From the NCBI GenBank assembly GCA_902577525.1, contig CACGZG010000010.1, positions 1 to 42,943 of the forward strand: 42,943 bases of DNA, in the 5' to 3' direction. Below the pieces are notes generated by a model. That model was not told the origin of the DNA. It was given only the letters and a program-made list of their open reading frames with translations, and searched no databases. This DNA is from an uncultured Pelagibacteraceae bacterium. Lineage in GTDB: Bacteria > Pseudomonadota > Alphaproteobacteria > Pelagibacterales > Pelagibacteraceae. A program made the translations under genes and the position numbers. Each line of letters begins with the position of its first letter. The stretch's first letter is position 1. Shown piece by piece: positions 1 through 42,943 of this stretch.

Positions 1-806
1 ACCTAGAAGACAATCTTTGGGTTTGTCCTGAACCTGAATGTAATAAGCACCATAGAATAAGCCCAAAACAAAGATTTGATATCTTGTTTGGAAAAAATAA
101 CTATGAAATTTTTAAAACACCAATTCCAAAAGATGATCCTTTAAATTGGACTGATTCAAAACCTTATAAAGATAGATTAAAAAGTGCGAGAAAAAAAACT
201 GGTCTTGAATGCGGAATGATGGTTGTAAGTGGATTAATAAATAAAATAAAAATTACTGCAGTGGCATCAGATTTTGACTTTTTAGGAGCATCAATGGCTG
301 CTGCTGAAGGAGAAGCTTTCTTGTATGGAATCCAACATGCAATAGAAAACCAAACACCTTTTTTATGTGTAAGTGCTGGAGGTGGGATGAGAATGATGGA
401 AAGTTTAATTTCACTGTCACAAATGACAAGAACAACTTTAGCAATCAATGAGCTTAAGAAAAAAAAACTTCCTTACATTGTATGTATTACTGATCCTACC
501 GCAGGTGGAATTACAGCCTCGTATGCCATGTTAGGAGATATTCATATAGCCGAGCCTGGAGCACTAATTGCTTTTGCAGGTGCTCGGGTAATACAAGGCA
601 CTGTGAAAGAAGAGCTACCTCAAGGTTTTCAAAAAAGCGAGTATGTTGAAAAAACAGGATTTGTTGATTTAATTGTTGAAAGGAAAGATCTATCAGAAAA
701 AATAGGAACTTTATTATCAATATTGTTAAAAAGAAATTCTGTTATAAATTCTGTAGAAAATGAAACTTCAGAAGATAATCAATCGCTTACAAAAGCTGCA
801 TCCTAA
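1..806 (+). CDS. accD: Acetyl-CoA carboxylase carboxyltransferase subunit beta, 5'-truncated by the window
   Basis: Beta subunit of the AccA2D2 carboxyltransferase, which moves the carboxyl group from biotin to acetyl-CoA to make malonyl-CoA for fatty acid synthesis in the cytoplasm. The frame is open from base 3, and the first residues read LEDNLWVCPEPECNKHHRIS, the end of the N-terminal zinc ribbon. The carboxyltransferase core follows, with GASMAAAEGE, SAGGGMRMME and DPTAGGITASYAMLGD. The cysteine spacing in the ribbon is unusual: CX4C, from a 6-bp tandem duplication, instead of the usual CX2C. The C-terminal tail is hydrophilic. The 3' end overlaps folC by 47 nt, the common accD-folC pair. 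The start codon lies outside the window. Confidence 0.95.
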   Translation, partial: LEDNLWVCPEPECNKHHRISPKQRFDILFGKNNYEIFKTPIPKDDPLNWTDSKPYKDRLKSARKKTGLECGMMVVSGLINKIKITAVASDFDFLGASMAAAEGEAFLYGIQHAIENQTPFLCVSAGGGMRMMESLISLSQMTRTTLAINELKKKKLPYIVCITDPTAGGITASYAMLGDIHIAEPGALIAFAGARVIQGTVKEELPQGFQKSEYVEKTGFVDLIVERKDLSEKIGTLLSILLKRNSVINSVENETSEDNQSLTKAAS

Positions 807-2028
807 AGAAATAGACCTTAGTTTAGATCGTATAAAAAACCTTTGTAAGAAATTAGGTAATCCACAAGATCAAATAAATTGTATCCAAGTCTGTGGAACT
901 AACGGGAAAGGAAGTACAATTTCTTTTTTAAGATCAATACTTAAGGAAGCTAATATCAAATGTAATATATATACTTCACCTCATGTCATACGTATTAATG
1001 AAAGATTTATCTATAATGATGAGATGATAAGTGATGATAATCTATCAATTTTATTAAGTGAGATAGAGGAGATTAATAATAATCAACCTTTAACATATTT
1101 TGAAGCTCTAACAGCTGCATTCTTCCAAGGATGTAAAAAATACAAAAATAATCTTGTGATTGCAGAATTTGGACTATTTGGAAGGGGAGATGCTGTAAAT
1201 ATTCTAAAAAAAAACCTTTGTAATATAGTGACATCTTGTAGTGAAGACCACTTAGACTGGTTACCAAAAAATGACAGGAATATTGAAAGAATTATCTTTG
1301 AGAAAACATCATCCTTACTCGACTCAAATATAGTTGTTGCAAAACAAACATCTAATGAAATTACAGAATGTATTAAAAAAAATATTTCTAATAATAGTGC
1401 AAATAAATATTTCTTTAATGAAAATTATAACTTTGTTTTAAAAGAAAAAAATTTTTTTTATTACAAGGATAATTATGGTGGTTTAAAAATTCCGAAACCA
1501 AATTTAAACGGTCAATTTCAACTCGAAAATGCCTCTACAGCCATTGCAACATTAAGAAATTTAAAGAATTTAAAAATTAAAGATCAACACATAATAGAGG
1601 GTATACCAAAAGCATCTAATATTGCTAGATTGGAAGAGATAAAATCTGGTAAACTTAAAGAATTAGTTAAAAATAATAAACTTATTCTTGATTCGTCACA
1701 CAATCCTGGCGGATCAAAAGCTCTAAATGAGTATCTTGAGACTTTAGATTGCAAAAAACATATTATTATAGGAATGATGGCCAATAAGGATCATGAAAAA
1801 TATATTTCTTATTTTAAGGATATTGCTTCATTAACAACAATTGATATTCCCAATCAACCCAATGCAATAAGTGGAAAAGATTTAAAAGACAAATTCAAGA
1901 CTATCCCTAATGTTCAGTACAAAAAAAATATCAAAGAAGCTATTCAATCTGTGAATCTTGCTGAAAATGATTTGTTAGTTATTACAGGCTCTATATATTT
2001 GAGTGGAGAATTTTTGAATTTAAATTAG
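760..2028 (+). CDS. folC: Bifunctional dihydrofolate/folylpolyglutamate synthase FolC
   Basis: Mur-ligase-family enzyme that adds L-glutamate to dihydropteroate and/or folate, forming and retaining folate cofactors. The P-loop GTNGKGST lies near residue 47, followed by TSPHVIRINERF (the folate-binding region of the family) and the ligase-type C-terminal domain with LDSSHNPGG near residue 311. At 422 residues it has the usual family length. The ATG at 760 lies inside accD and gives a 47-nt overlap; the N-terminus MKLQKIINRLQKLHP fits the family's first helix, so I keep this start. Its stop codon overlaps that of trxA, which converges from the other strand. Confidence 0.95.
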   Translation: MKLQKIINRLQKLHPKEIDLSLDRIKNLCKKLGNPQDQINCIQVCGTNGKGSTISFLRSILKEANIKCNIYTSPHVIRINERFIYNDEMISDDNLSILLSEIEEINNNQPLTYFEALTAAFFQGCKKYKNNLVIAEFGLFGRGDAVNILKKNLCNIVTSCSEDHLDWLPKNDRNIERIIFEKTSSLLDSNIVVAKQTSNEITECIKKNISNNSANKYFFNENYNFVLKEKNFFYYKDNYGGLKIPKPNLNGQFQLENASTAIATLRNLKNLKIKDQHIIEGIPKASNIARLEEIKSGKLKELVKNNKLILDSSHNPGGSKALNEYLETLDCKKHIIIGMMANKDHEKYISYFKDIASLTTIDIPNQPNAISGKDLKDKFKTIPNVQYKKNIKEAIQSVNLAENDLLVITGSIYLSGEFLNLN

Positions 2029-2342
2029 ATATTTTTTTCTAAAAATTCTTTCATATTACTTTCAGGAACCCCGCCAACTTTCCTATCAACCTCAACACCT
2101 TTTTTGTAAATTATTACTGTTGGCACACCTCTTATACCTGCGGCGCTCCCTGTGTTTATTCCACCATCCTCAATATCTGCATAATAAAAACCTGCTTTAC
2201 CTTTATATTCCTCAGCAAGTTTATCCATAATTGGCTTTAAAGCTTTACAAGGACCACACCATGCAGCACTAAATTGAATTACTGATACTTCCTCATTCTT
2301 GATTTTATTATCAAAATCTTCATCTTTAAAATTTAAAAGCAT
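2025..2342 (-). CDS. trxA: Thioredoxin
   Basis: Small dithiol oxidoreductase that reduces protein disulfides in the cytoplasm, itself recycled by thioredoxin reductase. The active site WCGPC is at residues 28-32 after FSAA, and the cis-proline region GVPTVIIYKKG follows in the second half. The 105-residue length is standard, and there is no signal peptide. It converges on folC (4-nt overlap) and lies downstream of the sbcB gene, 34 nt away. That gap holds an ATT trinucleotide repeat. Confidence 0.95.
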   Translation of the reverse strand: MLLNFKDEDFDNKIKNEEVSVIQFSAAWCGPCKALKPIMDKLAEEYKGKAGFYYADIEDGGINTGSAAGIRGVPTVIIYKKGVEVDRKVGGVPESNMKEFLEKNI

Positions 2343-2352
2343 TTAATCTATC

Positions 2353-2369
2353 TATTATTATTATTATTA
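2353..2369. repeat. ATT trinucleotide microsatellite in the sbcB-trxA gap
   Basis: Between sbcB (ends at 2377) and the trxA start codon (2342) there are between five and six units of TAT/ATT. It lies just upstream of trxA, where a change of unit number would alter the 5' leader. No protein is coded here. It may simply reflect AT bias. Confidence 0.6.
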
Positions 2370-2376
2370 ATGTCAA

Positions 2377-3813
2377 CTAGGCTATTTCATATTTTTTTTC
2401 AATTGACATTATAAATTGATTAATTTCATCCAATTTTTTTAATTCTTCCTCATCATCCCTGTTTGAAGCTTGGTCTCTTAGATAATCAATTTCAGAATAT
2501 GCCATATTAATTGTCTGCCATTTTTCCTTATTTTTACTTAAAATCCTTCTAGCAATTTCGCTCTTAATATTTCTATATAAATCTGGAGGTAAAATTTGTG
2601 GAGCTTCTTGATAAATAATTTTTTGGCCAAACCAACTGCATCTTTTATCTGTAAATTTATCTAGCATTCTTAATTTATCTTCCCAAGATGAACTATGCCA
2701 TGTTTTAAATAAAGCAGTATCTTTGTTGGGAATAAATTTTTCATATAAGGTTTCCTCTGGTAATAAATCTTCTTGAGTTTTGGTCTGTTCTTTTTCCTCT
2801 GCCGCTTCTCTATGAATAGTTTGGATATTTTTACAAAAATTTTCACTATTTCTTACTAAATGTGCCCTTCTTTTAATTGTCTCCAAATCTAAATCTGAGT
2901 ATGGCTTTTGTTTTAAAGCAAACTGTTTGTCCATAACCACTGGAGCTTTGTTAGTTTTTAAAACTCTTAAAGCTTTTGGACTCATTTTTTTTAAAACATC
3001 CCTAAGTTGATTGATTGGTAAATTTAATAGCGGTTCTGGATCTCTTCGACAATCCCACAAATATCCCCATGAAGCATAGGCAGGATGAAAACATTGATTA
3101 GGATGTAATGTGCTAGCTAAATACATCATATTTCTTCCCTTCACATTTTCAAAAATTGAATATATGCCATCATTTTTTAAAAGAGTTTCCACACTTGTTT
3201 TTGTTGAGGTTTTTAAAAATATTTCCCAATTTTCTTTATGTTTATTTTTAATAATTCTAAGAACGTTCAGTGAATTCTCAGCATCGACATAAGCGGTGTG
3301 GCTAGCTGAAGTGTCAAAACCCTGCATTCTAGACAAAGATTCTAATGCAAGACTTGGGTTACCTGCTTCTGTCAATTCTGTTTTTAATGTCTCTGAATTT
3401 AAAGTTTGAGCAGCTCTAGCTATATGTAATCCATCATGTTCACTGTTTGGTGATGCATGGGTAGCGTAAGGGTATCTATTGCCCTTAAAAAAATTAAAAT
3501 GAAACATTCTTCGATCAAAATTTAAATTTGACCAGCCCATAAACATTGCTGGAGTACATTTTGAGAAAAAATTTTCAACAGCACCTAAAAAATCATAATG
3601 AGAATAGTTACCTCTTGTTAATAAATCTATACTTGTTGAGTTAACAAGTAAGGCTTTTGCTGAAGGAACTTCCCCTTCGGGCATACGCCCTCGAATGTTG
3701 AATTTTCCAATTTCTTTTAAATTCTTATCAACAACAACTGCCCCAACCTCAATGATAGATCCCCAAATGGTACTGTTAGTTGTTTCGGTGTCATAAATTA
3801 CAATTTTATCCAT
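2377..3813 (-). CDS. sbcB: Exodeoxyribonuclease I (SbcB/ExoI family, DEDDh)
   Basis: Predicted 3'-5' single-strand DNA exonuclease used in recombination and repair. The DEDDh set is complete: D8 and E10 in DTETT, D100 in SNLNFDRR, and H172/D177 in SHTAYVDAENS. The C-terminal half carries ExoI-type blocks: NKAPVVMDK, then LYEKFIPNKD with a TDKRC block downstream, matching the SH3-like and helical domains of E. coli ExoI. The 478 residues match that protein's length (about 475). The downstream partner of a PD-(D/E)XK nuclease gene 6 nt away, it lies with rmuC in one DNA-processing operon. The family is fairly sure; the exact substrate polarity is inferred from the family. Confidence 0.88.
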   Translation of the reverse strand: MDKIVIYDTETTNSTIWGSIIEVGAVVVDKNLKEIGKFNIRGRMPEGEVPSAKALLVNSTSIDLLTRGNYSHYDFLGAVENFFSKCTPAMFMGWSNLNFDRRMFHFNFFKGNRYPYATHASPNSEHDGLHIARAAQTLNSETLKTELTEAGNPSLALESLSRMQGFDTSASHTAYVDAENSLNVLRIIKNKHKENWEIFLKTSTKTSVETLLKNDGIYSIFENVKGRNMMYLASTLHPNQCFHPAYASWGYLWDCRRDPEPLLNLPINQLRDVLKKMSPKALRVLKTNKAPVVMDKQFALKQKPYSDLDLETIKRRAHLVRNSENFCKNIQTIHREAAEEKEQTKTQEDLLPEETLYEKFIPNKDTALFKTWHSSSWEDKLRMLDKFTDKRCSWFGQKIIYQEAPQILPPDLYRNIKSEIARRILSKNKEKWQTINMAYSEIDYLRDQASNRDDEEELKKLDEINQFIMSIEKKYEIA

Positions 3814-3819
3814 ATTAAG

Positions 3820-4506
3820 CTAACCTTTTTTAATCATTTCATTAAATTTTTTTAATCTACCTAAAAATAAATTTTGATAAGTAATTAATTCAGGACCTTT
3901 AATTTTAAATTCCTGAAATAAATTATCTACTGTACAAACAAGAATAACGCATGCTGTGATATTAGACTTATATACGATATTATGAGCTAAAGAGTAAGCG
4001 GCTGTTTGTAATAACCATGAATCTATGTATTCAAATTTTTTAGGTTTATTAGATTGCTTGAAATCAATAATTGTTTCTCTCCCCTCGAAGACACCAACAC
4101 AATCTGCAGTGCCCGCATATCTGTCAGGATAATACATTGTACACTCCACACCATAAATTTCCTCTAATCTGTTTGTTAAACCCTTATCAATAATTTCTTT
4201 TGCCATTTTTTTATATTGTTCATTATCTTCAAAGAAACTTAAATTTTCTCTTCCTAAAAGATAAGACTCTAAATAACTATGCATCTGAGAACCTCTACTG
4301 CTTGCAGCTTTTGTAATAGCTTCAGCTTCTTTATGACCAGTTCTCTCTCTCCAGTTAGCCAAAGCTGCTTTGTCTTCTTCAGACTTTGTTGCATCAAGTA
4401 TCGAAGTTACACTAGGTAGCTTTGCTTCTCCTAATACGTATCTTCTTATTCCGTCCTCTGTTGCTCTTGAACTTTTAGGATAGTCATATTTTTTGTTCCA
4501 ACGCAT
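3820..4506 (-). CDS. PD-(D/E)XK exonuclease, MGME1/phage-exonuclease-like
   Basis: A 228-residue nuclease-fold protein. Counting from the ATG at 4506, the motifs are LPSVTSIL (30-37), RGSQMH with H76, E121, GTADCVG with D135, IDFK with D148 and K150, and QTAAY with Q167. These are the RecB-like PD-(D/E)XK signature, and the N-terminal PSVTSIL block is typical of mitochondrial MGME1-like and phage single-strand exonucleases. An alternative start at 4584 would add 26 residues but overlap rmuC by 41 nt, so I prefer 4506. It lies between sbcB and rmuC, which suggests a role in DNA end processing. The precise activity is inferred. Confidence 0.8.
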   Translation of the reverse strand: MRWNKKYDYPKSSRATEDGIRRYVLGEAKLPSVTSILDATKSEEDKAALANWRERTGHKEAEAITKAASSRGSQMHSYLESYLLGRENLSFFEDNEQYKKMAKEIIDKGLTNRLEEIYGVECTMYYPDRYAGTADCVGVFEGRETIIDFKQSNKPKKFEYIDSWLLQTAAYSLAHNIVYKSNITACVILVCTVDNLFQEFKIKGPELITYQNLFLGRLKKFNEMIKKG

Positions 4507-4543
4507 GTGATTTCTTATAGTCGGTATTATCTGAAAAAAGAAA

Positions 4544-5635
4544 TTATTTTTTAAGCTGTTTATTTCTTTCAACAAAACTCTCAACGTTCTCTGTCAGCAC
4601 AGCTTTTTCAACTTGCTCGGGATCTTTTATATTTTCTAAAGTTCTAGTAATTGATCTTGCATCTTTTCCAAAACTATCAACAACTGTCATGGCCTCTTCA
4701 AGTTTTTTTCTTAATTTGTAAATATTATCAAAATGACTAGAAAATCTAGTACTTATAGTTTTTAAATGATCATAAATCTCTGTTGCATGTTTTGAAATTT
4801 TAAGAGACTGAAAGCCCATGTGTAAAGACTGTAAATAAGCTGAAAGAGTATTTGGGCCACAAATTACTATTTTATATTTTTTCATTAATTCTTGAGTTAA
4901 TAGCTCTTTAGTGCTTGGGTCTTGGTACTCAGTCAATTCTTTATAAAGACTTTCTGTAGGAGCGTACACTATTGCAAAATTTGATGTTTTAGGTGGAACA
5001 ATATATTTTTCCATGACACTTTTTGCTTTAGCCTTAAATGCACTTGCTAATTTTGTTCTAGCATCAGCAACTGCCTTCTTGTCATCTGTCTCGTGCGCAT
5101 CTGTAATTGTCTTAAATTTTTCTACAGGAAAATGAGAGTCTACTGGAACCAAAACATCTCCTTGAAGCTTGATTGCAAATTCTACGTTTTCACTAGTATC
5201 TTCTTTCATTTTGACATTTGTCATATATTGAGACGCAGGCAATAAATCTTTAATTAGAGCTTCCAAAGAATACTCAGCTAGAGTTCCATATTTTTTGACC
5301 CCTGCTAAAATTTTAGTAATTCCCTCTTGACTTTGATTTAAGAGCTTTACTTGTTCATTAAAATTACCAACCTTCTCATCGACTTTAGTAAGTGCCTCGG
5401 TCATATCCTTTGTAACCCCAGTTGATAAAGAGTTAAATGAGGTAGACATCGAACTTAGAGATGTATTGATTGTAGAGTTTAAGCTATCTTTTAATCTTAT
5501 AATTTCTGCATTTAAATTCGCTATTTCATTAGTCTCATCAATTCTGTCCTCTTTCTTGGACCTTATATTTAAATACAAAATAGCCAAGATCGCTCCAAAC
5601 ATTAAAACCAAAATTATTAATAAAATTGTGTCCAT
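4544..5635 (-). CDS. rmuC: DNA recombination protein RmuC
   Basis: Membrane-anchored coiled-coil protein with a nuclease-like RmuC domain, known to limit DNA inversions and rearrangements. Residues 3-22 form one transmembrane helix. A heptad-rich region follows to about residue 110, then the RmuC core with VDSHFPVEKF, NFAIVYAPTESLY, ICGPNTLSAYLQSLHMGF and a helical tail. At 363 residues it is a short but complete family member. It is the first gene of the rmuC, PD-(D/E)XK, sbcB, trxA series. A TATAAT on its strand lies at 5650-5655, about 14 nt before the ATG, and would give a very short leader. Confidence 0.92.
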   Translation of the reverse strand: MDTILLIILVLMFGAILAILYLNIRSKKEDRIDETNEIANLNAEIIRLKDSLNSTINTSLSSMSTSFNSLSTGVTKDMTEALTKVDEKVGNFNEQVKLLNQSQEGITKILAGVKKYGTLAEYSLEALIKDLLPASQYMTNVKMKEDTSENVEFAIKLQGDVLVPVDSHFPVEKFKTITDAHETDDKKAVADARTKLASAFKAKAKSVMEKYIVPPKTSNFAIVYAPTESLYKELTEYQDPSTKELLTQELMKKYKIVICGPNTLSAYLQSLHMGFQSLKISKHATEIYDHLKTISTRFSSHFDNIYKLRKKLEEAMTVVDSFGKDARSITRTLENIKDPEQVEKAVLTENVESFVERNKQLKK

Positions 5636-5665
5636 GATTCGTAACTTGTATTATAAGGGATTTTT

Positions 5666-5797
5666 ATGGAATTATATCTTATTTTAAAAATTATTTTTGG
5701 AATAGGGGTTCTAATAGCTACTTATGCAATAATAAGAAATTTAGATATAATCAAAATTATTCTCATATACTTTAAAGATAAATTACTTGGAAAGTAA
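5666..5797 (+). CDS. Possible small single-pass membrane protein (43 aa)
   Basis: A short open frame starting MELYLILKIIFGIGVLIATY, with one hydrophobic segment over roughly residues 3-23 and a basic tail ending FKDKLLGK. It has a good ribosome-binding site, AAGGGA at 5655-5660, 5 nt before the ATG. It is divergent from rmuC (30 nt between start codons) and overlaps the 3' end of hisG by 15 nt. I do not recognise the protein. The ribosome-binding site and the lack of any other use for this interval support it, but it could be a chance frame. Confidence 0.5.
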   Translation: MELYLILKIIFGIGVLIATYAIIRNLDIIKIILIYFKDKLLGK

Positions 5798-6469
5798 TTT
5801 AATAAAGTTTTTTAAGCCTTTTTTTTTACTATTTTTTTTTGAAATAAAAATACAAGCTTGAGATTTTAAGATTTCTCCATCTTTCAATATACGTAGGTTA
5901 TTCGCTCTAAGAGTCTCACCTGTAGATGTTATGTCTGTAATTAATTCAGCTGAACCAGTAAAAGGGTACGCCTCAGTTGCTCCTAAACTATCAACTAATT
6001 TAAATTGAGTAACACCTTTAGAAAATAAAAAGTCCCTAGTTAAATTTGGATACTTAGTTGCAACTCTTAATCTTTTTTTCTTTTTATCTCTAAATTCAAA
6101 TGCAATTTCTTCTAGATCAGCTATTGTTTGAACATCGATCCAAGGATCCGGTATAGCTACAACTAGATTAGCATTTCCAAAATCAAGTTTTTTAATAACC
6201 TTTATTTTGTTTTGGGTATTTATCTCACTTTCTTTTAATAAATCAAAACCAGAAAAGCCAACATCTAAAGAACCATCTCCTAATCTTTCAATAATTTCTC
6301 TAGCGTGCAAATATAAAATTTTTATGTTTAATTTATTTTTTATTGAGCCTATCAAATCTCTTTCCCCTCTCTCAGAAATAAGCTTTAATCTTCTTTTAGT
6401 AAAAATTTTTAAAACATCTTTTCTTAACCGTCCCTTACTTGGTATTCCTATATTAATTAAATTTTTCAT
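5783..6469 (-). CDS. hisG: ATP phosphoribosyltransferase catalytic subunit, short form (HisG_S)
   Basis: First committed step of histidine synthesis: ATP plus PRPP gives phosphoribosyl-ATP. The N-terminus IGIPSKGRL, then GDGSLDVGFSGFDLL and the PRPP-binding SGSAEL-like block FTGSAELITDITSTGETLR identify it. At 228 residues it lacks the C-terminal ACT-like regulatory domain of long HisG, so it should need HisZ. The hisZ gene is directly upstream with a 4-nt overlap (6466-6469), so translation is probably coupled. The known HisG-HisZ hetero-octamer is inferred here from the gene pair. Confidence 0.95.
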   Translation of the reverse strand: MKNLINIGIPSKGRLRKDVLKIFTKRRLKLISERGERDLIGSIKNKLNIKILYLHAREIIERLGDGSLDVGFSGFDLLKESEINTQNKIKVIKKLDFGNANLVVAIPDPWIDVQTIADLEEIAFEFRDKKKKRLRVATKYPNLTRDFLFSKGVTQFKLVDSLGATEAYPFTGSAELITDITSTGETLRANNLRILKDGEILKSQACIFISKKNSKKKGLKNFIKLLSK

Positions 6470-7524
6470 GATTGATAATTTAAGTTAAAAGCTGCTCCAA
6501 CTGCTGATATTTTTTTTTTTGAACCTAGATCAGAAATTAATTTGTCATAACGACCACCATTACAACAATTAATAATTTTCGACTTCATTTTGATGTCTAT
6601 TTTAAAAACTATGCCAGTGTAATACTCCAATTGTCTACCGAAGGCTGATGAGAAAACCACATTTAATTTAGATATTTTGTTTTTTGAGACAGGAAAATAT
6701 TTTTGATCAACAAAAAGGTTTATTTTATATTTTTTAAAGAATTTATTTAATTCCTTTGCAGCTTTATTTATTGGACATTTAATTTTTAGAAACTCTTTAA
6801 TGATTTTCGATGTATTACTTCCTTTACTTGCTCTTCTTGGATCCTTAATCTTTTTATCAAACCTTTCTAAAATTTCTTTTAATGTTCTACCTGCAACAAT
6901 TGATGATTGATTATCCTTTAACATTTTTAAATATCGTCTTTTATCGACTTCAACAATAGTTGGATCTACATCAGAATTTGTCTCTAATCTTTTTAATAAA
7001 TCACTGAAATATTCCTCTCGCCAAAAATGTCTTGTAAGTCTTAATTTCCATCTTTTTGGTATATCTAATTTAGATATTAAAAGATTAAAAATTTCTACAT
7101 TGCCAATAGTTAGAGTACCACTTGAGTATTTCAAATTTTTTAGTGATTTAAATGATGTATTTATTATTTCTTTGTCGTCATTTTTTTCATCTTTCGATCC
7201 TATAATCTCAAAACCAACTTGATTTCGAATTATAGAGTCCTTTTTATTTTGAGATTTTCTATAAGCCTGTCCGCTATAAAATATTTTTTCTTTACTCTTT
7301 AAATTTTTCTCTAGATATCTAAGACAAGACACAATGGTAAGGTCGGGTCTCAAACATAATTCATTACCGGTGTGATCAATAAATGAAAAAATAAATTTTC
7401 TAAAACTCTCACCAGATCTTTGAACTATATGGTTAGTTTCAATGACTGACGGTAATTCAATATATTTAAATCCTTTAGACTGAACTGATCTAAGGATTTT
7501 GTCAGATAAATTTTTTGATTTCAT
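6466..7524 (-). CDS. hisZ: ATP phosphoribosyltransferase regulatory subunit HisZ
   Basis: HisRS-like protein without aminoacylation activity that activates and gives histidine feedback to short-form HisG. The class II synthetase-like core is visible: LCLRPDLTIVSCLRYL (motif 2 region), FGRQLEYYTGIVF and NGGRYDKLISDLG. There is no C-terminal anticodon-binding domain of HisRS; the protein ends at SAVGAAFNLNYQS, 352 residues, normal for HisZ. It overlaps hisS by 23 nt upstream and hisG by 4 nt downstream. HisS and HisZ are paralogues, so this is a tandem pair of an enzyme and its converted relative. Confidence 0.93.
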   Translation of the reverse strand: MKSKNLSDKILRSVQSKGFKYIELPSVIETNHIVQRSGESFRKFIFSFIDHTGNELCLRPDLTIVSCLRYLEKNLKSKEKIFYSGQAYRKSQNKKDSIIRNQVGFEIIGSKDEKNDDKEIINTSFKSLKNLKYSSGTLTIGNVEIFNLLISKLDIPKRWKLRLTRHFWREEYFSDLLKRLETNSDVDPTIVEVDKRRYLKMLKDNQSSIVAGRTLKEILERFDKKIKDPRRASKGSNTSKIIKEFLKIKCPINKAAKELNKFFKKYKINLFVDQKYFPVSKNKISKLNVVFSSAFGRQLEYYTGIVFKIDIKMKSKIINCCNGGRYDKLISDLGSKKKISAVGAAFNLNYQS

Positions 7525-8899
7525 TTATTAAATTTTCTTTTGGAAATGTAGTTTGGTTATTCTCCCCTTTAGCCCCAAGTAGATTTTTTAATGTTATTTT
7601 ATTATCTTTAAATTCATTTTCTCCGCAGATAACTGCAACTGGACATTCTCTTTTGTTAGCATAAGTAAGTTGCTTACCTAGATTTTTTTTACTATCCAAA
7701 AATATTTCAGAGTTAATATTACTTTTCCTTAAATTATCTAAAATTTCATAATAATTTTTTAAATATTTTTCATCCATTACACAAACAATAACCGGATTTT
7801 GTATATCAATTTCTACTTGATTTAATTGCATTATTGCAAATAGCAATCTATCAACGCCAATACTTACACCTGTCCCTGGAATATCTACACCCTTAAATCT
7901 TGAAATTAATTTATTATACTGTCCACCTGAGCAAATACTTCCAATATCAACTTCCTTGCCCTTAATATTTTTTGCTTTAAAATTTAGATTGGTTTCAACA
8001 CAAAACCCATCGTAATAATCTAAACCTCTAACTATCGTAAAATTAGTTTTTACTTGATCGGAGTAATTTCCAAAGTTTAAAACTTCAAATAATTCTTCTA
8101 ATTCTTTAATGCCCTCTTGGGTAACAGGATTTTTAAAATTTTCTTTAAGTCCCTTTAAATCCTTAGTCTTTAAAAAATTTAAGATTTTTGAAGCTTGCAC
8201 ATCACTTAGGTTTGCTCCTTTAGTTATAGCTCCACTTTTATCTTTTCTCTCTTTTTTCAATAATTCTTCAACACCCTTTAAACCAAACCCAGGTTTATCG
8301 AGTTTATCTATAGCTCTCATTACTTTGATTTGTTTATCTTTCTCAATTTTCAAATCCTCAATCAGACCTTGAACGATTTTTCTATTACTGACATTAATAG
8401 TAAACTGATCTTTTTTTAAACCACACTCCAGCAACGTGCTTGCAATCAAATTGCATAATTCTGCATTCGCTTGAGCTGGGTTAACACTTCCTACAATATC
8501 ACAATCTGCTTGCGTAAATTCTCTATAACGAGCGTTGCCAGCTTTCTCATTTCTAAAAACATTTTGAATTGCATATCTTTTATATATCGAAGGAAGCTCT
8601 TGATTATTCTGCGCAACAAATCTAGCAAGTGGACTTGATAAATCATATCTTAAAGTAATATTCTTTTCACCATCATCAAAAGTGAACACGTCAGACATAG
8701 GATTATTCTCATCCTCTGCAAGAAAGGAGCCTATATTTTCACTAATTTCAAATGATGGAGTTTCCAATGGATCAAATCCATATTTAATAAAATTTTTCTC
8801 AATAACCCTTAATAGTCTTTTTTTGAGAAGTAATTTTTTATTCCATCTGTCTTCAAAACCTGAGGGTAATCCAGGAATTAATTTGTTTTCTATATTCAT
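7502..8899 (-). CDS. hisS: Histidyl-tRNA synthetase
   Basis: Class II synthetase that charges tRNA-His. It shows PGLPSGFEDRW, motif 2 around RYAIQNVFRNEKAGNARYRE, FTQADCDIVG, VRGLDYYDGFCVET, motif 3 region GVSIGVDRL, and a C-terminal anticodon-binding domain. One signature is altered: the usual GGRYDGL reads GGQYNKL. I choose the ATG at 8899 (MNIENKLIPGLPSGFED). A longer frame to 8947 would only translate a tRNA gene. The start lies 4 nt after the encoded CCA of tRNA-His, and the only Shine-Dalgarno-like AAGG is inside that tRNA's acceptor arm. Length from this start is 465 residues. Confidence 0.95.
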   Translation of the reverse strand: MNIENKLIPGLPSGFEDRWNKKLLLKKRLLRVIEKNFIKYGFDPLETPSFEISENIGSFLAEDENNPMSDVFTFDDGEKNITLRYDLSSPLARFVAQNNQELPSIYKRYAIQNVFRNEKAGNARYREFTQADCDIVGSVNPAQANAELCNLIASTLLECGLKKDQFTINVSNRKIVQGLIEDLKIEKDKQIKVMRAIDKLDKPGFGLKGVEELLKKERKDKSGAITKGANLSDVQASKILNFLKTKDLKGLKENFKNPVTQEGIKELEELFEVLNFGNYSDQVKTNFTIVRGLDYYDGFCVETNLNFKAKNIKGKEVDIGSICSGGQYNKLISRFKGVDIPGTGVSIGVDRLLFAIMQLNQVEIDIQNPVIVCVMDEKYLKNYYEILDNLRKSNINSEIFLDSKKNLGKQLTYANKRECPVAVICGENEFKDNKITLKNLLGAKGENNQTTFPKENLINEIKKFI

Positions 8900-8903
8900 T
8901 TTT

Positions 8904-8977
8904 TGGTACCTTGAGTAGGTTACGCTCCTACGACTTCGGATCCACAAACCGACGTGATGCTATTTCACCATCAAGGC
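8904..8977 (-). tRNA. tRNA-His (GTG)
   Basis: Reads as a 74-nt cloverleaf on the minus strand with encoded CCA (8904-8906). Acceptor GCCTTGA/TCAAGGT, D-stem GTGA/TCAC, anticodon stem TCGGT/TCCGA (a T-T at the inner pair), loop TTGTGGA with anticodon GTG, T-stem GTAGG/CCTAC. The discriminator is A73 and the -1 base is T, matching alphaproteobacterial tRNA-His, which lacks an encoded G-1. The D-loop (AATAGCA) has no GG pair and the T-loop (AGCGTAA) lacks TTC, so automated scanners may score it low. It heads the hisS-hisZ-hisG series. A tRNA-like regulatory leader is the alternative. Confidence 0.82.
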
Positions 8978-9030
8978 ATATCCTTTTTGTTTTATCTTAT
9001 TTTGTTGTTATTTAAAATTATAATATAAGT

Positions 9031-9142
9031 GATTATTCGCTAGCTTTAGCCAGCATGGAAATGAGTGTGCACACCTCTGTTAGTTCCCCATAGAACAAGT
9101 CTTTGAGTACTTGAGTTGATCTTGAAATTAATCTCGTTTTTA
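9031..9142 (+). ncRNA. Candidate structured RNA in the hisS/cspA gap (family unknown)
   Basis: The 265-bp gap 8978-9242 carries no protein frame I can support. Within it, bases 9038-9120 have 37 G/C of 83 by my count, far above the surrounding AT-rich spacers. On the plus strand it would be preceded by TATAAT (9019-9024) and end in a stem GAGTTGAT/ATTAA-T-CTC (9113-9135) followed by GTTTTT, a plausible weak terminator. A hairpin GCTAGC-TTTA-GCCAGC occurs near its start. I cannot match it to 4.5S, 6S or tmRNA. On the minus strand it would instead be part of the tRNA-His/hisS leader. Strand and ends are guesses. Confidence 0.35.
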
Positions 9143-9186
9143 TTCATTAACAGCGTTTTAGACAAAAATTGAAATTATTCAACCCT

Positions 9187-9226
9187 AAAAAGAAAAGGAC
9201 GTTTTCTTATTTCTAAGAAAACGCCC
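9187..9226 (-). terminator. Intrinsic terminator of cspA
   Basis: A perfect 10-bp inverted repeat, CGTTTTCTTA (9200-9209) and TAAGAAAACG (9214-9223), with a 4-nt loop, extended by two G-C pairs beyond one mismatch. On the minus strand the stem is followed by TTTTCTTTTTA. It lies 16 nt after the cspA stop codon. It is the only convincing Rho-independent terminator I see in the window. Confidence 0.85.
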
Positions 9227-9242
9227 ATATTAAATTTTCAAA

Positions 9243-9455
9243 TTAATCTAATTTTTTTAAATTTACTGCTGAAGGGCCTTTTGGACCATCCTGCAAAGTA
9301 AATTCTAATTTATCTCCTTCATTTAAATATCTCATTCCCGCAGCCTTGACCGCACTTGCGTGTACAAATGCGTCTTTTTCTTTGTCTTCTCTTTCGATAA
9401 ATCCAAAGCCTTTTTTACCGTTAAACCATTTAACAGTTCCTTTTAATGTACTCAT
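9243..9455 (-). CDS. Cold-shock domain protein (CspA family)
   Basis: A 70-residue OB-fold nucleic-acid chaperone. It starts MSTLKGTVKWFNGKKGFGFI, with RNP1 (KGFGFI) and RNP2 (AFVHASA) both present, and ends SAVNLKKLD. Such proteins melt RNA structure and can act as antiterminators. It lies 80 nt downstream of tRNA-Phe with its own strong terminator, so it may have its own promoter in 9456-9535 or be read from infA. In alphaproteobacteria this type is often expressed constitutively; nothing here shows cold induction. Confidence 0.95.
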   Translation of the reverse strand: MSTLKGTVKWFNGKKGFGFIEREDKEKDAFVHASAVKAAGMRYLNEGDKLEFTLQDGPKGPSAVNLKKLD

Positions 9456-9535
9456 CTTATTTCTTAGTCCTTTTGTTATTTATAATCTATTAAAGTAGAT
9501 TTCTTTTACAATTATTTCAATATGAAACTTTGTGG

Positions 9536-9610
9536 TGGTGGCTGAGGAAGGATTCGCACCTCCGACACAAGCCTTTTCAGGGCTCTGCTCTACTCCTGAG
9601 CTACTCAGCC
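9536..9610 (-). tRNA. tRNA-Phe (GAA)
   Basis: A 75-nt cloverleaf with encoded CCA. Acceptor GGCTGAG/CTCAGCC, D-stem GCTC/GAGC, anticodon stem GAGCC/GGCTT, loop CTGAAAA with anticodon GAA, T-stem GGAGG/CCTTC (one G-T). The T-loop is TGCGAAT, so base 55 is G instead of T. It begins 4 nt after the infA stop codon, so it is very likely cut from an infA-containing transcript. Confidence 0.93.
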
Positions 9611-9614
9611 TTTA

Positions 9615-9830
9615 TTATCCTCTAAAGATAATTCTTCCTTTAGTAAGATCGTAAGGTGTCATTTCTACAGTGACATTGTCACCTTGAAGAACTCTAATTC
9701 TATTTTTTCTTAACTTACCCGCCGTATGAGCTGTAACGGTATGACCATTTTCTAATTTTACTCTAAACATCGCATTAGGAAGTAAATCTATAACTTTTCC
9801 CTTAAATTCGAGTAAGTCTTGTTTTGACAA
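9615..9830 (-). CDS. infA: Translation initiation factor IF-1
   Basis: A 71-residue OB-fold protein that binds the A site of the 30S subunit during initiation. It reads [20 protein letters not shown], with [32 protein letters not shown] and the ending [10 protein letters not shown], all standard for the family. It starts 2 nt after the hisD stop codon and is followed by tRNA-Phe 4 nt downstream. It belongs to the murA-DUF2948-hisD-infA series seen in alphaproteobacteria. Confidence 0.97.
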
Positions 9831-9832
9831 AT

Positions 9833-11116
9833 TTATTTTCTCCTTATTCTTTTAATTACTGATTGTGCATGTCCATGCAATCCCTCATAATTTGCAAGTG
9901 TTATAACTGATGGTCCAAGACTTTCAATACCCTTTTTTGATAAATTTATGTAAGATATTCTTTTATAAAATTCATTTACACTAATGCCACTTGAATATTT
10001 AGCAGAACCATTGGTAGGTAGTACATGGTTAGATCCAACATTATAATCAGTCATTGCCATAGCTGCATATTTTCCTAAACATATTGAACCTGAATTTTTA
10101 ATCTTATTTACTAATGATTTAAAATTTTTAACGTTTAATTCTAAATGTTCGGGAGCAATTTTATTTACAACTTTGATTATTTTATTGTCAGAATTGATAT
10201 AAATTAAAATTCCATTTTCTATTAAACTTTTTCTTGCAATAGAAGCTCTAGAAATCTCTTTTAATTGTTTTTTTATCTCAGATTTAACTTTAATTAATAT
10301 ATCTTTATCTTTAGAAATAAGAATACATTGAGCAAGATTATCATGTTCTGCTTGTCCAATTAAATCACTTGCAACCCATTCAGGATTAGAAAATTTATCA
10401 CAGACAATAGTTACTTCTGATGGACCAGCAGTCATTCCTTCGATACCTACATCACCAAAAACTTCTTTTTTAGCTGCTGATACATAGCTATTACCTGGAC
10501 CAACAATTTTATCAACTTTTTTTATTTTTTTTGTACCATATGATATTGCAGCAATAGCTGACGGACCTCCAATAGAATATATTTCTTTTATTTTACATTT
10601 TTTTGCAGCGTATAGTACAGCTGGATTCTGTTTTCCTCTATATACTGGATTGATCATTACTATTCTTTTTACTCCTGCTACAATTGCAGGAATAGCATTC
10701 ATTAAAACACTTGAGGGATATGAGGCAGAAGAACCAGGGACATATATAGCAACAGACTCTAATGGTAAATATTTATACTCAAGTTTATTTTTATACTTGT
10801 CTGTATAAGAAATATTTTTAAATTTTTGAAGAGAATGAAATTTGTAGATCCTTTTAAAAGCTACATCAATTGATTTTCTTACAGCATCATCTAAATTTTT
10901 AATAGTTTTAGAAATTTTTTTTGAATTTGGAACTATAATATTATTTTGATTAAATCTTTTTTCATATTTAAGTACTGCTTTATCACCATTTTTTTTAACA
11001 TCTTTTATTATATTTGTTACTGAAACAAAATTAGATTTAATTTTATTTTTTCTTTTTAAAAGTAAAAAATCTAATGTTTTATCAAAATTTTTTTTATTAC
11101 TATCTAATATTTTCAT
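9833..11116 (-). CDS. hisD: Histidinol dehydrogenase
   Basis: Last enzyme of histidine synthesis: oxidises L-histidinol to L-histidine in two NAD-dependent steps with zinc. Family blocks include [20 protein letters not shown], the [11 protein letters not shown] segment, [32 protein letters not shown] and the C-terminal LHGHAQSV with its zinc-region histidines. Length is 427 residues, as expected. It is 2 nt from DUF2948 upstream and 2 nt from infA downstream, separate from the hisS-hisZ-hisG cluster on the other side of cspA. Confidence 0.96.
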
Positions 11117-11118
11117 TA

Positions 11119-11511
11119 CTATTTAATTTCACTTTGATCCTCTAGTCTTACTTCAATAGTTTCAGTAGTCAAAGCAATGTAAGCATTATTTTTAAAAATA
11201 AGATTTATTTCATAATCCTTGTTATTTTTCAAATAATCTATTCCTATTAATTCTAAAACCATTTCTTGATTAGACTGATCAATATTTTTTGACTTTACTT
11301 TGTCTACAAAATCAAATCTGCAAATGCTATTTACCTTGATATTTTTCTGATCATTCTCAATTTTTGTTCTTTCAATCGATATCAAAAAAACCTTGTTTGA
11401 AGAAAGATATTTGATATCAGATACTTTAATTTTGGCCCCTGAACTACAAGCTGAAATCATTTGTAGTCCTTCTTGATCGTAAGCAATAATTTTAGCTAAA
11501 TATTTATTCAC
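11119..11511 (-). CDS. DUF2948 family protein
   Basis: A 130-residue soluble protein of unknown function. It reads NKYLAKIIAYDQEGLQMISA, with IKVSDIKYLSSNKVFLISIER, CRFDFVDKVKSKNI and the closing ETIEVRLEDQ, which I recognise as the alphaproteobacterial DUF2948 pattern. The position between murA (4-nt overlap) and hisD (2-nt gap) is the usual one for this family, which supports the call. No catalytic motif is visible and no role is established. Confidence 0.85.
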   Translation of the reverse strand: MNKYLAKIIAYDQEGLQMISACSSGAKIKVSDIKYLSSNKVFLISIERTKIENDQKNIKVNSICRFDFVDKVKSKNIDQSNQEMVLELIGIDYLKNNKDYEINLIFKNNAYIALTTETIEVRLEDQSEIK

Positions 11512-12770
11512 CCTCTAAGTCTTTTAATTTTTACACCTATTTTTTTTAATTTATTTTCAATTTTCTCATATCCTCTGTCTAAATGATAAATCCTATTAAT
11601 TTCAGATTTACCATTTGACACAATTGCAGCAAGAACAAGAGCAACAGATGCTCTGAGATCACTAGACATCAATTCTGCAGCAACAAACTTGGTGTTACCC
11701 TCAATTATAGCTTTGTTTTTTTTTATTTGAATATTCGCTCCAAGTCTTTGGAGTTCTCCAACATGAAGAAATCTATTTTCAAAAATATTTTCAGTTATAA
11801 CACTTTTACCTTTTGCTTTACACATAAGAACCATAAACTGAGATTGCATGTCTGTTGCAACACCAGGCCACTCTTTTGTTTTTATATTTTTAATTGACTT
11901 AATTTTGTGAGGACCTTTTATAAAAATTTTATCTTTTTCTATTTTTATTTTGGCACCAGCTTTTTTTAATAATGATAATTCTGTTTGAATTATCTTTGAA
12001 TTTATATTACGTATTTCCAAATTTCCATTAGAAAGAGTAGAGGCAACACAAAACGTACCAGCTTCAATTCTATCTGGCATCACTGAGTATACTGTTTGGT
12101 TTAATTTATCTACACCTTCAATTTTACATGTTCTACCTAACCATTTTATTTTTGCTCCAGCAGAATTCAAAAAATTTGTAAGATCTTTAATTTCCGGTTC
12201 TATAGCACAATTTTTTAAAATTGTTTTCCCTTTTGATATACAAGCTGCAATTATAGAGTTTTCTGTAGCTCCAACACTTATTTTAGGAAATTTTATTATC
12301 GTACCCTTGAGTTTTCCTTTCGATCTTGCAAGAATATATCCATCTTTAATCTCATATTTCATTCCAAGTTTTTTAAGAGCAGCTAAATGATAATTAATAG
12401 GTCTTGCACCAATTAAACAACCACCTGGTAGAGATGTTTTAGATTTATTATATTTTGCGACTAGAGCTCCTAAAACTAATATAGATCCTCTCATTGTTTT
12501 AACTAGTGAATAACTTGCAAATGTTTTCATTTTTTTTTGATTAATTATCTTTACGGTCTTTTTATCTTTGGATAATATTATTTTTGAACCAAGAGATTTT
12601 AATAAATTAATCATTGTATTAATATCTCTTACAATCGGCAAATTCTTAATAACTACAGGTTCATCAAATAATAAAGTTGCTGCTAATATTGGAAGAGAGG
12701 CATTTTTTGAGCCTGAAATCAAAACCTTACCCTTGATTTTACAAGGACCATTAATCAGAAATTTATCCAT
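11508..12770 (-). CDS. murA: UDP-N-acetylglucosamine 1-carboxyvinyltransferase
   Basis: First committed step of peptidoglycan synthesis: transfers enolpyruvate from PEP to UDP-GlcNAc in the cytoplasm. The substrate pair K22/N23 is in SGSKNASLP, and the catalytic cysteine C118 is in SLPGGCLIGARP, so it should be sensitive to fosfomycin-type attack on that residue. The C-terminal blocks MSSDLRASVALVLAA and YHLDRGYEKIENKL are typical. Length is 420 residues. It overlaps DUF2948 by 4 nt and lies 3 nt downstream of dcd. Confidence 0.97.
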   Translation of the reverse strand: MDKFLINGPCKIKGKVLISGSKNASLPILAATLLFDEPVVIKNLPIVRDINTMINLLKSLGSKIILSKDKKTVKIINQKKMKTFASYSLVKTMRGSILVLGALVAKYNKSKTSLPGGCLIGARPINYHLAALKKLGMKYEIKDGYILARSKGKLKGTIIKFPKISVGATENSIIAACISKGKTILKNCAIEPEIKDLTNFLNSAGAKIKWLGRTCKIEGVDKLNQTVYSVMPDRIEAGTFCVASTLSNGNLEIRNINSKIIQTELSLLKKAGAKIKIEKDKIFIKGPHKIKSIKNIKTKEWPGVATDMQSQFMVLMCKAKGKSVITENIFENRFLHVGELQRLGANIQIKKNKAIIEGNTKFVAAELMSSDLRASVALVLAAIVSNGKSEINRIYHLDRGYEKIENKLKKIGVKIKRLRG

Positions 12771-12773
12771 AAA

Positions 12774-13334
12774 TTACTTTTTTATTTTAGCAACTTGAAT
12801 AGTAGTTTGGCCCTGATATTTACCGTTCTTGGATTTATAAGTTGTCTCAGGTTGAATATCAGATTTAAAGAATAAAAATTGTGCTATACCTTCATTTGAG
12901 TATATTTTGGCTGGATTGGGAGTTGTATTACTAAGCTCTATTACAATGTTGCCTTCAAACTCATTTTCTATTGGAGTTACATTACAAATTATTCCTGTTC
13001 TTGCATACGTACTTTTTCCAACACAAATACAAAGAACATCTTTCGGTATTCTAAAATATTCAACCGTTTTGGCTAAAACAAATGAATTTGGTGGTATGAT
13101 GCAATATGGACCTTTCCGCTCAATAAAATTATCATCTGAAAAATTTTTTGGATCTACCAAAGAATTATTTACATTAGTAAATATTCTATATTCATCAGAA
13201 ATTCTCACATCATAACCCATGCTACTAAGTCCATAAGATATTTTTCCCTCTGATACCTGGTGATCCAAAAAGGGCTCAATCATATTGTGATCTTTGCACA
13301 TTTTTTTTATCCAAGAGTCAGGCTGTATAGACAT
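12774..13334 (-). CDS. dcd: dCTP deaminase
   Basis: Deaminates dCTP to dUTP, feeding dTMP synthesis and lowering dCTP. Family motifs: [43 protein letters not shown] (with the catalytic glutamate region) and GIAQFLFF. At 186 residues it matches the dCTP-deaminase/dUTPase-fold family; the sequence resembles the monofunctional form, though bifunctionality cannot be excluded. Its ATG overlaps the stop codon of a 38-residue upstream gene (TAATG), so translation may be coupled. Confidence 0.95.
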
Positions 13335-13450
13335 TATTTATTTTTTCTTTTATTTTTTTTTTGAAATATTTTTCTTTTTTTTAAATTTACACGCAATGCA
13401 ATTGCCTCTCTATTTTTTCTTTCCTTGATTTTATCAATGTTGTTACTCAC
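13334..13450 (-). CDS. Small conserved-looking basic protein (38 aa)
   Basis: A frame starting at GTG 13450, reading (M)[19 protein letters not shown] and then [13 protein letters not shown] with a Lys/Arg-rich tail. The GTGA overlap with the stop codon of the upstream gene and the TAATG overlap with dcd fit an operon of coupled genes. The segment [13 protein letters not shown] resembles a small alphaproteobacterial protein that I remember with an ALRANLKRRK-type motif, but this is from memory. The charge suggests a nucleic-acid or ribosome contact. No function is known to me. Confidence 0.75.
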
Positions 13451-13647
13451 TCTTTATTTGGATTAGTCAAAAAATCTAAAGAAATAGGTTTGTTGGGATC
13501 TAAAGTTTGTTTTTTATTTTCTTCTTTTTTTGGACCTTCTTTTGCCAAGCGTTTTGCTTTTTTTTCAGCAAGTTTTTTTTCTCTTTTTGCTTGCTTTTCC
13601 ATAAGCTTAGCGCTTCTAGTAGACTTATAATCGTAATGAATGCCCAT
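13447..13647 (-). CDS. Small highly charged protein of unknown function (66 aa)
   Basis: Starting at the ATG at 13647 the protein reads MGIHYDYKSTRSAKLMEKQA, then a Lys/Glu/Ala helix with repeated KREKKLAEKKAKRLAKE, and ends [18 protein letters not shown] longer frame to 13734 adds a hydrophobic, poorly supported N-terminus, so I reject it. It is the first gene of the small-protein, dcd, murA, DUF2948, hisD, infA series. It is divergent from tRNA-Thr, with 98 nt between them. I do not recognise a family function. Confidence 0.7.
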   Translation of the reverse strand: MGIHYDYKSTRSAKLMEKQAKREKKLAEKKAKRLAKEGPKKEENKKQTLDPNKPISLDFLTNPNKE

Positions 13648-13745
13648 AAAATTCCTAACGTAGGTATAAATCAAATTAGCCAAAAAATTAAGGCAATAAT
13701 TTGAAAAAAATGCTTTAATGTTAATAAAGTACAATTTTACTAATT

Positions 13746-13819
13746 GCTCCTGTAGTTAAATGGCATAACAAGTCCTTGGTAAGGACTAGTTCCCTGGTCA
13801 GTACAGGGTGGGAGCACCA
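13746..13819 (+). tRNA. tRNA-Thr (GGT)
   Basis: A 74-nt cloverleaf with encoded CCA. Acceptor GCTCCTG/TGGGAGC (two G-T), D-stem GTTA/TAAC, D-loop AATGGCA with the GG pair, anticodon stem AGTCC/GGACT, loop TTGGTAA with anticodon GGT, T-stem CCCTG/CAGGG. The T-loop GTCAGTA keeps T55 and C56 but has G54 and G58 in place of T54 and A58. It ends one base before the stop codon of the convergent TVP38-type gene. Confidence 0.92.
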
Positions 13820-14542
13820 CTAGTTTTTATAAAAAAATCTTCTTAAAATAATAGTAATTATTAACAAACAGAAAAAAATTATAATTGGTATAAAGATTTC
13901 TGGAGAAGAAATTATATCAGTTATTTTTGGAACTTCAGAGTTTTGTTCGATAATTTTTTCTAATCCACTTCCAATAGAAACTACCAAAAAAATTTGAGGA
14001 ATAATACCAATTAATGATGCAAAGAAAAAATTGCGAATTTTTACATTAAAAATAGTTGGTAATATACAACTTAATTGCCAAGGAATACCTCCTATAAAAC
14101 GATATACTAATAAATAAAAAAATTCTGCATTTTTAAATTTTTTTTCAAGATTCTGAAATTTATTCAAAAATTTCTCTTTTATTAAATCTTTTAAAAAATA
14201 GTTACCAAACATATATAAAAATGTTGCACCAATACTTAAACCCAAAACAACAACAATTGTACCTATCCATTTGCCCAGAATAAAACCACCGAGTAAAGCT
14301 ATTGGAGATCCAAATCCCAAAAATGGGAAAACCCATAATATAGTCAAAACTAAAAAAATTATGGATATTAACAATACGTTAGAATTTTTTAACTCAAGAA
14401 AATATAATCTATTTACTTTAATAAAATCATAAGAAGTTATTTCTTGAAGACTAAATTTAGAAAAAAATAATATTAAGAATATTGCTACCAAAATAGAGTA
14501 AGATAAACCAATAATTAATTTAAATTTTTTAGCTTTTTCCAT
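13820..14542 (-). CDS. TVP38/TMEM64 (VTT-domain) membrane protein
   Basis: An inner-membrane protein of 240 residues with about five to six hydrophobic segments (near 8-28, 55-80, 85-115, 140-160, 165-195 and 213-235). The core GFGSPIALLGGFILGKWIGT, the segment YRFIGGIPWQLSCILPTIF and the following FFFASLIGIIPQIF are typical of the TVP38/TMEM64 branch of the DedA/VTT superfamily. These proteins are linked to lipid scrambling or membrane homeostasis; the role here is unknown. Its stop codon abuts tRNA-Thr. The start is divergent from rpmH, 92 nt apart. Confidence 0.85.
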   Translation of the reverse strand: MEKAKKFKLIIGLSYSILVAIFLILFFSKFSLQEITSYDFIKVNRLYFLELKNSNVLLISIIFLVLTILWVFPFLGFGSPIALLGGFILGKWIGTIVVVLGLSIGATFLYMFGNYFLKDLIKEKFLNKFQNLEKKFKNAEFFYLLVYRFIGGIPWQLSCILPTIFNVKIRNFFFASLIGIIPQIFLVVSIGSGLEKIIEQNSEVPKITDIISSPEIFIPIIIFFCLLIITIILRRFFYKN

Positions 14543-14573
14543 AAATTAACATCGTAATGATAAAATCTTCTAT

Positions 14574-14602
14574 TTGCTATTTATATATTTAATCTTTATA
14601 AA
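14574..14602 (+). promoter_or_regulatory. Probable promoter of rpmH-rnpA-yidD-yidC
   Basis: TTGCTA (14574-14579) and TATAAA (14597-14602) are separated by 17 nt, a good sigma70 fit. It predicts a start near 14609 and a leader of about 25 nt before the rpmH ATG at 14635. The window between the divergent TVP38-type gene and rpmH has no other good candidate. Confidence 0.55.
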
Positions 14603-14634
14603 GGGCTGGATTTAATTAATATTTAACCACGCTT

Positions 14635-14796
14635 ATGAAGAGAACTTATCAAAAAAAATTTGGCAGAAGGAAAAAAAAGCACGGTTTTCGATCTAAAATG
14701 AAAACCAAAGGTGGTAGAAAACTTCTTAAAAGAAGAAGGTCAAGAGGTAGAAAAAATTTAACTGTTTCCTCTTCTATGAGAAAAAAAAGGAAATAA
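14635..14796 (+). CDS. rpmH: Ribosomal protein L34
   Basis: A 53-residue basic protein of the large subunit, below the size that simple gene calls keep. It begins [20 protein letters not shown] and contains [23 protein letters not shown], aligning over its length with E. coli L34 (46 residues), with an extra basic C-terminal tail ending MRKKRK. It lies 9 nt upstream of rnpA, the universal bacterial pair, under the candidate promoter at 14574-14602. Confidence 0.96.
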
Positions 14797-14805
14797 AATC
14801 ATTAA

Positions 14806-15147
14806 ATGAAAAGCAAAATAGTTGCTCTTTCAAAAAATGAAGAATTTAAATCGCTTCTAAAAAAGAAAAGAATATCAAATAAATACGCTACGATTTTTTT
14901 TGGTAACCTTAAGAACAAAAATCATAAAAAATTAAATATTTCATTTATAACTAAAAAAAAGATAGGAAATGCTGTAAAGAGAAATAAAATAAAAAGACGA
15001 CTAAGAAATATAATGAATGAGATGATACAAAAAATATCAATAAAATTAAATTATTCATATCTTGTTATTGCTAAGCCAACTATGTTAAACAATGAATTTA
15101 TAAAAATAAAAGAAACCTTTTTTCAGGATTTTAAAAAAATAAAGTGA
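14806..15147 (+). CDS. rnpA: Ribonuclease P protein component
   Basis: Protein subunit of RNase P, which removes 5' leaders from pre-tRNAs together with the M1-type RNA (not in this window). It is 113 residues and very basic. The family RNR-type segment is visible as KKKIGNAVKRNKIKRRLRNI, and SYLVIAKPTM follows. It sits between rpmH and yidD as usual; its stop codon overlaps the yidD start. Confidence 0.94.
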   Translation: MKSKIVALSKNEEFKSLLKKKRISNKYATIFFGNLKNKNHKKLNISFITKKKIGNAVKRNKIKRRLRNIMNEMIQKISIKLNYSYLVIAKPTMLNNEFIKIKETFFQDFKKIK

Positions 15148-15386
15148 TGAATATTTTAACCTTAATAATCATTAAATTAATTAGATCCTATAAATATTTA
15201 CTAAGCCCACTACTGGGTCATTCTTGTAGATATTTACCTACTTGTTCTGAGTATAGTATTGATGCATTAAAAACTTATGGTCTTTTAAAGGGTCTTTATT
15301 TAAGTGTTAAAAGAATTTTATCTTGCCACCCTTGGAGTAAAGGTGGATTTGATCCTTTAAAAAAAGAAATGAAAGTAAAAAAATAA
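15147..15386 (+). CDS. yidD: Membrane protein insertion efficiency factor YidD
   Basis: A small protein that aids YidC-dependent membrane insertion. It reads MNILTLIIIKLIRSYKYLLS, then PLLGHSCRYLPTCSEYSIDA and the conserved LSCHPWSKGGFDP, with the family's cysteines. The start may be the ATG at 15147, which overlaps the rnpA stop as TGATG, or a GTG one codon earlier at 15144. The stop overlaps the ATG of yidC by 1 nt, so the three genes are probably coupled. Length is 79 residues. Confidence 0.93.
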   Translation: MNILTLIIIKLIRSYKYLLSPLLGHSCRYLPTCSEYSIDALKTYGLLKGLYLSVKRILSCHPWSKGGFDPLKKEMKVKK

Positions 15387-17065
15387 TGGACTCAAAAAAT
15401 GTTATTGCAGCAATTGCTTTATCTTCAGCAGTTATTGTATTGTATTCTTTATTCTTTATACCAGATCAAAAAAAAATAGATCAAAATTTAATTGAAAAAA
15501 AAAAGATAGAAAAAAATAACGATGCCCCTAGTTTGGAAATAAAAGAAACTGAAGTTGCGATATCAAGAGAAGAAGCGTTAAAACAGAGTGAAAGAATAAC
15601 ATTCGAAAACGAAAACGTATTTGGATCTATATCATTAAAAGGAGCATCAATTGATGATTTAACTTTTAAAAATTATAAAATCGATTTAAATGATGAAACA
15701 AAAGTAACCTTGCTTGGGCCAAGAAACATTGCAGAGGGTTATTTAATTGAAAGTGGTTTTGTTACTTCTAATAAAAATATTGATATCCCAAATGCTGAAA
15801 CCATTTGGTCGATAGAGGGTAATAAAAAATTGACCAAAGAAACGCCAATTAAAATATACTGGATTAATCAACAAGGTTTAAAATTTGAGAAAGAAATATC
15901 TTTAGATGATAAATATTTGTTCACAATAAAACAAAAAATATCAAATGAAACCGACAAAAAATATGATTTTTACTCTTATGGTCAAATAATTAGAAATCAA
16001 ATTCCAGATATAATTGATTTTTTAATTCTTCATGAAGGATTGATTGCAACTCTTGATGACGAATTGATAGAGGAAGATTACGACGATATTCAAGAAAAAA
16101 AGTTTACTAGAACTGCTCAAAAAGGATGGCTAGGGATTGGAGATAAATATTGGGTTACATCTTTAATCCCACCAAAAAATAAAGAATTTAAGACAACATT
16201 TGACTACAAAAAAAAATTTAGGGCTAATTTTATTGCAACAGAGCCTTTGACACTTAATGAAAACAGCTCAATTGAGGAAGAATTACAAATCATCGTTGCT
16301 GCTAAACGAGTAGATGTAATTGATGGGTATGCAAAAACACTTAATATAGATAAATTTGACTTAGTTATTGACTGGGGTTTCCTATATTTTATCACTAAAC
16401 CATTATTCTTTGGTATTGATTATTTTTTTAAACTACTTGGTAATTATGGTTTGGCAATAATAGCAATCACTATTTGCATTCGTTTAGCTTTTTTTCCATT
16501 GGCTAACTTTTCATTTAGAAGCATGGCAAAAATGAAAGCTCTTCAACCAGAGATGGTTAGACTCAAAGAGCTTCATAAAAACGATAAGATAAAGCTACAG
16601 CAAGAAATGATGGCACTTTACAAAAAAGAAAAAGTTAATCCTATGTCTGGTTGTTTACCGATCCTAGTACAAATACCAGTTTTTTTTGCATTATATAAAG
16701 TTCTATTTGTTACAATTGAAATGAGACAGATGCCATTTTATGGATGGATACAAGATTTATCTGAAAGAGATCCAACGAGTATATTCAATTTATTTGGTTT
16801 ATTACCTTACGATGTGCCATCATTTTTAGTTATTGGAGCTTGGCCAGTAGCGATGGGTGTTTCAATGTGGATTCAACAAAAACTTAACCCAGCACCAACA
16901 GACGCTATGCAGGCAAAAATATTTATGTTTTTTCCTCTTTTCTTAACTGTAATACTTGCTCCATTTCCAAGTGGTTTAGTGATTTATTGGACTGTAAATA
17001 ATATTTTAACTATGGCTCAACAAGTGTTTATAATGAAAAGAACAACAGTTAAAACTGTAACTTAA
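15386..17065 (+). CDS. yidC: Membrane protein insertase YidC
   Basis: Inserts and folds inner-membrane proteins alone or with SecYEG. Residues 5-26 form the first transmembrane helix, followed by a charged linker and a large periplasmic beta domain to about residue 340. The insertase core then has further helices, including the hydrophilic-groove region FFPLANFSFRSMAKMKALQP with its key arginine and the cytoplasmic hairpin, then NPMSGCLPILVQIPVFFALY and PSGLVIYWTVNNIL. Length of 559 residues is typical of Gram-negative YidC. It closes the rpmH-rnpA-yidD-yidC group, 23 nt before argB. Confidence 0.97.
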   Translation: MDSKNVIAAIALSSAVIVLYSLFFIPDQKKIDQNLIEKKKIEKNNDAPSLEIKETEVAISREEALKQSERITFENENVFGSISLKGASIDDLTFKNYKIDLNDETKVTLLGPRNIAEGYLIESGFVTSNKNIDIPNAETIWSIEGNKKLTKETPIKIYWINQQGLKFEKEISLDDKYLFTIKQKISNETDKKYDFYSYGQIIRNQIPDIIDFLILHEGLIATLDDELIEEDYDDIQEKKFTRTAQKGWLGIGDKYWVTSLIPPKNKEFKTTFDYKKKFRANFIATEPLTLNENSSIEEELQIIVAAKRVDVIDGYAKTLNIDKFDLVIDWGFLYFITKPLFFGIDYFFKLLGNYGLAIIAITICIRLAFFPLANFSFRSMAKMKALQPEMVRLKELHKNDKIKLQQEMMALYKKEKVNPMSGCLPILVQIPVFFALYKVLFVTIEMRQMPFYGWIQDLSERDPTSIFNLFGLLPYDVPSFLVIGAWPVAMGVSMWIQQKLNPAPTDAMQAKIFMFFPLFLTVILAPFPSGLVIYWTVNNILTMAQQVFIMKRTTVKTVT

Positions 17066-17088
17066 TATCTAATAAGTCAAATTAAATA

Positions 17089-17937
17089 ATGGATATTAAA
17101 AAAATAATACCTGAAAATGGTCCGCCAATTAAAGAAGTTTCTAAATACATAGAAAAATATAAAAATGAATTAATAGTTATTAAATATGGTGGCAATGTAT
17201 TCATTGACAGGAATATTTTTGAAAATTTTATAAATGATATAAACATATTAAATAAATTAGGAATATCAATTGTAGTAGTTCATGGTGGTGGCCCAAGAAT
17301 AAAAAGAGAATTAGAAAAAACTAATATTCAGTCAAAATTTATTCGAGGACTAAGAGTCACGGATAAAAAAATTATAAAAATAGTTGAAAATGTCTTAATT
17401 GATTTCAATAAAGATATTGTATACTCTTTAAACCAAAAAGGGTCTAAAGCTGTTTCAATTCATACAAAGAATAATAACGTAATTGAAGTTATTCCAGAAG
17501 CAGAAGAGTTAGGTTTTGTCGGAATACCTGAAAAGATAGATTATTCTTTCATATTAGACAAAATAAAAAAAAATGAAATTCCAATTATATCTCCTCTTGG
17601 GTTAGGAAAAAATAATCAAACATATAATATTAACGGAGATACAGCAGCAGGTGCAGTGGCAAAATCTTTAAAATCGAGAAGATTATTACTTATGACTAAT
17701 GTTGAAGGCGTTTTAAACAAAGAAAAAAAACTAATAGAGGAAATTTCCTCATCAGAAATTTTAGAAATGATAAAAAATGAGACTATAACAGAAGGAATGA
17801 TCCCTAAAATAAATACTTGTTTAGATGCAGTAAATAATGGTGTTACAGCCGTTGGAGTAATTGATGGAAGAAAAAAACACTCTATATTATTTGAAATTTT
17901 TTCTGACAAAGGTTCAGGAACATTAATAAGAAAATGA
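17089..17937 (+). CDS. argB: Acetylglutamate kinase
   Basis: Phosphorylates N-acetyl-L-glutamate, the second step of arginine synthesis. Blocks seen: VIKYGGNVFID, VVVHGGGPRIKRELE, RGLRVTDKK, NINGDTAAGAVAKSL, LLLMTNVEGVL and GMIPKINTCLDAVNNGV. The 282 residues include an N-terminal helix of about 25 residues ahead of the kinase core, as in arginine-inhibited forms, so feedback by arginine is plausible but not shown. It overlaps the next gene by ATGA. In many relatives engB lies between yidC and argB; it does not here. Confidence 0.96.
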   Translation: MDIKKIIPENGPPIKEVSKYIEKYKNELIVIKYGGNVFIDRNIFENFINDINILNKLGISIVVVHGGGPRIKRELEKTNIQSKFIRGLRVTDKKIIKIVENVLIDFNKDIVYSLNQKGSKAVSIHTKNNNVIEVIPEAEELGFVGIPEKIDYSFILDKIKKNEIPIISPLGLGKNNQTYNINGDTAAGAVAKSLKSRRLLLMTNVEGVLNKEKKLIEEISSSEILEMIKNETITEGMIPKINTCLDAVNNGVTAVGVIDGRKKHSILFEIFSDKGSGTLIRK

Positions 17938-18626
17938 AAAACATCAAAGAAAAAAAATATCTTTTATTAGATCTTGATGGAGTTTGTTATGGAAAGCACA
18001 ACAATTATTCACTGGAAAGAGTATTTGGCCAAGTTTCTAAAAGAATGACTATGTTTATTTCTGAAAGATTAAAAATAGACGCTGAAGAAGCTAAAAAATT
18101 ACAAACTAATTATTTTTATAAATATAATACAAGTTTGAATGGTCTTATGATTCATCACAATATACCTCCAGAGGAATTCTTAAAATATGTTCACACAATA
18201 GATCTTTCATTTATGAAAGCAGACAAAATCATGAGAAACGAACTTGAAAAATTAGATATGGAAAAATTCATTTTCACAAATGGAAGTGCGGAACATGCTG
18301 AGAATATTTTGACACATTTGGGTGTTTATGATCTTTTCGGAAGAGATAAAGTTTTTGATATTAAAGATGCCGGGTATGTTCCAAAACCAGAAGCAAAAAC
18401 TTTTGATTTAATGGTTAAAAAGTTTGGTATTAACCCAAAAGAGACTATTTATATAGAGGATATTGCCAAAAATCTTAGCATTGGTCATGAACGTGGATGT
18501 ACAACCGTTTGGTTAATTAACGATGAACATTTCGGAAAAATGGACTCTGACAAAGATTATATTTCTCATAAAATTGAAAATCTATCTTTATTTCTTAAAG
18601 AAATAAGGTTATTAAAAAGTCAGTAA
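17934..18626 (+). CDS. HAD-family hydrolase, pyrimidine 5'-nucleotidase type
   Basis: A 230-residue haloacid-dehalogenase-fold phosphatase. Motif I is LLDLDGVCYG near residues 11-20, motif II is FTNGSAEH, and the K and DD-type region is YVPKPEAKTFD with IYIEDIAKNL. The helical cap with NTSLNGLMIHH and the overall layout fit the SDT1/pyrimidine 5'-nucleotidase subfamily, which removes phosphate from UMP/CMP-type nucleotides. The substrate is not shown by the sequence. It is coupled to argB by a 4-nt overlap and lies 3 nt before dapD. Confidence 0.82.
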   Translation: MKNIKEKKYLLLDLDGVCYGKHNNYSLERVFGQVSKRMTMFISERLKIDAEEAKKLQTNYFYKYNTSLNGLMIHHNIPPEEFLKYVHTIDLSFMKADKIMRNELEKLDMEKFIFTNGSAEHAENILTHLGVYDLFGRDKVFDIKDAGYVPKPEAKTFDLMVKKFGINPKETIYIEDIAKNLSIGHERGCTTVWLINDEHFGKMDSDKDYISHKIENLSLFLKEIRLLKSQ

Positions 18627-18629
18627 ACT

Positions 18630-19457
18630 ATGTCTTTAGAAAAAATTATCAATGATGCTTGGGAGAAAAAAGATCAGGTTAATCCTAATTCTGATCAATC
18701 TTTAAAGGATGCAATCAATCAAGTAATAAGTGACTTGGATAGTGGTAAATCAAGAGTTGCTGAAAAAAAAAATGGAGAATGGGTAACTCATCAACACCTA
18801 AAGAAAGCAATTATGCTAAGTTTTAGAATTTATCCAATGGAAAACTTAAATGGACCTTACTCCAGTTGGTATGATAAAGCACATCTGTTAAAAGGAAAAA
18901 CAGCTGGTTGGACAAAAGAAGATCATGAGAGAGCAGGTTTTAGGATGGTCCCAAACTCACCTGTTAGAAAAGGATCATTCGTAGGAAAAGATGCTGTTCT
19001 TATGCCATGTTATGTAAACATTGGTTCTTACATTGGGGCTAAAACGATGATGGATACATTTAGTCGTGCTGGTAGTTGTTGCCAGATTGGTGAGAATTGC
19101 CATATATCTGCAGGATCAGGAGTTGGGGGAGTGCTAGAACCTGCTCAAGCATTACCTACAATAATAGAAGATAATGTATTTTTAGGAGCGATGTCTGAGG
19201 TGGTTGAAGGGGTGATTGTTGGAGAAGGTTCTGTGTTAAGCATGGGAATGCTGATTACACAATCAACAAAAATTGTTAATAGATCAACCGGTGAGATCAC
19301 GTATGGAAAAATTCCTCCATACTCAGTTGTTGTGCCAGGTTCTCTTCCTGATAAAAAAAATCCATCTGCTCCATCACTAAGCTGTGCAGTAATAATTAAG
19401 CAAGTAGACGAAAAGACTAGATCAAAGACATCAATTAATGATCTTTTAAGAGATTAA
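18630..19457 (+). CDS. dapD: Tetrahydrodipicolinate N-succinyltransferase
   Basis: Transfers succinyl from succinyl-CoA to tetrahydrodipicolinate in the succinylase route to meso-diaminopimelate and lysine. The N-terminal helical domain is followed by hexapeptide repeats forming the left-handed beta helix, around SFVGKDAVLMPCYVNIGSYI, GENCHISAGSGVGGV and NVFLGAMSEVVEGVIVGEG. Length is 275 residues, as in E. coli (274). The dapE gene follows 2 nt downstream, so the two steps are cotranscribed. Confidence 0.97.
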   Translation: MSLEKIINDAWEKKDQVNPNSDQSLKDAINQVISDLDSGKSRVAEKKNGEWVTHQHLKKAIMLSFRIYPMENLNGPYSSWYDKAHLLKGKTAGWTKEDHERAGFRMVPNSPVRKGSFVGKDAVLMPCYVNIGSYIGAKTMMDTFSRAGSCCQIGENCHISAGSGVGGVLEPAQALPTIIEDNVFLGAMSEVVEGVIVGEGSVLSMGMLITQSTKIVNRSTGEITYGKIPPYSVVVPGSLPDKKNPSAPSLSCAVIIKQVDEKTRSKTSINDLLRD

Positions 19458-19459
19458 AC

Positions 19460-20617
19460 ATGCAAAAAATAAATGAATTACAATTAGCTAAAGAGCTAAT
19501 CAGATTTCCGACTGTCACACCATTAGACGCTGGAGTTATGAAATTTTTAGAAAAAAAATTGAAAACACTTGGTTTCAAAACAAAAATACTAGAGTTTAAA
19601 GAAAAAGGTTTTAAACCCGTTAAAAATTTATATGCAAGATTAGGATCAAAAGGCCCCAACTTTTGTTATGCAGGTCATCTTGATGTTGTTCCTCCAGGAA
19701 ATATAAAAGATTGGACAGTAAATCCATTTAAACCATCTATAAAAAAAGGTCATTTAATTGGAAGAGGTGCCAATGACATGAAAAGTTCTATTGCAGCTTT
19801 TGTTTCAGCTGTAAGCAATTTTGTTTTAAAAAATAGAAAATTTAGTGGATCAATTAGTTTATTAATTACTGGAGATGAAGAAGGTGATGCGATTAATGGA
19901 ACAAAAAAAGTAGTAGAATATTTAAAAAGAAAAAAAGAAAAAATAAATTTTTGTTTAGTTGGTGAGCCAACAAATCCTAATAAATTAGGAGAAATGATAA
20001 AAATTGGACGTAGAGGAAGTATAAATGGGAAACTTAAAGTGATCGGTGAAAATTGTCATGTCGCCTATCCACATAGAGGAAATAATCCATCCACCTCATT
20101 AGTAAGAATTTTAAATGAAATAAAGAATCTTCAATTTGATAAAGGCAATAAACATTTTCAAGCAACAAATTTAGAGGTAACAAAAATTACAATTGATAAC
20201 AATGCTGATAATATTATACCTAGAATAGCTGAGGCTTCATTTAATATTAGATTTAACAATATGCATTCATCAAGTTCTTTAAAAAGAAAACTTAATAAAA
20301 TTTTTAAAAAGATATGTAAAAAAAATAAATCAAAATATGAGATTAAATATAGAGTCTCTGGTGAATCATTTTTATCTAAACCAGATAAAACAACTTTTAT
20401 GATTCAAAAAATAATTGAAAAAATAACAAAAATTAAACCAAAACTATCTACGACTGGTGGGACATCAGATTTAAGATTTATAAGGAAAATATCTCCAGGT
20501 TTAGAGTTTGGATTGGTAGGTCGAACAATGCACAAACTAGATGAGGCAGTATCCTTAAAAGATTTGAAAAACCTAACGCTGATTTATCAAAATATTTTAC
20601 AAAATTATTTTAAGTGA
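19460..20617 (+). CDS. dapE: Succinyl-diaminopimelate desuccinylase
   Basis: Di-zinc M20-family amidohydrolase that releases succinate from N-succinyl-LL-diaminopimelate. Metal and catalytic blocks: CYAGHLDVVPPG, GRGANDMKSS, TGDEEGDAINGT (Glu pair), LVGEPTNP and, near the C-terminus, GRTMHKLDEAV. The dimerisation domain interrupts the core around residues 180-290. At 385 residues it is normal. It follows dapD directly, and its stop overlaps the GTG start of the deacetylase-like gene by 4 nt. Confidence 0.95.
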   Translation: MQKINELQLAKELIRFPTVTPLDAGVMKFLEKKLKTLGFKTKILEFKEKGFKPVKNLYARLGSKGPNFCYAGHLDVVPPGNIKDWTVNPFKPSIKKGHLIGRGANDMKSSIAAFVSAVSNFVLKNRKFSGSISLLITGDEEGDAINGTKKVVEYLKRKKEKINFCLVGEPTNPNKLGEMIKIGRRGSINGKLKVIGENCHVAYPHRGNNPSTSLVRILNEIKNLQFDKGNKHFQATNLEVTKITIDNNADNIIPRIAEASFNIRFNNMHSSSSLKRKLNKIFKKICKKNKSKYEIKYRVSGESFLSKPDKTTFMIQKIIEKITKIKPKLSTTGGTSDLRFIRKISPGLEFGLVGRTMHKLDEAVSLKDLKNLTLIYQNILQNYFK

Positions 20618-21543
20618 AAACTGGTTTAATTACTTCTGATACATATCAAAATCATGATACTGGTCCTGGACATCCAGAACAAGTAGCAAGAGTAACTGTA
20701 ATTAATGAAAATTTTAAAAAAATAAATAATCAAAATATTATATGGAAAAAACCTTCTTTAATCACAGATGATATTATTAAAGACACACATGACGCTGATT
20801 ACGTCGATTTGGTAAAGAAATCTTTTCCATCAAAAGGTTTTTCTTCCTTAGATGGAGATACAATTATTTCACCAGGCAGCAAAGAGGCAACTTTTGATGC
20901 AGCAGGTTCAATTATTTCGGCTATTGACGGTGTACAAAATAAAGAATTTAAGAATGCTTTTTGCAACATTCGTCCTCCTGGACATCATTGCAATCAAAAC
21001 AAAGCTGCAGGTTTCTGTATTCTAAATAATATTGCAATAGGAGCAAAATATTTACTTAACAAACACAAATATAAAAAAATCGCTATAGTTGATTTTGATG
21101 TACATCACGGAAACGGGACACAAGACATATTTTATGAAAATAAAAATATTTTATTCATCTCAACTCATCAATATCCTTACTATCCAGGAACAGGTTCAGA
21201 GCAAGAAAAAGGTAAATTTAATAATATATTAAATATACCTTTGCCAGCTGGTACAAGTTCAGAAGAATATTTAAATGCATTTGAACATGTATTAAAAAAA
21301 CTAAAGGAATTTAAACCAGAATTTATATTGATTAGTGCAGGTTTTGATGCACATAAGAACGATCCATTGGCTCAATTTAATCTTAATACGGAAGATTACT
21401 ACACTATAACTCTAAGGTTACTTAAAGCATCTAAAAAATTTTGTGATGGCAAAGTAGTATCAATTCTTGAAGGTGGATACGATTTACAAGCGCTTAGAGA
21501 TAGCACTAAGAGACACGTTGATGCATTATTAGAATTCAATTGA
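20614..21543 (+). CDS. Histone-deacetylase-fold amidohydrolase
   Basis: A 309-residue zinc deacetylase of the arginase/deacetylase superfamily (class II HDAC / acetylpolyamine amidohydrolase type). All active-site elements are visible: RPPGHHC with H124/H125, the D160-F-D162-V-H164 zinc site, SAGFDAH with D245, and EGGY with Y289. The start is GTG at 20614 inside the dapE stop (GTGA). Bacterial relatives act on acetyl-lysine, acetylpolyamines or other acyl amines; the substrate here is unknown. A SET-domain gene follows 32 nt downstream. The catalytic fold is sure, the substrate is not. Confidence 0.9.
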   Translation: MKTGLITSDTYQNHDTGPGHPEQVARVTVINENFKKINNQNIIWKKPSLITDDIIKDTHDADYVDLVKKSFPSKGFSSLDGDTIISPGSKEATFDAAGSIISAIDGVQNKEFKNAFCNIRPPGHHCNQNKAAGFCILNNIAIGAKYLLNKHKYKKIAIVDFDVHHGNGTQDIFYENKNILFISTHQYPYYPGTGSEQEKGKFNNILNIPLPAGTSSEEYLNAFEHVLKKLKEFKPEFILISAGFDAHKNDPLAQFNLNTEDYYTITLRLLKASKKFCDGKVVSILEGGYDLQALRDSTKRHVDALLEFN

Positions 21544-21575
21544 TAATTATCTGTTAAATTATAAATAAAAACATC

Positions 21576-22070
21576 ATGAAATTATATCAAATAAAAAAAT
21601 CTAAAATTGATAACAAAGGACGAGGGCTTTATGCCACTAAAAATATTAAAGAGGGTACAAAAATAATAGATTACATTGGAAAAATAATCACAAATAAAGA
21701 AGCGGAAGAATCCGACAAGTATGACAATAAAAAACCTATTTATCTATTTACATTAAATAAAAGATTTTCTCTGGATGGTGACTTTTCATTTAATGTTGCG
21801 GGATTAGTTAATCATAGTTGTGATGCAAACGCTCGTTATGATGGCAAAGGTTTAAAAATTTGGATTACTGCTGATAAAGATATAAAAAAAGGTGAGGAAA
21901 TAACTTGTGATTATGGATTTAGTTTTGATAAGCATGATTACAAACAATTTCCTTGTAAATGTGGATCAAAAAATTGTTGTGGTTTCATAATTCGTGAAGA
22001 AAGTCGGTGGCGTCTAAATCAAAAATTTTCAATGAGTAATAAAAAAAAATTAATAAATAACTCTCGCTAA
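21576..22070 (+). CDS. SET-domain protein (probable lysine methyltransferase)
   Basis: A 164-residue protein with a whole SET domain: GRGLYATKNIKEGT near 15-28, the SAM/active-site NHSCDANA at 79-86, GEEITCDYGF at 106-115 with Y113, and a post-SET zinc motif CKCGSKNCC at 127-135. It therefore has the pieces for SAM-dependent lysine methylation of a protein. Bacterial SET proteins are known; targets are mostly unknown. It follows the HDAC-fold gene on the same strand. The 3' end overlaps truA by 21 nt. A basic tail ends the protein. Confidence 0.88.
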   Translation: MKLYQIKKSKIDNKGRGLYATKNIKEGTKIIDYIGKIITNKEAEESDKYDNKKPIYLFTLNKRFSLDGDFSFNVAGLVNHSCDANARYDGKGLKIWITADKDIKKGEEITCDYGFSFDKHDYKQFPCKCGSKNCCGFIIREESRWRLNQKFSMSNKKKLINNSR

Positions 22071-22790
22071 AAAAAGTCCCTCTGGGGGTGCTGGTGGAGC
22101 ACATAAATTTCTTTTTTTTGATTTCGTTACATTTTCAAATTTTTTCAATGTCCATTTTTTTTCACCAAGATATTTTAAACAGCCAACCATTGAACGAACC
22201 TGTTGCTGTAAGAAAGATTGGGATCTAAATTCAATTTCTATTTTATTTTTAAGTGACTTAATTTTAACGAGCTTCATTGTCTTAATTGGACTTTTTGCTC
22301 TGCAACTAGAAGCTCTAAAAGTTGAAAAATCTTTCGTTCCAACAAGTTTTTTAGCACCTTTTTTCATAACAACTAAATCAAGCTTCTTGATTATATGCCA
22401 ACCTCTATTATTTTCTAAAGCTGGTCTACTTATACGATTAATAATTATATATTTGTAAACTCTCATCTTAGCTGAAAATCTTGCATGAAATTTATTATTT
22501 CTTTTTCTTATTTTAAGAATTGAAACTCCATCTTTGCTCAAAAAATGATTTATCGAATTTAAAAACTTATCAAAATCCTTTATCTTATTTTTACAATCAA
22601 AATGTGCAGATTGCTCAATTGCATGAACACCCGTATCTGTTCTTCCAGAACCAAGTAATATTATTTTTTCTTTTAAAAGATTTGAAATTTTTTCCTGCAC
22701 TAGTCCCTGAATAGTTTTACCTTTTTTTTGAACTTGCCAACCTCTAAAATTAGTGCCCACATACTCAACTAATATTTGGTATCTAAACAT
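22050..22790 (-). CDS. truA: tRNA pseudouridine(38-40) synthase TruA
   Basis: Makes pseudouridine at positions 38-40 of tRNA anticodon arms. The family start YQILVEYVGTNFRGWQVQKK, the catalytic-aspartate block GSGRTDTGVHA, and FRSQSFLQQQVRSMVGCL are clear. Length is 246 residues. It follows fmt with an 8-nt overlap in the def-fmt-truA order common to many bacteria, and its end overlaps the convergent SET gene. Confidence 0.96.
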   Translation of the reverse strand: MFRYQILVEYVGTNFRGWQVQKKGKTIQGLVQEKISNLLKEKIILLGSGRTDTGVHAIEQSAHFDCKNKIKDFDKFLNSINHFLSKDGVSILKIRKRNNKFHARFSAKMRVYKYIIINRISRPALENNRGWHIIKKLDLVVMKKGAKKLVGTKDFSTFRASSCRAKSPIKTMKLVKIKSLKNKIEIEFRSQSFLQQQVRSMVGCLKYLGEKKWTLKKFENVTKSKKRNLCAPPAPPEGLFLARVIY

Positions 22791-23715
22791 AAGTTAATCT
22801 TGAACCTTTTCTGATTTGAGAACCAAGCATAAACTCACGTATTTTTTGGGGTTTTTTTCCTTGCCTCTGAATTTCAAGTATCTTTATGGATTGATTGTTA
22901 TTACAAGCAATTTCTAAATGATCTGAAATTACCTCACCAACTTTGCCTATGCCACCAGCTATTTCAGCTTTCAAGATCTTATATCTTTCTCCATTGAAAC
23001 TAAAAAAGGCGCCAGGAACAGGCATTAAACCGTTTATCTTTCCAATAATTTCAGATGCATCATTGTTCCAATTAATTTGCGATTCCCTCTTACTAATTTT
23101 TTCTGCATAAGTAGCCTTTGAATGATCTTGTTCAACAAATTTTGCTTTCCCCTCTAGTATGTCGTCTACATTATCTAAAACTTTTTCAGCTGCTAGATAA
23201 GATAATTTTTCTGAAATTTCTTGGGCATTTTCATTGATATTTAACTTGACTTTATAGATATTACAAACAGGACCACTATCTAGTTGTTCTCCAATTTTCA
23301 TAATGCTAATACCAGTTTCTTTATCTAAATTCATAATAGATCTTTGAATAGGTGCAGCGCCACGCCAGTTTGGAAGTATTGAACCATGAATATTTATAAA
23401 ACCTTTTTTGGTTAAATCTAAAAAATTTTTTGGAATAATTTGACCATACGCTACAACAATTGCGAGATCAGCATTTAACTCTTTTAAAAACTCGTATTCT
23501 TCTTGATTATCTCTCAATTTTTCTGGAGCTCTAAAATCAATATTTAAAGTTTCTGCAATACCTTGAATGGGAGACTTGTTGATTTTTTGTCCTCTATGAG
23601 ATTTTTGTGGTGGTTGAGTGTAAATAACTGAAATAGGATATCCATTTTGATATAATGATTTTAATATTGGTACAGCAAACATTGGTGTACCCATGAAAAT
23701 AATTTTTTTTGACAT
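22783..23715 (-). CDS. fmt: Methionyl-tRNA formyltransferase
   Basis: Formylates initiator Met-tRNA using 10-formyltetrahydrofolate. The N-terminal Rossmann core starts KKIIFMGTPMFAVPIL, and the active-site region HGSILPNWRGAAPIQRSI is intact, followed by GISIMKIGEQLDSGPV. A C-terminal OB-like tRNA-binding domain completes the 310 residues. It lies 3 nt after def, the enzyme that later removes the formyl group, and overlaps truA by 8 nt. Confidence 0.97.
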   Translation of the reverse strand: MSKKIIFMGTPMFAVPILKSLYQNGYPISVIYTQPPQKSHRGQKINKSPIQGIAETLNIDFRAPEKLRDNQEEYEFLKELNADLAIVVAYGQIIPKNFLDLTKKGFINIHGSILPNWRGAAPIQRSIMNLDKETGISIMKIGEQLDSGPVCNIYKVKLNINENAQEISEKLSYLAAEKVLDNVDDILEGKAKFVEQDHSKATYAEKISKRESQINWNNDASEIIGKINGLMPVPGAFFSFNGERYKILKAEIAGGIGKVGEVISDHLEIACNNNQSIKILEIQRQGKKPQKIREFMLGSQIRKGSRLTYV

Positions 23716-23718
23716 TAA

Positions 23719-24237
23719 TTAAACAACTATCCGATTTGATTTATTTTTTGATAGTTTTTTAATAATGATAGATTTTTTAAGTTTTGATAAATAATCAATA
23801 AAAAGTATTCCCTCAAGGTGATCCATTTCATGTTGAATACAGGTTGCTAATAGACCATCAGCTTTTAGTAATCTTTTTTCACCATTATAATCTAAATATT
23901 CTACTTCACATTTTTTTGGTCTATCTATTTCTGCAAACTGGTCCGGTACTGACAAACATCCCTCTTCATAAGTAGATTTTAAATTATCTCTATTCTTTAT
24001 TACTGGATTTACAAAAAATCTTGGTTCTTTTTTATGTTCCTCCTTACTAATATCCATAACTATGATTCTTTTTGGAATACCTATTTGAATAGCTGCCAAA
24101 CCAATTCCATTAGCTGCATACATTGTATCCAACATATCATCCATTAATTTTTTTTCTTCTTTTCCAACAGTTTGGACAGGTTTAGAAATTTGCCTTAATA
24201 TCTTATTTGGCTCTGTGAGGATTGTTCTAACAGTCAT
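23719..24237 (-). CDS. def: Peptide deformylase
   Basis: Metal enzyme that removes the N-formyl group from new proteins. The three signatures are GIGLAAIQIG, EEGCLSVPDQ (metal cysteine) and QHEMDHLEG (two metal histidines and catalytic Glu). Length 172 residues is typical of class I forms. It heads def-fmt-truA and lies 24 nt after the gene for a large exported protein. Confidence 0.97.
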   Translation of the reverse strand: MTVRTILTEPNKILRQISKPVQTVGKEEKKLMDDMLDTMYAANGIGLAAIQIGIPKRIIVMDISKEEHKKEPRFFVNPVIKNRDNLKSTYEEGCLSVPDQFAEIDRPKKCEVEYLDYNGEKRLLKADGLLATCIQHEMDHLEGILFIDYLSKLKKSIIIKKLSKNKSNRIVV

Positions 24238-24261
24238 ATTAGTGCTATTTTAATATAATTT

Positions 24262-26043
24262 TTATACTTTTAAAGGAAGAACTTTAAGAAGAATTTTATT
24301 TCTTAGTATATCAATATTTAATTGATTTAAAGTACTTATAATAAAATAAATTGTATCCTCATCTATTCTTTCCATTTTATCTTGACCTATAACCTCGGCA
24401 ATTCTTAAAAGTGCTGCTCCTTTTTCATTATTATTAATCATGACTTGAATATCTGTTGGTATTTCAGAACTATCTATTTTATATAAATCATCATATTTAT
24501 CAGAAATTTCAATCCCGTCAAATTTGAGCGATTCTAAAAAAATCTGATCTTTTTTTGAAAATGAGTATTTCTTATTCTTTTTAATTTTTTTTAAAAAATT
24601 ATTTATATCTTTCTCAATTTTGGACTTTGTATAATCACCATTAAAATAGCCAATCAACTTTGACTGATGAAGAACATCATTATTAAATTTCATTTTTTTT
24701 TGAAAAGATTCGTCATCTTCATTTAGCTTTATATTAGTGTAATAAAAACTTGTCATGTTATCTGGAATTTCAGTAGGATTAATTTCACTTAAGAATTTTT
24801 TAAGTTTTGTGTCAAAAGCTTTGTCAATATTTTCATCTTTAAAAAGTTCTTTTAAAATTTTTAAATACTTTAATCTACTTATCATCTCTGACTCCAAAAG
24901 AACTTTTTGATAAATTAAAGCTCTAGCTTCTATTTTGGGTAAAGAAATGTATGACTGTTCTGCAGTCAATAATTGATTAATATTGAACTGAAATCTTTTA
25001 TAAATCTCAAATAAATCTTCCTCAGGATAATTTTTTTTATGTGTGGCTTTTTCTAAAAGTAAAATTTTTTCGATATCTGTATCTTTAATCTCTTCAAATG
25101 AAACTAATAAATTATGTGATGATAAATATTTCCAAATCAATTTATCTGTTTTTTCTTTAGGTTCGAAAATAAATGAAGGATTAACCATGTGTGCTAGATG
25201 AAAATCAAGTAAATTTTTTTCTGAAATAGCTTCATTAGCTTTCAAATCAAAACCTAATAGGTAATTTATCTTATTTTCAAAATACTCATCTTCAAATCCC
25301 ATTTCTTTTTTAAGATCAAAATTTAATTGGGCTTCTTCTTTTTTTCCTGATTTTATTAAACAATAAATATTAAATTTAAATAGATAATTGTCGTTTAAAG
25401 GTTTAGAATTTTTCTGAAAAATATCACACGCTTTTTCAATTTCACCTTTTGATAAATACTGGTCTACTAAATATTTTGTTAGTCTGGGATGTAAATCAAA
25501 TATTTGATTTGATACAATATAATCCTCTATTAAATCTAGATCTGAATTTTTAATCAACCAATCAGATTTAAACCTTAAAAATTCTTTTTCAGAAATATTT
25601 TTTTTTGGTGGATAGGCATTTGTTAAAATTGATATTTTCATTATTTCAGATGCATCATCTGAAAGGTCAATTTTTTTTAGCTTTGTAAAAATATTTTTTA
25701 ATTGATCACCATCTGAGTTCGACCACATGTCGACATCTAATCCATTGTCCTCAGGATCATACAAACCAATTATGGTAATTTCATTTGAATTTAAATTTTC
25801 AGAAAACTCTATAGATTTATTTTTTTTTATAATACTATTTTTATATAAATTTGATATATTCTCTTGATCAGCCTCGCCATCATAGTTATCAGTTTGTATA
25901 ATTAAAATTTCATTATCTGCTTTTGTTTTTTCATCAATATTCCATATATCTACTGGTTTTTCCTCCGCTTGTGTAATTTGTACAAACAAAATTATTAATA
26001 TAATTGAAAAATATTTCTTATTTAACAATTTTAAAATTTTCAT
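24262..26043 (-). CDS. Large exported helical protein of unknown function (593 aa)
   Basis: Residues 1-26 form a signal peptide (MKILKLLNKKYFSIILIILF then VQITQA, cleavage likely before EEKP), so the mature protein is probably periplasmic. The rest is almost all helical and acidic/basic, with segments such as IEKACDIFQKNSKPLNDNYL and IYCLIKSGKKEEAQLNFD that look like helical tetratricopeptide-type repeats. I see no catalytic motif and do not recognise the family. The upstream 59-residue membrane protein overlaps its start by 26 nt, so the two are probably made together. It lies just before def. Confidence 0.75.
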   Translation of the reverse strand: MKILKLLNKKYFSIILIILFVQITQAEEKPVDIWNIDEKTKADNEILIIQTDNYDGEADQENISNLYKNSIIKKNKSIEFSENLNSNEITIIGLYDPEDNGLDVDMWSNSDGDQLKNIFTKLKKIDLSDDASEIMKISILTNAYPPKKNISEKEFLRFKSDWLIKNSDLDLIEDYIVSNQIFDLHPRLTKYLVDQYLSKGEIEKACDIFQKNSKPLNDNYLFKFNIYCLIKSGKKEEAQLNFDLKKEMGFEDEYFENKINYLLGFDLKANEAISEKNLLDFHLAHMVNPSFIFEPKEKTDKLIWKYLSSHNLLVSFEEIKDTDIEKILLLEKATHKKNYPEEDLFEIYKRFQFNINQLLTAEQSYISLPKIEARALIYQKVLLESEMISRLKYLKILKELFKDENIDKAFDTKLKKFLSEINPTEIPDNMTSFYYTNIKLNEDDESFQKKMKFNNDVLHQSKLIGYFNGDYTKSKIEKDINNFLKKIKKNKKYSFSKKDQIFLESLKFDGIEISDKYDDLYKIDSSEIPTDIQVMINNNEKGAALLRIAEVIGQDKMERIDEDTIYFIISTLNQLNIDILRNKILLKVLPLKV

Positions 26044-26197
26044 TCGGAATTACTTTTTCTATATTCTTTTTTGGAGATGGAAAATCTATTTTATTCAATA
26101 GAAAAACAGCTCCTATGATTAGCACTGAGGCTAAAATTAATTTTATTATTAAACTGACAATATTCTGTCTCGAACTTGTTTTTTTTACAAATTGCAT
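26018..26197 (-). CDS. Small single-pass membrane protein (59 aa)
   Basis: Reads MQFVKKTSSRQNIVSLIIKL, then a hydrophobic stretch (residues 14-36, ending GAVFLLN), then a polar tail KIDFPSPKKNIEKVIPNEN. The basic N-terminus and one helix suggest an inner-membrane anchor with the tail outside. Its stop lies 26 nt inside the next gene, the 593-residue exported protein, so translation may be coupled. It starts 60 nt from the divergent aroK. No family is known to me; the operon position and proper composition make it likely real. Confidence 0.7.
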   Translation of the reverse strand: MQFVKKTSSRQNIVSLIIKLILASVLIIGAVFLLNKIDFPSPKKNIEKVIPNENFKIVK

Positions 26198-26257
26198 ATA
26201 GTTTTAGTTAATTTCAAATAATTAAGACATATTTGTGTTTTTTCAATGTAGAAACTT

Positions 26258-26782
26258 ATGAAAACGAGAGGAAATATAGTTTTTTTAGGAATGATGGGGT
26301 CTGGAAAGACCACTATTGGTAAATTAGTTTCAAAAAGACTTAAATTAGATTTTATTGATGTGGACGATTTTATAGTAAAAAAATTTGGTATGGAAATTAC
26401 TAAAATTTTTTCATCAAAAGGAGAAAAATTTTTTCGAAAAATTGAAGAAAAAATAACTCTAGATATACTTAAAAAAGAAAATATTATTACCTCTTTGGGT
26501 GGTGGTGCATTTTTAAATAAGAAAATTAGAGATGAAGTGTTAGACAAACATGAATCATTTTGGCTTAATTTAAATCAAAAAGAATTACTTAAAAGACTTA
26601 AAAACAGTAAAAAAAGACCCTTAATTAATAATTCATCAACAACCGAACTAATTAGTCTTATTAGAAAGAGATCAACAATTTACTCAAAGGCTAGATATAA
26701 AATTGATTGTGATAGTCTGACAAAGTATGAAATAGTTAGAAAGATTTTAAATATTTATGAAAACATTAAAACTGATAGTTAA
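26258..26782 (+). CDS. aroK: Shikimate kinase
   Basis: Phosphorylates shikimate with ATP in aromatic amino acid synthesis. The P-loop is GMMGSGKTTIGK near residues 11-22, the shikimate-binding DVDD follows, then KFFRKIEE, the GGGAF motif and the lid region KKRPLI. At 174 residues it is normal. It overlaps aroB by 26 nt, the common aroK-aroB pair. Confidence 0.96.
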   Translation: MKTRGNIVFLGMMGSGKTTIGKLVSKRLKLDFIDVDDFIVKKFGMEITKIFSSKGEKFFRKIEEKITLDILKKENIITSLGGGAFLNKKIRDEVLDKHESFWLNLNQKELLKRLKNSKKRPLINNSSTTELISLIRKRSTIYSKARYKIDCDSLTKYEIVRKILNIYENIKTDS

Positions 26783-27863
26783 AACAAAAAATCAAAAATA
26801 CCCTATCGTTATTGGAAATAATTTGACTAAAAAACTTTCAAATATTTTAAAGAAAAATTCAATAAATTTTAAACAGTGTTTTCTAGTTGTAGATAAAAAC
26901 GTTCCAAAAAAATTTATTAAAAATATTAAAAATTCTTTAAAAAATCATAAGGTTTTTATTCATATTTTTAATGCTAATGAAAAAAATAAAAATTTTAAAA
27001 GCGTGGATAATATTCTAGATTTATTACTTAAAAAAAATTTTTCAAGAGAAGATTGTCTAATTTCTGTTGGTGGTGGAATCACAGGTGACACAAGTGGTTT
27101 TGCTGCAAGTTTATTTAAAAGAGGAATAAAATTTATAAATATTCCTACCACCTTGTTGTCACAAGTGGACTCATCAATAGGAGGAAAAACTGGAGTGAAT
27201 ACTAAATATGGAAAAAATTTGATTGGAAGTTTTTATCAACCATGTATTGTTGTTTCAGATACTCAATTTCTTATGACATTACCAAGAAGAGAAATAATTT
27301 GTGGATATGGAGAAATACTAAAACATGCTATCATTAAAAATAAAAATTTTTTTTATTTCTTAAATAAGAAATTTAAAAAAATTTTAGATTTATCTCCTGG
27401 ATTTATTAACAAAGCAATTTATGAAAGCTGTAAAATAAAAATGAATGTAGTTGAGAAAGATGAGAAAGAAACAGGTTTAAGAAAAATTTTAAATTTTGGT
27501 CATACTTTTGCACATGCATACGAAGCAAGCATGGATTATAGTAAAAAATTAAACCATGGTGAGGCTGTTATACTTGGGATAAAAACTGTTCTTAATTTTA
27601 GTTATAAAAAAAATATTCTAAAAGAGAAAGAATATAAATTGATAACAAATCATATTGAAAAAAATAACTTAACCTTATCATTAAATAATTTCTTTAAGTC
27701 AAAAGATGTTAAAAAAATACTATCTTTTATGATTAAGGATAAAAAAAATAATTCTTCTAAAATAAGTCTAGTTCTTTTAAAAAAAATAGGATTACCTTTG
27801 TTCAACCAAGAATATTCAAAAAAGAATATAGAATTATTTTTAAAAAATTATTTAAGAAATTGA
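26757..27863 (+). CDS. aroB: 3-dehydroquinate synthase
   Basis: NAD- and metal-dependent cyclisation of DAHP to 3-dehydroquinate. The blocks GGGITGDTSGFAAS, RGIKFINIPTTLLSQVDSSI, GGKTGVNTKYGKNLIG, the KMNVVEKDEKETGLR metal/phosphate region, LNFGHTFAHA and LNHGEAV are typical. Length is 368 residues. The start lies in aroK, and the end overlaps the convergent bolA by 12 nt. Confidence 0.97.
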   Translation: MKTLKLIVKTKNQKYPIVIGNNLTKKLSNILKKNSINFKQCFLVVDKNVPKKFIKNIKNSLKNHKVFIHIFNANEKNKNFKSVDNILDLLLKKNFSREDCLISVGGGITGDTSGFAASLFKRGIKFINIPTTLLSQVDSSIGGKTGVNTKYGKNLIGSFYQPCIVVSDTQFLMTLPRREIICGYGEILKHAIIKNKNFFYFLNKKFKKILDLSPGFINKAIYESCKIKMNVVEKDEKETGLRKILNFGHTFAHAYEASMDYSKKLNHGEAVILGIKTVLNFSYKKNILKEKEYKLITNHIEKNNLTLSLNNFFKSKDVKKILSFMIKDKKNNSSKISLVLLKKIGLPLFNQEYSKKNIELFLKNYLRN

Positions 27864-28112
27864 GATTTGTATTGAATGAATATATTGTTTTAACTCTTCA
27901 TCTAAAACTCTATATATTTTTTTGTTACTTTGAATTTTATTCATTTTTTTCAGTTCGTTAGAAACTATTATTAATTTAAGATGAAATTTTCCTTTAATAT
28001 TCCCAGAATGATTTTTATGAAGAAATGATTTATCTTCAACACTTATACTTTCTATATTTAATTCATTTAGTAACTTTTTTTTTACAATTATAGTTAAATC
28101 ATTTATATCCAT
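27852..28112 (-). CDS. bolA: BolA-family protein
   Basis: An 86-residue BolA-fold protein, which in known cases partners monothiol glutaredoxins in iron-sulfur handling or acts in regulation. I take the ATG at 28112 (MDINDLTIIVKKKLL); a longer frame to 28190 covers the promoter and the divergent gene. The family H-rich and VSNELKKMNKIQSNKKIYRVL region is recognisable with KGKFHLKLIIVS. The start is 20 nt from the divergent J-protein start, with TATAAT just 10 nt upstream, so the message may be nearly leaderless. Confidence 0.88.
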   Translation of the reverse strand: MDINDLTIIVKKKLLNELNIESISVEDKSFLHKNHSGNIKGKFHLKLIIVSNELKKMNKIQSNKKIYRVLDEELKQYIHSIQISIS

Positions 28113-28132
28113 ATATATAACTATTATATAAC
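28113..28132. promoter_or_regulatory. Bidirectional bolA / J-protein promoter, nearly leaderless
   Basis: Only 20 nt separate the two divergent start codons. On the plus strand TATTAT (28122-28127) lies 5 nt before the ATG; on the minus strand TATAAT (28123-28128) lies 10 nt before the bolA ATG. The two -10 elements overlap. Predicted starts fall at or within a few bases of both ATGs. The -35 parts would lie in coding sequence and look weak. Confidence 0.5.
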
Positions 28133-28660
28133 ATGAAAAACATTTGTGACTGGAATAATTGTAAAGAAGTTGGTGAATATAAAGCTCCAATAGAAAAAGA
28201 TAATAGCAAAAAATTTAGGATGCTTTGTCTTGAACACGTGAAAGAGTTTAACAAAAACTGGAATTATTTTTCAGGGATGAATGATGAACAGGTTATTGAT
28301 TTTTTAAAATCTGATATGACATGGCACAAACCCACACAAAGCTTTAGTTCCTCAGATAATTTTTTTAAAGTTTTATGGAATACCACTTTAAAAGATGAAT
28401 TAGACAAAGAAAAAATAAATGGAGAATATAATCATATGCGTCAATTTAAATTTGACCATAAAGATATTAAAGCATTTGGAATATTGGGAGTTTCAGTTGG
28501 TTTAAAATGGAAAAGCATACAAGATAAATTCAAAACACTTGTGAAAAAATTTCACCCTGATATGAATTCTGGTAATAAAAAATATGAGGAAAAATTAAAA
28601 CTAATCACTTTAGCTTACACTCAACTTAAAAATACTTATAGGAAAAAAATTGACACCTAA
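28133..28660 (+). CDS. J-domain protein with N-terminal zinc-like motif
   Basis: A 175-residue co-chaperone-like protein. The N-terminus has C5-x4-C10 and C32-x2-H35 (CDWNNC, CLEH), a possible zinc site, followed by NYFSGM. The J domain is at the C-terminus: the [20 protein letters not shown] helix and the HPD motif at 141-143, which normally stimulates DnaK. It is not classical DnaJ. It overlaps cobS by 11 nt and is part of the bolA/J-protein/cobS/cobT set conserved in alphaproteobacteria, which suggests work with the AAA+ protein CobS. Confidence 0.88.
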
Positions 28661-29624
28661 CTTAAATTCTCAGCCTGACATTAAAGTATCAATTAAACAA
28701 ACCTTTGGAATTGATTCTGACATGGAGGTGGACGCTTTTTCAAAAAAAGGAGAATATGTTCCTGATATAGATAAAAATTATAAATTTGATAGAGACACAA
28801 CACTCGCAATAATCTCGGGTTTTGCCTTTAATAAAAGAGTTTTAGTTCAAGGTTTTCATGGAACAGGAAAATCAACACATATTGAACAAATTGCAGCTAG
28901 ATTGAATTGGCCGTGTATAAGAGTAAATCTTGACAGCCATATAAGTAGGATTGATTTAATTGGAAAAGATGCAATTACTTTAAAAGATGGAAAACAAATT
29001 ACACAATTTAATGAAGGTATATTACCTTGGTCAATTCAAAATCCAGTAGCTCTAGTTTTTGATGAATATGATGCAGGTAGACCTGATGTTATGTTTGTTA
29101 TTCAAAGAGTATTAGAAGCAGAGGGAAATTTTACATTATTAGACAAAAATAAAGTAATAAAACAAAATAAATTTTTCAGATTATTTGCAACCTCAAATAC
29201 GGTAGGTTTGGGTGACACTACTGGTTTATATCATGGAACGCAACAAATTAACCAAGGTCAAATGGATAGATGGAATATAGTTGCCACTTTAAATTATTTA
29301 AGTCTCGATAAAGAGATGGAAATAATTTTAGCAAAAAACAAATCTTATAATAATTCAAAAGGTAAAGAAAAGATTGCGAGTATGATTAAAGTTGCATCTT
29401 TAACGAGAAAAGGATTTGTAGCTGGTGATATTTCAACTGTAATGAGCCCAAGAACAGTTTTACATTGGGCTGAAAATTCAGAAATTTTTAAAGATACAGG
29501 ATATGCTTTTAGAGTAACTTTTTTAAATAAATGTGATGAAATTGAAAAAAATACTATTGCTGAATATTACCAAAGATGCTTTGGTGAAGAATTACCAGAG
29601 TCGCTGGCAAATATTCAGATTTAA
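28650..29624 (+). CDS. cobS: CobS-type AAA+ ATPase (cobaltochelatase small subunit family)
   Basis: A MoxR-like AAA+ ATPase, known as a motor subunit of the aerobic CobN-CobS-CobT cobalt chelatase. Walker A GFHGTGKS is at 68-75, Walker B VFDEYD at 136-141, then [19 protein letters not shown]. The TTG at 28650 gives [20 protein letters not shown], which matches the family N-terminus, so I keep it rather than the later ATG. At 324 residues it is full length. It overlaps the J-protein upstream and abuts cobT. No cobN or other cobalamin gene is in the window. Confidence 0.92.
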
Positions 29625-31433
29625 ATGAGTAATATTAATAAAGAAAAAAATCTTAAAGAAAAACTGCAACAAGCCTTGTCGTCTACAGAGCGAGTAATTT
29701 CTGGAGATTTTATCAATAAAGAGAAAGATAATGAAAATAAAAATTTAAAAAAATTTGATTTTTTTAATTTAGAAAATATAAACTCTAAAAGTGATTTTAT
29801 TAAAGCGAGAGCGTTGTCAGACTCCTCGGCTCTTAAAAAAAAATTTTCAAATGTAAATATTTATAAAAAAAATTTACCAACTAATACCTCTTGTAAATCT
29901 CTTTACGCTATTGCCGAAAAAATCCGTTATGAATGTTTGGGATCTAAAATGTTAAAAGGAATAAAAAAAAATCTCGATGAAAATTACAATCAAATTATTG
30001 AATTAAAAAGAAAGGATCAACTAAAAACTAAAGAAGATGTTCCAGTTGTTGAAGCTTTTGAGTTATATATGCTTAAAAAATTTCATAACATAAAATTAAA
30101 CTCACTAACAAAAAATATGTTAAATTTTTGGGAGAAAGACTTTGATCAGGCAATTGAAAATCACATAAATTTTCTCAAAGAAAAACTAGATTCACAAAAT
30201 GATTATTCTTCTAAATTTTCAGAAATTTTACAAAATATGGAAATTTTCCAAACTGAAGAAAATGATGAAAAAAATGATGATAATCATGAAAATGATCAGC
30301 AAAATCCGTCAAATAACGACCAAGAGAGTGAGTCAGAAGATAGAAAAGATGAAAATAAAGAGGAAGAAACTCAAGCTAATTTAGACTCTGATTATGATAT
30401 AGATCAATATAAATTAGATGAACAACTAGTTGATAATGACTCTGATAAGCAAAGTAATGAGCAAGTAATCCAAAAAAAGAGCATTGATAATATTAATTTA
30501 GATTACAAGATTTTCACAAAACAATATGATGAAATAACAAAAGCGGAAAATTTAGAGTCCCACAATGATATTTTAAAATTAAGGAAATCATTAGATCAGC
30601 AGCTGAGTGGTTTTCAAGATGTAATTACTAAACTCGCAAATAAACTTCAAAGAAAATTATTAGCCAAACAAAATAGATCGTGGGAATTTGATTTAGAAGA
30701 GGGTTTACTGGATAGTTCAAAATTACCTAGGGTAATAATGGATCCGTATAATTCGCTATCTTTTAAAAAAGAGAAAGATCTTGATTTTAAAGATACTGTT
30801 GTTACTTTATTAATCGATAACTCTGGTTCTATGAGAGGTAGACCAATTACTATTGCTGCAATCTGCGCAGATATTTTATCTAGAACACTTGAAAGATGTT
30901 CGGTAAAAGTTGAAGTGTTGGGCTTTACAACAAAAAATTGGAAAGGCGGAAAATGTAGGGAATTTTGGAACAAAAAAGGTAAGCCTCGAACACCTGGAAG
31001 ATTAAATGATCTTAGACATATAATTTATAAAAGTGCAGATACTCAATGGAGACAAGCAAAAAATAACTTGGGATTAATGCTTAAAGAAGGGCTACTTAAA
31101 GAAAATATTGATGGTGAAGCTATATCATGGGCATTTAATAGAATAAAAAAAAGAAAAGAAGAAAGAAAAATAATAATGGTCATTTCTGATGGAGCGCCTG
31201 TAGATGATTCAACTCTATCAGTAAATTCTGGAGACTTTTTAGAAAAACATTTAAAAAAAATTGTTAAATTTATAGAAGATAAGACTGAAATTGAGATACT
31301 AGCAATTGGTATTGGCCATGATGTCTCTAGATATTACAATCGAGCAATAAAAATAACAGATGTAAATGAGCTTGGTGATGTAATGATTTCACAATTAAGC
31401 GAATTGTTTGAAAAAAAAAATAAGTTACATTAA
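29625..31433 (+). CDS. cobT: CobT-type VWA protein (cobaltochelatase large-ring subunit family)
   Basis: The partner of CobS: a 602-residue protein with an N-terminal helical region, a very acidic Asp/Glu/Asn-rich linker (about residues 205-265), and a C-terminal von Willebrand A domain. The metal-ion-dependent adhesion site DNSGSM starts near residue 398, and the [15 protein letters not shown] block and [13 protein letters not shown] are CobT-type. It starts directly after cobS. Its end overlaps the convergent sensor kinase by 4 nt. A metal-chelatase or a more general AAA+/VWA chaperone role is possible. Confidence 0.92.
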
Positions 31434-32713
31434 ATTTTAATCAAGTCTTTATTATTCCATTTTATTGAGACTTCTGCTCCACTTCTGGTTTTAGAATTTC
31501 TACAATTAATAACAGCAAAATTTTTTTCAAGTAAAGTTTTTCCGATAAAAATACCTAAGCCTAATCCATCCTTGGTTCTATTATCACTTTTAAATGCTTT
31601 TAAATATGGTTCTCCAATTTTTGACAATATATCACTTGGATATCCGTCTCCATCATCTTCAATTACAACTTCAGTAAATTTATTATCACTTTTAAGAAAA
31701 ATGAATATCTTTTTTCTACAAAATTTATTTGCATTACCAATAAAATTTCTTAAGCCATATACAATTTCAATTGATTTTGTAATCTTTTTTGAATAAGAGT
31801 CTTGTTCAAAATTAAAGATGAATTCATTGTTGCTTGTTTCTTTGAAAGATGAAATTATTTCTTTAAGGTATTCTCTTATACTTAGATCTTCATCAATAAA
31901 ATCATCCTCTTCATTTGGATTTAAAGATAACTTTTTTAATATTTGGTTGCATCTTTCAACCTGACTTGAGAGTAATTCTATATCTTGAATTACATCTTTA
32001 TTATCTTTTAATTGTTTTGAGAGTTCTAAAGTAATAATTTTTATTGTTGATAGTGGTGTTCCAAGTGAATGAGCTGCAGCAGCTGCTTGTCCACCTAAAG
32101 ACAACATTTCGTGCTCTTTTGCCATCACTTCTTCCATTTTATTCAAAGCCTCTTTTCTTAATCTAGACTCTGCACCAAAAATTATTGCAAAATAATTTAA
32201 AAAAACTAGTGCGATTATAAGAGCAGTTGGTATTGAATAATAATAATGTTTGTCTACATGAAAGTGTTCATTTAAAGGATATGGTAAATCTTTTGAATAA
32301 AATGTAAGAAAAATAATCACTAATATAGTCGTTGATACTAACAGGATATTTGTTCTTAATCCCAGATTTGATGAGGCAAAAACACTTGGAATAATTAAAA
32401 AAATAACAAATGGATTTAAAATCCCCCCAGTCAGATAAATTAGAATTCCAAGTTGTGTTATGTCAGTTAGTAAAAAAAATAAAGCTGACCTATCTGATAA
32501 TTGAGTTTTTTGATAAACAAAAATAAGATATAAATTACTTAAGGCACCTAAAAAAATTACTAAATTTGAGATAAAAAAATTAAATTCAAACTTATAATAG
32601 AAATAAACAATATAAACTGATAATAATTGTCCGATTATACCAATCCATCTTAATGAAATGTAAGTGGATTTTTTTAAAGTATAAAATTTAGAAGTTTCAA
32701 AAAACTTCATCAT
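31430..32713 (-). CDS. RegB/PrrB/ActS-like redox sensor histidine kinase
   Basis: A membrane sensor kinase of 427 residues with about six transmembrane helices up to residue 180. The quinone-linked GGILNPF heptapeptide is at 96-102, the H-box [14 protein letters not shown] has H215, the redox-box cysteine C255 is in ERCNQIL, and the ATPase region has NANKF and GLGLGIF. In the relatives the H-box reads HELGTPL; here E is replaced by S. It follows gyrB with no gap (its ATG directly follows the gyrB stop). No response regulator is nearby. The family call is firm, the kinase activity less so. Confidence 0.88.
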
Positions 32714-35721
<3,008 letters not shown>

Positions 35722-35725
<4 letters not shown>

Positions 35726-36609
35726 AAAAAAAAACCATTTTAATAACAGGATCCTCAGGTTTCATAGGTTACCTTTTTTTGAAAAGAAGCCTAGGAGATG
35801 GTTATAAAATAATTGATATATTAAGAGATAAAAATAAAAAAAATAAAAAATTACTTTATTTAAGAAAGAAATATAAATCTTCATATAAATCAATTTTTTT
35901 TTCTGATCTTAAAACTTTAAAAAATAAATTGAATAATAAAAAAATTGACTATTTTATAAATTTTGCAACTCTATATAAAAATTCTCATTCGCACGAAGAT
36001 ATACCAAATTTTATTAACTCCAATGTGCTTTTTCCCGTCATTATTTTAGATATTGTATATCGTAAAGTAAAAAAAATCATAAATTTTGGAACAATGATGC
36101 AACATGTTGATGGAAAAAATTACGATCCAAAAAATTTTTATGCATCAACTAAGTCTGCTTTTGAAATGATACTTCAATTTTATACCTCTCAAAATAAAAC
36201 AGTAAAGTTTTATAATCTTAAATTTTACGAAAGTTTTGATAGAAAAGATTCTAGAAAAAAACTAATACCTCAATTATTCAAAAATTTTAAAAAAAATGTA
36301 ATTTCAAAAATTATTTCAAGGAGATTGGAATTAAATATAATTCATTCACGAGATATTTTTAATTCAATTAAGTTGATCATAGATAGAAATATCAAAAGTG
36401 GAACATATTGTTTAAAAAATAAAAAAAATATAAATATTTTTGATTTGATCAAAAATATTAATAAAAACTCAAAAAAAAAGATAAAGGTAAAATACTTAAG
36501 TAATAATATGATTAAACCTAATCAATCAAAATTAAAAATTTTACCAAATTGGAAGCCAATGTATAATATACAAAAAGAGATAGAGAAAATTTTTTATGAA
36601 AATAATTAA
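35722..36609 (+). CDS. NAD(P)-dependent NDP-sugar 4-ketoreductase/epimerase, abequose-synthase-like
   Basis: Short-chain dehydrogenase of the extended type. The nucleotide site is TILITGSSGFIGYLF near the N-terminus and the active-site pair is FYASTK (YxxxK). The segment INFGTMMQHVDGKNYDPKNF is close to the CDP-3,6-dideoxyhexose synthase (RfbJ) pattern, so a 4-keto reduction is likely. I choose TTG 35722, which overlaps the rmlA stop as TTGA; an upstream TTG at 35686 would add 12 residues inside rmlA. The nucleotide and sugar are not determined. It overlaps rmlC by 14 nt. Confidence 0.75.
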
Positions 36610-37108
36610 AACAAAAATAAAAGGTTTAGTTTTACTCTCAACTAAAATTTATAAAGATAGAAGAGGTTTTTTTAAAGAAGTAGAAAAAGAAAAAATTTTA
36701 AAAAAAAAATTTATTTTTGATTGTTTTTCTTACTCAAAAAAAAATACTTTGAGAGGTTTACATCTTCAGACAAAAAACAGCCAAGCTAAAATAGTGACAG
36801 TGGTACAAGGTAAAATATTAGATGTTGTTGTTGACTTAAGAAAGAAATCTAAAACATATGGAAAATATTTCTCAATTCTTATTTCACAAAATTCAAATTT
36901 TTCTATCTACATACCAGAAAATTTTGCTCATGGTTTTTTATGTCTATCAAAAGAATGCGCTGTTTACTATAAGTGCACAAAATACAGGGATAAAAATAGT
37001 GAAACTACGATAAAATGGGATGATAATAAACTTAACATTAAATGGCCAATAAGAAGACCGATTTTATCAAAAAAAGATAAACAAGGTATAAAGTTTGATG
37101 ATTTTTAA
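36596..37108 (+). CDS. rmlC: dTDP-4-dehydrorhamnose 3,5-epimerase family protein
   Basis: Cupin-fold epimerase acting on a dTDP-4-keto-6-deoxysugar. Seen: DRRGFFKEVEKE, NTLRGLHLQTKNSQAKIVTV (catalytic His), GKILDVVVDLRKKSKTYG, IYIPENFAHGFLCL and the Y-rich segment YYKCTKY with a final WP motif (IKWPIRRPILS). Length of 170 residues is normal. Relatives may epimerise one centre only; which is not visible. It overlaps the preceding reductase by 14 nt and the convergent methyltransferase by 4 nt. Confidence 0.9.
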   Translation: MKIIKTKIKGLVLLSTKIYKDRRGFFKEVEKEKILKKKFIFDCFSYSKKNTLRGLHLQTKNSQAKIVTVVQGKILDVVVDLRKKSKTYGKYFSILISQNSNFSIYIPENFAHGFLCLSKECAVYYKCTKYRDKNSETTIKWDDNKLNIKWPIRRPILSKKDKQGIKFDDF

Positions 37109-38283
37109 ATTACTCTTGGGTAAGGGATATGTGTTATAAATTTTCCACCATTTTTAATAAACTTTTTTTCTTTTTTGAATATTTCTTCCTTAAAATTCCA
37201 TGCACCAAGAAAAACATATTTATGATTTTTAATTAATAATTTTTGATATTTTTTAACGAGTATCTTACTTCCTGGAAGATATTTTCCAATTTTATATGAT
37301 GTCGTATCATAAAAATAATCAATATCTTTTTTATCAATCCCACAATAATTCAAAACGGTGCAAGATTTTGCAGTTGCCCCGTATCCAATAATCTTTTTAT
37401 TCTGAGTTTTTATTTTTTTAAATATTGACTTTAATTTTTTTTTTGATTTCAAAACTTTTGCAGCAAATTTTTTGTATGTTAAAAATTTATGAAGACCATA
37501 AATCTTTTCTTTGTCTAAATTTTCTTTCACACTTTTCTTAATTTTATAAAAAGAATTTGTCTTTTTTTTTATATAGTACCTATTAGAACCACCATGTGTT
37601 CTGATGTTTTCTATATCAAAAATTTCAAGTCCGTAATTAATCAAAATTTTACTTAATGATAATGTAGAAAAAACATAAATATGTTCACAATAAAATTGAT
37701 CATAAGCTACATTTTTTATACACTCTAAAAGAGATGGGTCTTCTAGAACAAGAATTCCAGTGTCATTTAAAGAAAATTTGATTGCTTTAAATAATTCATC
37801 ATAATTTTCTATATGACTTAGAGTATTAGCTGAATAAATTAAATCAATTTTTTTTTTACTAAAAAATTTTTTTGCTAGGTTTGTATTCCAATAATTAGAA
37901 TAAACTTTATAACCTTTTTTTTTTGTTATATTTGCCAAATTTTTACATGGTTCAATACCTATGATTTCTTTTTTTTTAAAATTTTTTAAAAAAGCTCCAT
38001 CGTTACTTCCAATTTCTAAAACAAATTTTGGATTAAATCTTTGCTTTAAAAATTTTGCAAGATTTTTAAAAGATTTTCTCATTGTAAAGGATTCTGATGA
38101 TTTATATGGATAATTTTCATTAAACATTTTTTTTTTAGAAACTTTATTTAATATAGATACTAAATAATTTTTACTATCATACATGATTATCAACTCAAAT
38201 TTATTTTCTTTTTTATTCAAATCTTTTTTCTCTAAATAAGAGTTAGCGAGTGGCTGAAATCCTAAGTTTAAAAATTTTTTCAT
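37105..38283 (-). CDS. Sugar C-methyltransferase, class I SAM (NDP-hexose type)
   Basis: A SAM methyltransferase with the three-part architecture of NDP-hexose C-methyltransferases: an N-terminal domain beginning LNLGFQPLANSYL, a class I core with FVLEIGSNDGAFLKNF (SAM motif I), LIYSANTLSHIENYDELF and a GILVLEDPSLLE block, then a C-terminal domain with KKIIGYGATAKSCTVLNYCG and a YDTT motif. In relatives the N-terminal part holds a four-cysteine zinc site; here no cysteine occurs in the first 90 residues and no upstream in-frame start exists. Converges on rmlC. Total 392 residues. Confidence 0.82.
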   Translation of the reverse strand: MKKFLNLGFQPLANSYLEKKDLNKKENKFELIIMYDSKNYLVSILNKVSKKKMFNENYPYKSSESFTMRKSFKNLAKFLKQRFNPKFVLEIGSNDGAFLKNFKKKEIIGIEPCKNLANITKKKGYKVYSNYWNTNLAKKFFSKKKIDLIYSANTLSHIENYDELFKAIKFSLNDTGILVLEDPSLLECIKNVAYDQFYCEHIYVFSTLSLSKILINYGLEIFDIENIRTHGGSNRYYIKKKTNSFYKIKKSVKENLDKEKIYGLHKFLTYKKFAAKVLKSKKKLKSIFKKIKTQNKKIIGYGATAKSCTVLNYCGIDKKDIDYFYDTTSYKIGKYLPGSKILVKKYQKLLIKNHKYVFLGAWNFKEEIFKKEKKFIKNGGKFITHIPYPRVI

Positions 38284-38331
38284 AATGTTCTATAATCATA
38301 ATTTTTTATAAAATGAAACAACTTAATTTAC

Positions 38332-38421
38332 TGGCGGAGAGAGTGGGATTCGAACCCACGAAAGAGTTGCCCCTTAACACGCTTTCCAAGCGTGCGCCTT
38401 AAGCCCCTCGGCCATCTCTCC
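38332..38421 (-). tRNA. tRNA-Ser (GGA)
   Basis: A 90-nt class II tRNA with long variable arm and encoded CCA. Acceptor GGAGAGA/TCTCTCC, discriminator G, anticodon loop CTTGGAAAG-type with anticodon GGA, variable-arm hairpin after TGTTAAGGGGC, and a canonical T-loop TTCGAAT on stem GTGGG/CCCAC. It lies between the methyltransferase and GT17 genes, all on the minus strand, and is the only tRNA here with a normal T-loop. Confidence 0.95.
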
Positions 38422-38430
38422 AAAAATTTA

Positions 38431-39237
38431 TTAAAGAATATAATCAGAATATTGTTCAATATTTTCAACTAAATATTGTGGAAAACTGCTATCTATTTCA
38501 ACAGTTTCATACTTTTCTCCTCTATTAAATAAGTCAATTTTTTCAATTATCTTTTTTTTTATTACTGAAACCGATGAGTATTCATCATTACTATATTCGA
38601 TATGTGCGTAAGTTTTAAGTTTTTTGGAAATATCTTCTGGACTCATTAAATTATTGAAATGCCATCCTCCATCATCAAATATTTCAACACTCCTTTCTTT
38701 ATCAATTCTAAAAAATTTGTAATAGGCGTTTTTCTTGTTTATTTTTTGTCTCATAAAATCGATTGATTTTAAATTTTTTTTTTTACAAACTCTTGTTCCT
38801 TCCCATGGAGTTTCATAAGGATTAAATAAGTTAAAATAATAGTTGTAAAAATTTTGTAAAAAAATTCCATATTTTTTTTCCAAATTAAAATCTTTTAATA
38901 TTTTAGGATTTGGTATTTCATCTGGGTCTGAAAAAAAAATGAAATCGTCATCCTTTGCGAAATCTAAATTTTTTAAAATAAACTCTCTTTGAAAAGCTTG
39001 ATTTTGCCACTCATTGTTATTTTTAGGAAATGGTTTTTTTAATAATAAATACTTAATTTTTGAATTATTTTTATACTTTTCTGTTAAATCAAAATTTCTA
39101 TTTTTTAAATTATTTTTATGATCATAAAGAGATTCACATATAACGAATTTATCAACTAATTCGTTTATTACATTATATCTAAAATCAAATATATAATTGT
39201 TATCAAAAAATGTTATGCAATCGATAATCTTTCCCAT
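38431..39237 (-). CDS. GT17-type glycosyltransferase
   Basis: A 268-residue protein resembling family 17 glycosyltransferases (beta-1,4-N-acetylglucosaminyltransferase-like, MGAT3 relatives). It shows MGKIIDCITFFDNNYIFDFR, then VDKFVICESLYDH, NQAFQREFI, the acidic FFSDPDEIPNP (a DxD-like site) and GGWHFNNLMSPEDI. There is no signal peptide or membrane helix, so it is probably cytoplasmic and peripherally bound, building a surface glycan. It is 9 nt from tRNA-Ser and 3 nt after lepA. The donor sugar is unknown. Confidence 0.75.
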   Translation of the reverse strand: MGKIIDCITFFDNNYIFDFRYNVINELVDKFVICESLYDHKNNLKNRNFDLTEKYKNNSKIKYLLLKKPFPKNNNEWQNQAFQREFILKNLDFAKDDDFIFFSDPDEIPNPKILKDFNLEKKYGIFLQNFYNYYFNLFNPYETPWEGTRVCKKKNLKSIDFMRQKINKKNAYYKFFRIDKERSVEIFDDGGWHFNNLMSPEDISKKLKTYAHIEYSNDEYSSVSVIKKKIIEKIDLFNRGEKYETVEIDSSFPQYLVENIEQYSDYIL

Positions 39238-39240
39238 TTC

Positions 39241-41049
39241 TTATTTTTCCTTATTGATTTTTAAAACACCGATAAATGCCTCTTGAGGTATTTCTACTCG
39301 TCCAAATTGTTTTGCTCTAGCTTTTCCTTTTTTTTGTTTTTCAAGTAATTTTCTTTTCCTATCAGTTGCTCCCCCGCCATGAATTTTAGTCAAAACATCT
39401 TTCTTAAAACCTTTAATAGTTTCCCTGGCAATTATTTTTCCACCAATTGCTGCTTGTATTGGGATCATGAAATTATGTCTTGGAATTAAATCTTTCAACT
39501 TTTCACATACTTCTCGACCAGTTTTTTGTGCAAAATCTTTATGTATCATCATGGCTAAGGCATCAACAGGTTCACCATTTACAAGTATTCCCAATTTAAC
39601 CAAATCACCTTCTCTATGTTCAAGCATTTCATAATCAAAACTAGCGTAACCACTTGTCATAGATTTTATCTTATCATTAAAATCAAATACTACTTCATTA
39701 AGTGGCAATTCATAAGTTATTACAGCTCTATTCCCAGAATAGCTTAAATTAATTTGAATACCTCTTTTATCCTGACACAATTTAATTATCGAACCTAAAT
39801 ATTGATCTGGAGTAATAATAGTTGCTTTAATCCAAGGCTCTTCTATTGATTTAATCAATGTTGGATCAGGTAAACTAGAGGGGTTTTGTAGATCAATTGA
39901 ATTTCCCTTGTTTAAATAAACTTTATAAACTACTCCTGGTGTTGTTGTGAGTAGATTTACATCAAACTCTCTTTCAAGCCTTTCGGTAATAATTTCAAGA
40001 TGAAGTAATCCTAAAAAACCACATCTGAAACCTAATCCTAAAGCTGAGGAAGACTCTGGTTCAAATGAAAAACTAGCATCGTTTAATCTTAATTTTGCCA
40101 ATCCATCTTTTAGTTTTTGGTATTCTGAACTATCAACAGGAAATAATCCACAAAACACTACAGGTTTACTTGGTTTAAATCCTGGTAAAGGAGTTACCCT
40201 AGGTTTTGAAGCGTCACAAATTGTATCACCGACCTTTGTGTCTGATAAAACTTTTATTCCAGTAATAATAAAACCTATTTCTCCTGTATTTAATTCCTCA
40301 ATATCTCTTGCTTTAGGAGTGAATACTCCTACTTTTTCAACAACATAATCCTGATTTGTTGAAAGCATTTTAATTTTCATATTTTTTTTTATTTTACCAT
40401 TTATTATTCTTACTAAAATTACTACTCCAAGATAAGTGTCATACCAACTATCAACCAACAAACATTTTAAATCTTCGTTTAAATGTCCTTTGGGGCTAGG
40501 TAGTTTGTTTATTATCTGTTCTAAAATTTGATCTACACCATCTCCAGTTTTTCCAGAACATGGTACTGCATTCTCAGTATCTATTCCAATCACATCCTCA
40601 ATCTGTTTTTTTGTTTTTTCTAAATCCGAGGCAGGTAAATCTATTTTATTTAAGACGGGAATTATTTCATGATTTATATCTAAAGCTTGATATACGTTAG
40701 CTAAAGTTTGAGCTTCAACCCCTTGAGTGCTATCAACAATCAATATTGAACCTTCACAAGCATATAATGATCTACTAACTTCATAACTAAAATCTACATG
40801 GCCTGGTGTATCAATAATATTTAAAATATAATCTTTTCCATCTTTTGCTTTATAATTAAGTTTCACAGTTTGAGCTTTTATAGTTATGCCTCTTTCTCTT
40901 TCAATATCCATAGAGTCTAAAACTTGAGCTTTCATTTCTCTTTCGGTCAGACCACCACATTTATGAATAATTCTATCAGCAATTGTAGATTTACCATGAT
41001 CAATGTGTGCAATGATCGCAAAATTTCTTATATTTTCTATAGTGCTCAT
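39241..41049 (-). CDS. lepA: Elongation factor 4 (LepA)
   Basis: Ribosome-associated GTPase of the EF-G-like family, thought to act in initiation/back-translocation quality. I start at ATG 41049 ([20 protein letters not shown]); a longer frame to 41097 overlaps pheT and adds no family sequence. G-motifs: [23 protein letters not shown]. The C-terminal LepA domain ends with [20 protein letters not shown]. Length from this start is 602 residues. pheT lies 4 nt upstream. Confidence 0.97.
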
Positions 41050-41053
41050 TTTT

Positions 41054-42943
41054 TTAAGATCGAATTTTTGCGCCAGTTTTATTTTCAACTGTTTCAATAA
41101 TTTTTTTACTGATTACTTCTAAATCACTGTCATTTAATGTTTTTTCAAAAGATTGTATAGTAACACTTATCGCAATTGATTTTTGGTTTTCAGGGATGTT
41201 ATAACCTTCATAAACATCAAAAACTTTAATATTGTTTATTAAATTTTGATCAATACGAGAAATTACATCTATCAAATCTTGTGCCTTAACGTCTTTATTT
41301 ACTACAAAAGCAAAATCTCTTTCAGATTTTTGATAATCTGAAACAGTAAAATTTATTTTTTGATCATTTAATGATTTTTTAGGTAATTTTAAGTTATCCA
41401 AAAAAATCTCAAAACCTACCAAAGACTCTGTTTTGACATCAATTTTCTTTATTATATTTGGGTGAATTTCACCAAAATAAGCAGCTACTTGATCTTTTCC
41501 TCTATTCAAAAACAGTCTGCCTGACTTACCAGGATGATAATAATTAGGTGTTATGTTATCAATAAAGAACTTATCAGAGCTATAACCTACCTCTTCCAAT
41601 GTCTGGACTACGTCTCTCTTTACATCAAATACATCTACATTTCTCTCTTGTTCAATCCAGGATAAGCGAGATTTTTTACCAGCTGATAAACCACAAACAA
41701 TTGTGTTTTGTTCACCTGGATTAGAACCGGTAAAAATAGGACCTATTTCAAAAATTGAAAAATCTTTAAAGCCTTTATCAAGATTTCTAGACATAAACAT
41801 TATTAAATTAGAGTATATGGAATTTCTTAAAACACTTAATTCAGAGCTTATAGGATTTATTATCTTAATTTCCTGAAGTTTGTCTTTAAAACAATCATTA
41901 TATCGTTCGTCTGTAAATGACCATGTAATTGTTTCTAAATAACCTTTTGAAGCAATTGATCTCTGTAAAAAATGAAATAATTTTTGAGATTTTGTTAGAG
42001 TGGACTTCTTCCTGTCTTTAATTGGATCAATAATTCTTATCTTGTCATAGCCACAGATCCTTACCAATTCTTCAATAATGTCCACTTCATTTGAAATATC
42101 AGGTCTCCACGACGGAACAGCCAACTTAAAATATTTTTTTTCTTTTTTTGATTTAAAACCAAGGTTATCTAAAATTTTTAGCATTTTTTTTTTAGAAATT
42201 TTAAAACCTGTTACCTTTTCAAAATAATTAGGATCAAATCTGACATTTAAAGTTTTAAAAGTTTGAATTTTTTGAACGTTAATTTTACTAATTTCACCTC
42301 CACATATTTTTTTGATTAAAAATGCTGCTTTATTTAAGCCTTCTTCAATAGATTGTGGATCAATGCCTCTTTCGAATCTAAACTTTGCATCAGTGTCAAT
42401 ATTTAACTTTTTTGCAGTTTTTCTTATTGATCTTGGTTCAAAATAAGCTGATTCTAACAATATATTTTTTGTATTAAGTTCTGTACTTGATCGCGTTCCA
42501 CCTATTATACCACCTAATCCTAAAACACCTTTGTTATCACTTATTACGCACATGCCACTTTCTAATTTATAATTTCTATTATCTAAAGCTGAGAACTCCT
42601 CTCCAGGTTTAGAGTTTCTGATAATTATACCCTTTTCGATTTTATCAGCGTCATACGCATGTAATGGACGATTTATATCAAACATAACATAATTAGTAAT
42701 ATCAACTATTGCTGAAATTGGTTTTTGACCAATAGAAATTAATTTATCTTTCAACCACTGAGGACTCTCAGTATTCTTGACGTTTGTAATTAAACAAGTT
42801 CCGAAAGCACTACATCCTTGTCCTTTTTCATTTTTAATTTTGATATTTAAAGATTGTCTTATTTTAGATTTAATTTTTTTTTCTTTACTATCTTTCAATT
42901 TACCAAAACCAGAGGCAGCAAGATCTCGTGCAATACCTCTAAC
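41054..42943 (-). CDS. pheT: Phenylalanyl-tRNA synthetase beta subunit, N-terminus outside the window
   Basis: Larger subunit of the class II PheRS, supplying the tRNA- and editing-domain functions. The frame is open to the window's right edge, where it reads [20 protein letters not shown]. Visible blocks include [20 protein letters not shown], then [40 protein letters not shown], and the C-terminal ferredoxin-like domain ending [20 protein letters not shown] and [12 protein letters not shown]. About 629 residues are present, so roughly the first 170 are missing. lepA follows 4 nt downstream. Confidence 0.96.

Follow-up and report, generated by a model that had tools for sequence, protein, structure and literature searches.

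CobS and CobT without CobN in SAR11 and other Alphaproteobacteria: a putative remodelling motor outside cobalamin synthesis

What do the cobaltochelatase proteins CobS and CobT do in a bacterium without a recognisable CobN? The question is raised by three adjacent genes at positions 28133 to 31433 of a 42,943-nucleotide contig (the window; G+C content 27.8%) from an uncultured Pelagibacteraceae genome (1.14 Mb, 30 contigs, 90.5% complete). We propose that CobST is a motor of the MoxR/VWA type acting on a client other than CobN, for which a metal-centre protein is the likeliest candidate, with a J-protein and DnaK alongside. Taken as a whole, we hold this proposal to be moderately probable.

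The genes of the J-protein, CobS and CobT form a tight set with intact motifs. The J-protein (28133..28660, forward strand, 175 amino acids) combines an N-terminal CCCH zinc-finger-like motif with a C-terminal J domain (PF00226, E 6.4e-11, residues 115-172). Its zinc-ligand-like residues C5, C10, C32 and H35, arranged as C5-x4-C10...C32-x2-H35 (28145..28237 from first to last codon, forward strand), recur in 98-99% of 130 loci, and the HPD motif (residues 141-143; 28553..28561, forward strand) in 99% of them. PF00226 is the sole Pfam family above cut-off and the DnaJ middle and C-terminal domains are lacking, which places the protein in class C. Its AlphaFold model (mean pLDDT 78, pTM 0.40) has no Foldseek match in the PDB at E <= 0.001; the best match is a DnaJ J domain (E 0.017), and the zinc-finger part has none among the 50 matches listed, which are mainly J domains. 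The J-protein gene overlaps by 11 bases the TTG start of cobS (28650..29624, forward strand), which encodes an AAA+ ATPase of 324 amino acids. CobS scores above the NCBIfam equivalog cut-off of TIGR01650 (570.6 versus 558.55 bits) and above the gathering scores of PF12556 and PF07728. It carries a Walker A (G68-F-H-G-T-G-K-S75; 28851..28874, forward strand) and a Walker B motif (D138-E-Y-D141; 29061..29072, forward strand). The third gene (29625..31433, forward strand) encodes CobT, 602 amino acids long, with an N-terminal CobT domain, an acidic linker and a C-terminal VWA domain containing a MIDAS (D398-N-S-G-S402; 30816..30830, forward strand). CobT exceeds the gathering scores of PF06213 (112.8 bits, E 2.7e-32) and PF11775 (316.2 bits, E 1.5e-94) but stays below the equivalog cut-off of TIGR01651 (627.7 versus 759.05 bits) and is therefore filed, by sequence, solely as a CobT-family (Pfam) protein adjoining CobS. 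In the PDB the two proteins match CobS chains (E 1.5e-152) and a CobT chain (E 8.1e-155), respectively, and an AAA+ ATPase with Walker A and B beside a VWA partner with MIDAS is the gene pairing of the MoxR/VWA type. A preliminary description of the window, which had reported a complete CobS and CobT with these motifs and an upstream J-protein with a zinc-like motif overlapping cobS, is thus borne out, including the positions of all three genes. The same set is present in two Pelagibacteraceae genomes, whose CobS is 92% identical to that of the window. The window holds no cobalamin riboswitch at Rfam gathering scores, three tRNAs being the only Rfam matches; its promoter-like sites are not in excess (18 versus a shuffle mean of 23.5), and no terminator-like sites were found in it.

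The absence of CobN from the window, already noted in that description, extends to the whole genome, in which neither CobN/BchH (PF02514, 0/1) nor CobH (PF02570), a marker of the corrin ring pathway, has a match. The same genome lacks matches to the B12-binding family PF02310 and has no NrdJ above cut-off. A CobN within the roughly 10% of the genome that the assembly lacks was considered and rejected, since PF02514 is found in none of 148 genomes of the order (0/148), some of them 99-100% complete. CobT_C is present in 142 of these 148 genomes (weakest E 2.1e-73), leaving six without a match. PF02310 is above cut-off in 33 of the 148 (74 at E <= 0.001) and NrdJ in 17 (131 at E <= 0.001, matches that are probably other reductases).

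CobST without CobN had been framed as a SAR11 matter. This holds for SAR11, but as a restriction it fails: among 192 genomes sampled across the Alphaproteobacteria, 73 have CobT and neither PF02514 nor CobH. In this sample CobT_C is found in 154 genomes (weakest listed E 3.3e-35) and missing in 38, CobS is found in 153 (121 above cut-off; one, G057, merely at E 4.5e-4), PF02514 in 80 (one, G097, as a 236-residue fragment) and CobH in 70; a single genome has PF02514 without CobT. The Caulobacter vibrioides control genome matches CobS, CobT_C and the N-terminal CobT family, with none for PF02514. The Bacillus subtilis control also matches PF11775 and TIGR01650, and these two profiles are therefore not wholly specific. 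In the 79 genomes that have both, CobT and PF02514 lie on different contigs (60 genomes) or at least 22 kb apart on one contig (19 genomes), and never within 20 kb. On a FastTree tree of CobS and CobT from 149 genomes the presence of PF02514 changes at least 35 times, compared with 41-58 changes in 200 shuffles. Fourteen sister pairs differ in PF02514 presence, and in a comparison aimed at relaxed selection following CobN loss the branch without it is the longer in 10 of the 14, not a significant excess (p 0.18). A separate CobST subfamily in lineages without CobN is not supported, as there are no fixed differences between loci having both PF02514 and CobH and loci having neither (maximum divergence 0.31 of 1) and the labels are interleaved on the tree.

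The proteins themselves are strongly conserved regardless of CobN. When loci with PF02514 and CobH are compared with loci that have neither, 103 of 324 positions in CobS and 89 of 602 in CobT are invariant in both (thresholds of 97% and 95%), and almost all of these residues are retained across the PF02514 switches. They comprise G68, H70, G71, T72, G73, K74 and S75 of Walker A, the Walker B motif, and the MIDAS together with T435, T436 and D522. In a single comparison between the window's genome and one other genome of the same genus, pN/pS is 0.067 for CobS, below GyrB (0.126), followed by the J-protein (0.141), CobT (0.176), RegB (0.236), AroB (0.384), BolA (0.399) and AroK (0.432). Because CobT occurs class-wide without PF02514, the two are not linked, PF02514 switches repeatedly on the tree and CobS has a low pN/pS, a function of CobST independent of CobN and B12 is very probable in many Alphaproteobacteria.

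The gene order around the pair is widely shared. Of 149 loci, 131 have CobT no more than 500 bases downstream of CobS in the same orientation, 124 have the J-protein gene ahead of CobS, likewise in the same orientation, and 111 have a divergent BolA gene upstream; the order BolA<>J-CobS-CobT recurs in many loci both with and without PF02514. The BolA gene, a point missing from the preliminary description, encodes 86 amino acids on the reverse strand of the window (27852..28112; PF01722, E 1.1e-14, matched on the longer TTG reading frame 27852-28190) and is separated from the divergent J-protein gene by 20 bases. A strong relative of the J-protein (E < 1e-30) is retained in 22 of the 38 genomes without a CobT match, and a dedicated CobST subunit is therefore rejected: the J-protein is a linked but broader core protein. 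Of the earlier view of J-protein, CobS and CobT as one set, the linkage stands and the dedication does not. In addition, the unrelated genes AroB, CNNM and L28 remain close to the set, so that linkage by itself is weak evidence. L28 is found near CobT in 67 of 152 loci, closer and more commonly than MeaB (at least 35) or methylmalonyl-CoA mutase (at least 15); the latter two counts are lower bounds, with 5 kb of room downstream of CobT in 137 of the 152 loci.

In the mechanism that we propose, CobS, in this family the AAA+ ring, would pair with CobT as a MoxR/VWA-type motor that remodels proteins at the expense of ATP. The MIDAS-bearing VWA domain of CobT would hold the client, and ATP hydrolysis would then open or refold it; such an ATP-driven structural change is the predicted activity. 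In relatives that make B12, one client is CobN, with which the pair makes up the cobaltochelatase. Where no CobN is found, as in SAR11 and about half of the sampled Alphaproteobacteria with CobT, the motor would act on another protein. This other task is probably older and more widespread than the handling of CobN, which would be an additional client. As for the other client, the best candidate would be a metal-centre protein that has to be opened while the centre is assembled or repaired. The J-protein, with a predicted role in stimulating DnaK, probably works with DnaK beside the CobST pathway and is no dedicated part of it. We infer three parts of this mechanism, namely the existence of the client, its metalloprotein nature and the participation of J-protein and DnaK. 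That CobST is a core machine of the Alphaproteobacteria whose ancestral main client was not CobN, with CobN arising or persisting as a user and metal-enzyme maturation or repair as the likeliest step in SAR11, seems to us an evenly balanced call. The preliminary description's idea of a MoxR/VWA chaperone for metal insertion or remodelling thus keeps its fold class and its action outside B12 synthesis, whereas its metal part stays conjectural because no client has been identified. A metal centre in the client is accordingly a tentative suggestion, weakly based on analogy, one neighbour gene and one published sentence on Caulobacter. There, cobT is named as a copper-stress gene, for which other work is cited, in part without mention of cobT, and as affecting fitness in EDTA, the direction of the effect not being stated (PMC12004947); the abstract of the same paper reports that EDTA lowers intracellular iron. 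That a transposon library yielded a score for cobT also suggests that Caulobacter can do without the gene in rich medium.

Two alternatives would tie the pair to B12. In the first, CobST has no present function and is either the remnant of a lost B12 pathway or an artefact of annotation. This would fit a genome without matches to CobN or CobH, but it is hard to reconcile with CobT_C in 142 of the order's 148 genomes, invariant catalytic motifs, a CobS pN/pS of 0.067 (below GyrB) and the retention of CobST across at least 35 PF02514 switches; we give it next to no weight. CobST might instead serve the use of B12, by loading, repairing or remodelling B12 enzymes such as methylmalonyl-CoA mutase. 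This is suggested by the MeaB and mutase genes downstream of CobT and, in a sister family (f132), by a PF02310 reading frame of 716-734 amino acids on the opposite strand, 1.7-2.1 kb from CobT_C in 17 of 18 genomes. However, the nearer and commoner L28 suggests plain inherited gene order, and order-wide PF02310 (33/148) and NrdJ (17/148) above cut-off fall far short of CobT_C. The window's own genome encodes CobST while lacking both a PF02310 match and an NrdJ above cut-off. We therefore do not accept B12 use as the general explanation and consider it improbable.

Two further readings keep a CobN-independent role but change the partners or the client. BolA/glutaredoxin supplies iron-sulfur clusters, and copper and EDTA stress can both harm iron-sulfur enzymes. 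J-protein, CobS, CobT and BolA might make up a single machine devoted to iron-sulfur (or haem) maturation, in which J/DnaK and CobST open the recipient, in line with the recurrent gene order and with the Caulobacter copper and EDTA phenotypes, the latter of unstated direction (PMC12004947). Against such dedication, the J-protein persists in CobT-less genomes, BolA lies beside it in 3 of 15 of these examined (some loci being cut by contig ends), and AroB, CNNM and L28 also stay near; we therefore find this machine doubtful. Slightly less doubtful, though still unlikely, is a non-metal client, as in the disassembly of complexes during ribosome maturation by midasin. Among the solved structures related in sequence to CobS are those of midasin, CbbQ and NorQ, with the midasin AAA modules matching better (E 1.7e-23) than the other two; the AAA+/MIDAS pairing is common to CobST and midasin, and CobS relatives occur in many phages (459 of 50,697 records). 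Yet the published remarks on Caulobacter cobT concern copper and EDTA, while the neighbours by themselves are no evidence. An anti-phage defence role was also rejected, PADLOC giving weak IetA matches to the AAA domain alone (best E 1e-6).

If the remodelling proposal is true, SAR11 bacteria, among the most abundant organisms of the sea, depend on CobST for an undescribed step. Retention of the pair in nearly all genomes of a small-genome order, together with a CobS constraint stronger than that of GyrB in one comparison, points to an important step, and Caulobacter, a relative amenable to genetics whose control genome has CobS and CobT but gives no match to PF02514, makes it testable. According to extracts of the respective papers, the presence of cobS or cobT is sometimes taken to indicate B12 synthesis, both in phages (PMC11288001) and in genomes (PMC4303638, whose 'cobT' may be an unrelated enzyme of the same name). 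Such a reading would be unsupported, given the 73 of 192 genomes that have CobT without PF02514 or CobH. The part of PMC7857532 available to us deals with cobN of Pseudomonas and is not relevant to CobST without CobN. Parts of the CobN-less picture are already in print; in a literature search that mostly lay outside subscription papers, we found no statement of its class-wide extent or of the J/BolA context.

Compared with known systems, the pair belongs to the same protein families as CobS and CobT of the aerobic cobaltochelatase CobN-CobS-CobT (EC 6.6.1.2), as Pfam and PDB sequence matches show, and has the same catalytic motifs, but its genome gives no match to CobN or CobH and its CobT lies under the TIGR01651 cut-off. 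NorQ-NorD and CbbQ-CbbO are activators of NO reductase and Rubisco, with genes adjoining those of their known clients and with a MIDAS-bearing VWA partner as part of the architecture. CobS resembles their AAA+ partners in broad type (CbbQ E 4.2e-5, NorQ E 2.2e-4), but sequence similarity is low and no client gene is recognised beside CobST. Similar to class C J-proteins, the window's J-protein has an HPD-bearing J domain as its sole Pfam domain above cut-off, yet it adds the conserved N-terminal CCCH motif, where Pfam has no match. Both CobS and CobT match phage families (phrog_249, 'porphyrin biosynthesis', phrog_1576 and phrog_17276), and a scan of viral contigs with the J-protein gave two matches, both to the J domain. 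All 459 phage matches of CobS are nevertheless below 60% identity (best listed 33.8%), and the window's pair is of the chromosomal alphaproteobacterial type. A parallel comes from Mg-chelatase, of which, in the portion of PMC9227772 available to us, some genomes keep ChlI/ChlD without ChlH, with unclear function there. In both cases the small and medium subunits are retained without the large one, but ChlI/ChlD is another subunit pair and, in that portion, concerns few species, whereas the CobS/CobT pair spans a bacterial class.

In the window (27.8% G+C; contig 10 of 30 in a genome of 1.14 Mb with 90.5% completeness), the genes for a zinc-finger J-protein (28133-28660, 175 residues), CobS (28650-29624, 324 residues) and CobT (29625-31433, 602 residues) lie on the plus strand, and the TTG start of cobS creates an 11-base overlap with the J-protein gene. 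CobS passes the TIGR01650 equivalog model; CobT passes both Pfam models (PF06213, PF11775) and does not reach the TIGR01651 cut-off. The Walker A, Walker B and MIDAS motifs are intact here and invariant among relatives. The preliminary description of a complete pair linked to a J-protein is confirmed. In the latter, the C5/C10/C32/H35 motif and HPD are conserved in 98-99% of 130 related loci, and no Pfam family exceeds its cut-off in the N-terminal part. A divergent bolA gene (27852-28112, minus) lies upstream. Downstream, the gene of a RegB/PrrB/ActS-type redox-sensing histidine kinase (31430-32713, minus; NF033792 over cut-off) is convergent with cobT, its end overlapping the cobT stop by 4 bases, and is accompanied by gyrB (minus; named by sequence, not by family search). 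Two genome records titled Pelagibacteraceae carry the same BolA/J-CobS-CobT set, with a CobS 92% identical to that of the window, which upholds the placement in SAR11.

The whole-genome search for CobN, set beforehand as the refuting test, gave no PF02514 (CobN/BchH) match across the genome of the window or in any of the 148 genomes sampled in the Pelagibacterales. CobT_C (PF11775) is present in 142 of these 148, the other six being drafts of 20-40 contigs. The genome of the window also has no match to CobH (PF02570), the marker of corrin-ring synthesis, or to the B12-binding family PF02310; its match to NrdJ (TIGR02504) is below cut-off (better piece 216 bits vs 399.95) and probably represents another class of reductase. 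The pair is thus kept here without a PF02310 match or an NrdJ over cut-off. Across the order, PF02310 is over cut-off in 33/148 genomes (74 at E <= 0.001) and NrdJ in 17/148 (131 at E <= 0.001). In a sister family (f132, 18 genomes), 17 genomes (e.g., loci L290-L293) carry, at 1.7-2.1 kb from CobT_C and on the opposite strand, an ORF of 716-734 amino acids containing a PF02310 domain, and NrdJ exceeds its cut-off in 17; this family therefore probably uses B12, despite PF02514 not being found in the order.

The SAR11-level observation is borne out, and its scope is much wider. Among 192 alphaproteobacterial genomes (>=90% completeness requested, own genome included, the same set searched for each family), CobT_C occurs in 154 and CobH in 70; CobS matches 153, of which 121 exceed the cut-off and one is very weak, and PF02514 matches 80, one of them through a short fragment. 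CobT is accompanied by both PF02514 and CobH in 67 genomes, by neither in 73, by PF02514 only in 12 (some of which may have BchH only) and by CobH only in two; one genome has PF02514 and CobH without CobT, and 37 have none of the three. Nearly all CobT-less genomes (37/38) measure 2.3 Mb or less. The control Caulobacter vibrioides matches CobS and CobT_C and not PF02514. Bacillus subtilis also matches PF11775 and TIGR01650, so these families alone are not specific; the N-terminal CobT family (PF06213) matched Caulobacter only among the controls. In 249 genomes sampled across the phylum, this family is mainly alphaproteobacterial, since only 10 of its 96 matches fall outside the class, all at <=84.7 bits. 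PF02514 is absent in 12 of 28 genomes traced from titled CobS loci (28 of 80 loci; completeness not stated), including Neoroseomonas eburnea, both Pelagibacteraceae and a Caulobacter sp. MAG with J and BolA at its CobS locus and no CobT found in the 10.9 kb examined. Three MAGs with Gammaproteobacteria or K189A clade in their titles (L224, L226, L238) have a CobS 70-72% identical to that of the window with CobT adjoining; J and BolA were not found in the locus, nor PF02514 in the genome, and either lateral transfer or mislabelling may account for them.

Even in CobN-bearing genomes the pair lies outside the cobalamin locus: in the 79 genomes with both CobT and PF02514 (CobT located via CobS in two), the two share a contig in 19, never less than 22 kb apart, and are on different contigs in 60, a figure whose weight is limited by draft contigs. 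In our context sample (157 loci plus the window; 149 with CobS), a same-strand J gene precedes CobS by no more than 1.5 kb in 124, a divergent BolA gene lies upstream in 111, and CobT follows within 500 bases in 131. The counts are similar where PF02514 and CobH are missing (J 61, CobT 62, BolA 53; n=69) and where both are present (53, 59 and 47; n=66). Further out stand AroB, CNNM, ribosomal L28 and sometimes MeaB with methylmalonyl-CoA mutase, so the linkage is partly inherited gene order. The J-protein, described as part of the set, stands as a neighbour of CobS; its distribution is broader than that of the pair. A 17-row J alignment matched 191/192 class genomes at E <= 0.001, the weak hits probably being ordinary J domains; at E < 1e-30, it matched 164/192, comprising 142/154 CobT-bearing and 22/38 CobT-less genomes. 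BolA adjoins J in 3 of 15 CobT-less genomes examined of these 22 (several of which have a locus that stops close to J), and in two of five CobT-bearing genomes with J away from the CobS locus. Both the retention of J without CobT and this local context therefore count against a dedicated J-CobS-CobT complex. The J-protein (E < 1e-30) is present even in two genomes of ~0.9 Mb (G057, G157).

Where CobN was not found, the pair is complete, retained and constrained. On a tree built with FastTree from concatenated CobS and CobT (149 genomes; 78 with PF02514, 71 without), PF02514 presence requires at least 35 changes (200 shuffles: 41-58, mean 50), and 14 sister pairs differ in it. In CobS 103/324 and in CobT 89/602 positions are invariant both with PF02514 plus CobH and with neither; just two positions of CobS and four of CobT are 95% conserved with both and <80% with neither. 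Only the ranking of pN/pS counts, because synonymous sites are near saturation: against a same-genus genome, CobS 0.067, GyrB 0.126, J 0.141, CobT 0.176, RegB 0.236, AroB 0.384, BolA 0.399 and AroK 0.432; against a same-family genome, in whose compared stretch RegB and GyrB were not found, CobS 0.29, CobT 0.47, J and BolA 0.58, AroB 0.63 and AroK 0.78. The branch without PF02514 is longer in 10 of the 14 pairs (p 0.18); any relaxation would be at most slight.

Sequence relatives of CobS include NorQ, CbbQ and midasin. MoxR/VWA pairs such as NorQ and CbbQ have clients remodelled by ATP hydrolysis, and midasin acts on a non-metal complex. By analogy, CobS and CobT would form an ATP-driven motor remodelling a client other than CobN. 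The proposed MoxR/VWA-type chaperone is partly supported by a pair retained and constrained without CobN; a client with a metal centre is our best single guess, held tentatively, and draws on remarks about Caulobacter and on the BolA neighbour. PMC12004947 reports Caulobacter cobT as a gene of copper stress that also affects fitness in EDTA, giving no direction for the EDTA effect, and calls it a predicted B12 gene; in the portion of PMC8224329 considered here, one of its sources for copper, cobT is not mentioned. The client may instead be a non-metal complex, as for midasin. According to passages of PMC8123684, a cobNST annotation may lack specificity in bacteria missing most corrin genes; passages of PMC9227772 call the role of ChlI/ChlD unexplored where no large subunit accompanies them. 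Portions of two phage papers (PMC7029224, PMC11288001) handle CobS/CobT as B12 or nucleotide genes. A CobS relative occurs in 459/50,697 phage records; most of these are cyanophages, and several of the relatives are labelled porphyrin or cobalamin synthesis. In the light of the present result, such labels deserve doubt. Since CobN, the defining subunit of a cobaltochelatase, was searched for and not found with CobS and CobT here, we do not file the pair under that enzyme; it looks like one of the MoxR/VWA remodelling pairs.
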